Shown in pieces: positions 1-48,182 of a stretch of 48,182 nt of DNA (position 1 is the first letter of the stretch; each line of letters opens with the position of its first letter). A model generated the notes under the pieces. The model saw only the letters and a program-made list of their open reading frames with translations. It did not search any database and was not told the origin of the DNA. The position numbers were made by a program, and so were the translations under genes. Source of the stretch: Methanobacteriota archaeon (lineage in GTDB: Archaea; JAADCQ01; Methanopyri; Methanopyrales; Methanopyraceae); contig JAMOPY010000021.1 of assembly GCA_027064305.1 (NCBI GenBank), forward strand, positions 1-48,182, given 5' to 3'.

Positions 1-242
1 AGGCCCACGAGCTCGTCCGGAGGCTCGCCATGCGGGCGTGGGAGGAGGACCGCGAGTTCCTGGAGGTGGTGCGGGAGGAGGAGCGCGTCCTGGAGCTGAT
101 CCCGGAGGACGAGCTGGCCGAGATCCTAGACCCGGAGCGCTACCTGGGCGTGGCGCCCGAGCTAGCGCGGGAGGCGGCGGAGAAGACCCGACGGGACCTG
201 GAGCGGTTGGAGGAGGAGTTCCGGGATGTCCTCAGCGCCTGA
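1..242 (+). CDS. purB: Adenylosuccinate lyase, C-terminal end (partial)
   Basis: Only the last ~80 codons are present; the frame is open from base 3 and runs off the left edge. The tail has the lyase-family ending, with AHELVRRLAM followed by charged helices and the motif ILDPERYLGVAPELA, typical of the C-terminus of adenylosuccinate lyase. That enzyme removes fumarate from succinylaminoimidazolecarboxamide ribotide and from adenylosuccinate in purine synthesis. The stop overlaps the start of the next gene by 17 bp, so the two are probably co-transcribed. purD and purA lie elsewhere in the window. The identification rests on this short tail, so it is good but not certain. Confidence 0.8.
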   Translation, partial: AHELVRRLAMRAWEEDREFLEVVREEERVLELIPEDELAEILDPERYLGVAPELAREAAEKTRRDLERLEEEFRDVLSA

Positions 243-1764
243 GGTCCGGGTGCGACGCTGCGACTGCGCGCGCGTGCTGGAACTCGACGGGGTGACCACC
301 CCCGCCCCCTTCCTTCACGTCCCCCGGTTCGAGTCCCTCCGACGGCTGGACCGCACCCTCGGCGAGCTGGCGTCCGAGCTGCTGAGCCTGGCGGACGATG
401 GGTGCGTTCGGCTGAGGCCCGAGCCCGCTGGGGAGTGGAGCCCGGAGCGGCCGGCGCGTGACGGTCCGGTGGTGCACTACCACCTGGAGCGCGTGCCCGA
501 TCCGGAGGCGCTCGCCGGACTCGTGCGCCGGGTGCGGGAGGACGGGGCCATCCGGGCCGTGACCGTGCGGGATCCCGAGTGGATACCGCTGCTGTACTAC
601 CTGGGGTTCGACCTCTTCGACGCACTCCTGTGCGTGCGGCTGGCCCTCCGAGGCGAGCTCCTGCTGGAGGACTTCTCCACCGAGCGCCGGGACGAGGACC
701 CGGTGAGGCTCCTGCGGGAGAACTGGGAGCGGTTCCGATCCTCACTGAAAAGGCTGGAGCGCCTGCTAAGGTCGGGCGGGCTGAGGGAGCTGGTGGAGTC
801 TGTGGCGGCTCGACACCCCCGGGTTGCGGAGGCGCTTCGGGTGTGCGATCGGGAGAGGGTGCTGGTAAGGCACGTGAACCTAGCCCGGGAGACGGAGATC
901 CGGTGCTCCACCGACCTCTCCTTCGATCGCCCCGAGGTCTCGGAGTGGGTGCGCCGGGTCGCCCGGTACCGGCCCCCGTCGTGGGCGGAAGCCTTCGTGC
1001 TCCTCCCGTGCACGGCCCGCAAACCGTACTCGCGCTCACCCTTGCACCGGCGCGTTTCCAGGGTGACGAGGGAGTTTCCCGTGGATGAACTGATCGTCAC
1101 GAGCCCGTTGGGGATCGTACCCCGGGCGCTGGAGCGCACCTTCCCGGCCGCGCACTACGACGTCCGGGTAACGGGGGAGTGGACCCGGGAGGAGGTTGAG
1201 CGGGCGGCGCGGCTGGTGGAGAGGATCGTGCCGGAGTCCTCGGTCCTCGTTTGTCACGCCCACGGCGGCTACCGGCTCGTGGGAGAGGAGCTGAAGGAGC
1301 GCGGGCTCGAGGTGCGGTTCACCTGTGGACGGGAGGAGAACCCCGCGTCCCGGCGGGCCCTGCGTCGGCTGAGGGAGGAGCTGGAAGGGTTGCTGGAGCG
1401 AGGCGGTGGCGATCCGAGCGAGCACGTGCCGCGGGCCGTCTCCCTGTTCCAGTTCGGGGTGGACGCGCTGGAGGGGCTGGAGTACCGGTTCGACGGGCAG
1501 CACGTGCGCTCCGAGGAGGGGGATCGGTGGTTCACCGTCGTGCCCACGACCGGGCTGCTGGCGCTGTCCGAGGAGGGGGCGCGCGTCTGCCTGAAGGCCG
1601 GGGTCGAGCCCGTCCGGATCGAAGGTGGAGAGGTGGTGGTGCCGGGGGACGCCCGACCGGGCCTGCACTGGCCGGCGGTGGTGGACGGTGAGGTCAGGCC
1701 GTGCCGGGTGCTGGTGAGGCCCGAGGACGCGCCGCCAGGGGCCGAGGTGGTCGATCTCCGGTAG
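226..1764 (+). CDS. arcS: Archaeosine synthase ArcS (TgtA2)
   Basis: This 512-residue protein is a paralogue of archaeal tRNA-guanine transglycosylase. It converts preQ0 at position 15 of tRNA to archaeosine. Residues 261-269 read PCTARKPYS, matching the conserved P-C-x-x-K-P-Y-S segment of the ArcS core domain, whose lysine is the expected nucleophile. A second core segment (residues about 290-360) contains VTSPLGIVPRALE and CHAHGGY. The C-terminal ~80 residues look like a PUA RNA-binding domain (TTGLLALSEEGARVCL). The N-terminal ~230 residues are a diverged TGT-like region. The ATG at 226 follows a GGAGGAGG ribosome site and overlaps the end of purB. queC (19955-20638), which makes the preQ0 precursor, is in the same window. 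Confidence 0.88.
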   Translation: MSSAPEVRVRRCDCARVLELDGVTTPAPFLHVPRFESLRRLDRTLGELASELLSLADDGCVRLRPEPAGEWSPERPARDGPVVHYHLERVPDPEALAGLVRRVREDGAIRAVTVRDPEWIPLLYYLGFDLFDALLCVRLALRGELLLEDFSTERRDEDPVRLLRENWERFRSSLKRLERLLRSGGLRELVESVAARHPRVAEALRVCDRERVLVRHVNLARETEIRCSTDLSFDRPEVSEWVRRVARYRPPSWAEAFVLLPCTARKPYSRSPLHRRVSRVTREFPVDELIVTSPLGIVPRALERTFPAAHYDVRVTGEWTREEVERAARLVERIVPESSVLVCHAHGGYRLVGEELKERGLEVRFTCGREENPASRRALRRLREELEGLLERGGGDPSEHVPRAVSLFQFGVDALEGLEYRFDGQHVRSEEGDRWFTVVPTTGLLALSEEGARVCLKAGVEPVRIEGGEVVVPGDARPGLHWPAVVDGEVRPCRVLVRPEDAPPGAEVVDLR

Positions 1765-1783
1765 GGGGCGGGCTCCCCAGGTC

Positions 1784-1790
1784 ATTTAAG
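1784..1790 (+). promoter_or_regulatory. Possible TATA box (ATTTAAG) upstream of the pelF-like gene
   Basis: An AT-rich heptamer in the 30-50 bp between arcS and the glycosyltransferase gene resembles an archaeal box A. A start site about 25 bp downstream would fall near 1810, just ahead of the GTG at 1814, which would give a very short or absent leader. This is one reason to prefer 1814 over the GTG at 1796. No experimental support is available. Confidence 0.35.
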
Positions 1791-1813
1791 TCCGGGTGGG
1801 TGACTGGGCCCGG

Positions 1814-3277
1814 GTGACCGAGCTGGGTGGGAGGCCCCGCGTCACCATCGTGACCGAGGGAACCTATCCGATCACGCTGGGTGGCGTCACGACCTGGGTG
1901 CAGCGGCTGATTGAGTACTCCGAGAACGTCAGGTTCAACGTCCTGTGCCTGGCGCCCCCCGACAAGAAGGAGCCGGTGGTGGAGATCCCGGACAACGTGG
2001 AGGAGGTGGTCATCGAGGAGGTCATCCCGCGCCGGTCGGACCCGCGCAGGTGGCTGGATAGGGCGTTACCCACGCACAGGATCAAGTGGTCGATCGGTCG
2101 GAGGCTGGGGCGTTATAAAGGGCTGGAACGGGCGCTCCGACGCCTGTTGGAGGGGAGGACGCTGGACGATGAGATGCTGAGGGAGCTGTACAGGGGTTCT
2201 AAGCGACCGTCGCGGGTGCTCCAGGGGCCGCTGGTGCACTCGCTGGTAGAGTTCGCGGAGGAGCTGGCGGGTCCCGTGGATCGTCTCAGCGACGCGTACT
2301 GGGCCGTCGTGAACGTCTGCTCGTTCGCGCTGGGGATCGCCTCGCACGCCCGCAGGCTGCCGGAGTGCGACGTGGCGCACCCTCAGAACAGCGGTGTGTG
2401 CGGGTTCCTGTGCGCCGTCCGGAAGGCGGCTCACGGTACCCCCTTCATCGTCACCGAGCACGGCATACTGACGAAGGAGCTGGACGCCCGGCTGGAGGGA
2501 ATGAGCGAGCTCGAGCGGGAGCTGTACCGGGGCTGCTTCGAGTCGATGATCAGGACCTCGTACCGGCACTGCGACGAGATCCTGGAGATCTCGGACTACC
2601 ATCGGGAGCACGCCGTGAGGCAGGGGGCGCCGGAGGAGAAGGTGGACGTGATCTACTCGGGTATTGAGACGTGGAAGTTCCCACCGCCCGAGGACATGGA
2701 GGGGAAGTTCCTGCGGGCGGGCCGGCTGCACGTGGGCACGGTGGCGAGGGTGGAGCCGATCAAGGGGATCGACGTGTTCGTCCGCATGGCCGCCCGGGTG
2801 GTGAAGAGGCTGGGCCGGGATCGGGTCCGGTTCCACGTGGTCGGGCCCGTGGACGACGAGGAGTACTACCGGGAGTGCGTGAGGCTGGTCCGCCGGCACG
2901 GCTTACGCGGGATCTTCAAGTTCCACGGCCCTCAACCCCCGGACGAGGTGCTCCGGTTCTACCACCGGTTCCACGTGTTCGTGCTGTCCAGTCGGTCGGA
3001 AGGGTTGCCGATGTCCCTCCTGGAGGCGATGAGCACCGGGTGCCCGGTGGTGGCCTCGGAGGTGGGTGCGGTCCCGTACATCGTGGACGAGGAGATTGGA
3101 CGGACGTTCCCGGCCGAGGACCACCGGGCCGGGGCCGAGGCGCTCGTGAGCGTGCTCAAGGACCCGAGTCGGCTGCTCGAGATGGCGCGCCGGGCCGTTG
3201 AGAGGGCCGAGCGGTTCGACGTCGTCCGGATGTGTCGGGAGTACGAGCGGCGTTACGCCACGTACGCCCGATCGTAG
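1814..3277 (+). CDS. pelF: PelF-like family 4 glycosyltransferase
   Basis: A GT-B fold glycosyltransferase of about 487 residues, related to PelF, the cytosolic nucleotide-sugar-dependent polymerase of Pel-type polysaccharide systems. Visible family features are the N-terminal GVTTWVQRLI (PelF-type G-G-V-x-x-W), TEHGILTKE in the middle, the GT4 hinge GTVARVEPIKGID, and the donor-site segment SRSEGLPMSLLEAMSTG near residue 395. The next gene is a PelG-like membrane protein, the usual PelF partner. The GTG at 1814 is preceded by GGTGA ten bases upstream; a GTG at 1796 in the same frame is the alternative and lacks a ribosome site. The substrate in an archaeon is unknown; a cell-surface polysaccharide is the natural guess. 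Confidence 0.8.
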   Translation: MTELGGRPRVTIVTEGTYPITLGGVTTWVQRLIEYSENVRFNVLCLAPPDKKEPVVEIPDNVEEVVIEEVIPRRSDPRRWLDRALPTHRIKWSIGRRLGRYKGLERALRRLLEGRTLDDEMLRELYRGSKRPSRVLQGPLVHSLVEFAEELAGPVDRLSDAYWAVVNVCSFALGIASHARRLPECDVAHPQNSGVCGFLCAVRKAAHGTPFIVTEHGILTKELDARLEGMSELERELYRGCFESMIRTSYRHCDEILEISDYHREHAVRQGAPEEKVDVIYSGIETWKFPPPEDMEGKFLRAGRLHVGTVARVEPIKGIDVFVRMAARVVKRLGRDRVRFHVVGPVDDEEYYRECVRLVRRHGLRGIFKFHGPQPPDEVLRFYHRFHVFVLSSRSEGLPMSLLEAMSTGCPVVASEVGAVPYIVDEEIGRTFPAEDHRAGAEALVSVLKDPSRLLEMARRAVERAERFDVVRMCREYERRYATYARS

Positions 3278-3291
3278 CTCGGGTGGACGGG

Positions 3292-4803
3292 ATGGGATTC
3301 CTGTCGCACGCGCTGGCCCGGGCCCTGAGCGGGGCGGGGCCCGGGGCCGAGATGCGTCCGATCGTGCGGACCACGCTGCTGCTGTCCCCCGTCTGGACGG
3401 TGTTCGCGCTCACCGTCCTGGTCCAGTCGATCCCGGGCGAGCTGATCCCACGGCTGAGCCTCGGACTGATAGCGGGCGTGCTGGCGTCCGCGCCCTTCCA
3501 GGTCTTCGGCTCCCGGATCGCCTCGGACGTCAGGCACCTGGGAGCCCTCTCGCCGCTCCTGGGGACGCTGATCCTGGTGAGCCTCCTGTACCCTCCCTCC
3601 GTCTACCTGGTGGGCTGGTGCCTGGCGCTCTTCCTTCGAACGCAGCTCTCCCCCGAGGAGCTCAGACTGGCCGGGCTCGTGGGAGCTTCCTACACGCTAA
3701 GCTGCATGGTTGAGGCCAGCCGGGAGGAGGATGAGTGGCGCCCCGTCGCGCAGGTCGTGGTCGCGTGGTCGGTGTTTCTGGCCGCCTCGATCCTCATCGG
3801 TTGGATCGTGCGAGATACGCTACTGGCGGTTGAGCTGGCCTCGCTACCGACGCTCTCGGTGCTGGCGGTGAGCCTGGCGCTCAACGTGCGGGGGCGCGCG
3901 GTGCCGCCCAGGGAGCCGTCTCTCGGGTACGTGATCGGGAGCGTGATCGTGGCCGTGGCCGCCCTTCTGGACCTCTTAATCCTCATGATCTCGTCCGTGG
4001 CGTACTACCTCGCGGTGTTCTTCGACAAGCTCCTGATCTGGTCCGAGTACGGCTTCCCGTACCCGCCGCTGGACGTGCCGTCGCTCTTGGGAATGCTCCC
4101 GCTGATGGCGGGGACGTTCGCCTCCGGGTGCTTCTGGGCGAGCGTGGGGGACGACTTGAGCCGCGCGTACGAGGCCGGGAGGGACGAGTTCCGGAAGATC
4201 CGTCGGAGGGTGCGCTCGGAGTTTCGGCGCGGGGTGGGACTGACCCTGCTGCTCTCGGGCGCGATCCTGATCGAGCTGACGTTGGCGGTGGGCCCGCACG
4301 CGGGGTGGATGGGGTACATCTCGGGCCCGCTGGGGGCGTCCCTGATCGCGCTGGCGGTCTGGGGACTGAGGACGCGTGTGGGGTTGGAGGTGGCGCCGCC
4401 GCTCGCGGGTACCGCGGCGCTCTCACTTCCCGCGTGGGGGTGGGAGGTATCCCGGGTGAGCGCGGACCTGATGCTGCTGTACTCGCTCGGCAGCGTTCCG
4501 GGGGCCCTGGTAGTCTACATATACTCACAGCTGGCCGCGTTCCGTCGGGAGGAGGAGGCCACGGCGGCGCTGTTCCTGGTACCGCTCCTCGAACTTCTCG
4601 TCGCCCGATGGTGGGGCGTCGACCGGGTGGCCGTGGGGTACTTGCTGGGATCGGGCGCGTCGGCGGCCGTTCACCTCCTGACGGCGGTCAGGATGTGGGG
4701 AAACCTGCGCGAGGAGCTGTACCGGGTGCTCTCGTACAGCAGCCACCTCTCGTACGTGGTCGAGGTGCCGAGGTACGGGGGTGAGAAGCCGTGGTCCAAG
4801 TGA
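3292..4803 (+). CDS. pelG: PelG-like polytopic membrane protein
   Basis: A protein of about 503 residues with roughly a dozen hydrophobic segments, beginning MGFLSHALARALSG. This matches the way PelG proteins begin: a short amphipathic helix, then a first membrane span near residues 25-45. PelG is an inner-membrane protein of the MOP flippase class that works with PelF in exporting Pel polysaccharide. Placement directly after a PelF-like gene supports the call. The ATG at 3292 has GGTGG five bases upstream. The frame is open further upstream to 3232, overlapping pelF, with a GTG at 3283, so the start is not fixed. The 3' end overlaps mtaB by 13 bp. Sequence divergence from bacterial PelG looks large. 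Confidence 0.7.
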   Translation: MGFLSHALARALSGAGPGAEMRPIVRTTLLLSPVWTVFALTVLVQSIPGELIPRLSLGLIAGVLASAPFQVFGSRIASDVRHLGALSPLLGTLILVSLLYPPSVYLVGWCLALFLRTQLSPEELRLAGLVGASYTLSCMVEASREEDEWRPVAQVVVAWSVFLAASILIGWIVRDTLLAVELASLPTLSVLAVSLALNVRGRAVPPREPSLGYVIGSVIVAVAALLDLLILMISSVAYYLAVFFDKLLIWSEYGFPYPPLDVPSLLGMLPLMAGTFASGCFWASVGDDLSRAYEAGRDEFRKIRRRVRSEFRRGVGLTLLLSGAILIELTLAVGPHAGWMGYISGPLGASLIALAVWGLRTRVGLEVAPPLAGTAALSLPAWGWEVSRVSADLMLLYSLGSVPGALVVYIYSQLAAFRREEEATAALFLVPLLELLVARWWGVDRVAVGYLLGSGASAAVHLLTAVRMWGNLREELYRVLSYSSHLSYVVEVPRYGGEKPWSK

Positions 4804-6062
4804 GCGTGGAGGTCTACGGGTGCGCGGCGAACCGGGACGATGGCAGACTAGTGAAGGCCCTGCTCCGTCGGGCCGGGTTCGAGCTGGTGGACCCTGAGGA
4901 GGCGGACGTGGTCGTGCTCCTCACTTGCATCGTTCGAGACAGCGTGGACGCCCGCATGGTCAACCGGATGGTGGAGCTGGAGGGTCGTCCCACGGTAGTG
5001 GCGGGCTGCTTCCCGGAGGCTTACCCGGACCGCGTCCGGAAGATTCGGCCCGACGCCTCCCTGGTAGGTCCTAGACACCTGGACCGCGTCGTGGAGGCGG
5101 TCCGGGCGGCGCTGCGGGGGGATCGGGTGGAGTTCATCGGCGATCGGGAAGGGCTGGACTGGAAGGCCGACGCGCCGCGGGTCCTCCCCGGCCTGAGCGC
5201 GATCGTGCCGATCTGCGAGGGTTGCCCCAACCGGTGCGCCTACTGCGCCGTCAAGCTGGCCCGGGGGGACCTGCGCAGCTTCCCGCCCGAGCGTCTGCTG
5301 CGCCGGGTTGAGCGGGAGCTGGAGCGCGGGGCGGTGGAGGTCCACCTCACCGCGCAGGACACGGCCGCGTACGGCCTGGATCGGTCGGGCGTTGACCTGG
5401 TCGACCTACTGGAGGAGGTGGTGGAGCGGTGCTCCCGGCACGGGGCCCGGGTCAGGTTGGGCATGTTCAACCCGGGGAGCGCGTACCCGATCGCGGACGA
5501 GCTGGCGGACCTGTTCGCCACGTGGGACGACGTGCTCTACCGAGCGGTGCACATGCCGGTGCAGAGTGGTGACGACGAGGTGCTGCGACGCATGAACCGC
5601 AACTACACGGTCGAGGAGGCGCTGGAGGTGCACCGGGCCTTCAAGCGGCGGCTCGGGTACTTCACGTTCATCACGGACGTGATCGTGGGCTTCCCTGGGG
5701 AGACGGAGGAGGCGTTCCGCAACACGTTGAGGTTCCTGGAGCGGACCCGGCCGCACATCCTCCACGCCGCCCGGTTCTGCCGGCGCCCCCGCACCCCGGC
5801 CGCCGAGATGAGGGACCAGGTGCCGGAGCGGGTCAAGCTTCGGCGGAGCCGAATCTTGCACAGGAAGCGGCTGGAGTGGGCGCGCGAGGCGAACCGGGAG
5901 CTGGTCGGTCGGAGGGTTGAGGTGACGGTGCTGGAGAAGGGGTGGGGCCGGGACGAGCACGCGAAAAAGGCGGTATTTCGGGGTGAGGAACCCGACCCGG
6001 GCAGCCGGGTGCGGTGCCGCGTGGTGGACGCGTGTCACTCAAAGCTGGTGGTGGAAGCTTGA
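4791..6062 (+). CDS. mtaB: tRNA threonylcarbamoyladenosine (t6A) methylthiotransferase, archaeal MtaB/CDKAL1 type
   Basis: This 423-residue radical SAM enzyme adds a methylthio group to t6A37 of tRNA, giving ms2t6A. The three-domain MTTase architecture is visible. The N-terminal UPF0004 domain (residues 1-110) starts EVYGCAANRDDG, with cysteines at YGCAAN, LLTCIV and VAGCFPE for the auxiliary cluster. The radical SAM core has C-P-N-R-C-A-Y-C near residues 144-151 and GFPGETEEAF near 300. A C-terminal TRAM-like domain (residues about 365-423) follows. The GTG start at 4791 has GGTGA six bases upstream and overlaps the PelG-like gene. The coupling to polysaccharide genes looks positional rather than functional. 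Confidence 0.9.
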   Translation: MVQVSVEVYGCAANRDDGRLVKALLRRAGFELVDPEEADVVVLLTCIVRDSVDARMVNRMVELEGRPTVVAGCFPEAYPDRVRKIRPDASLVGPRHLDRVVEAVRAALRGDRVEFIGDREGLDWKADAPRVLPGLSAIVPICEGCPNRCAYCAVKLARGDLRSFPPERLLRRVERELERGAVEVHLTAQDTAAYGLDRSGVDLVDLLEEVVERCSRHGARVRLGMFNPGSAYPIADELADLFATWDDVLYRAVHMPVQSGDDEVLRRMNRNYTVEEALEVHRAFKRRLGYFTFITDVIVGFPGETEEAFRNTLRFLERTRPHILHAARFCRRPRTPAAEMRDQVPERVKLRRSRILHRKRLEWAREANRELVGRRVEVTVLEKGWGRDEHAKKAVFRGEEPDPGSRVRCRVVDACHSKLVVEA

Positions 6063-6145
6063 GGCCGGACGGCGGTCGGAGAGTACAGCCCTCCTCACCG
6101 CCTCGGACGCGAGCCGATCGTCATCCCGCGTAGGGGGCGTCACGG

Positions 6146-6349
6146 TTGATCCCAATAATAGTGATGGCGGGACTGCCGCTCCTCTTGCTGGCGATCGCGG
6201 CCGTCCTGATACTGGCGATCGCGCTGGTGCTGTTCGGGAGGTCCTCGCTGAGGAGGGCCGCGCTGGAGGCGTTGGAGCTTCTGAAGGAGAGTTTGGAGGA
6301 TGTGGAGTCAAGTGAGGATACAGACGACGGGGATGCGGATGGGGATTGA
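6146..6349 (+). CDS. Small single-span membrane protein, unknown
   Basis: A 67-residue protein with one strongly hydrophobic segment (residues about 4-30, rich in Leu, Ile, Ala and Val), then a basic turn (GRSSLRR), a short amphipathic helix, and a very acidic tail (ESSEDTDDGDADGD). The predicted orientation has the acidic tail in the cytosol. The TTG at 6146 is the longest start; GTG 6161 and ATG 6164 lie within the hydrophobic stretch and would shorten it. GGGGG about 12 bases upstream may serve as a ribosome site. It lies 83 bp after mtaB and ends one base before the convergent mobB-like gene. I do not recognise a family. Confidence 0.55.
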   Translation: MIPIIVMAGLPLLLLAIAAVLILAIALVLFGRSSLRRAALEALELLKESLEDVESSEDTDDGDADGD

Positions 6350-6350
6350 T

Positions 6351-7001
6351 CTACAAACGCACCGCGACCAGCGCCCGATCCCCCTCACCGCCCCTCAGCG
6401 AGCTCACCAGTCCGGCCACCACGTTCCGAACGACCCTCTCGACGAACGGGTTCAAGGGCACCGGACGCTCGTCGACCAGGACGGTGGCCAGCTCCGGCGC
6501 CCGGCAGTCGTCCGGTGAGGCCTCACCGCGCGCGACCGCCCGACGGAACGCGCGGCAGGAATCGTACCCGCATCGGCCGCAGTCGGCCTCCGCCGTGTAC
6601 TTGACCGCGTACCGGACCACGGCGTCCTCCGGCGCCCCCTCGAGCTCCTCCGCGGGGATCGTGGCGCCCTCATGACGCCCGCCGAACCCCACCCTCACTC
6701 CCAGCTCCCGGGATCCGAATCCCTCCACGATCGCGTAATCGATTCCCAGCAGCGAGAGGAGGCCGAGGATGGTGTCCACCTTCAGCTCAGGCAGGAACAG
6801 GACCGTTTCCGATTCGGCCACCCCGGCCCGCACGTCCGCGGGGACGCGCCCCGTGTCGCGGGAGCGGAGGTCCAGCCGGGGCTCCCCGACGGACTTCACG
6901 TACCCTACCCGATAACCGCGCTTCCGCAGCCCCTGAACCGCCCTCCTGCAGAAGGACGTCTTGCCGGAGCCCTTAGGCCCCACGACCTGAAGGACGCGCA
7001 T
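6351..7001 (-). CDS. mobB: MobB-type GTPase fused to a C-terminal four-cysteine Fe-S domain
   Basis: The N-terminal ~135 residues are MobB-like: Walker A GPKGSGKTS at residues 8-16, followed by a segment typical of the family that binds molybdopterin nucleotides (GYRVGYVKSVG, and DYAIVEGFGS near 89). MobB assists attachment of GMP to molybdopterin or tungstopterin, which formylmethanofuran dehydrogenase needs. The rest carries C141-x2-C144-x4-C149-x16-C166, the spacing of the Fe-S domain found in corrinoid/iron-sulfur proteins and some electron carriers. The role of that domain here is not known. A separate 149-residue orphan gene lies 40 bp upstream on the same strand. Confidence 0.8.
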   Translation of the reverse strand: MRVLQVVGPKGSGKTSFCRRAVQGLRKRGYRVGYVKSVGEPRLDLRSRDTGRVPADVRAGVAESETVLFLPELKVDTILGLLSLLGIDYAIVEGFGSRELGVRVGFGGRHEGATIPAEELEGAPEDAVVRYAVKYTAEADCGRCGYDSCRAFRRAVARGEASPDDCRAPELATVLVDERPVPLNPFVERVVRNVVAGLVSSLRGGEGDRALVAVRL

Positions 7002-7041
7002 CGTTCAACCCCGAGGATGGGCGCGCTCGGGGCACGGGGGC

Positions 7042-7491
7042 TCACCGGGTCTCCCAGCAGATCCTGATCCGACCCTCGTCCACCTCCTCCTTAAGCCGCG
7101 TGACGTTGACGCCCTCGCGGCTGAGCCCCTCCAGCACGAGGGCCTTGGCGATGGCAACGACGTCCTCGACGTGAGAGGTTTTGAGCGCCCCGGTCACCGT
7201 GACGCAGTTGTCCTCCCTGTGGAAGTCCTTAATGAAGCGGTACTTGGCGCCCAGCTCCAGGACGTCCTCGAGGCTCTCGGCCTTCACACCCTCCTCCGAC
7301 TCAAGGAACCTCAGGAACCGGCGCATGGCGTCCACGGCGACCTGCTCCCAGGCCTCACCAACGCGCTCCTGGATCGACCGCTTGAACGAGACGAACATGG
7401 CGAGCCCGACCAGACCGGGCTTGGGCAGCTCCTCCTCGGTCCTCAGGAGGTCCTCCATCTTCATCCCCTCTTCATCGCCGGACTCGGTCAA
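7042..7491 (-). CDS. Unrecognised 149-residue protein, probably co-transcribed with the MobB-like gene
   Basis: A soluble, mixed helix-strand protein with no cysteine-rich motif: one Cys near residue 94 (EDNCVTVTG) and one near the end (RICWETR). The pattern EDNCVTVTGALKTSH suggests a small alpha/beta domain. It begins with TTG at 7491; in-frame ATG codons at 7464 and 7458 (MKMEDLL) are alternatives, the first with GAGGGG just upstream. It sits 40 bp ahead of the MobB/Fe-S gene on the same strand, so a link to molybdenum or tungsten cofactor handling is possible but is only inferred from position. The divergent promoter at 7562-7574 could drive it. Confidence 0.6.
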   Translation of the reverse strand: MTESGDEEGMKMEDLLRTEEELPKPGLVGLAMFVSFKRSIQERVGEAWEQVAVDAMRRFLRFLESEEGVKAESLEDVLELGAKYRFIKDFHREDNCVTVTGALKTSHVEDVVAIAKALVLEGLSREGVNVTRLKEEVDEGRIRICWETR

Positions 7492-7561
7492 TCCAGTGAG
7501 CCCCCGGCCCCCTGCCCCACTGGGATCATTAACCGCTACCGCCTCGGCACCCCCGATAGCC

Positions 7562-7574
7562 CGGTTTTAAACCG
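7562..7574. promoter_or_regulatory. Palindromic divergent TATA element (CGGTTTTAAACCG)
   Basis: The only AT-rich core in the gap between the 7042-7491 gene (-) and the 7656 gene (+). TTTTAAA reads as box A on both strands because the surrounding bases mirror each other (CGGTTT...AAACCG). A further 7-bp inverted repeat, CCGCTAC at 7533-7539 and GTAGCGG at 7574-7580, brackets it, and CCAGTG (7493-7498) mirrors CACTGG (7518-7523). Expected starts lie about 25 bp either side. The call is based on sequence only. Confidence 0.5.
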
Positions 7575-7655
7575 TAGCGGGTGGTCCGGTGTCGCGCCGC
7601 CGCCGGGCGGAAGGCTGATACCGGGCGCCGGCTGCGTGGGGACCGGGTGAGCGCG

Positions 7656-8303
7656 GTGAAGGTGACGGTGGTGGTCTCGGACGAGCCGCCGAAGGTGGAG
7701 GGATTGAAGTCGGGCCCGGGGTTCGCGGCGCTGATCGAGAACCGGAGGACGGTGCTCTTCGACACCGGGCCCAGCCCGGACCTGCTGGAGCATAACCTCA
7801 GGGAACTGGGGTACGAGCCGGACGACGTGGACTTCGTCGTGATATCCCACAACCACTGGGATCACGCGGGCGGGCTGGAGGCCGTCGCGCCCCATGCCTT
7901 GAGGGTGATCACACCGGAACGGTTGAACGTGCCGAACGAGATGGTTCGAGAGGAGTGGTTGGGGATCGACGACGAGGTCGTGCTGACCGACGTGCTCGAG
8001 GGCCCGCCGAGGGAGCGGGCCGCGTTCGTGAACGGGCTCCTGGTGACCGGGTGCGCGCACCCGGGGGTCGACCGGTTCGCGGAGTGGTGCGTTCGCCGCG
8101 GCCTGAAGGTGAGGGCGGTCCTGGGTGGGTTCCACCTGATGGGGGCGTCGCGTCGGGAGGTGGAGCGGATCGCCGACCGGCTGAGGGAGCTCGGGGTAAG
8201 GGTCGCGGGACCGTGCCACTGCTCCGGGGACCTCGCGAAGGAGGTGTTTCGGGAGCGGTTCGAGTTCGTCGACGTGGGGCCGGGGCTGGAGGTGAGGGTC
8301 TAA
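7656..8303 (+). CDS. Metallo-beta-lactamase-fold hydrolase of the COG1237 / dihydropteroate-synthase-like family
   Basis: About 215 residues with the metal ligands of the fold: SHNHWDHAGG (H-x-H-x-D-H), GCAHPG, GGFHLMG and CHCSGD. The last motif and the overall length match the COG1237 group, which includes the methanococcal enzyme reported to join the pterin and the aminobenzene ribofuranosyl phosphate in tetrahydromethanopterin synthesis. That assignment is from family knowledge, and members of this fold often have other substrates. The GTG at 7656 has a perfect GGTGA five bases upstream, which I prefer to the GTG at 7647 or the longer frame from 7581. mptE, from the same pathway, lies 1.6 kb downstream. 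Confidence 0.75.
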   Translation: MKVTVVVSDEPPKVEGLKSGPGFAALIENRRTVLFDTGPSPDLLEHNLRELGYEPDDVDFVVISHNHWDHAGGLEAVAPHALRVITPERLNVPNEMVREEWLGIDDEVVLTDVLEGPPRERAAFVNGLLVTGCAHPGVDRFAEWCVRRGLKVRAVLGGFHLMGASRREVERIADRLRELGVRVAGPCHCSGDLAKEVFRERFEFVDVGPGLEVRV

Positions 8304-8310
8304 GTGCCAA

Positions 8311-8353
8311 CCAAACCAAAGTAAAGTAAAAGTAAACCAGAGTAAAGTAAATA
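8311..8353. repeat. AT-rich tandem AGTAAAG repeat cluster, possible operator
   Basis: In an otherwise GC-rich region, the gap before the V4R gene holds a run of AGTAAA units. The 11-mer AGTAAAGTAAA occurs at 8320-8330 and again at 8341-8351, exactly 21 bp apart, which is two helical turns. A partial copy (AAGTAAACC) sits between them and CCAAACCAAAG leads in. No clear TATA box is distinguishable from the repeats. It may be a regulator-binding site or an A-rich promoter for 8388-8915. Confidence 0.5.
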
Positions 8354-8387
8354 CGACCCTCGACCGAGCCGCACGCGGGGCTGCCAG

Positions 8388-8915
8388 GTGTTCTTCCATG
8401 TGAAGGACCTGATCGAGATGGATAGGGAGAGGTCGGGGAGCGTGAGTCGGCTGGCGTTCCTCGTGGTCAGATCCATCATTTGGGACATGGAGGCGGACGG
8501 CGAGGCGAGGATTCTGGCGGAGCGGCTGGGTCGGGAAATCGTTCGCAGGGAGGGCGTCTCGAGCGTTGAGGAGGGGCTCAGACTGCTGGAGGAGATCGGA
8601 TGCGGTCGGGTCGTAGTGAACCGCGAGGAGACGCGGGAGGATGAGCGGGTGATGGATTGGGGGTACGAGACCGTCACTGTCTTCGAGTGCGTTTCGTGCG
8701 CCGGGGCGCCGGAGGTGGGTCGGACGCTGTGCTCGCTGGAGGCTGGCCTGATCGAGGGGATCGTCAGCGAGGTGAATGGTGAGGGATACTACGCGATCGA
8801 GTACGCGTGCTGGGGGCTGGGGGACGATCGATGCTCCTTCGCCCTGGTCCCGAAGGGTGATAAGGAGGGGGAGCTGAGGGTCAAGCGGATGGTTCGGGAG
8901 CGGGCGAGCGGTTAG
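8388..8915 (+). CDS. V4R-domain protein (4-vinyl-reductase fold), probable ligand sensor
   Basis: A 175-residue protein whose second half carries the V4R signature: CVSCAGAPEVGRTLC near residues 103-117 and CWGLGDDRCSF near 144-154, with conserved small-molecule or metal-ligating cysteines. V4R domains are found in bacteriochlorophyll 4-vinyl reductase accessory proteins and in many archaeal stand-alone proteins thought to bind tetrapyrrole-like or hydrophobic ligands. The N-terminal ~80 residues (VKDLIEMDRERSG) are the usual lead-in helices. An unusual repeat array lies immediately upstream. The 3' end overlaps the convergent argC by 4 bp. The exact ligand is unknown. Confidence 0.78.
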   Translation: MFFHVKDLIEMDRERSGSVSRLAFLVVRSIIWDMEADGEARILAERLGREIVRREGVSSVEEGLRLLEEIGCGRVVVNREETREDERVMDWGYETVTVFECVSCAGAPEVGRTLCSLEAGLIEGIVSEVNGEGYYAIEYACWGLGDDRCSFALVPKGDKEGELRVKRMVRERASG

Positions 8916-9943
8916 GGGTGGTACCCGAACTCCTCCAGCCCGGCGGTTTCCTCGAACCCCATCCGGATGTTCATGTTCTGGATGGCCTGGCCGGAGGCGC
9001 CCTTGACCAGGTTGTCGATGGCCGAGGCCACAACGATGCGGCCGTCGCCCACGGCGAAGACGCCGACGTCGCAGTAGTTGGTGCCTCGCACCGCCCACAG
9101 TCGGGGCGCCTCCCCGACCTCGCACAGCCGGACGAACGGCTCGTCCCCGTAGTAATCCTCGTAGAGCTCCCGGAGCTCTTCGGGCTCGATTTCCGCGTCA
9201 CCGAGGCAGTGGGCGGTCGTCTCGATGCCGCGGACGAGCGGGGCCAGGTGAGGGGTGAAGTGCACCTCCACGTCGCCCAGCTTGCCCAGCTCCTGGCGGA
9301 TCTCGGGCAGGTGCCGGTGGTCGGTGGGGTTGTACGGGGTGAGGTCCTCCGCGCACTCCGGGTGATGGGTCGTCTGGGAGGGTTTAGCGCCGGCGCCCGA
9401 GGTCCCGCTCTTGGAGTCGAAGACGATCACGTCGGCCAGGCCCTCCTCCACGATCGGGGCGGCGGCGAGGATCGCGCCGGTCGGGTAGCACCCGGGGTTG
9501 GCGATGAGGTCGGCCCTCCGGATCTCGTCGCGGTGGAGCTCGGGTAGCCCGTACACGGCCCGCTCGTTGAGGTCGGGGGCCCGGTGGTCGACCCCGTACC
9601 AGCGCTCGTACTCCTCGACGTCGTCGAACCGGAAGTCGGCGCTGAGGTCGATGACGAGGGCGCCGCCGTCGAGGAGGTCGGGGACGAGCTCCATGGCGGC
9701 GGTGTGCGGGACGGCGGTGAACACGACGTCGCACTCCTCGCCGACCTCCGCCGGGTCGGGGTCGGTGAACCGGAGATCGGGGTACTCGTCGCGAAGGTTA
9801 GGGTGCACCTTCCAGACGGGTTCTCCCTCGAGCCGGCGGGAGGTGGCGTATCGGACCTCTTCGACCTCGGGGTGACGGGCTAGGAGTCTTAGGAGCTCGC
9901 CGCCGGTGTAGCCGGAGGCGCCGATCACGCCCACGACGACCAC
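8912..9943 (-). CDS. argC: N-acetyl-gamma-glutamyl-phosphate reductase
   Basis: This 343-residue enzyme reduces N-acetylglutamyl phosphate to the semialdehyde in arginine or ornithine synthesis. In some archaea the equivalent enzyme also serves the LysW-linked lysine route. The NADP-binding start VVVGVIGASGYTGGELLRLL, the catalytic-cysteine segment ANPGCYPTGA, and GTSGAGAKPS are diagnostic. The frame is open far upstream (to 10627), but homology begins at GTG 9943, so that is taken as the start. It faces mptE with only three bases between the start codons. argF lies at 15390. Its end overlaps the V4R gene by 4 bp. Confidence 0.93.
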   Translation of the reverse strand: MVVVGVIGASGYTGGELLRLLARHPEVEEVRYATSRRLEGEPVWKVHPNLRDEYPDLRFTDPDPAEVGEECDVVFTAVPHTAAMELVPDLLDGGALVIDLSADFRFDDVEEYERWYGVDHRAPDLNERAVYGLPELHRDEIRRADLIANPGCYPTGAILAAAPIVEEGLADVIVFDSKSGTSGAGAKPSQTTHHPECAEDLTPYNPTDHRHLPEIRQELGKLGDVEVHFTPHLAPLVRGIETTAHCLGDAEIEPEELRELYEDYYGDEPFVRLCEVGEAPRLWAVRGTNYCDVGVFAVGDGRIVVASAIDNLVKGASGQAIQNMNIRMGFEETAGLEEFGYHP

Positions 9944-9946
9944 GGG

Positions 9947-10657
9947 GTGCGGGCCCCCTTGGGCGATCCGCTGGTGGAGGTGATCGAGGAGGTGCGCCGG
10001 GACCTGGGATTTAAGAAGTCCGAGGATCGGCTGGCCGCGATCCTGATGTGCGAGCTGCTGGCGGGCCGGGGGCTGAGGCTTCGGGACGTGCCGGTGGCTC
10101 GGGAGGTGGTCGTGGTGGGGGCCGGCCCGTCGGTCCGTCGGTTGCCGGAGGTGCGGGGGGAGTTGGAGGGTCGGGTGGTGTACGCCGCGGACGGGGCGTG
10201 CGAGGCGCTGCTGCGGGTGGGGATCGTGCCGGACGTGGTGGTCACGGACCTGGATGGGAGGGTCGAGTTCCTGCTGATGGCGGTGGAGGAGGGGGCCGTG
10301 CCCGTGGTGCACGCGCACGGGGACAACATGGAGCGGCTGGCGCGATGGGTCCCGGTGTTGGCGGACGCGGGGGTGCTCGGGACCTGTCAGGTGGATCCGC
10401 CGTGTCGGGAGCTCGTGAACCCGGGCGGGTTCACGGACGGGGATCGGGCGGTGGTGCTGGCGGCCCGGCGCGGGGCGCGGCGGGTGCTGACCGTGGGGAT
10501 GGATTTCGGGGATCTGACCACGGAGTTCTCCCGGCCCGGGGAGGGTCGCGGGGTGTTCCGGGCGGATCGAATCAAGCGACGGAAGCTGCGGTGGGGGGAG
10601 CGGATCGTGGGGATGGTGCGGGAGCATCTGGGGGTGGAGGTCGTACCGCTGGTGTAG
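9947..10657 (+). CDS. mptE: 6-hydroxymethyl-7,8-dihydropterin pyrophosphokinase MptE (DUF115)
   Basis: This 236-residue DUF115 protein is the archaeal replacement for FolK. It transfers pyrophosphate to 6-hydroxymethyl-7,8-dihydropterin in tetrahydromethanopterin synthesis. The family core is clear: VVVGAGPSVRRLPE, the aspartates in VVTDLDGR, HAHGDNMERL, and NPGGFTDGDRA. GTG 9947 is the longest start. GTG 9974 and 9983 (VEVIEEVRRDLGF) match where relatives usually begin and would open a slightly larger gap to argC. It points away from argC and converges with the sirtuin gene, 45 bp apart, with nothing obvious between them. Confidence 0.88.
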   Translation: MRAPLGDPLVEVIEEVRRDLGFKKSEDRLAAILMCELLAGRGLRLRDVPVAREVVVVGAGPSVRRLPEVRGELEGRVVYAADGACEALLRVGIVPDVVVTDLDGRVEFLLMAVEEGAVPVVHAHGDNMERLARWVPVLADAGVLGTCQVDPPCRELVNPGGFTDGDRAVVLAARRGARRVLTVGMDFGDLTTEFSRPGEGRGVFRADRIKRRKLRWGERIVGMVREHLGVEVVPLV

Positions 10658-10702
10658 GCTCGGCCTCGTGCCGTGTCATCATCGGTCAGCAGGGGCGCCG
10701 GG

Positions 10703-11461
10703 TTACCTCATCGCGGACCGGAGTTGCCTCCAGAGCTCGCGCATGGCCGGGGCGGCGCGCTCTCGGATGCGCACGTGCATGTGGGGGGAGAGCTGGGTCT
10801 CGGAGGGGTTGATCTCGATCAGCCTGGCGCCGTGCCGTCGGGCGATCAGGGGGAGGTCGGCGGCGGGCCGGACCTCGCCGGAGGTGCCGATGACGAGCAT
10901 CACGTCGCAGCCCCGGGACAGTTCCTCGGCCCGGATTAGGGCGTCCGGGGGTAGGGGCTCACCGAACCAGACGACCCCGGGCCGGAGCGGCTCGCCGCAC
11001 TCGGGGCAGCGTGGAGGGAGTTCGTCGTACTCGAGTCCTTCGCCGCGTTCGGGGTCGTTCAGCCGCTCGTAATCGCAGCCAACGCACTCGTCGCGCCAGA
11101 TGTTTCCGTGCAGCTCGATCACGCGGCGGGAGCCGGCGCGCTGGTGCAGCCCGTCCACGTTCTGCGTGATCACGGCCTCAAGGAGGCCCTCCCGCTCCAT
11201 CCTCGCCAGGACTCGGTGCGCGTCGTTGGGCTCCGCCTCGGCGATCTTCTTGCGGCGCCAGAGGTACCACTTCCAGACCTTCTTCGGGTCTCGGGCGAAG
11301 GCCTCCGGGGTGGCGAGCTCTCGTGGGTCGTACCGGTTCCAGAGCCCGTCCTTGCCGCGGAAGGTGGGGATGCCGGAGTCGGCGGAGGCGCCGGCGCCGG
11401 TGAGGGCGACGACGGTGTCGGCCTCGAGGATCAGCCGCGCGGCGCGCTCGATCTCACTCAT
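10703..11461 (-). CDS. cobB: NAD-dependent protein deacylase (sirtuin)
   Basis: A 252-residue class III sirtuin-type protein. Visible are the NAD-binding [15 protein letters not shown] (residues 22-36), [12 protein letters not shown], the catalytic histidine in ELHGN, a zinc module with CVGC and CPEC pairs, and the second Rossmann segment [13 protein letters not shown]-x-R-Y near residue 42 and the cluster R/Y arrangement resemble class III or U sirtuins, which can remove acetyl or acidic acyl groups from lysine; Alba is a known archaeal substrate. The start overlaps the end of the tetraether synthase gene by 8 bp, so the two are likely one transcript. Any functional link between them is unknown. 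Confidence 0.92.
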
Positions 11462-12971
11462 CCTCCCGCCTCCGCCGCTTCCACTCCTCCAGGGGTACGC
11501 TGAACTTTTTCTCCACCTCCTCCCGGTGGATGGTGTTGTAAGCGCAGAACGGGATGATTCGACCGTCCGGCGTGGCGTAGTGGATCACGCAGCGTCGCAC
11601 GCGGTCGGTCTGGAAGTTGTACGGGTCCATGAAGTGCATGCAGCCGAGCAGGAGGGCGTTCCAGTGGAACTCGGAGAGGGCGTCGTAGGTGCCCTTGGTG
11701 ACCACGTCCACGACGAGGCGGGCGAGGCGCCGCTTGCCGGTGATCCCCTTGAAGACCCTGCGCAGGTGCTTCGCGACGATCCAGGCGGCCTTGGCCTGGT
11801 CCCGGCGCCGTTCCAGGGAGTCCACCTTCTCGACCACCTTCTCCAGCATCTCGAGGAAGGCGTCCGGGTCGACGAAGTCCGTGATGGGTCGGTACCACCC
11901 GTCCTCCTCGATCAGGTACGTGGCGACGCCGCAAACGGGGTGGGCGGAGAACTCGGGCTTGGGTTGACCGTGCAGTTGGCCGATCAGGTGGGCGATCTTG
12001 GCGGCGGTGGGGACCGGGTAGAAGCTGTCGGCCGGAACGCGCCCGTCGGTCTGCTCCTCGACGAGCTTGACGAAGTCTGGGATGGTGATGCGCAGCCGCT
12101 CGCGCTCCTCCCTGGGGGTTCGGCCGGTGAAGGAGATGGGCTGAACGTTGATCCCGCGGATGACCTCGTACTCGCGGGCGAAGTCGAGCATGGGTCGGAT
12201 CTGGTCGTCGTTCACGCCCCGGGCCAGGGTGGGGACGAGGACGGTGGACAGGCCGGCGCGCTCGAGGTTCTTGATCGCCTCCTTCTTGAGCTCCAGGACC
12301 TTCCGGCTGCCGCGGATCCGCTCGTAGATCTCGGGCTTGAGCCCGTCGAACTGCAGGTAGACTACGTTGAGCCCGGCCTCGTTCAGGTCCTCGGCGAGGT
12401 CGGGATCGCGGGCGAACTCGATGCCGTTGGTCGCGATCTGAACGTGAAAGCCGCGCTCGGCGGCCGCGGAGATGATCTCGTGGATGTCGTCCCGGACGAG
12501 GGGCTCGCCGCCGGCGAACTGCACGGCGGGGGTCTTCACGGGGCGCTCGGACCGGAGCAGGTCGAGCATCTCCTCGATTTGCTCGAGGCTGGGCTCGTAC
12601 ACGTACCCCTTCGCCTCGGCGTTGGCGAAGCAGACGGGGCAGTTGAGGTTGCAGCGGTTGGTCACGTCGATGATGCCGAGGGCGGTCGTGCTGAGGTGGC
12701 ACTCGCAGAGCCCGCAGCTGAGGGGGCAACCGCGGTCGCACCGGGTTTGAGGGTTCTCGATCCCGGGCCCCTTGTGCTCGTACTTAAAGGCGCGCTCGAA
12801 CATCTCCGCGTCGGACCACACCACCTCGCGGAACTCGCCGTGCTCAGGGCACTCCTTAACTATCTCCACCCGGTCGTCCTCGGTGCGAACCAGGCGGGCG
12901 GGGACGACCTTCAAGCACTCCGGGCAGAGGCTCTTCGTCTCGCGCAACACCTCGCCGTTCTCGGAGGTCAC
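11454..12971 (-). CDS. tes: Tetraether lipid synthase (radical SAM, Tes family)
   Basis: This 505-residue protein has the layout of Tes, the radical SAM enzyme that joins phytanyl chain ends of archaeal lipids to form macrocyclic and tetraether lipids. The N-terminal rubredoxin-like Cys pairs LCPEC and CPEHGEF are followed by a second cysteine cluster ([12 protein letters not shown]). The SAM cluster is [14 protein letters not shown], with [11 protein letters not shown] after it. A long C-terminal domain has further cysteines (PVCG, CMHF, FCAYN). Length and motif order match the methanococcal homologue. GTG 12971 is the start. carS, for polar head-group activation of archaeal lipid, is divergent 28 bp away. 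Confidence 0.9.
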
Positions 12972-12999
12972 CAGTGCACCCCCAAGAGGGGATGGTGAA

Positions 13000-13515
13000 A
13001 TGGAGGTGGGTGTGACCCTAACTGAACTCGCTCGCGGCGTTTGGTTTATCCTTCCCGCTTACGTCGCCAACGTCAGCGCCTGCCTGTTCGGAGGCGGTGC
13101 GCCGCTGGATTTTGGTAAAAAGCTTTCCGACGGACGCCGCGTGCTGGGTGACGGGGTAACCGTGCGCGGTTTCTGCGTGGGAACGCTGGCGGGGGCGCTG
13201 ACGGGGCTCGCTGAGGGGCTCGCGGTGGGAGACCCGGATCGGTGGGTGGAGGGGGCCGTGCTGGGGTTCGGGGCGATGGTGGGGGACGCGGTCGGGAGCT
13301 TCATCAAGCGGCGGGTCGGCCTCGAGCGCGGGGCGCCGGCCCCGGTCCTGGACCAGCTGGACTTCTTCGCCGGGGCGCTCCTGCTGCATCACCTGGTGTA
13401 CGGGTGGGTCCCGGCGGCCCGGTTGATCGCGGTCCTGGCGGTTCTCACGCTCGCCCTGCACTGGTTGACCAACGCCATCGGCTACCTACTGCGGTTGAAG
13501 GAGGTGCCGTGGTGA
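13000..13515 (+). CDS. carS: CDP-archaeol synthase
   Basis: A membrane enzyme of about 171 residues with five or so hydrophobic segments. It transfers CMP from CTP to digeranylgeranylglyceryl phosphate, giving the activated precursor of archaeal phospholipids. The signatures are LPAYVANVSACLFGGG, PLDFGKKLSDGRRVLGDG, and GSFIKRRVGLERGAPAPVLDQLDF near residues 95-120. The ATG at 13000 is adjacent to GGTGA; the GTG at 13006 has better spacing (seven bases), so the true start may be two codons in. The stop shares one base with the pyrE start. It is divergent from the tetraether synthase gene, so two membrane-lipid genes share a 28-bp intergenic gap. Confidence 0.9.
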   Translation: MEVGVTLTELARGVWFILPAYVANVSACLFGGGAPLDFGKKLSDGRRVLGDGVTVRGFCVGTLAGALTGLAEGLAVGDPDRWVEGAVLGFGAMVGDAVGSFIKRRVGLERGAPAPVLDQLDFFAGALLLHHLVYGWVPAARLIAVLAVLTLALHWLTNAIGYLLRLKEVPW

Positions 13516-14060
13516 TGGATCGGGAACGGCTCGCGCGGTTGCTCCTGGAGGTGGGGGCGCTGAAGTTCGGTGACTTCGTGCTCTCCTCCGGGCGTCGCAG
13601 CGATTACTACGTGGACATCAAGGAGGCTTGCACGCGCCCCGAGGTGCTGGACGCGCTGACGGACGCGCTGGCGGAGGTCCTGCCGGAGGGGGAGGTCGTG
13701 GCGGGCCCGGAGCTGGGCGCGGTTCCGCTCGTATCGGTGCTGTCGGTGAAGACGGGACGGGAGATGGCCATCGTTCGGAAGCGGCGGAAGGGGTACGGTC
13801 GGGAGGAGCGGATCGTGGGGGAGGTGGAAGGGCGTCGGGTGGTGCTGGTGGACGACGTGGCGACGACGGGCGGCTCCCTGCTGGAGGCGGCGGAGGCGGT
13901 GGAGGAGGAGGGTGGCGAGGTGAGGGACGCGGTGGTGGTCGTGGACCGTCGGGAGGGCGCGGAGGAAGCGCTTAAAGAGCGAGGGATTCGGCTGAGGAGC
14001 GTGCTGACGGCCGAGGATCTGCGGGGGTTGAGAAGCGGTGAAGGTGATGATCGTGGGTAG
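13515..14060 (+). CDS. pyrE: Orotate phosphoribosyltransferase
   Basis: This 181-residue enzyme makes orotidine 5'-phosphate from orotate and PRPP in pyrimidine synthesis. The phosphoribosyl-binding loop VVLVDDVATTGGSL, the SSGRRSDYYVDIK segment near residues 22-34, and the lysine-rich catalytic loop RKRRKGYGREERI are all present. The ATG at 13515 overlaps the carS stop (TGATG). A GTG three bases earlier is possible. The 3' end overlaps purD by 23 bp, so translation coupling through carS-pyrE-purD is likely. Confidence 0.93.
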   Translation: MDRERLARLLLEVGALKFGDFVLSSGRRSDYYVDIKEACTRPEVLDALTDALAEVLPEGEVVAGPELGAVPLVSVLSVKTGREMAIVRKRRKGYGREERIVGEVEGRRVVLVDDVATTGGSLLEAAEAVEEEGGEVRDAVVVVDRREGAEEALKERGIRLRSVLTAEDLRGLRSGEGDDRG

Positions 14061-15389
14061 CGGGGCCCGGGAGCACGCGATCGCGGAGGCGCTGTGCGGG
14101 GCGCCGGACGAGGACGTGGAGCTGTACGCGTTCCTGAGGAACCGCAACCCGGGCCTGATTCGGCTCTCCGAGGACTACGAGGTGGGTGATCCGACGGACG
14201 TGGACGCGGTGGCCAGGGCGGCCGTGCGGTGGGGCGTGGACCTGGCGGTGATCGGGCCCGAAGACCCGCTGGCGGAGGGGGTCGCGGATCGGCTGGAGGA
14301 GGAGGGGATACCCACGTTCGGTCCCAAGCGGGGTCCGGCCCGGATCGAGTGGGACAAGGGGTTCGCCCGCCGGCTGATGAGGGAGCACGGGATCGAGGCT
14401 TACCCGGAGTTCGGGGTGTTCGAGGACCCGGACGAGGCCTGCGAGTTCATCGACGAGCTGGGCAAGCCGGTGGCGGTGAAGCCGGCCGGGCTGACCGGCG
14501 GTAAGGGCGTCAAGGTGGTGGGAGAGCACCTGCGGAACCTGGACGAGGCGAAGGAGTACGTGCGGGAGATCTTCGAGCGGGAGATCGGCGGGCTGCCCCG
14601 GGTGGTGATCGAGGAAAGGTGTGTGGGCGAGGAGTACACCATCCAGGTGTACACGGATGGACGGAAGGTACTTCCCACGCCGGCCGTGCAGGACCACCCG
14701 CACGCCTACGAGGGCGATGAGGGGCCCATCACCGGCGGGATGGGCTCGTACTCGTGCCCGGACGGGCTGCTGCCGTTCCTGTCCCGGGAGGAGTACGAGG
14801 AGTCCGTGCGGATCCTGGAGCGGACGGTTGAGGCGATCCGGAAGGAGACGGGTGAGCCGTACCGGGGCGTGCTCTACGGTCAGTTCATGCTGACGGCGGA
14901 CGGACCCGTGGTGATCGAGTTCAACTGCCGGTACGGTGATCCTGAGGCGATGAACATCCTGCCGATCGCGGAGGGCGACCTGGTCACGCTGCACGCCTCG
15001 ATCGCCGAGGGCTCGATGGAGGGGGACGTGGAGTTCCTGGAGCGCGCCACGGTCTGCAAGTACGTGGTGCCGGAGGGGTACCCGGAGTCCTCCGAGGGTG
15101 AGGGTGAGCCGATCGAGGTGGACGAGGAGTGCATTCACCGGCTCAACGCGATCCCGTACTACGCGTCCGTGAACCTGGAGGAGGACGGCACGATCACGAT
15201 GACCTCCTCGCGCGCGGTCGCGATCGTGGGGATCGGGGAGCGCCTGGAGGAGGCGGAGGAGGCCGCGGAGCGCGCGATCCGGGAGTGCGTGAGCGGGGAG
15301 AGGATCCGGCACCGGTCCGACATCGGCAAGCCGGAGACGGTGCGGAAGCGGGTGCGCCGCATGGAGCGGATCCGGGGGCAGGGTGGGTC

Positions 15390-15393
<4 letters not shown>
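14038..15393 (+). CDS. purD: Phosphoribosylamine-glycine ligase (GAR synthetase)
   Basis: A 451-residue ATP-grasp enzyme for the second step of purine synthesis. The N-terminal VMIVGSGAREHAIAEAL, the ATP-grasp lid KPAGLTGGKGVKVVGEH, GGMGSYSCPDGLLPFL, and the metal-site segment EFNCRYGDPEAMNIL identify it. Its length is near the family norm of 420-450. Some archaeal GAR synthetases carry small insertions, consistent with the acidic stretch near residues 195-230. GTG 14038 overlaps pyrE; the TGA stop at 15391 overlaps the TTG start of argF, part of a tightly coupled run. Confidence 0.93.
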
Positions 15394-18694
<3,301 letters not shown>

Positions 18695-18698
<4 letters not shown>

Positions 18699-19912
18699 GT
18701 CCTCTCCACGGTGCAGAACATGGCCTTGAGGTACTGGGTGTCGGGGTTGCCGGGCACGATCGGGTGGCAGGGTGGCTGGCCCCGTAGGGGACCCAGCATG
18801 CGCAGCCGGAGGCCCCGGCGCCGGGCCGCCTCGGACACGATTCGAACGAAGTCGTCCGGCTCGAGGAAGTGGCTGCAGGAGCAGGTGACGAACAGGCCGC
18901 CGTCCCGGACCAGTCCCAGGGCCTTGTAGTTCACGTCGAAGTAGGCCCGCTTGCCCCGCTCGAGGTGCTCGCGGGAGGTGACGAAGGCGGGTGGATCGAG
19001 GATCACCACGTCGAACCGCTCGCCCCGGCGCTCGAGCCGCTCCAGCAGGGCGAACGCGTCGCCGATCAGGAACTTCACCCGGTCTCTCACCTCGTTCAGC
19101 GTGGCGTTCTCGTACGCGGCCTCCACGATCCGGTCGAACTTCTCGATCCCGACGACCTCCTCCGCGCCGCCCACGGCCGCGTGGATGGCGAACCCGCCCA
19201 CGTAGGAGAACACGTCCAGGACCCGGTCTCCCTCCCTCACGAGCCGCTGCACCTCGCCCCGGTTCTCCACCTGGTCGATGTAGAACCCGGTCTTCTGCCC
19301 TCGCTCGACGTCCACGTGGAACCTCACGCCGTACTCCTCCACGATCGTGGAGGAGCGGTCCTCGCCGGCGACGGTCCGTTTCCTCACCTCCATGCCCAGC
19401 TGGCGGCGCTTCCGGGAGTCGTTCTTCTCGTACAGCGTCTCGACGTCCAGGATCTCCAGCAGCTCCTCGGCGTGCCGGAGGACGATCCGTTCCATCGCGG
19501 GGCACGTCGTCTGGAACACGGCCAGGTCGTTGAACTTGTCGATGATCAGGCCCGGGAGGGCGTCCGCCTCCGAGAACACGACCCGCATGTGGTTCCGGTG
19601 CCGGTCCACGCGCCAGCGCTTCCGCTCCCGGTACCGCTCCCGGATCCGCTCCAGCACGATCTCGTCGGGGGAGCGGTCGGGGTACTCACCCCGCGGGTCG
19701 AAGATCCGGGCGACGATGCCGGGGGAGCGGCCGCTGCGGATGTCCCGGTCCGAGGCCTGGGCGAAGGCGTGGCCCAGCAGCTCCCCGCTGCCCGTCTCGA
19801 CGCGGACGACGTCCCCGGGGCGAAACCGGCCCCGGATCCTTCTCACGGCGGGGGCGAAGACGGAGAGGGCGCCCGATCGGATCGCCTCCCGGGCGCGTCG
19901 GTCCACGACCAC
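18695..19912 (-). CDS. rlmI: RlmI-like SAM-dependent rRNA (cytosine-C5) methyltransferase
   Basis: A 405-residue protein with an N-terminal PUA domain (residues about 1-75, IRGRFRPGDVVRVETGSG), a linker beta-hairpin domain, and a Rossmann methyltransferase. The methyltransferase shows VLDVFSYVGGFAIHAA (SAM motif I), ILDPPAF (motif IV) and TCSCSHFL (motif VI with the catalytic-type cysteine). This is the RlmI/RlmK architecture that methylates cytosine in 23S rRNA. The archaeal target is not established. It is last in the minus-strand run that starts near 26100, 42 bp after queC. Confidence 0.87.
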
Positions 19913-19939
19913 GGTGGGTGGCCTGCCGCGTCGGGGAAT

Positions 19940-19953
19940 GGGGGCACTCCCCC
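19940..19953 (-). other. GC hairpin after queC
   Basis: GGGGG-CACT-CCCCC forms a perfect 5-bp stem with a four-base loop directly following the queC stop codon and ahead of rlmI. There is no U-tract, so it is more likely an mRNA-stabilising or pausing hairpin than a terminator. Confidence 0.25.
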
Positions 19954-19954
19954 G

Positions 19955-20638
19955 CTATCGGGCGTACTCGGTCGGGTCCTCCACCCCGGCCTCTCGGAAG
20001 GCGCGCCTTCGGTGGCGGCAGGATTCGCACTCTCCGCAGTGCACGGGCCGGCCGTTCCTCCACTCGGGCCGGTAGCAGCTCACGGAGTGCTCCATGGGGG
20101 CGTCGAGCCGGGCCCCGAGCCGGACGATGTCGGGCTTCTCCAGGTCCGCGAGCGGGCTGTGGAGTCTCGGTCGCGAGGGGAGACCGGTGCGTAGGGCCCG
20201 GGCCGCGGCCCTGGCGAACGCCTTGGAGTTGTCGGGGAACCGTCGCGCCTCCTCCGCGTTGATGCCCCAGACGATGTGAAACTCGTCGTCCTCGCCCTGA
20301 AGGTAGAGGCGGTCGCACAGGGCCGCGGCGATCCCGAGCAGGTTCCAGTTGCGGGCGGGGAGCCAGTGGGTGGAGAGGTCGCGTGGTGGCTCGGTCGGTG
20401 GACCGCCGAATAGGGGGTTGTCCGGGCAGAGTCTCCGGAGCCAGAAGGCGCCGAGCGCGAGGAATTCGGCGCCGATCGCGTCCGCGATCCGCTCGGCCGC
20501 GCGTCGCTCCACGGGGGCGTTCCGCTGCCCGTAGTCGATGAACAGGCAGATGCGATCCCCGTCCAGCTCGTCGGCCGCCCACTGGGCGGCGACGCTGGAG
20601 TCCAGGCCCCCGCTGCAGAGGATGACGACGGTGGGCAT
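19955..20638 (-). CDS. queC: 7-cyano-7-deazaguanine synthase
   Basis: A 227-residue PP-loop ATPase that converts 7-carboxy-7-deazaguanine to preQ0, the base inserted into archaeal tRNA and later turned into archaeosine by ArcS (226-1764). The P-loop SGGLDSSVA is at residues 9-17, and a zinc site is formed by SCYRPEW and HCGECESCRHRR near the end. Its length is normal. An insertion around PDNPLFGGPPTEPPRD replaces the shorter loop of many relatives. It starts 5 bp after the gltB3-like gene in the minus-strand run. Confidence 0.92.
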   Translation of the reverse strand: MPTVVILCSGGLDSSVAAQWAADELDGDRICLFIDYGQRNAPVERRAAERIADAIGAEFLALGAFWLRRLCPDNPLFGGPPTEPPRDLSTHWLPARNWNLLGIAAALCDRLYLQGEDDEFHIVWGINAEEARRFPDNSKAFARAAARALRTGLPSRPRLHSPLADLEKPDIVRLGARLDAPMEHSVSCYRPEWRNGRPVHCGECESCRHRRRAFREAGVEDPTEYAR

Positions 20639-20643
20639 GGGGG

Positions 20644-21315
20644 CTACCCGTAGAAGGGGCGCTTTTCCTTGGGCACGATCTTGGTGAGGGAGCGGAGGTC
20701 GTCGCGGGTCACGTCGAAGTCGTACTTCTTCACCAGCTCGTGGACCCTCTCGACGTCCTCCTCGTCCGGCTCCACGGCCTTGGCGTTCTTGCCCAGGTCC
20801 TCCACCTCGCCCAGGACGTAGATCTCGCCGCGGAGCATGCTCTCGCCGGTGTAGGTGCCCGCGTCGCCGAGCACGATGATCGTGCCTCCCATCATGTACA
20901 TCCCGGTCATGATCTCCACGTCTCCGCCGATGATCACGGTGCCGTTCTTCATGATCTGCCCGACGCGGGAGCCCGCGTCGCCGCGGACGACGACGGTACC
21001 GCCGTACATGCCCTGGCCCACGCCGTCTCCGGCGTGCCCTTCGATGATGATCTCGCCCTTAGTGACGTTGTCCCCGGGGTACCAGCCCGCGTTGCCCTGG
21101 ACGAGGATCCTGGGTCCGTGGATCATGGTGCCGACGTAGTACCCGACGCTGCCCTCGATGACGACCTCGACCTCCTCGGTCAGCCCGGCGGCGATGTAGT
21201 GCTTGGCGCCCGGGTTCTTCAGGATGATCCGGTCGTACTCGGGGGCGTGGGTCTTCAGGGCGCTGTTGATGTCTCGCGGCTCCTTACCCTTGCAGTTGAT
21301 GACCTTCTCCCTCAC
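20644..21315 (-). CDS. Glutamate synthase GXGXG-domain subunit (GltB3 type)
   Basis: About 223 residues forming the right-handed beta-helix with GXGXG repeats that is the C-terminal domain of bacterial GltB and of formylmethanofuran dehydrogenase subunit C. The repeats are visible as GNAGWYPGDN, GHAGDGVGQGMYGG, GDAGSRVGQIMKNG, GDVEIMTGMYMMGG and GDAGTYTGESMLRG. In archaea it is a separate subunit of split glutamate synthase. The GTG at 21315 overlaps the previous gene's stop as GTGA, and homology begins there (VREKVINCKG). FwdC-like function is the alternative, but the amidotransferase partner next door favours glutamate synthase. The central synthase subunit is not in this window. Confidence 0.83.
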   Translation of the reverse strand: MREKVINCKGKEPRDINSALKTHAPEYDRIILKNPGAKHYIAAGLTEEVEVVIEGSVGYYVGTMIHGPRILVQGNAGWYPGDNVTKGEIIIEGHAGDGVGQGMYGGTVVVRGDAGSRVGQIMKNGTVIIGGDVEIMTGMYMMGGTIIVLGDAGTYTGESMLRGEIYVLGEVEDLGKNAKAVEPDEEDVERVHELVKKYDFDVTRDDLRSLTKIVPKEKRPFYG

Positions 21316-22274
21316 CAGCGACCCCCCACCTCGAAGACCTCGTACTCCCCGGGCTCGATCTGGCCGATGCCCTCGATCTCCTCCCCGAAGATCCGGCGCA
21401 GGGCGACCTCCTCGGAGGAGATTCCGATCGTGTCGTCCCGGCCGTAGCCGATGACGCCGGGCCGGAGGCCGAGCGGGTCGCGGGCGACGGCGATGGCGTC
21501 CGGGGTGCTGATGATGAAGCAGAACGGGCCGTCCAGCTCCCGGATGGCCTCCTCCATGGCCTCCTCCAGGGAGTACCCGTTCATGAGCTTGTCCGCGACG
21601 TAGACGACGATGCACTCGGAGTCGTTCTCGGTCTTAAACCGGTACCCCTTCGCCTCCAGGAGCTCCCGGATGGAGTAGTAGTTGGTGATCTGGCCGTTGT
21701 GCACCACGGCGATGTTCGGGACGAGGTAGCTCTGGAACGGGTGGGCGTGGTACCGGTCGACCACGGACTCGGTGGAGAAGCGCACGTGCCCGATCCCGTG
21801 CGTTCCCTCCAGGTTCTCCACCCCGTACTGGGAGGAGACCTCCACGGCCTTGCCCACGTCCTTGAGGATCTCGAACCCCTGGCCCGCGCTGAGCACGGTG
21901 ATGCCGGCCTCGTCCTCGATCCTGCGGGTTACCTCGGCGAGCTCCCGCTGCCCGCTCGCGCCCGTGGGGATGCCGTCCACGAAGACCCGGTACACGATCG
22001 TGCCTCCGTCCTCGGCCAGCCGCTCGATCCGGGTCACCTTACGGTCGGGGCCGAGGCAGCGCTCCACGTCGGAGAGTAGGTCGCGCTCCTCGTCGGCGGG
22101 CAGCTCCAGGATGAGGATCGTGGCGTCCGTGTCCCGGTAGATCCCGTACCCGGCGGAGTCGGGCCCCCGGTGCTGCATCGCGTCCAGCATCTCGGTCAGC
22201 AGGTGACCGACCGAGCCGGGCTCGGGCAGCACGATCCCGGCGATCCCGCACGCCAACGCCGCCACTCCCGTCAC
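21312..22274 (-). CDS. Class II glutamine amidotransferase subunit of archaeal split glutamate synthase (GltB1 type)
   Basis: A 320-residue Ntn-hydrolase glutaminase domain. The nucleophile segment is ACGIAGI with the cysteine at position 9, followed by QHRGPDSAGYG, GHVRFSTES, VVHNGQITNYY and ENDSECIVVY, as in PurF or GltB N-terminal domains. It supplies ammonia from glutamine. The longest start (GTG 22274) leaves eight residues ahead of the catalytic cysteine; GTG 22265 and TTG 22256 shorten this but none places Cys at residue 2, so N-terminal processing may be needed. It overlaps pdxT and the GXGXG subunit gene by 4 bp each, as GTGA in both cases. Confidence 0.83.
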   Translation of the reverse strand: MTGVAALACGIAGIVLPEPGSVGHLLTEMLDAMQHRGPDSAGYGIYRDTDATILILELPADEERDLLSDVERCLGPDRKVTRIERLAEDGGTIVYRVFVDGIPTGASGQRELAEVTRRIEDEAGITVLSAGQGFEILKDVGKAVEVSSQYGVENLEGTHGIGHVRFSTESVVDRYHAHPFQSYLVPNIAVVHNGQITNYYSIRELLEAKGYRFKTENDSECIVVYVADKLMNGYSLEEAMEEAIRELDGPFCFIISTPDAIAVARDPLGLRPGVIGYGRDDTIGISSEEVALRRIFGEEIEGIGQIEPGEYEVFEVGGRW

Positions 22275-22891
22275 GCTTTTTCCAGGAAGTAAGCGTGGAG
22301 CCGGGGGTCGTCCGTCAGCTCCGGGTGGAACGCGGTGGCCAGCAGGTGGTCCTGCTCCACGGCCACGGCGTGATCACCGTACTCGGCCAGCACCCGCACG
22401 TCGTCGGAGAGGATCTCGTCCACCGCGGGAGCCCGGATGAAGACGGCCCGGAACTCCCCTCCCTCCAGCCCCTCGATCTCGAGGTCCACCTCGAAGGACT
22501 CGCGCTGCCGCCCGAACGCGTTCCGCACCACCCGGACGTCCATGAGGCCCAGCAGGGGCTGCTCGACGTCCACCTCGGTCCCCGGGTGCGCCTGCGGCAC
22601 GACCTCCCGCGCCATCAGCACCATGCCGGCGCAGGTGCCCAGGAACGGGACCTCGGACTCCGACAGCTCCAGCAGCGGCTTGACGAGCCCGTGGCGCTCC
22701 AGCAGCCTCCCGATGGTGGTGCTCTCCCCGCCCGGCAGCACGACCGCGTCCACGCCCTCCAGGTCCTCGGGGTACCGCGCCCAGACCACCTTCACGTCCT
22801 CGCCCAGCTCCTCCCCGGCGCGCTTCAGCGCCCACTCGTGCTCCTCCACGTCGCCCTGAACGGCCACCACGGCGACCCTCACGACGACCAT
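22271..22891 (-). CDS. pdxT: Pyridoxal 5'-phosphate synthase glutaminase subunit
   Basis: A 206-residue class I amidotransferase giving ammonia to PdxS for PLP synthesis. VVAVQGDVEEHEWAL, LPGGESTTIGRLL, the nucleophile segment GTCAGMVLMA and the His-Glu pair AFHPELTDD are all intact. The length matches the family (190-210). pdxS is not in the window. It lies between a beta-helix protein (4 bp gap) and the GltB1-type gene (4 bp overlap), so glutaminase subunits of two different complexes are translated in series. Confidence 0.93.
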   Translation of the reverse strand: MVVVRVAVVAVQGDVEEHEWALKRAGEELGEDVKVVWARYPEDLEGVDAVVLPGGESTTIGRLLERHGLVKPLLELSESEVPFLGTCAGMVLMAREVVPQAHPGTEVDVEQPLLGLMDVRVVRNAFGRQRESFEVDLEIEGLEGGEFRAVFIRAPAVDEILSDDVRVLAEYGDHAVAVEQDHLLATAFHPELTDDPRLHAYFLEKA

Positions 22892-22895
22892 CCCC

Positions 22896-23843
22896 CTAGA
22901 TCACGCTCAGACCCTCCTCGGTCCGACGGTAGTACCGCGAGCCGCGGGCGCGGAGCGGGCCCGTCACGGCCTCGTCGCTCAGCCGGCCGCTCCGCACCAC
23001 CACGTCGCGACCGTACCGTTTGGGGCAGTCCAGGATGCACGCGACGAGCCTCTCGTGCCCCTCCAGCAGCAGTTCTCGCACGCGGTCCACCACGCGCTCC
23101 GGGGGGCGGCGCGAGGAGGCCGCCACCCCGTAGAATTTCACGTTTTCCACCTCGAACTCGCCCCAGTCCACCTCACCCCGGAACCTCCCCAGCAGCCGCA
23201 GGAGTCGCTCCAGCAGGTCCCGATCCCACGTGATCACGCTGAGGTTGACCCCGACCGAGTCCACGAGTCCCACGGTCTCCCACCCGCTGTCCTCGCCCCG
23301 GGTGACCGCCCGGACCTGAGCGACCGTCTCCTCACCTCCCACGAACGCGTTCCCGCTAACCCTCACCACCTCACCGGCGTACTCCGCGGGCCGACCCATC
23401 ACCACGGTGTAGTCCTCCACGTCCTCCTCCACCACCGAGCCGGCCCCCACGACCACGCCCTCACCCACGCGCACGCCCCCGTGAATCACCGACCGCATGC
23501 CGATGAAGCAGTCGTAACCCAACACCGCCCGCTCCCCGCCGAACACGCCCACCAGCGAGCCGTCCCCGATGAACGCGTCATTCCCCACCTCGGCCCGCAC
23601 CACGGAGAACGGGGACACGCTGGCGCGCTCCCCCACGTCCGAGTCGAACACCCGACAGAACCCGTAGATGGCCGCCTTCCGACGGATCACCACGCCCGGC
23701 CCGATCTCCGCGTGCGCGCCGATCTCCGCGGTCACGTCGGCCAGGTTGTCACCGATGATCCGGACCCCCTCGTCCAGCACGGCCGGGTGACGGTACTTGT
23801 CGTCCTCCCGCAGCGGGCGCAGCCGCTCCTCCTTACCCCTCAT
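22896..23843 (-). CDS. Left-handed beta-helix (hexapeptide-repeat) protein with unknown C-terminal domain
   Basis: A 315-residue protein. Residues about 20-160 show imperfect hexapeptide repeats ([41 protein letters not shown]), ending with [12 protein letters not shown], as in acyl- or nucleotidyl-sugar transferases and gamma carbonic anhydrases. The C-terminal half ([11 protein letters not shown] onward) contains [21 protein letters not shown] and [11 protein letters not shown], and I do not recognise it. An N-acyltransferase or carrier role is possible but unproven. It overlaps the adenylate-kinase-like gene by 11 bp. Confidence 0.6.
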
Positions 23844-24426
23844 CCTCGCCCCCCTCCCGGTACGGCAGGTACCGCTCGATCACGCGCTGCGCCTCCTCGT
23901 CCGCGAGCCAGTCCACCTCGTCCCCCTCCCGGGACTCCACCGCCTTCAACACCCGCTCCGCCGCCTCCTCCGGGCTCAGGCCCGTCACGTCCAGCTGTAT
24001 CACGTCCCTCGGGGGCCTCGCCGGAAACCCGCCGGACCTGACCTCCACCGCCTCCCCGTAGCAGACCCCCACGAACTCCGCCTCCAGGTTCTCCGAGATC
24101 TTACGCGGGGAGTACCCTTTCTCCCGCAGCCGCCGCTCCAGCTCCCTCGGATGCAACCGCAGCACGACGACCAGGTCCACCGGCATGAGGTGCGCGTAGT
24201 GCGACTCCACGAACGCCGGATCGGACCCCGGCTCCCACTCCCGCACGTACCGCTCCAGCGCGTGCACGTCCACCACGCGCGCCTGCCGCTCCTCATCCTC
24301 CTCCAGCAGCGCACCGAGCTCGCGGGCCACCCGGTTCAGGTGCAGCACGTCGTATCCCTTCCGCCGCAGCACCCGGCCCACGGTCGTCTTCCCGACGCCC
24401 GGCGTTCCCGTGATCGCCACCTTCAC
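23833..24426 (-). CDS. Adenylate kinase of the AK6/Fap7 family
   Basis: About 197 residues with the AK6 P-loop [16 protein letters not shown] at the N-terminus and a family-typical VDVHAL near residue 60, [16 protein letters not shown], and [18 protein letters not shown] (the Y-x-x-x-K-I-x-E-N-x-x-A-E signature). AK6/Fap7 has adenylate-kinase and ATPase activity and acts in late small-subunit ribosome maturation in eukaryotes and archaea. The start is set at GTG 24426 because GGTGG lies about five bases upstream; GTG 24432 and 24435 are alternatives, and the frame is open to 24510. A C-terminal extension of about 30 acidic residues is seen. Confidence 0.85.
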
Positions 24427-24439
24427 CGGCACCACCCGC

Positions 24440-25402
24440 CTATCGGTATACCTCCACGCGGAACCCCTCATCCCGGAAGATCCGCTCCGCCCGCGCGAGC
24501 TCCCCCGCACCGACCGCCTCCGCGCGGCCCCGGGCGGGCGGACGCGAGACCGTGTTCAGCTGCACCTCCCGGACGCCGATCCCCGACAGTAACCCCGCCA
24601 GCTCCCGCACGTGCCCCGCCTCCGCGTTGGTAACCCGGCCCACCCGGCACAGCAGCACCTCCACCGTCACGTCCTCCGAGACGCGCTCCAGCTGCCGCAC
24701 CAGGTGATCCAGGGACAGGTCGGGATGCGGGCGGTTGATCCGCCGGTACAGGCCCTCCCGGGCGCAGTCCAGGCTCGCGATGATTCGATCCACCTCCGGC
24801 GGGCACTCGGAGACCCAGGTCGAGTTGGTCAGCAGGACCAGCTCGGCGCCGGCCCGCTCGACCAACGGGGTGATCTCCTCCACCACCTCGCCCAGGTTGG
24901 CGCACAGGGTCGGCTCCCCCACCCCGGCCAGGGTCACGGCGTCCGGCCGGCACTCACTCAGGGCGGCCCGAAGCTCCCTCGCGAGCGGGACCGGATCGAC
25001 CTCGAAGCGCTCGCGCGGGGACGCGCGCCTGGGCACCCCCACGCTGCAGTACTCGCAGTCCTGCGTGCAGACCCCTCGGGGCAGGTCGATCCCCAGGGAC
25101 CTACCCAGGCGGCGCGAGGGCACGGGCCCGTACACGAGCGGGCGCCGGGGACCGCTCTCCAGGGACTCGACCTCCACCTCCACGCCCAGCTTGCGGGCGA
25201 GCTTCACCAGGGTGCGGGCGGCGGAGTCCTCCCCCCGCCCCGTGATCCTCAGCTCGCCCGAGTCTCGGATCTCCACCTGCTGACCCGCCGGGGAGACCGC
25301 GATCACCCGGCCCCCCTCGTCCCGTACCCGCCAGCCGAGCCGGCGCAGACCGGCCGCGAGCCGCTCCGGGTCCCGGGTTCGCCCCGTGAGCACGGCCCTC
25401 AC
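24440..25402 (-). CDS. Radical SAM protein of the COG0731 / wyosine-like family
   Basis: A 320-residue protein. The first ~90 residues ([25 protein letters not shown]) form a small uncharacterised domain. Then [18 protein letters not shown] leads into the cluster site [11 protein letters not shown], a C-x3-C-x2-C motif, with [15 protein letters not shown] next. This pattern is typical of the archaeal and bacterial COG0731 group of radical SAM enzymes of unresolved function. The GTG at 25402 overlaps the stop of the zinc-finger gene (GTGA). The substrate cannot be read from the sequence. Confidence 0.72.
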
Positions 25403-26100
25403 TCCCGCAGCAGCTCGATCAGGTCCTCCACCTCGTCCGAGCGCAGGAACTCAAACGCGTCCGGAAGCTCCCGGCCCAGCTCCCGGTACGCCCGGGCGAA
25501 ATCCTCGTTCCGAACGACGTCCTCCAGCACGATCACGCGGCGGAGGTCGGGGGAGTGCCGGCGCAGCGTGTACTTAAACCGCTCCCGAGGACGGCCCCGC
25601 AGCCGACGTACCGGGTTGTGGGCGATAACGAGGTAGTCCGGGTCCATGTGCGTGAAGATCGAGGACATCTGAGCCCGGATCCCGAAGTCGATCCCGGCCT
25701 CCATGCCGCACCGGAGGTTGAAGTACAGGTCGTCGACGGGCGTACCCACGGCGACGAACCGACGCTCCCCGCGCAGCACCCGGACGACGCGCTCCAGGCA
25801 CCCGGCCGCCCGGTACAGGACGTGGTGGTTACGGCGGTCGGTGAGGAAGCACACGGCCACGGCCACCTCGGGCAGCCCGCTCGTCAGGTTGCCCTCCCGG
25901 CGGCAGCGGTCGCAGTACGGCCCGGTTCCGTCCACGTAGGGACCCTCCTCCAGCGCCTCTCCCCTAAGATCGTTGCACCGAACGCAGTTGCAGCGCGAGA
26001 GCGGAATTCTAATCAACCGCCCGCAGCCGGCGCACCTCCGGATCTTGAAGGAGCCCAGATCCCGGGGATCCGGCGGGTTCCTGGCGGTCACCAGGGACAA
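25399..26100 (-). CDS. Zinc-ribbon protein with C-terminal alpha/beta domain, unknown
   Basis: About 233 residues. The N-terminal part has four cysteine pairs in zinc-ribbon spacing: CAGC, CNCVRC and YCDRC, with RLIRIPLSRCNC between. The remainder (AVAVCFLTDRRNHHV, RCGMEAGIDFGIRAQM, DPDYLVIAHNPVRRLRGR) looks like a soluble alpha/beta domain. I do not recognise the family. The TTG at 26100 has GGTGAGGGG directly before it, and GTG 26091 is an alternative; the frame is open to 26220 without homology-like content. It is the first gene of a nine-gene minus-strand run, with a candidate TATA box and operator upstream. Confidence 0.65.
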   Translation of the reverse strand: MSLVTARNPPDPRDLGSFKIRRCAGCGRLIRIPLSRCNCVRCNDLRGEALEEGPYVDGTGPYCDRCRREGNLTSGLPEVAVAVCFLTDRRNHHVLYRAAGCLERVVRVLRGERRFVAVGTPVDDLYFNLRCGMEAGIDFGIRAQMSSIFTHMDPDYLVIAHNPVRRLRGRPRERFKYTLRRHSPDLRRVIVLEDVVRNEDFARAYRELGRELPDAFEFLRSDEVEDLIELLRE

Positions 26101-26133
26101 CCCCTCACCCCCGTATTGGAGCGGTCTCGGAGC

Positions 26134-26140
26134 CCTAAAG
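26134..26140 (-). promoter_or_regulatory. Possible TATA box (CTTTAGG on the minus strand)
   Basis: On the minus strand, CTTTAGG lies 34-40 bp ahead of the TTG at 26100 and would give a transcript start near 26110. That leaves just enough leader for the GGTGAGGGG ribosome site. It is the best candidate promoter for the run 26100 to 18695. Confidence 0.35.
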
Positions 26141-26172
26141 CGCCGGAACCCGGGTCGATTCCGGTCCCGGGG

Positions 26173-26195
26173 GTAATCGTTACGGGATCCGTAAC
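26173..26195. promoter_or_regulatory. Overlapping palindromes, candidate operator
   Basis: GTAA-TCG-TTAC (26173-26183) overlaps GTTACGG-GAT-CCGTAAC (26179-26195), followed by TAAC. These perfect inverted repeats sit about 40 bp upstream of the candidate TATA box for the minus-strand operon. The repeated GTTAC half-site suggests a dimeric regulator. Confidence 0.4.
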
Positions 26196-26392
26196 TAACC
26201 GGGGCACCCGAACATCCCATGGTACCGGGCGAACGAGTGCGGGGCCGACCGCCCGGCCCGAGGAGGCGCCGACGCTGAGGTCGGCGGCGCTGCCACCCTT
26301 CCGGGTTTTACGGCGATCATGGAGCACGGGACGCTTCACTCGAGGGTGGAAGGTTAGGTTAGACGAAATACTTGCCGGACCGGTTCGAATCC

Positions 26393-27126
26393 GTGAGGTG
26401 GCGGCACGTCGTGAAGCGCGGGTTGAACGCGTCGACGAAGACCCTGATGATCGAGACGGATGAGGCGGCGAAGAGTCCACCTACGACGGTTCGGTCGGTG
26501 CTGGAGCCGATGTTTAGGAGCGCGAAATAGGGGCTCGTATCCGGGAAGGGAGGGTTGCCGTGATCCAGGTGCGACTGAAACCCGGGGATCTAAAGGCTCA
26601 GGGACGGAAGATCCTGCGAATGGTTCGACGCGAGTACACGCTGACGGGGTGAGAGCGGGGTCGCGGGTCTCCCGGTGGCCTTCGCGGAGATGCGCGAGCG
26701 AATCAACCGGGACATGCGGTCCACCGTCGCGTCGGCGATCGGAGTAGTAACGGTACCGACGATAGCGCTCCGAAGCCCGGTACCTCCGGACCCTCCGGGA
26801 GGGTACTGCGGGTCGTGCCGTTGTCCCTGGCCATGCAGACGGCGACGCGTATCCCGCTGGGTGCCGGGATGGATTACCGCGTGTTCCTGACCTCGCGCCG
26901 CCGGGAGGAGCTGAGGCTGAACCTTCGGTTCGTGGAGGGGGTGGATCCGCACGATGGAGCGGGCGGGACCGGGCGTGTTCAGCGGGCTGGCCTCAGCGAT
27001 CGGTTACTGCCGCCCTGCGGCGCCGGGATCGTGCTGAACGCGGGACTCTACCAGGGAGGGTGCTCTCAACGCTGAGCGCTGGTGCTCGAGGATTACGACG
27101 TGCTGATCTGCCGCCTGCTCGATAGG
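26393..27126 (+). pseudogene. Possible decayed coding remnants
   Basis: Consecutive short open stretches in changing frames read like pieces of protein: TKTLMIETDEAAK, VIQVRLKPGDLKAQGRK, FAEMRERINRDMRSTVASAI, and near the end VLEDYDVLI, the last also present in GatA. None is long enough to identify, and all are broken by stops or frame changes. One explanation is a degraded gene or several gene fragments. True small genes are not excluded for 26393-26530 and 26560-26652, each of which has an acceptable start codon. Confidence 0.3.
27081..27108 (+). repeat. 28-bp segment matching gatA in inverted orientation
   Basis: These 28 bases match the gatA coding strand at 27490-27463 with one difference (C at 27087 against T). 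The two copies therefore form an inverted repeat separated by about 354 bp. In gatA it encodes VLEDYDVLI. Here the same residues are encoded in a short frame that ends after CRLLDR. Confidence 0.6.
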
Positions 27127-27210
27127 TAGGTAGCACCGTGGACACCGGGGCTCGGCAACGGCGGTCCCGATCATCGTCGCTCACCCTATCTACCGGTCCT
27201 CATCGCCCCG

Positions 27211-28578
27211 CTAGGGCTCGAACCGGGCGGCGCCCTCCAGCGCCGCCATGACGTTCAGCGCGGTGAGATCCTCCCAGGGCCGGCCGATCACCTGAACCCC
27301 GCAGGGGACCTCGTCGCCGTCCACGCGGATCGAGTCGAACGGGACGGTGCCCGCCGGGCACCCGGCCAGGTTCGGGATGACCGTGAGCACGTCGTACTCG
27401 TACATCTCTCGCACGGACAGCTTCTCGCCCAGGCGGTGCGGCGGCTTGGGGACCGTCGGGCCGATCAGCACGTCGTAATCCTCAAGCACCTCCAGCAGCT
27501 TCGATCGGATCCAGGTTCGGGCGCGCAGGGCCCGCTCGTAGTACTTGCCGCGCGCCTCCTGCCGGCTGATCGCCGCTCCGGCGACGATCCGCCGCAGCAC
27601 CTCGCGGCCGCACGCGTGCTCGATCCGACGACCGTACCGGCGCCCGTCGAAGCGGCGCGTCGCTGAGAAGAACTCGACGTAGTTGATGATGTAGTACGTC
27701 GGAAGGGCGAGGTCGACCAGCCGGCGCCCCACGCTGACGACCTCGACCTCGGCGCCACTCCGCTCCAGCGCCCGGGCCGCCTCCCGCGCCACCTCGGCGA
27801 TCTCCGGCTCGGACACCTCCAGAAACTCCCTCACCAGCCCCACCTTCAGGTGCTTCACCTCGTCGGGGTCGAGCAGCTCCGAGTAGCGGGGGACTTCCGA
27901 GCGCCGCACCGTACCCTCCGCCTCCGGCGACGGCCCGGCGATCACCTCCAGCACGAGGGCCGCGTCGCGCACCGTCCGGGTGAGGGGGCCGATCTGATCG
28001 AAGCTCATCGCCAGGTCGATCAGCCCCTGCCTGGGCACGAGCCCGTACGTGGGCTTGAACCCGACGACCCCGCAGTGCGAGGCGGGGTTCCGGATCGAGC
28101 CGCCCGTGTCCGTGCCCAGGGCCGCGTCGCAGAACCCGGCCGCGACCGCCGCCGCGCTCCCGGAGCTCGAGCCGCCCGGGATCCGACCCGGGCACCGGGG
28201 GTTGTCCGTGGGCCCATGGCACGAGGTCTCGCCCGAGGAGCCCGCCGCGAACTCGTCCATGTTCGTTAGGCCCAGGATCGCCGCGCCCTCGCGCCGGAGC
28301 CGCTTGACCACGGTCGCGTCGTACGGGGCCCGATACCCTTTTAATGTGCGTGAAGCGCAGTCGCAGGGCATCCCCTCCACGTTGATGTTCGCCTTCACCA
28401 GGATCGCCGCGCCCGCCAGCCTCCCCTCGTCCGACACCTCCTCGGGGGCGTCCTTGTTCACGTACGTGACCGCGTTGAGGTCCCGGTCCCGCTCCTCGAT
28501 CTCCTCCAGGTACTTACGCGCCCGCTCGCCCGGATCCTCCCGACCCGACGACACCCTCTTTACCGCCTCCACCAGCAT
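27211..28578 (-). CDS. gatA: Glutamyl-tRNA(Gln)/aspartyl-tRNA(Asn) amidotransferase subunit A
   Basis: A 455-residue amidase-signature protein. The catalytic Ser-cisSer-Lys set is visible: the lysine in ILVKANINVEG, the serines in GGSSSGSAAAVAAG, and GTDTGGSIRNPAS. Together with the glycine-rich loops and FKPTYGLVPRQGLIDLA it matches GatA, which hydrolyses glutamine and amidates mischarged tRNA with GatB and GatC. In archaea GatCAB mainly makes Asn-tRNA. gatB and gatC are not in the window. The ATG is at 28578; the divergent surface-protein gene begins only 27 bp away. Confidence 0.92.
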   Translation of the reverse strand: MLVEAVKRVSSGREDPGERARKYLEEIEERDRDLNAVTYVNKDAPEEVSDEGRLAGAAILVKANINVEGMPCDCASRTLKGYRAPYDATVVKRLRREGAAILGLTNMDEFAAGSSGETSCHGPTDNPRCPGRIPGGSSSGSAAAVAAGFCDAALGTDTGGSIRNPASHCGVVGFKPTYGLVPRQGLIDLAMSFDQIGPLTRTVRDAALVLEVIAGPSPEAEGTVRRSEVPRYSELLDPDEVKHLKVGLVREFLEVSEPEIAEVAREAARALERSGAEVEVVSVGRRLVDLALPTYYIINYVEFFSATRRFDGRRYGRRIEHACGREVLRRIVAGAAISRQEARGKYYERALRARTWIRSKLLEVLEDYDVLIGPTVPKPPHRLGEKLSVREMYEYDVLTVIPNLAGCPAGTVPFDSIRVDGDEVPCGVQVIGRPWEDLTALNVMAALEGAARFEP

Positions 28579-28605
28579 CGTCGACCGCCCCGGGGTGACG
28601 GACTG

Positions 28606-30789
28606 GTGCCGGTCCCGCTCCTGCTCACGGTCATATCGTTAACCGTCGCGGCGCCCGCGGGCGCGCTCCCGCCGATCCTCCTGGACACCAACTGCTTCGT
28701 GTACATGGACGCACCGGAGCCCGACGATCAGGACATAGGGGTCAAGCCCCCGTACATCGGTCCCGGCTCAAAGACCACGCTGCGGCCCACCGGGACCCTG
28801 GGCGGCCCCCAGGCCCCGCAGGCCCAACGGCAGGGCGGGCAGCAGCAGGCGCAGCAGACCGGGCAGCAGGGACAGCAGCAGGGTCAGCAGGGCGGCCAGG
28901 CCCAGGCCGCCCCGAGCGCGACGATCGTGCAGCCACCCTCCGGGGCCGAGGACTGGATCAAGCCCCGCTCGGACTCCGAAGGGGTCAAGTATCGGCTGGA
29001 CGACGTGTACAGCGCGTACCCGAGGTCGCTGTACTGGTTGCCGTACTTCTCCCTCCTCTCGTATCTGGACGCGCGCGGTCGCCTCTACGTGATCCCGGCC
29101 GCGGCCGACTCGGTCCTGAGGTACAGCGTACTCAAGGCTATCCAGCGCCGGGCGCCCGGCATCCTGGTCATGAGGCTCCAGCTGACCGACCCCAGCAGGA
29201 TGCCAAGCGTCGTCGACTTCGCCTCAAAGCTGGGCTACACGCACCTGATCACGGTGATCGCGGAGTTCGACCCGCTCGCCCTGTCGTCCGCCCTGGCCCT
29301 GAAGTGGCGACTGGTGGAGGAGTACTGCAGGAAGACCGGGACGGACCCGGTCACCGTCGGTGTGGCGATCGTCGTGGTGGGAACGTCGATGGCCCGGGTC
29401 AAGTTGACGGGCCCCGACGGGAGCGAGATCGGGACCGAGCACGTGACCGTGCTGGCCCCCATCCTCCCCCACGCGGCCGTGATCGACGTGACGGATCTGG
29501 ACCCCGAACGGTGCCCGCCCCCGCAGTTCCTGGACAACTTCGACCAGCTCCTGGTCGGTGGTGAGGGGATCACCGTGGACGAGATCGTGGTCGTGTACCG
29601 GAGCGACGCGTTCCGGGAGTACCTCGAGCGGTACCTGAAGTGGCTGTCGAGGGCGGAGCCGGCGCTGAAGGGGAAGGACGTCCGATACGTGAGGGCCCTG
29701 CCCGACCTCTTGAGGGACTCGTTCGCGGCCGTCCTCAGCCCGCCGGGCACCCCGGGTCAGCGGGGACAGGGGGCCCAGGGCGGCGGTGAGGCCGTCCAGC
29801 ACTTCTACCCGTGGCCGGCCGCCGTGTACCTGGCCGCGGTTTACGGGATCCCCATCGTCTGGATGACGAGGGACGTGCAGGCCGAGGGGACCCGGTGGGA
29901 GGGGTTTCTCTTCGTCTGGGGGCCGAAGCCCCAGAACGGCAGGTACTGGGACTTCACCACAGAGTTCACTCAGGTCGTTCCCGGGCTCCTTCAGCCCGGT
30001 TCCCGCGGAGCCCAAGGTCAGGGCGTCGCCACGCCGCCGACCACGCTGATCTCCTACGCGACGCTGGTCGACGGGAGGGGCAACTCCGTGCAGGTGGGGG
30101 CCCCGGTGTACCTGTTCTCGCTCCCCTGCCTCGCGGCCTACCCGTGGGACCTCGTCGCGGTTGACCTTAACACCTCGACGCTGGCGTTCGCGCGGCTGGG
30201 AGTGCTCGCCACCCGTTTCCACGTGTTCGTCCACAAGACGTACGAGGAAGTAATCGCGCTGTGCGGTCCCTACCTGGTCATCGCCGAGTGCGAGCCGGCC
30301 GGGACGAGGATCATGGAGGCTTGGAAATCCCTCCTCATCCGGCTTCTGGACCGAGCGGAGCGGGATGTTGGGTTCCGTCGCCTGCTCAGGGACGTGGGGG
30401 CCGTGGGGCCGGGGTTGAACCTCGCGATGGCGCTGATCAAGGGACATTATCTGGGGGACGTACGTCGGGTCATCGAGGCCGCGACCGGTGGTGAGAGGCA
30501 CTTCCGGTACGGTAACTTCTTCGGCCTGGCGCTGTCCGGTGGCGAGACGAGGATCGAGCCGCTGACGGTCGAGTTCGACGGTCTGGACGAGCACTTCCGG
30601 GTGCTGATCGGTCGTGGTGACCCGCCCAGGGTCACCGGGCCGTGCCTGCAGGCCCAGGTGTGCGACGTTTACGCGGTCCTGGGGTGGTGGCACTCCCGAT
30701 CCCGCAGGTCCTCGACGGGGGTCGGGTTGTGGTGGGCGTGCGCGCTGGCGTGGTGCTGCTGGCGCTGGTGGTCGCGGCGGCGCCGGTGA
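28606..30789 (+). CDS. Large secreted protein with Gln-rich linker, unknown
   Basis: A 727-residue protein. It begins with a signal peptide of about 20 residues (PVPLLLTVISLTVAAPAGA). Residues about 70-105 are an extreme low-complexity linker of Gln, Gly and Ala. The body has alternating strands and helices (TDPSRMPSVVDFASKLGYTH, VVVYRSDAFREYLERYLKWL, GKDVRYVRALPDLL) plus a short second Gly/Gln stretch near residue 388. The last ~40 residues are Trp/Cys/Arg-rich ([16 protein letters not shown] then four Arg) and overlap the next gene in another frame. The GTG at 28606 has GGTGA seven bases upstream. No family is recognised; a cell-surface role is inferred from the signal peptide. Confidence 0.7.
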   Translation: MPVPLLLTVISLTVAAPAGALPPILLDTNCFVYMDAPEPDDQDIGVKPPYIGPGSKTTLRPTGTLGGPQAPQAQRQGGQQQAQQTGQQGQQQGQQGGQAQAAPSATIVQPPSGAEDWIKPRSDSEGVKYRLDDVYSAYPRSLYWLPYFSLLSYLDARGRLYVIPAAADSVLRYSVLKAIQRRAPGILVMRLQLTDPSRMPSVVDFASKLGYTHLITVIAEFDPLALSSALALKWRLVEEYCRKTGTDPVTVGVAIVVVGTSMARVKLTGPDGSEIGTEHVTVLAPILPHAAVIDVTDLDPERCPPPQFLDNFDQLLVGGEGITVDEIVVVYRSDAFREYLERYLKWLSRAEPALKGKDVRYVRALPDLLRDSFAAVLSPPGTPGQRGQGAQGGGEAVQHFYPWPAAVYLAAVYGIPIVWMTRDVQAEGTRWEGFLFVWGPKPQNGRYWDFTTEFTQVVPGLLQPGSRGAQGQGVATPPTTLISYATLVDGRGNSVQVGAPVYLFSLPCLAAYPWDLVAVDLNTSTLAFARLGVLATRFHVFVHKTYEEVIALCGPYLVIAECEPAGTRIMEAWKSLLIRLLDRAERDVGFRRLLRDVGAVGPGLNLAMALIKGHYLGDVRRVIEAATGGERHFRYGNFFGLALSGGETRIEPLTVEFDGLDEHFRVLIGRGDPPRVTGPCLQAQVCDVYAVLGWWHSRSRRSSTGVGLWWACALAWCCWRWWSRRRR

Positions 30790-32732
30790 GCGCGGAGCGG
30801 GTGTACGTGCTGGTCAACGTGCCGGGCACGTTCTCGCTGGAGGACGACTGGGTGAAGGTGTTCGTCACGGCCGCGTCGCTGGCGCGGCCGAGCGGGCCGT
30901 CGGTCGTGCCGGTCCCGGTGCAGGGGCCGGTGGGACCGCTGGAGCTGCGGCTGATGGGGAAGCCGTCCCGGGTGCTCACGTACGGGGTCTCGGCGGTGCG
31001 GCCTGAGTGGGAGCGGTTGCCGGACGACGTGGAGGAGGCCTGCGCTCGGGTGGTGAACGCGGCGAGGGCGGTCGGCGTGCCGGTGGACTTCCTGCTCTGC
31101 CTGGACCCGGCCAACGTGACTCCGGCCCTGGAGCTGGCCCCGGTGGTGTCCAAGCAGCGCGGTGCGATCGTGTGGGGCGACCCGTCGGTGTACCTGAGGA
31201 GCGTGCCGGGCGTGCCGGTGCTGACGCTGGACGAGTACCTGCGGAGTTTCCGGGAGGCGAGCCTGAGGGTGCAGGCGGTCGCCGCGGCGAGTCCCCCGGG
31301 CCCGGGTAACCCGAACCCGATGGCGCTCGCGGCGGTCCTGTTCGCGTGCCTGCGTCCCGCGGTGGTGGGGTTCGTGTCCGGCGGGGACGCGAAGAGCATG
31401 GTGGACGCGGTCCGGGAGCGGTTGCGGACGGCGTACGGAGTGCGGGTGGATACGGGGGATGTGCGGTACCTGGTCGCGTTCGGTGGGGAGTTCTCCGGGC
31501 TGGTGGGATCGTCCGGTGAGGGTCCCGTTGTGGCGGTGTTCCCGTTCCGGGACGTGCCGGGGTTCCTCGCGGCGTGCCGGATGATCCTGTCCGGGCTGGC
31601 GTTCGGGGAGGCTCAGCCGGTGCTGCTCTGCGATCCGGTGAGTCGTTGGGTGAGGTACGAGGCGCGGTTGAGGCGGTGCCTTCAGGCCTCGGTGCTGCGG
31701 GTGACCGACGTGGCGGCGGTGAACGCGGGGTTGTGCGCCCACCCGTGCGCGGTGGTGGACGCGAGCTGGACGTCGGGCGCTCGACCCTCGGGTCAGGGGG
31801 CGTCCTCTCAGGCTCGGCAGGGCCAGCAGCCGGGGCAGGCTCCCGGTGGGCAGCCGGCTCAGCCCGCTCAGCCGGGCGGGCGGGCGGCTTCGACCTCGTC
31901 CTCGTGGTTGGCGGCGCTGGACTCGCAGGGTCGGTGCGCGCTGTTCCTGGCGGTGAGTCCGGGCGTGATCGGGCAGGCCGGGGCGTTCGTGACCCCGAAC
32001 GGGTACCCGAAGTTCTCGTCGGTGGTCGGGTTCGTGAGCCCGGTTGGGGCCTTGATGGCCTACCTGTTCGCGGCGGCCGGGTACGAGCTGGGTGAGGCGG
32101 TGCGGTGGGCGTCGTGCGTGCTGTCGGTGCTCCGGGAGCGTGGGTACGGGTCGGGGGACCTGGTGAACCCCTCCTACGTGCTGATCGGGGACCCGTTCCG
32201 GCGGTTTCGGGCGGCGTTGGAGTACCCGCTGCCGGGGTTGAAGCCCGGGTCGGTGACGGTTCGGGTGTCGGAGGCGTTCTTGGTGCCGCTGGGCCGGTAC
32301 TGGGTGCTGCCGTTGGTGTTCCCGGACTTCGTGACCGGGCTGTGGGACGTGCCCAAGGACAGTCATTGGACGGTGGTGGGGAAGGGGTTGGAGTTCGCGC
32401 GGTGTCGGGTGGGTGCCAGGGAGTTCGCGGTGGGCGCGGTGGTGGCGGCCCCGGAGGGGGTTCGGTCGTCCTACGCGCTGCCGTTGAACGAATTCAATAA
32501 GTACCGAGTGACCGTCACGGTCGGGCTCGTCTCCGGCTCGGAGGGCTCGTCCGGCCCGAGGTCGGTGGGGGTTCCGATTTGCGGGACCGCGGTAGCGTCA
32601 GCATTGTGGCTGGTGGTCAGTGGGGCGATGAGGGGAAGGGGAAGGTCGTCGCGTACCTGGCGGTGCAGGATGAGCCGAGCGTGGTGGCGAGGGCGGGCGT
32701 GGGTCCGAACGCGGGCCACACGGTGCGGGTGA
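30729..32732 (+). CDS. Second large secreted protein with Gln/Pro-rich linker, unknown
   Basis: About 667 residues. A signal peptide is clear ([21 protein letters not shown], cut before ERVY), which is why the GTG at 30729 is chosen; GTG 30684 and an upstream frame to 30642 are also open. A Gln/Gly/Pro-rich linker lies near residues 355-395. The region after it ends with [14 protein letters not shown], which weakly recalls the Y-V-L-x-G-D-P end of C25-like cysteine peptidase domains. No catalytic dyad could be assigned. [18 protein letters not shown] and DVRYLVAF parallel parts of the preceding protein, suggesting related folds. The last ~50 residues overlap purA in another frame and include a hydrophobic stretch ([16 protein letters not shown]) followed by many Arg. 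Confidence 0.65.
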
Positions 32733-33619
32733 ACGGGGAGGAGTACGGGCTGCGGCAGGTGCCGTGCGGGTTCCCGTACGAGGACGCGGAGCTGGCGATC
32801 GGTCCCGGGGTGCTGGTGAACCCGGAGGTCCTGCTGGACGAGGTGGAGCGGTTGTCCCGGTTTCGGGTGGGTGAGCGGCTCACGGTGGACGAGCGGTGCG
32901 CGATCATCGAGCGGAAGCACATCGAGGCGGAGCGGCGGTCGAGGCACCTGTCGGACGAGATCGACACGACGGGGACGGGGTGCGGGCCGGCGAACGCGGA
33001 CCGGGCGCTGCGGAAGGCGAAGCTGGCGCGGGACGTGGAGGAGCTGGAGGAGTTCCTCGGGGACGTGCCGTGCCTGGTGAACGGGAGCGTGAACGAGGGT
33101 GAGGACGTGCTGGTGGAGGGCACGCAGGGGTTCGGGCTCTCGCTGTACCACGGGATCGACTACCCGTACGTGACGAGCAAGGACACGACGGCGAGCGCCT
33201 TCGCGTCGGACGTGGGGATCGGGCCGACGCGGGTGGACGAGGTGTACGTGGTGTTCAAGGCGTACGCGACGCGGGTGGGCGAGGGCCCGTTCCCGACGGA
33301 GCTGAGCCGAGAGGAGGTGATCGAGCGGTTCGGGGAGGAGATCCTGGAGGTGGAGCGCGGAACGGTGACGGGGCGGCCGAGGCGGATCGGGGAGTTCGAC
33401 TTCAAGATGGCCAAGCGGGCGTGCGTGATCAACGGGGCGACGCAGGTGGTGCTCACGTGCATCGACCGGCGGTTCCCGGACGCGGCGGAGGCGGAGACGT
33501 GGGGTGAGCTGCCCGGGGAGGCGAAGCGGTTCGTTGAGAAGGTCGAGGAGGCCGTGGGCGTGCCGGTGACGCTGATCTCCACGGGGCCCGAGCTGGATCA
33601 CATGGTGGACCTGCGGTGA
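32579..33619 (+). CDS. purA: Adenylosuccinate synthetase (short archaeal form)
   Basis: A 346-residue enzyme, the compact archaeal version (bacterial forms are ~430). It makes adenylosuccinate from IMP, aspartate and GTP. The P-loop region [49 protein letters not shown]-like [11 protein letters not shown], and the [14 protein letters not shown] loop are intact. The TTG at 32579 has GGTGGGGG seven bases upstream. The start lies 154 bp inside the preceding surface-protein frame. The end overlaps the convergent ubiD-like gene by 22 bp. Confidence 0.93.
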
Positions 33620-34920
33620 CCGCTCTCCCCTTTCACCTCCCTCAGCAGCTCTCGGACGCGGTCCGTGGTCGGGACGCGCACCACCTCGAACCGGTCCCTC
33701 TCGTCCAACGGCGCCGTCGCGTCGAGGACGGCCTTCGCCATCACGCCGTCCTCGCTGGACGGGTCGAGCGTCGAGCCCAGACCGCGCACCACGTGCAGGT
33801 CCCGGTCGGCTTGGAAGCGGGTGGCCAGGGCGTACTCGACCTGCTCCGGATCGTCCGGGTCGATGTCCTCGTCCACCACGACCACGTGCTTGAGGCTCGG
33901 GTGCGCGGCGAGGGCGGCCAGGCCCGCGTTCACCGCCTCGCCCTCCGTCCGCTTCCGGATGGAGACGACCGCGTGCAGCCAGCGGCCGCCCCCCGGGGTC
34001 AGCCGGACCTTCCTCACGTCGCACACCCGGGAGACGTGCGCGAGGATGGTCGCCTCCGCCGGGCCCCCCATCATGATGCGGTGCTCCTCGCCGCCTGGGA
34101 GGATCACGGTGGGCGTGAAGTCCTCGCGCGCGTACACCTTCTCCACGACCAGGACGGGCTCCCGACGGCGCTCGTCCAGGGTCCTCGTCACGTCGACGAA
34201 CGGTCCCTCCGGGGCCCGCTCGTCCACGAGGCGGCCCACCAGCACGACCTCGCTCTCCGCGGGCACGGGTAGGTCGTGGTCCACCAGGTGCACCCGGAAG
34301 CCGTCCCAGAAGGCGGCCGCGACCGTCAGCTCGTCCACGTCGTACGGGACCCGGGCGCAGCAGGCGAACATGGTTCGCGGGTCCACACCCAGGCACACGG
34401 CCACGGGTAGGTCGCGGCCGGACCGCTCGTAGTACCGGTACAGGTGCCGGGGCACGATCCGCACGGCGAAGCGACCGTCGCCCAGGTACATCATGCGGTG
34501 AACCGAGGCGTTGGGCGTGCCCTCCTCGGGCTCGCGCGCGATGATCAGGGAGGTGGTCAGGTAGGGGCCGCCGTCCGTCCGGTAGAACCGGCACATGGGG
34601 AGCTCCTCGTCCAGGAACCCGGGCCCGTGCTCGGTCTCCGTGAACGCGGGCGAGGGGTCCCTCCCGGGTCGCTCGGGCCGGTCCATGGCCCTCGCCAGGC
34701 GGTGGAGCACGTCGTCCCACGAGTCGACGCCGAGCGCCCGGACCAGGTATTCGCGTCGGGCGCAGAGGTTTCCGATCAGGCTGGCTCGGTATCCCTCGAC
34801 GCGCTCGAAGAGGACGGGCCGGTTCAGGCCCTGGAGGACGGCCGGGACCTCGTACTCCGGTGAGAGCTCCCGGCGCACGGTCACCAGCTCGTCCTCGACG
34901 ACTTTAAGGAAGTCCCGCAC
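33598..34920 (-). CDS. UbiD-family decarboxylase, candidate anhydromevalonate phosphate decarboxylase
   Basis: A 440-residue prenylated-FMN-dependent decarboxylase. Family features are [61 protein letters not shown] and [11 protein letters not shown], with the acidic and arginine residues of the E-R-E/D active-site set in the expected segments. In archaea lacking other UbiD roles, a paralogue makes isopentenyl phosphate from trans-anhydromevalonate 5-phosphate in the modified mevalonate pathway, which is my preferred role. An aromatic-acid decarboxylase remains possible. GTG 34920 is the start. The C-terminus overlaps purA antisense. Confidence 0.78.
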
Positions 34921-34946
34921 GACCGGGCCCCCGGGATGAAGAGAAA

Positions 34947-34975
34947 GTCCCGGACCGAGGGGTGAGGACCGGGAC
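34947..34975 (-). terminator. Hairpin followed by a pyrimidine-rich tract, after npdG
   Basis: On the minus strand GTCCCGG (34975-34969) pairs with CCGGGAC (34953-34947) around a 15-base loop, then TTTCTCTTC follows at once. It lies 16 bp past the npdG stop and 27 bp before the ubiD-like gene. It resembles an intrinsic terminator separating the two genes, although the loop is long. Confidence 0.4.
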
Positions 34976-34990
34976 GCGGGCGGACCCCGA

Positions 34991-35665
34991 TCACTCGATC
35001 CCCGTGAACCGGATGCCGATGCCCTTCTTCCCGTACCGCTGGTTCAGCCCGATCAGCAGGGCGGTGATGGACTCCACGATCCGGGCGTTGGCGAGTGGCC
35101 CGCCGTCGATCGCCCGCACGCCGGGGATGTCCTCCGCGAGCTCCATCACCGTCCTCTTCGCGTCCTCGTCGTCGGAGCAGACGACCACGTCGCACTCGAC
35201 CTCCCGGTCCAGGTCCCGGAGTAGCTCCGCCGAGACGTTCTCGAAGGCCGAGACGACGGGCTGCTCCACCAGGGACTGCACGGTCTCCGCGGCCGAGCCC
35301 TCCCACGGGGTGATGGTCCGGGTGGGTCGGCCGCCGATGGCCGTCTCCAGCGGTACGGTCACGTCCACGATGATCGCGTCGTCCGGGAGCGCGTCGCGGA
35401 GCCCTCGGACCGTCTCGATCACGGCGAAGAAGGGCACCGTGAGAAGGACCACGTCCGCGTCCGAGACGGCCTTCTCGTTCTCCCTCCCCTCCACGGTCGC
35501 GTCCTCGTACCCGTGCTCGGAGAGGATCTCCACCGCCCTCTCGGCGGCCTTGAGCGCCCGCTCCTCCTCCCGGGATCCGATCACGACCTCGTGGCCCGCG
35601 GCCGCGAATCGGAGGGCCAGCCCGAACCCCTGATCGCCGGTGCCCCCAACCAGGGCGAGGCGCAT
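34991..35665 (-). CDS. npdG: F420H2:NADP oxidoreductase
   Basis: A 224-residue enzyme that moves hydride between reduced F420 and NADP. The NADP-binding start MRLALVGGTGDQGFGLALRF and IGSREEERA, VVLLTVPFFAVIETV, and the F420 pocket segments ENVSAELL and DGGPLANARIVESITALLI match the Fno family. Its length is typical (about 220). It lies in a minus-strand group, 54 bp after the TatD-like gene and ahead of a probable terminator. It links F420-dependent methanogenesis to anabolic NADPH. Confidence 0.93.
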   Translation of the reverse strand: MRLALVGGTGDQGFGLALRFAAAGHEVVIGSREEERALKAAERAVEILSEHGYEDATVEGRENEKAVSDADVVLLTVPFFAVIETVRGLRDALPDDAIIVDVTVPLETAIGGRPTRTITPWEGSAAETVQSLVEQPVVSAFENVSAELLRDLDREVECDVVVCSDDEDAKRTVMELAEDIPGVRAIDGGPLANARIVESITALLIGLNQRYGKKGIGIRFTGIE

Positions 35666-35719
35666 CGTCCGACCCCCGGCCCCGGCCCGCGGCCCGGGTT
35701 TTAGGGGTGCCGGCCTCGC

Positions 35720-36475
35720 TCAGAACAGCTGGAGGGCGTTGTCTCGGGTGACGGCCTCCACGTCGTCGAATCCCCTCCGCTCGAGCTCGAGGGCGACCTC
35801 GGCCACGGCGAGCACGTTGCTGGGGGCCAGGGAGGCGTCGCTGTTGATCAGGATGCGGTCCGCGTCCTCCCGGTGGTTCAGGACCATCTCGACGGCCTCC
35901 TCGACGGTGGCCTTGCCCGGCTGGACCGAGATGCCCGCGTTCAGGCCCCGCTCGAGCACGTCGTTCAGGAACCGCTCGTTCAGGTGATCCACCACGACCA
36001 GGGCCGGGTCCGCGTCGGAGTCTTGGATTGTCTCCAGGGTTCGGGCGACGACCCGGGGGTCCCGGCTGCGCGGCGTGTGAACCACGACGGGCACGTCCTC
36101 GGTGGCGGCGAGGTCGAGCTGCTCGCGGAAGACCTCCACCTCCCGCTCGGTGGCCCGCTCCAGTCCGATCTCGCCGACGGCGTCGAGGTCGCTCAGGCGC
36201 TCCTCCAGGGCCCTCAGGGCCCTCTCGGTCCCCCGCTCCGGGATGGCGCGCGGGTGCACCCCGAGCCCGACGCGGGCGTCGATGAGGTACTCGTCGGCCC
36301 GCTCCGCGGCGGCCCGGACCGCCTCCCAGTGGCCGAGGAGGGCGTCGTGGGTTCGGGCGGGTATGGGGTCGTGGGAGAGGGTGAGCGCGTATCGGATCCC
36401 GGCCAGGCTCATGCGTCGGAGGTCGTCCTCCGGGCGCACGTCCAGGTGCACGTGGGCGTCGAACTTGGCGAACAC
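35720..36475 (-). CDS. TatD-like metal-dependent hydrolase (TIM barrel, COG1099 type)
   Basis: About 251 residues with the metal ligands of the amidohydrolase barrel: FDAHVHLD at the N-terminus, VGEIGLE, VVVHTPR, VVDHLNERF and LINSDAS. It is related to TatD nucleases, but the archaeal branch is uncharacterised and may act on other phosphoesters or amides. The GTG at 36475 is chosen because homology starts at VFAKFD. A TATA element 26-31 bp upstream would make the transcript nearly leaderless. The frame is open to 36814 without homology. It faces the HTH regulator gene. Confidence 0.8.
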   Translation of the reverse strand: MFAKFDAHVHLDVRPEDDLRRMSLAGIRYALTLSHDPIPARTHDALLGHWEAVRAAAERADEYLIDARVGLGVHPRAIPERGTERALRALEERLSDLDAVGEIGLERATEREVEVFREQLDLAATEDVPVVVHTPRSRDPRVVARTLETIQDSDADPALVVVDHLNERFLNDVLERGLNAGISVQPGKATVEEAVEMVLNHREDADRILINSDASLAPSNVLAVAEVALELERRGFDDVEAVTRDNALQLF

Positions 36476-36497
36476 GGCCGGCCGCCCCCGGTTCTCA

Positions 36498-36511
36498 GAG
36501 TTTAAATACTC
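36498..36511. promoter_or_regulatory. Symmetrical divergent TATA element (GAGTTTAAATACTC)
   Basis: TTTAAA (36501-36506) lies inside GAGT...ACTC, so both strands present a box A. CTCAG flanks it at 36494-36498 and 36509-36513 as a direct repeat. Predicted starts about 25 bp either side fall near 36478 (next to the TatD GTG) and 36529 (16 bp before the regulator ATG). Confidence 0.6.
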
Positions 36512-36544
36512 AGGCGCCCCCGGTGCTCGATGGGGGTGAGCCCG

Positions 36545-37093
36545 ATGGCCGAGTCCGTGGAGGAGGTTATCGACCTCTCGGAGATCCCGTTCCAGCCGAT
36601 GGACAAGCAGGAGATTCACCAGCTGGAGACCGTGCTGCTGGTGGCGACGCTGTTCCGACCGAAGGTGCTGGAGATGATCCACGAGGAGAAGTTCCTGACG
36701 TGGGTGGACTCGCTGGCGGTGGCGGCGGCCGCGCTGGCGCGGCAGAAGGCCGGGTACACGGTGTCGGAGATCGCGGAGGAGCTGGGGCGCACGGAGACCA
36801 CGATCCGGAAGCACCTGCAGGGTGAGACGAAGGCGGGACAGCTCGTCCTGGAGACCTACGACATGCTGAAGAGCGGGGAGCTCAAGATCGTGACGGGCAA
36901 GGAGGAGGTGGAGGAGAAGCTGAGGGCGGAGGAAGAGGAGCTGGAGCGGCTGCGCTCTAAGGTGGGCGACGTGGCCTCCTCGCTGAACCGGGTGGTGGAG
37001 GCCCTGAGCGAGTGTCGGTCCTCGATGGACGACGCGATCGAGGAGTTGGAGGGCGTGGTGGAGGAGCTGAAGGAGCTCAGCGAGGGCGAGTAG
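36545..37093 (+). CDS. HTH transcriptional regulator with C-terminal coiled coil
   Basis: A 182-residue protein. Residues about 20-100 form a helical DNA-binding domain with a clear helix-turn-helix (TVSEIAEELGRTETTIRKHL near residues 78-97). Residues about 115-182 are a Glu/Leu-rich coiled coil with a heptad-like pattern, so it is probably a dimer or higher oligomer. It resembles the archaeal COG1318 group of predicted regulators. The ATG at 36545 has GGGGGTGAG six bases upstream and is preferred to ATG 36530. It may control itself and the divergent hydrolase through the symmetrical promoter. The 3' end overlaps the PP-loop gene by 17 bp. Confidence 0.75.
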   Translation: MAESVEEVIDLSEIPFQPMDKQEIHQLETVLLVATLFRPKVLEMIHEEKFLTWVDSLAVAAAALARQKAGYTVSEIAEELGRTETTIRKHLQGETKAGQLVLETYDMLKSGELKIVTGKEEVEEKLRAEEEELERLRSKVGDVASSLNRVVEALSECRSSMDDAIEELEGVVEELKELSEGE

Positions 37094-37709
37094 CCTCCCG
37101 AAGCCCGCGGAGCCGCTTGCGCAGCCCCTCCAGGTACCTCTCCACCTTCTCCTCGTCCACGGGCTGCTTCCAGGAGCCCGCGAGCATGCACTTGGGCTCG
37201 GACCCGCGCACGGACACGCGCCGCTCGACCAACCCCTCGTACACCTCCCGCTTTTCTAGGCCCCAGACCGGGGTCTGGTACTCGACGCCGTACTCGCCGC
37301 ACATCTCCTCCCAGAACTCCTTGGCGGCGGGCGTCTGCTCCGGGTAGTCCCGGGATCGGCGGTCCCCGGTCACGATCACGTCCGGGTCCAGCCGCTCGAG
37401 CGCGTGGTACAGCATGCAGAACTTGCAGTCCAGGCAGACCGGATTCCACCCGAACCGCAGGATCCGGCGCTCGAGCCCGCGGAGTCCCCACCGATGGAAG
37501 AGTCCGTGCACGTCGAACACGCGCCACTCCAGGTCGCACTCCACGCGCCGGCGTACCTGGGCGTAGTTGAGCCTCGCCTTTTCGACGTTCAGCAGGACCC
37601 CGTTGTCGTACGTGGCGAGGAGCATGTGGTCCGGCTTCAACTCCTCCCAGGCTAGGAGGGAGGAGAGGACGGAGTCGGGGCCGCCGGAGAAGAGGACGAC
37701 CACGCGCAT
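37077..37709 (-). CDS. PP-loop ATPase, probable nucleotide or tRNA sulfur/amide-modifying enzyme
   Basis: A 210-residue N-type ATP pyrophosphatase with the PP-loop FSGGPDSVLSSLLAW at residues 7-21. A central Cys cluster reads NPVCLDCKFCMLYHAL (C-x2-C-x2-C), followed by VTGDRRSRDYPEQTPAAKEF, with another cysteine in EPKCMLAGSW. QueC, ThiI and tRNA-thiolation enzymes share the fold, but the motif set differs from queC at 19955. It starts 12 bp after the end of SepCysS on the same strand, so a role in sulfur transfer is a reasonable guess and nothing more. It overlaps the HTH gene's 3' end by 17 bp. Confidence 0.7.
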   Translation of the reverse strand: MRVVVLFSGGPDSVLSSLLAWEELKPDHMLLATYDNGVLLNVEKARLNYAQVRRRVECDLEWRVFDVHGLFHRWGLRGLERRILRFGWNPVCLDCKFCMLYHALERLDPDVIVTGDRRSRDYPEQTPAAKEFWEEMCGEYGVEYQTPVWGLEKREVYEGLVERRVSVRGSEPKCMLAGSWKQPVDEEKVERYLEGLRKRLRGLREATRPR

Positions 37710-37721
37710 CGCGGGGCCCCT

Positions 37722-38900
37722 TCAGGACACCTCGAGCCCGTGCTCCTCCGCGATCCCGTGGAAGGCCTCGATCACCCGGTCCACCTGCTCCTCCGAGAGC
37801 CCGTACACGCTCAGCTTGATCGCCTTGGTCTGACCGGGCTGGATCCCCATGATCCCGCGCTCCTTGAGCTCCTCGTACAGGAAGTAGCCCTTCCTCGGGT
37901 GCTCCCGGGCGATCCGGTGGAAGCCCGGGGTCTCGAGCTTCACCAGGTCGTGCCGTTTGGGCCGCTCTCCGAGCTGTCGAACGCCCTCGATCCGCTCGAG
38001 CTCCTCCACGAGCCGTCGGGTCTTCCTGACCTCGTCTTCCCACCGCTTGACGCGCTCGACCACGTGCGGGAAGCTGGCCATCATGGTGACGATCGGGGCC
38101 CCCATCACCGTGCAGCCGAGCAGCTCCACCTCCTTGTGCGGCCAGCTGCGCCCGGAGACGTCGCCCTCGATGGAGGAGCCTCGGAGTACCTCATCCGCCC
38201 ACTCGTCCCGCATCGCCAGGACGCCGCAGGGGGCGCAGGCGGCCAGACCCTTGTGCCCGCTGCCGATCATGAAATCCGGCTTGGGATTGAGCCGGGAGAG
38301 GTCCATGCGGCCCATCGTGTAGGCGCAGTTGAGAACGCACGGGACACCCCGCTTCCGACAGATCTTGATGAACCTCTCCGCGTCCGCCAGGTTCCCGTAC
38401 TCGCTGTCCACGTGGGTGAGCAGGGCGAGCGCGGGCGGGTCCCCGGTCTCGTCCTCCACCTCGTCGAAGACCCGCTCGTACTCCTCCACCCGGACGCGGT
38501 ACTCCGGGTGGCCCGTGTGCGGAACCTCCCGGACCCCTACCCCCCACCGTTCCGCGGCGAGGAACGTGGTGTAGTGGGCCAGGGCGTCGACGACCATGAC
38601 GTCCCCCTCCTCGCACAGGGCCCCTACCACGGCCTCCTTGGAGTAGCGGGCGCCGGCGGTGACGCGCACGACGTCCATGCCGAGGAACTCCGCCAGGTCC
38701 TCGTGGAACTGCCGGATCGGGGGCTTTTCCACCTCGTGGAGCAGGCCCTCGCAGAAGTCGCACACGCTGTAGCCGTCGCCGAACTCGATGAGCGCCTTCT
38801 TGGCCTCGGGGGTGAGGACGCCGCCCCGCTGGATCGGGTTCACGTTAATGTACCGGCGCTCCGTGTCGCGGACGAGGCGGCGGTAGCGGTCGAGGTTCAC
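37722..38900 (-). CDS. pscS: O-phosphoseryl-tRNA:Cys-tRNA synthase (SepCysS)
   Basis: A 392-residue PLP enzyme that converts phosphoseryl-tRNA(Cys) to cysteinyl-tRNA(Cys), the main cysteine source of many methanogens. YINVNPIQRGGVLTPEAKKAL (positions about 17-37), DFCEG (cysteine near residue 49), HEDLAEFLG and the PLP-lysine segment GSGHKGLAACAPCG are diagnostic, and further conserved cysteines are present. Its length is normal. It has a GTG start and lies 12 bp after the archease gene. The sulfur donor partner is not evident; the following PP-loop ATPase is of interest. Confidence 0.93.
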   Translation of the reverse strand: MNLDRYRRLVRDTERRYINVNPIQRGGVLTPEAKKALIEFGDGYSVCDFCEGLLHEVEKPPIRQFHEDLAEFLGMDVVRVTAGARYSKEAVVGALCEEGDVMVVDALAHYTTFLAAERWGVGVREVPHTGHPEYRVRVEEYERVFDEVEDETGDPPALALLTHVDSEYGNLADAERFIKICRKRGVPCVLNCAYTMGRMDLSRLNPKPDFMIGSGHKGLAACAPCGVLAMRDEWADEVLRGSSIEGDVSGRSWPHKEVELLGCTVMGAPIVTMMASFPHVVERVKRWEDEVRKTRRLVEELERIEGVRQLGERPKRHDLVKLETPGFHRIAREHPRKGYFLYEELKERGIMGIQPGQTKAIKLSVYGLSEEQVDRVIEAFHGIAEEHGLEVS

Positions 38901-38912
38901 GGGGGCGCCCCC

Positions 38913-39341
38913 TCAGAGGTCGACCACGTACTCGGCCACCCACCGGCCGTCCTCGCGCTCGACCCGCATGTTGTGGTACGTGATGGCCTTGACCTCGGTG
39001 TGGAAGGGGTGTCGGTCCGGGTCGTAGGGCTCGCCCCTCGCGGTCCCCACCGCGCGCCATCCGTCGTCGGTGCGCTCCAGCTCGTCCACCTCGAACTCGG
39101 AGAACAGGAGGCCGTTCACCTCGTGCTGGAAGTGGATCTCCTCGAGCCAGTCGTGGAGGAGCTCGACCTCGTCCTCGGCCTCGGTGACCTCGATCCGCAC
39201 CTCCTCCCGCGGCTCGACCGCGTCCAGGTCCGTGATCAGGTCGAACAGGGCCTTGGCCGCCTCGACGAGCAGCTCCTCGAGCGAGTCGGCCCACACGCGG
39301 AAGGCCGCGTCCGCGGTGTGCTCGATCTCCTCCCAGGGCAC
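38913..39341 (-). CDS. Archease
   Basis: A 142-residue archease, the small chaperone-like cofactor that activates the RtcB RNA ligase. Family marks are HTADAAFRVWADSLEEL at residues 8-24, LLHDWLEEIHFQHE, and EVKAITYHNMRV near 120, whose aspartate, glutamate and histidine residues form the metal site. A GTG start gives VPWEEIEHTAD. rtcB is not in the window. It is first in a minus-strand set with SepCysS and the PP-loop ATPase, divergent from hypC. Confidence 0.92.
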   Translation of the reverse strand: MPWEEIEHTADAAFRVWADSLEELLVEAAKALFDLITDLDAVEPREEVRIEVTEAEDEVELLHDWLEEIHFQHEVNGLLFSEFEVDELERTDDGWRAVGTARGEPYDPDRHPFHTEVKAITYHNMRVEREDGRWVAEYVVDL

Positions 39342-39365
39342 CGGCGTGGCCCCCGGCCCGCGGAG

Positions 39366-39376
39366 GGGAAATAAGA
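39366..39376. promoter_or_regulatory. AT-rich promoter core between archease and hypC
   Basis: GGAAATAAGAG is the only AT-rich core in the 68-bp divergent gap (39342-39409). On the minus strand it reads CTCTTATTTCC, about 25-35 bp before the archease GTG. On the plus strand it lies about 35-45 bp before hypC, leaving room for the GGTGAT ribosome site near 39399. A second AT-poor AGAAATCC follows. Confidence 0.35.
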
Positions 39377-39409
39377 GAGAAATCCTTCGGTCGTGCGGGG
39401 TGATGCGGC

Positions 39410-39664
39410 GTGTGCCTGGCGATTCCGGGACGGATCGTGGAGCTGGAGGGTAACCGGGCGATCGTGGACTTCGGCGGCGTGCGGCAGGAGGTGGACGTGA
39501 GCCTGCTGGAGGACGTGAAGGAGGGTGACTGGGTCATCGTGCACACGGGGTTCGCCATCCAGAAGCTCTCCGAGGAGGAGGCGAGGGCGTCGCTGGAGGT
39601 GTGGGAGGAGGTGCTTAAGCACGTGGAGGAGGAGCTGGAGCATGGCGAGGAGGGAGATGGTTAA
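39410..39664 (+). CDS. hypC: Hydrogenase maturation chaperone HypC
   Basis: An 84-residue HypC/HupF protein. The N-terminal CLAIPGRIVELEG places the essential cysteine at residue 2, and DFGGVRQEVDVSLL and GDWVIVHTGFAIQKL complete the OB-fold. It carries Fe(CN)2CO during NiFe-hydrogenase assembly together with HypD. The acidic C-terminal tail (EEELEHGEEGDG) is a little longer than usual. The GTG start has a GGTGAT site eight bases upstream. It overlaps hypD by 23 bp. Confidence 0.95.
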   Translation: MCLAIPGRIVELEGNRAIVDFGGVRQEVDVSLLEDVKEGDWVIVHTGFAIQKLSEEEARASLEVWEEVLKHVEEELEHGEEGDG

Positions 39665-40691
39665 GCGGCTGGTCCGTCGGGTGCATCGGGAGGCGGAGCG
39701 GGTCGGTCACGAGGTCTCGATCATGCACGTGTGCGGGTCGCACGAGCGGACGATCGTGGAGCACGGGCTGCGCTCGCTCCTTCCGGAGGGTGTGCGCCTC
39801 GTCTGCGGTCCCGGCTGCCCGGTCTGCGTGACGACGGCGGGGGAACTCTCGGCCGCCATCGAGGCGGCGGAGGATGGGATGGTCGTCTGCGCGTTCGGGG
39901 ACGTGTACCGGGTGCCGACCCCGCGCGGCTCGCTCTCGTCCTGCGAGGGTGACGTGAGGGTGGTGCAGAGCGCGCGGCAGGCGGAGCGGGTCGCCGAGTC
40001 GGAGGATCGGGACGTGCTGTACCTGGCGGTGGGGTTCGAGACGACGGCCCCCACGACCGCGGCCGTCCTGCTCGACGACCCGCCCTCGAACCTGTACGTG
40101 CTCTCGGCCCACCGGCTGATACCGCCCGTGATGGAGTGGCTGCTCGAGCGGGGCGAGTGCCGGATCGACGCGTTCATCTGCCCGGGTCACGTGTCCACGA
40201 TCATCGGGGAGCGCCCCTACGAACCGATCGCGGAGCGGACCCCGTGCGTGATCGCGGGGTTCGAGCCCGAGGACGTGCTCATCGCCGTGCTCGCGGCCCT
40301 CAAGATGATCAGGAGGGGTCGGACCGGGCTGGTCAACGAGTACACGAGGGCGGTGAGGCCGGAGGGGAACCGGACGGCCCGGGAGCTCATGGAGCGGGCC
40401 TTCGAGCCGGAGGACCGGCCGTGGCGGGGGTTCCCCACGATCCCGGGGTCCGCGCTGGCCCTGCGGGAGGAGGTGGCGGACCACGACGCGAGGGAGGCGG
40501 GCATCGAGCCCGATTTCAGCGTCGGGGCTCACGAGGGGTGCATCTGCGATCGGATCCTGCGCGGCCTGGCCTCGCCCGAGGACTGCCCCTTATTCGGTCG
40601 GAAGTGCACCCCGACGAACCCGGTGGGCCCGTGCATGGTCTCGGAGGAGGGACCCTGCTTCATCCGGTACCGGTTCGGTGGAGGTACGTGA
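39642..40691 (+). CDS. hypD: Hydrogenase maturation protein HypD
   Basis: About 349 residues; it assembles the Fe(CN)2CO unit with HypC for NiFe-hydrogenases. The conserved cysteine motifs are MHVCGSHE, GPGCPVCVT, the FGF-like GFETTAPTTA, FICPGHVSTI and the C-terminal Fe-S region CICDRILRG...CPLFGRKCTPTNPVGPC. The ATG at 39642 is preferred; ATG 39657 (MVKRL) is an alternative and the frame is open to 39525 inside hypC. The next gene's ATG follows the stop with no gap. hypA, B, E and F are not in the window. Confidence 0.95.
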   Translation: MARREMVKRLVRRVHREAERVGHEVSIMHVCGSHERTIVEHGLRSLLPEGVRLVCGPGCPVCVTTAGELSAAIEAAEDGMVVCAFGDVYRVPTPRGSLSSCEGDVRVVQSARQAERVAESEDRDVLYLAVGFETTAPTTAAVLLDDPPSNLYVLSAHRLIPPVMEWLLERGECRIDAFICPGHVSTIIGERPYEPIAERTPCVIAGFEPEDVLIAVLAALKMIRRGRTGLVNEYTRAVRPEGNRTARELMERAFEPEDRPWRGFPTIPGSALALREEVADHDAREAGIEPDFSVGAHEGCICDRILRGLASPEDCPLFGRKCTPTNPVGPCMVSEEGPCFIRYRFGGGT

Positions 40692-41420
40692 ATGAGCGTG
40701 GACCATTGGCTGAGGCGGCTGGAACGGGCCCTGGAGGAGCGGGAGCGTGACCGGGTTCCGGACCCGGCGCTGGCGGTCGGCCTGGTGGTCCTGGGCCCCA
40801 CGGTCTCGACCGCGGCCATCGTGGTCGTGGTGGCGGGGTTCTTGCGGGTCTCCGGCGCCCCCATCGATCGGGCCGGGGACTTGGCGATCCCGCTGGGCCT
40901 GCTGAACCTCGTGGCCTCGTTCGCGGTCGTGAACGCGGTCCTGACGTACCTGGTCGTCCGGGGGACCAATTTTCACCTGGAGTGGTCGGAGCGGTTCTTC
41001 CGCGCGCTGATCGAGGTCCTCTACCGGGCGGAGGTGATCCCCCGACGGTGTTACCTGGCCGCGATCCGCAAGCTGGAGGGGCTGTCGGGGTCGAGGATGG
41101 ACGAGTCACTGTGGGCGGTGGTGGGGTTCCTCACCCTGGGGCTCTCCTGCCTGTACGTGCTGTGCCGGGTGTACGGTCGGGCCCGTCGGCACGAGGAGCG
41201 GGAGGTCGCGATCGTGGAGCTGTTGGGCGAGTACCTGGGGTCCGGGTTGGAGCTGCGTCGTCGCCTTCTGCGCGAGGACGTGGTGGCGTACGCCCTGCTC
41301 GCGCTGTTCCTGCCCCCCACGTACCCGCTGCTCGTGTACCGGGTGTTCCGGGACCTGAACCGGCATCTGGACGCCCACCGGAGGTTCGAGCGGGAGCTGA
41401 TGGAGCGGGTCTTCTCGTAG
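40692..41420 (+). CDS. Membrane protein with about four spans, unknown
   Basis: A 242-residue protein. It has a charged N-terminal helix (residues 1-25), then hydrophobic segments near residues 28-50, 68-90, 142-162 and 200-218 separated by basic amphipathic helices. The last cytosolic part is rich in Arg, Glu and His. I do not recognise a family. The ATG abuts the hypD stop with zero spacing, so it probably shares that transcript, but a hydrogenase link is only positional. It ends 5 bp before the convergent cobT-like gene. Confidence 0.6.
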   Translation: MSVDHWLRRLERALEERERDRVPDPALAVGLVVLGPTVSTAAIVVVVAGFLRVSGAPIDRAGDLAIPLGLLNLVASFAVVNAVLTYLVVRGTNFHLEWSERFFRALIEVLYRAEVIPRRCYLAAIRKLEGLSGSRMDESLWAVVGFLTLGLSCLYVLCRVYGRARRHEEREVAIVELLGEYLGSGLELRRRLLREDVVAYALLALFLPPTYPLLVYRVFRDLNRHLDAHRRFERELMERVFS

Positions 41421-41425
41421 TTCGG

Positions 41426-42541
41426 TCAGTCCCCGTCCAGGGATTCCCGCCAGCGCTCGTACACCCGCTCGCACTCCTTCAGCACGTCCCTCGGCGTGAT
41501 CTCACCGCGCGTCTTCAGGGCGGCGGCCACCTGGGAGCCGCCGGCGCCGACCCCCTCCTTCACGTACCCGCGCTCGTACAGGGTGAACTCCCGGTACCGG
41601 GACCGGGAGAAGCCCGGGTCCGCGGAGAACAGGGCGAACCGGCCCACCTGCCGCAGCAGCCCCAGGATGTCCGAGTCCTCGTCCTCCACCACGTACTTGG
41701 TCGTGCCCACGAACACGCGGCCCGGGTCGTACTCGCCCAGCTCGGAGAGGCACGCGAGCACGGCGGTCATCTGCGTGCCCCCGGCCAGCAGGACCGGCGT
41801 CCGGCACCCCTTGAGGATCCCGAGCACGGCGGGCATCATGGGGTCGCCGAACCGGCGGGCGGCTTCGTGGGGGTCCAGGTCCCCGGGCTCGACTCCCTGA
41901 GCCCTCAGTCCCTCCCGCACGACTCTCTCCTTGATCTCGTGCGGAGTCTCGTGGGAGCTGCTCGCGAAGCGGCCCCACACCTCGTACCCTAGGGCGGCCA
42001 TCACCGCCATCGCCGTGGTCGTCCCGCCCGGCACGCTCTCGCCCACGGTCAGGAAACCCACGTCCCGGCTCAGCTCGCGGCCCAGCAGCCGCCCCGCCTC
42101 GAGCAGGTCGTCGTACGCATCCTCGGACAGGGCAGGGCCCTCGCGGAAGTCCCGCGCCACCTCCCCGCCCAGGTCGATGCAGGGGCAGGCGGGCTTCACG
42201 GCCACGCCGGCGTCCGCGGGCAGGAAGGGGAGGGAGGCCAGATCCATGGCCGCCCGCGTGATCACGGCGGGGGAGGGTGCACCGGCCGGGTTCTGGGGCG
42301 CGTCCTCCGCGTTCACGATCCGGTCCAGGTAGATCAGCTCCACGTCCCCGGCCGGCGTGTGGAAGGTTAGCTCCGGCGTGCGGCCGGCCGCGGAGATGCC
42401 CGGGATCAGGCTGACCTCGGTGTTACCGATCACGCAGATCAGGATCGTGCGCTCGCCCAGGCACGCCCTGAGTGCGTCGTGGACGGCCCTCCGGTCCCCG
42501 TAGGCCCGGATCCCGGGAAGGACCTCCCCCAGATCCGTCAA
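41426..42541 (-). CDS. cobT: Archaeal CobT-like nicotinate mononucleotide:base phosphoribosyltransferase
   Basis: About 371 residues, in the archaeal CobT family. These enzymes make alpha-ribazole phosphate-type nucleotides for the lower ligand of cobamides, needed for corrinoid cofactors of methyl transfer. Diagnostic segments are VGESVPGGTTTAMAVM, GDPMMPAVLGILKGC, LAGGTQMTAVLACL and FVGTTKYVVEDEDSD. The start is taken as TTG 42541, overlapping the peptidase stop as TTGA, with GGAG about eight bases upstream; GTG 42550 is an alternative. It ends the minus-strand run from LSm. Confidence 0.85.
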   Translation of the reverse strand: MTDLGEVLPGIRAYGDRRAVHDALRACLGERTILICVIGNTEVSLIPGISAAGRTPELTFHTPAGDVELIYLDRIVNAEDAPQNPAGAPSPAVITRAAMDLASLPFLPADAGVAVKPACPCIDLGGEVARDFREGPALSEDAYDDLLEAGRLLGRELSRDVGFLTVGESVPGGTTTAMAVMAALGYEVWGRFASSSHETPHEIKERVVREGLRAQGVEPGDLDPHEAARRFGDPMMPAVLGILKGCRTPVLLAGGTQMTAVLACLSELGEYDPGRVFVGTTKYVVEDEDSDILGLLRQVGRFALFSADPGFSRSRYREFTLYERGYVKEGVGAGGSQVAAALKTRGEITPRDVLKECERVYERWRESLDGD

Positions 42542-43494
42542 ACGATCCACTCCCGGGGTAGGTTGGTGAGTACCTCGCACCCGTTCCCGCGGACGACCAC
42601 CATCTCCTCCACCCTGACCCCGAACCGCTCGGAGTACAGGCCCGGTTCCACGGTGATCACGGCACCCTCCGGCAGCTCACCACGGAGCCGACCCTCGTGC
42701 ACGGTCACCCCCACGTGATGGCCGAGGCTGTGGGGGAACGAGAAGTCCCGGAACTCCCCCTCCATCTCCTCCCGAACGCGCTCCTCCACCTCCTTGGGAT
42801 CCACCCCGGCCCGGAGCTCCCCCAGGGCGCTCTCCAGGGCCTCGCAGACGGTTTCCAGCACCGGGACCGCGTCCCCCTCCTCCGCGCACACGGTCCGCGT
42901 GACGTCCGTGCAGTAGACGTACCTCAGACCGAAGTCGACGAGCATCGTGTGCCTCCACTCCCGGCGGTCCGGTTGCGGTCGGTGATGCGGGACGCCGGAG
43001 CCCTCGTCGTAGCCCACGATCGGGTCGAAGGAGGGGGCGACCCCGAGCTCCCGGGCCCGGGCCGCGAGCTCGGCGGCCACCTCGCTCTCCGCCCTCCCCT
43101 CCTCGGGTACCAGGGAACGCAGGATCCCCTCGGTGACCTCGACCAGACCCCGGATCGCCTCCACCTCCCCCTTCGTTTTGGATAGCTTAACGTTTCGAAC
43201 GTCGTCCGAGACCCTCAGCCGGTAGCACGGGACGTACTCGGGGGCGCGCCGGGAGTCGCTGACGCGGGCCGGCGGCAGGTCCCGGGCCTCCTCGCGCTCG
43301 AGCACCTCCAGCTCCTCCGGGACGGGCCACTCCCGGACGGCCGGTAGGTCCATCCTCGGGACGAGGAGCGCGTACCTCTCCTCCTCGAAGTCCGCGTAGA
43401 ACGCCAGGCCCGGGAAGTGCGTCGCCCATTTCACGTTGTCCCGACGGACCAGCACGCACCGCTCTCCGTCGCAGGCCTCCTCAAGCCTCCTCAT
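42538..43494 (-). CDS. pepQ: M24-family Xaa-Pro aminopeptidase-like protein
   Basis: About 318 residues. The creatinase/aminopeptidase-P fold is shown by the metal ligands in DFGLRYVYCTDVTRTV (two aspartates), SLGHHVGVTVHE (histidine), TVEPGLYSE and VRVEEMVVV (glutamates). An N-terminal creatinase-type domain precedes (KWATHFPGLAFYADFEE). It most likely trims peptides with proline at position two. The ATG 43494 follows GGGAGA and overlaps the Toprim gene's end by 14 bp. The frame is open far upstream within that gene, but homology begins at MRRLEEA. Confidence 0.85.
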   Translation of the reverse strand: MRRLEEACDGERCVLVRRDNVKWATHFPGLAFYADFEEERYALLVPRMDLPAVREWPVPEELEVLEREEARDLPPARVSDSRRAPEYVPCYRLRVSDDVRNVKLSKTKGEVEAIRGLVEVTEGILRSLVPEEGRAESEVAAELAARARELGVAPSFDPIVGYDEGSGVPHHRPQPDRREWRHTMLVDFGLRYVYCTDVTRTVCAEEGDAVPVLETVCEALESALGELRAGVDPKEVEERVREEMEGEFRDFSFPHSLGHHVGVTVHEGRLRGELPEGAVITVEPGLYSERFGVRVEEMVVVRGNGCEVLTNLPREWIV

Positions 43495-44416
43495 CTTCTC
43501 CCCGAACGTCCTCCTCCTCAGCGTCTCCTCCACCCGATCCAACGTCCTCCTCAGCCGATTCCCTCTCACCTTCCTCAACCTCCCATCCGCCCTTGGAGAG
43601 CTCCATGACGGACCGGTAAACCCGGAGAACCTCGAGCGCGCTCTCGCGGGATGGGGCCGCGATCCGGCGGTCCCCGACGACGACCTCAACCCCGAGGGCC
43701 TCCCCGAGCTCCTCGACCACGCCCGGTTCCACCTCCTCCGGGGACAGGCCCACTTCTCGGCAGACCTCCTCCAGACTCACCGGTACCAGGCGGCGCTCCC
43801 GTTCCTCCAGTCGCTCCCGGAGCTCCCGCACCCGCTCCCGGAGTCGTTCCACCTCGCGCTCCAGCCGCTCCCGCTCCTCCTCCAGCTCCTCCCGCTTCTC
43901 CTCCGACCGCTCGAGCTCCTCCTTCAGTTCCTCGATCCTGCGCCGCTCGTCCTCCACCCGCTCCTCCAACTCCTCCAGCTCCTTCAGGCGCTCCTTCAGG
44001 TCCTGAAGCTCCTCCCGCAGCCGCTTGAGCTTGATCAGGCCCTTGAGGCCGGCCCGGATGAGGGCGTTGCGGAGCTCCCGCTCCACGATGTCCAGGTTAA
44101 CGTGCTCGACGTCGTGGCCGAGCGGGAGCTTGACGCGCTCCACGTGGCCCACGAGGTCCTCGAGCTCCTCCTGGAACTCGCTGGCCAGCTTCCGGCCGGG
44201 CTTGTCGGCGTCGGTGGCGATGAGGACCACGTCGGCCCCCTCGGCCGCGCGGCGGGCGATGTGGGCGTGGGTGGTGGGGATGATGGAGGTGATGGTGACG
44301 TTGAACTCCCCTCCGAGGGCCATTCGCTGGAGGACCTTGGAGATGATCTCGGCGTCGGCGGCTCCCTCCACGATCACTCGGACGTCGACGGGGGATCGCT
44401 TGCGTCGCGGGGGCAT
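43481..44416 (-). CDS. Toprim-domain protein with long coiled coil (COG4026-like)
   Basis: A 311-residue protein. Residues about 10-115 form a Toprim domain: the catalytic-type glutamate in VIVEGAADAEIISKVL and the D-x-D in LIATDADKPGRKLA are present. Residues about 125-212 are a continuous charged coiled coil (Leu/Glu/Arg heptads). A small domain (VSLEEVCREVGLSPEEV) follows, then a highly acidic disordered tail. I recall this archaeal group as potential nuclease or primase-like proteins of unknown role. It lies directly downstream of L37e and LSm, suggesting an RNA-linked job. Confidence 0.8.
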   Translation of the reverse strand: MPPRRKRSPVDVRVIVEGAADAEIISKVLQRMALGGEFNVTITSIIPTTHAHIARRAAEGADVVLIATDADKPGRKLASEFQEELEDLVGHVERVKLPLGHDVEHVNLDIVERELRNALIRAGLKGLIKLKRLREELQDLKERLKELEELEERVEDERRRIEELKEELERSEEKREELEEERERLEREVERLRERVRELRERLEERERRLVPVSLEEVCREVGLSPEEVEPGVVEELGEALGVEVVVGDRRIAAPSRESALEVLRVYRSVMELSKGGWEVEEGERESAEEDVGSGGGDAEEEDVRGEDEEA

Positions 44417-44429
44417 CGCCGGGGCTCCC

Positions 44430-44618
44430 TCAGCGTCGCCGCTGCCGGTTGTACTTCTTGTTCTGCCAGTTGTACTTCCTCATTCGCCGCGAGCGGCCGA
44501 AGCCGCAGGCCGCGCAGTACCCCTTTCGCACGTGGTAGGCCCGGCGGCCGCACCGGCGGCACCGGACGTGGGTTTTCGTCTTGTTGCGCTTTCCGAAGGA
44601 GGGCGTGCCCTTCGCCAC
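44430..44618 (-). CDS. rpl37e: 50S ribosomal protein L37e
   Basis: A 62-residue zinc ribbon ribosomal protein. Cysteines 20, 23, 35 and 38 form the zinc site (HVRCRRCG and GYCAACGFG), flanked by very basic segments ([20 protein letters not shown]). It binds rRNA near domain I of 23S RNA. It lies between LSm and the Toprim gene. An LSm-L37e pair is a conserved archaeal arrangement. Confidence 0.96.
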
Positions 44619-44638
44619 GTTCGATCACCCCCGGAGGG

Positions 44639-44860
44639 TTACCCGACCTCCGCCGGGGATATTAAGGTGACACTGTCGCCTCGGACGAGCACGCGGCCCA
44701 GTCGGACCTCGGAGTCCCCGGAGATCTCGACGCAGTCGTCCAGGACCAGGTTCAGGTGCCCGTCGAAGGATACGAGTCGGCCACGGAGCGTCTTGCCGGT
44801 TTTCAGCTCCACGATCACGATGTCATCCAAAAAATCCCTCAGTGCGTCGCGCGGCCTCAA
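44639..44860 (-). CDS. Archaeal LSm (Sm-like) protein
   Basis: A 73-residue Sm-fold protein that forms heptameric rings binding U-rich RNA. The Sm1 motif (IVELKTGKTLRGRLVSFDGHLN, with FDGHLNLVL) and the Sm2-like LGRVLVRGDSVTLI are plain. The start is TTG 44860 (LRPRDALRDFLDD); the frame is open upstream but without homology. It is co-oriented with L37e, 20 bp ahead of it, and divergent from the PUA protein (39 bp apart). Confidence 0.93.
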   Translation of the reverse strand: MRPRDALRDFLDDIVIVELKTGKTLRGRLVSFDGHLNLVLDDCVEISGDSEVRLGRVLVRGDSVTLISPAEVG

Positions 44861-44899
44861 CGGGTCCGGCACCCCCGTCGCGCGGTGGGGGAGGCGCGC

Positions 44900-45406
44900 A
44901 TGAAGGTTTCCCGGCGGCATCCGATCTCGGAGAAGGAGCTGGACGAGGTGCTGAGGGACATCCGGGGAACCGTCGGGGTGGACCTTGGGGAGGTTCTGTC
45001 GGGCGAGGAGCTGGTGGAGCTGGGGCACGTGAAGGGCTCGGAGGTGGAGCGCATACTCATCGCCCGGGGCCGGGTGGTGGCGTTCGAGTGGAAGGAGCGG
45101 TGGTTGCCCACGCTGCACCCGCTGCTGGAGTTGGGTTCTGGGGCGTTCGGGCACGCGGTGGTCGTGGACATGGGGGCCGTCAAGCCGATCGCCTCGGGTG
45201 CGGACGTTATGGTGCCGGGGATCGTGGAGGTAAGGGGAGGGTTCGAGCGCGGTGATGGGGTGGTGGTGCTGGACGAGAGGAATGAGCGGCCGTTGGCCGT
45301 GGGCATCGCCCGGTTCGACGCGTCGGAGATCGAGCGGAGGGATCGGGGTCGCGCGGTGGAGAACGTGCACCATGTGGGGGATGAGCTCTGGGAGGCGCGG
45401 TTCTGA
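44900..45406 (+). CDS. PUA-domain RNA-binding protein (MCT-1/Tma20-like)
   Basis: A 168-residue protein. The N-terminal half (SRRHPISEKELDEVLRDI, VVAFEWKERWLPTLHPLLE) resembles the pre-PUA domain of archaeal MCT-1/Tma20-like proteins. The C-terminal half is a PUA domain (VDMGAVKPIASGADVMVPGI, ERPLAVGIARFDASEI). Relatives bind tRNA or the small ribosomal subunit and assist translation initiation or recycling. The ATG at 44900 follows GGTGGGGGA and an archaeal-typical spacer. It is divergent from LSm and converges with minD. Confidence 0.88.
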   Translation: MKVSRRHPISEKELDEVLRDIRGTVGVDLGEVLSGEELVELGHVKGSEVERILIARGRVVAFEWKERWLPTLHPLLELGSGAFGHAVVVDMGAVKPIASGADVMVPGIVEVRGGFERGDGVVVLDERNERPLAVGIARFDASEIERRDRGRAVENVHHVGDELWEARF

Positions 45407-45423
45407 CGCCCGCCGTCTGATCG

Positions 45424-46227
45424 CTACCGCTTGCCGAACAGTCCTTTGATGATCTTGGAGAGGACGCCCTCCTTGTCCGGGACCTCCACCTCGTACTCGA
45501 TACCCAGGAGCTCCGCGGCCAGTTTCTTGAACGCCTGGGCGGCCGCGGACTTGGGACTGCGGACGACCACGGGCTCACCGAACGCGGCGGCGCGGCGCAC
45601 CTCGGGGTCCTCCGGGATCTCGGCCAGCACTCGGGTCTCCAGGATCTTCTCAATCTCGTCCTTGGTGAGCTCGGTCTTGTCCTTGGTCACCCGGTTCACG
45701 GCGGCCCCGGTGATGTTCGTGCCCACGCGCTCGGCCACGGCCTTGACCTTCAGCGCGTCGGTGATGGAGGCGATCTCTGGGTTCACGACCAGCAGGCACT
45801 CGGTCGCGGCGGAGAGGGCCGTCAGCGCGTCGCGGCCCAGTCCGGCGGGACCGTCGATGAGGAGGAAGTCGGCCCGGTCCACGATCCACTCGACCACCTC
45901 GCGCAGGCGCTCCGGGTTGGCCTTGCGGATGCCCTCGAGCGAGATGCCGGCCGGGATGACCTTCACGCCCTTGGGCCCTTCGTACACGGCCTCTTCCACG
46001 TCCGCCTCGCCGGCCAGCACGTCGTGCAGGGTGACGGGAGCGTCCTCCATCTGGAGGATCAGACCGAGGTTGGCCATGGCGATGTCCGCGTCCAGGATGT
46101 AGACCTCGCCGTTCATGTCCGCGAGGGCGGTTCCCAGGTTGGCGGTCACGGTGGTCTTACCGGTACCGCCCTTACCCGAGGCGATGCAGATGGCCCTACA
46201 CCCGTCTCCTCCTTCGGACTCCGCCAA
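45424..46227 (-). CDS. minD: MinD/ParA-type ATPase
   Basis: A 267-residue deviant Walker A ATPase, KGGTGKTT at residues 19-26, followed by [33 protein letters not shown] (switch II), and [16 protein letters not shown] near 180. Residues near the C-terminus ([16 protein letters not shown]) form a basic amphipathic helix of the membrane-targeting type seen in MinD. Archaeal MinD proteins position surface or division structures. It lies 5 bp after the tandem roadblock-like gene. Confidence 0.93.
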
Positions 46228-46232
46228 GCTCG

Positions 46233-47108
46233 CTACCCCTCATTCGGGGACTCGGCCTTGGATTTGGAGGATTCCGTGGTGTGTCCGATGAGGAATTCTA
46301 GCTTAGACATTAGAGACTTAGCGATTCTCTCGCATTTTTCGTCGACTTCTTCGGGGTCCGATTCGACGACGAACGCGATTAAGACGTCTTTATAGGGTTT
46401 TACCGCCAGGGTTTTCCCGGACTTGGTTCCGAGCTTCACCCACTCCAAATGAACCTCCATGTAGTCATCCAGGAGGTCGATGAGCCGGCTGATCTCGGCG
46501 GCGGCGCGGTCCGGCTCCCGGATGCCCTGGGAGTCCACCACGAGGCCCTGCCGGTCAGCGATCACGTACGGGACCTCGGTCTCCTCCTCGACCGGCGAGG
46601 GGACCTTGGCGGACTCCACGACCATGCTGAGGTCGCTGCGGAGCATGAACACGTCGGCGTCCGAGGGGGTGGTCTTGGTCTCGCAGATCGCCACGCTGCC
46701 GTTTACTTTGACGGCCAGGTAGTTCGAACCCTCCTCGGAGGACACGATGATCGTGTCGGCGTCCCGCGCCGTCTCGAACACCCGCTTGATCGCGTTGATG
46801 AGCTCGTGGTCGAAGGATCCGTCGCCCGACATTCCGATGGGCTTGCCTTGCTCGTCGATTACCGCCATCCACTCGAACCCGAAGTACTCGCGGAGCTCGT
46901 CCAGCGCCTTGGACATGTCCTTCCTGGCGGTTTCGACGAGCTTCTCCGGCTCCAGCTGCTTGGAGGCGATCTGCAGGGCCCGCTGGATCGCCTCCTCCCG
47001 GGCCTCCCTCGCGTACTCATCCTCGGGCTCCTCTACCCGCTCCTCCTCACCTCCCCTTTTGAACAGCCGCTTGAACTTGCCCACGATGCGGGCCACGGTC
47101 CTCAGCAC
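46233..47108 (-). CDS. Protein with two roadblock/LC7-like domains
   Basis: A 291-residue protein. It starts with a basic amphipathic segment ([16 protein letters not shown]) and an acidic helical linker. The first roadblock-like domain spans about residues 78-165 ([37 protein letters not shown]). A second diverged copy covers about residues 185-275 ([37 protein letters not shown]). Roadblock proteins bind or regulate small GTPases (MglA/MglB-type) or motor complexes. The 3' third (46261-46440) has AT-richer codons than its surroundings. It lies between MinD and a single-domain roadblock protein. The assignment rests on pattern reading, so it is moderate. Confidence 0.65.
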
Positions 47109-47151
47109 CCTAAGACCTCCTGCGAGGGCTTTGGTGGGGGGAGGGGAACGG

Positions 47152-47538
47152 TTATAGCTGCTTGGCGATCTCCTCGGCCGCCTCCTGGGCCCGTAAGCGG
47201 ATTAATCCCAGGTTGGCGTCCGGGTCGGTGATGAGGACCAGCGTCGCCTCCTCGCTGACCGCGATGATCATCACCTTGCCCTCGGTGGACTCGATCAGCA
47301 TCTGCTCCAGGTCGCCCAGGTCCATCTCGTCCACGACTCGCTCGCCCGATCCGTACACCGTGGTGGCGATGGCACCGACCACCTCGGAGTCGATGTCCGG
47401 CGGCACGGCCTCCGCGATAATCAGACCGTCGCTGGAGACGACCAGGGACCCGTGCACCCCGTCCACGCGGTTCAGGTCGGCCAGCACCTTCTCGATCAAG
47501 CGAGGAACCCCCGGCCCTATGCTGAACTTAACGCTCAA
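47152..47538 (-). CDS. Roadblock/LC7-domain protein (MglB-like)
   Basis: A 128-residue single-domain roadblock/LC7 protein: RLIEKVLADLNRVDGVHGSLVVSSDG (N-terminal helix and first strand), LIIAEAVPPDIDSEVVGAI, and VMIIAVSEEATLVLITDPDANLGLIRL at the dimer strand. Such proteins form dimers that act as GTPase-activating or scaffold modules. The start is TTG 47538. It is the first gene of the minus-strand set with the tandem-domain protein and MinD, and is divergent from a membrane protein. No Ras-like GTPase is seen nearby. Confidence 0.88.
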   Translation of the reverse strand: MSVKFSIGPGVPRLIEKVLADLNRVDGVHGSLVVSSDGLIIAEAVPPDIDSEVVGAIATTVYGSGERVVDEMDLGDLEQMLIESTEGKVMIIAVSEEATLVLITDPDANLGLIRLRAQEAAEEIAKQL

Positions 47539-47576
47539 AAATAAGGCTTAATTGATTTGGGCCCGGGGGGACCGTC
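47539..47576. promoter_or_regulatory. AT-rich divergent promoter region
   Basis: The 38-bp gap is strikingly AT-rich for this window (AAAATAAGGCTTAATTGATTTGG). CTTAATTGATT can read as box A for the plus gene, giving a start close to the GTG at 47577. AATCAATTAAG on the opposite strand lies 8-20 bp before the roadblock start. Both transcripts would have little or no leader. Confidence 0.5.
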
Positions 47577-48182
47577 GTGGGTACCCTGACGGTAACGATT
47601 TCGGTCCTTTCGACGCTGCTGCTGGCGGTCATCGCCTATACGGTGGGGAGCGTGGGTCGAACGATCGGGTCCCGGGCCGTTGCTGTCGCGGGGCCGATCG
47701 CGCTGGGGATCGCGGCGGGCACGTTCCTCGTCGTGCCGGCGCTCACGGATCTCCCGGGTGTGGTCTCGGAGTTCTGGAGCGGTAAGCCGGTGCTGGCCAA
47801 GGTGACCGCGTCCCCGTCGGACCTGCCGAAGATGGCGAGGGAGCTGCGGCGTCTCGGCGCCAAGACGGTGGATCGTCGGGTGCGGTTGGAGCTGACGATG
47901 GGGGAGAAGGTGGACCCGGAGCGGCGGCGCTGGATCGAGCGGAAGGTGAGGATCGCGTTCCCGGGCATCGTCGAGGCGCGGTTCGTGGGGCCCGATAAGC
48001 TGGTGCTGGTCGTGGACACCTCCCGCGTTCGGCTGGAGGATGTGCCCAAGCTGGTCGACCGGGTGTCCTGGTGGATCACCTATACGAGCGGGTACGTGGT
48101 GGTCGGAGCCTCGTCGGTGCTGCAGGTGCGGGCGGGTCGGGGCGCGCTGGCCCGGGTGCAGGAGGAGTTCCGCGGTCTGGTC
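47577..48182 (+). CDS. Membrane-anchored protein, unknown (partial, runs off the right edge)
   Basis: 202 codons are present with no stop. Two hydrophobic segments near residues 5-23 (LTVTISVLSTLLLAVIAYTV) and 33-55 (AVAVAGPIALGIAAGTFLVV) are followed by a soluble, probably extracytoplasmic or cytosolic, domain. That domain has a strand-helix pattern (VLAKVTASPSDLPKMARELR, IVEARFVGPDKLVLVVDTSR, YVVVGASSVLQVRA). I do not recognise a family. The GTG at 47577 is the only good start. It is divergent from the roadblock/MinD genes and may share regulation with them. Confidence 0.65.
   Translation, partial: MGTLTVTISVLSTLLLAVIAYTVGSVGRTIGSRAVAVAGPIALGIAAGTFLVVPALTDLPGVVSEFWSGKPVLAKVTASPSDLPKMARELRRLGAKTVDRRVRLELTMGEKVDPERRRWIERKVRIAFPGIVEARFVGPDKLVLVVDTSRVRLEDVPKLVDRVSWWITYTSGYVVVGASSVLQVRAGRGALARVQEEFRGLV

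Follow-up and report, generated by a model that had tools for sequence, protein, structure and literature searches.

The A-rich patch at about positions 8310-8354 of the window (the whole 48,182-nucleotide stretch of archaeal DNA analyzed here) is probably an ordinary core promoter for the V4R-domain gene that follows it, partly duplicated once in tandem. In it AGTAAA would be a purine-rich BRE and the A-rich GTAAATAC after it a weak TATA box; binding of TBP and TFB there would place the transcription start near 8375, roughly 10-15 nt upstream of the GTG start codon. A 21-bp tandem duplication inside the patch would have produced a second, distal BRE/TATA-like copy, which may either allow a second, weak start some 21 nt further upstream or do nothing, and no dedicated regulator would be needed. 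It would illustrate how a repeat with conspicuous spacing, in an archaeal genome rich in GC, can be a once-duplicated A-rich promoter. Should the second copy be functional, this would be a minor natural case of an archaeal lineage duplicating a promoter; if not, there is nothing unusual about it. The features of the region are the following.

7647..8303, + strand: upstream gene for an MBL-fold metallo-hydrolase (open reading frame; Pfam Lactamase_B, 9.4e-13, on 7647-8300; start codon at 7581 or 7647)
8304..8387, + strand: intergenic region of 84 bp containing the patch
8313..8330, + strand: distal copy of the 18-nt repeat, AAACCAAAGTAAAGTAAA (repeat search)
8334..8351, + strand: proximal copy of the 18-nt repeat, AAACCAGAGTAAAGTAAA, 17/18 identical (repeat search)
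8320..8335, + strand: the distal of two BRE/TATA-like matches, AGTAAA + GTAAAAGTAA, scoring 10.7 bits and beginning at −68 from the GTG
8341..8356, + strand: the proximal of the two, AGTAAA + GTAAATACGA, scoring 8.0 bits and beginning at −47 from the GTG
8388..8915, + strand: V4R-domain protein gene (open reading frame; Pfam PF02830, E 3.5e-14; GTG at 8388 or 8400)

Sequence and copy number of the repeat

The 11-letter sequence AGTAAAGTAAA is present in two exact copies on the + strand, at 8320-8330 and 8341-8351, with their starts 21 bp apart. The preliminary description had reported this pair, together with a partial copy between the two (AAAGTAAA, at 8329-8336) and a V4R gene downstream, and it was right on all of these points, the gene product being a true V4R protein by its Pfam match. 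The true repeat unit is longer, with 18 nt at 8313-8330 matching 8334-8351 at 17 of 18 positions and with the same spacing of 21. The run has a pentamer-like structure (AAAGT/AAACC), and Tandem Repeats Finder describes 8318-8351 as having a period of 5, with unit AAAGT and 73% matches; no inverted repeat was found in 8280-8420. From the sequence, the 21-bp spacing is best taken to be the period of a single tandem duplication within this pentamer-like A-rich run. As had been pointed out, 21 bp does correspond to two helical turns, but placement on the same helix face needs no pair of protein sites if the spacing is simply the period of a tandem duplication. The patch thus resembles other short tandem duplications or microsatellite-like A-rich runs in its 21-bp period and pentamer-like units, but differs in having only two copies and in being sited where a promoter is expected.

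No other copy of AGTAAAGTAAA is found in the window when one mismatch is allowed (shuffle expectation 0.02 matches), and an exact search of the window's own genome (G000; 1,208,994 bases) returns only the two known sites. A one-mismatch search of the same genome gives two forward and no reverse matches, and the reversed-pattern control none in either direction; the assembly is 89% complete, so a further copy could have gone unseen. There is no exact copy in four genus mates (G001, G002, G003 and G004). One-mismatch matches in these number 7, 4, 1 and 6 respectively, and the reversed-pattern control gives 4, 5, 1 and 3, so that the near-matches are at chance level. The same 21-bp pair does occur at six places in a wider genome contig collection, all in contigs of other organisms (37-51% GC over the available DNA); some of these have additional repeat units around them. 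A search of the same collection for V4R relatives gave 19 pattern-matching stretches, none of which was confirmed. Among the titles listed by literature searches, none was on this repeat element.

Composition and promoter matching

The repeat exceeds what is expected by chance for the window as a whole, less so when the A-richness of the patch is taken into account, and the 18-nt repeat is the stronger of the two. Shuffling the 44-bp patch gives an exact repeat of at least 11 nt in 61 of 5000 trials with mononucleotide shuffling and in 293 of 5000 with dinucleotide shuffling, and an 18-nt repeat with no more than one mismatch in 0 and 9 of 5000, respectively. Ten of 1500 random 84-mers from the sampled genome have such an 18-nt repeat, and among 122 upstream regions (taking the nearest 84 nt) only that of the V4R gene does, the next best repeat being of 16 nt. 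Stretches this rich in A+T are also rare: in a sample of roughly 345 kb, made up of the window and 20 other genome stretches, 12 of 344,634 44-mers have 32 or more A+T, and they fall at three places. The only others in this sample, by 44-mer start positions, are L027:17832-17839 and L034:42-43.

We built a promoter matrix from the tRNA genes of the window's genome, where 25 tRNA matches gave 24 usable upstream regions (that of L070 was too short and was dropped). The resulting 16-nt matrix has the consensus CGAAAACTTTATAAAC, which we read on its sequence as a BRE plus TATA box, and starts 42-53 nt before the mature 5′ end. Among all + strand positions of the window, the distal match ranks third and the proximal match eleventh. 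The V4R upstream region ranks 12 of 122 upstream regions derived from a rough in-house gene prediction, and no other region has two sites that reach 7.9 bits. At least one of the 122 is in fact the promoter of a tRNA: the site of the top scorer in L045 is that of the tRNA locus L066. These scores are to be read with the composition of the patch in mind. When the patch is shuffled, 2793 of 5000 mononucleotide and 2670 of 5000 dinucleotide shuffles score at least 10.72 bits, and 897 and 876 of 5000 also have a second site of at least 7.96 bits; since over half of the shuffles reach the same score, the match reflects A-richness and is not a precise motif or independent proof. The matrix is also weak upstream of protein genes, with sites of at least 8 bits in 16 of 122 regions on the coding strand versus 15 of 122 on the other strand, although divergent promoters may add to the latter count.

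Comparison with a typical archaeal BRE/TATA core promoter shows both likenesses and departures. The purine-rich AGTAAA is followed by an A/T-rich octamer, and the distance to the start codon is like that of the genome's own tRNA promoters and of the patches in congeners (see below). Departures are the presence of two copies, 21 bp apart, a transcription start that is a candidate only, and an A-rich TATA part: GTAAATAC stands in place of the TTTATAAA of the tRNA consensus, whose T-rich first half is missing from both copies. The proximal match is the likelier core promoter of the two. Its position, −47 from the GTG at 8388, would suit transcription beginning shortly upstream of the gene and is within the range of the tRNA promoters (−42 to −53). 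If the V4R gene starts instead at the GTG at 8400, which roughly aligns with the start in the congeners, the proximal copy would be at −59. For T. kodakarensis, the medians given are 23 bp from TATA box to start, 33 bp from BRE to start and 16 nt for the 5′ UTR (PMC4247193), and these figures fit the promoter reading. The box A given for M. kandleri CRISPR promoters is TTTAAA (PMC3695527).

Gene neighborhood and related genomes

The window's genome is probably Methanopyrus-like, since its genus shares a tRNA-associated motif described for M. kandleri (see the last paragraph). The MBL-fold and V4R genes are on the same strand with 84 bp between them, and the 3′ end of the V4R frame overlaps by 4 bases a convergent reading frame that we take, from its sequence, to be argC. 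G002 and G001 have the same gene order, MBL-V4R-argC, but lack the repeat. Both have a homologous A/T patch: in G002 this is AAAAATGATTATCACC, which at 9.1 bits scores highest within the 110 nt scanned, and in G001 it is GGTAAATGATATCACC, which at 6.3 bits is second to a 6.7-bit site inside the gene. Each starts at −45, a position counted by hand from start codons assigned by eye. With MAFFT the three intergenic regions align loosely. In G003, argC-like sequence directly follows the MBL gene and the V4R gene is missing at the locus; in G004 there is a different sequence after the MBL gene, and the nearest V4R relative (37% identity) is on another contig, C86. In both G002 (L014/L017) and G001 (L015/L018) the orthologous V4R gene reads across two frames, with the split at about the same point. 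Together with the absence in G003, this could be due either to sequencing error or to decay of the gene in the genus.

A fairly unlikely explanation is that the patch is neutral DNA, a low-complexity A-rich pentamer-like run that slipped and was duplicated, with the V4R gene being co-transcribed with the MBL gene from a promoter further upstream. The AAAGT/AAACC structure, the common strand and short gap between the two genes, a gene order in G002 and G001 that is kept as in an operon, and the fact that composition accounts for the promoter score are all consistent with this, and the V4R gene may indeed be read through from the MBL gene. It fits less well with the A/T patch that two congeners have, equally far from the start though without the repeat, and with patches so rich in A+T being at only three places in the roughly 345-kb sample. 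It is unlikely, too, that a 21-bp duplication private to the species constitutes a tandem BRE/TATA pair, in which TBP and TFB would load at two sites on the same face and give two starts; if it does, there would be a dosage or regulatory change for the sensor gene.

Regulators, RNA elements and a tRNA-associated palindrome

We find it doubtful that the 11-mers are operator half-sites on one helix face for a dedicated regulator, whether a partner repressor or activator or one linked to the V4R protein. The preliminary description, which held autoregulation by a partner repressor or activator to be plausible, suggested a genome-wide search for AGTAAAGTAAA near promoters, and this search yields only the two copies, with no other to form a regulon; an operator of a regulon was therefore rejected as the default, no further copies being found at other promoters in G000 (89% complete). 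The same lack of copies elsewhere in this genome is in keeping with a dedicated operator, as are the perfect 11-mers 21 bp apart, but tandem duplication accounts for the spacing, 8280-8420 is without an inverted repeat and the repeat is not conserved in the congeners. Moreover, tblastn at E 10 found no V4R relative in the available DNA flanking any of the six 21-bp pairs in other organisms.

The V4R protein is sensor-like, which would suit such regulation, but a Pfam search up to E 10 matches V4R only, with no DNA-binding domain or HTH detected. A structure model built from five sequences has a mean pLDDT of 78.1 and a pTM of 0.78, with residues 105-113 below 50 and residues 1-40 at 61-72. A fold search with this model matched MJ1460 (2osd, E 4.3e-5) and YslB, as well as the domains of PoxR and MopR that sense phenol. 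Thirteen matches had E ≤0.001, covering 150-178 columns with TM scores (by query) of 0.44-0.59 and rmsd of 4.9-11.2, although searching the PDB by sequence, up to E 1, yielded nothing. In the model almost all of the chain resembles a sensor fold, with no obvious room for a separate HTH, the N-terminal helices being predicted with modest confidence.

Another known parallel is MsvR, described as a V4R regulator of methanogens that is thought to repress its own gene (PMC3729527). An MsvR-type autoregulated promoter is similar in that a V4R-domain gene has repeated elements over a likely BRE/TATA, but its boxes are inverted repeats, given as TTCGTAN4TACGAA and located at or near the BRE/TATA (PMC3729527), and neither this nor TTCGN7-9CGAA is present in 8250-8420. 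A regulator of the MsvR type also combines an HTH at the N-terminus with V4R at the C-terminus, whereas in the V4R protein here no HTH was detected, and the NCBIfam MsvR family matches it only at positions 178-235 of 236, with 40 bits against a cut-off of 220. We thus rejected MsvR-like autoregulation, both for the missing box in 8250-8420 and for the HTH not detected. Elsewhere in G000, a gene at C40:22713-23381 is more MsvR-like, matching positions 6-235 of 236 with 100.9 bits, itself below the family cut-off of 220; it counts in favor of an operator, and a partner regulator such as its product is, judging from sequence, possible but unsupported. Dedicated regulation of the V4R gene via the repeat is likewise unsupported.

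It is very unlikely that the T-rich complement on the minus strand is a terminator of antisense transcripts from the convergent argC, or that the plus strand is an RNA element in the V4R leader: the T-richness and the overlapping 3′ ends of the V4R and convergent frames would suit a terminator, but the patch is about 560 nt past the convergent stop and has no T run above 4, and the leader element was rejected as 8304-8400 folds worse than its shuffles (z +1.98; 198 of 200 shuffles at least as good) and searching 7500-9000 against Rfam, up to E 1, gave nothing.

The tRNA loci of G000 (L047-L071) also have a recurrent element of their own, outside the window. CCA directly follows 24 of the 25 tRNA matches (CCG in L049), and by eye a palindrome like AATCGTTACGAnnnTCGTAACGATT, with several mismatches in some instances, lies a few bases downstream in 23 of 25; the exceptions are L067, which is cut off after the first palindrome arm, and L071, which ends at the CCA. 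In G000 a relaxed palindrome pattern has 44 forward matches, while the counts for the four genus mates are 18-57; the reversed-pattern control has none, so palindrome sites may outnumber the tRNAs. The palindrome is already published for M. kandleri, where CGTTA(N)9TAACG is described at a distance of about 10 bp past tRNA genes and about half of these genes have similar sequences (PMC5217627); in G000 it is nearly universal at tRNAs.
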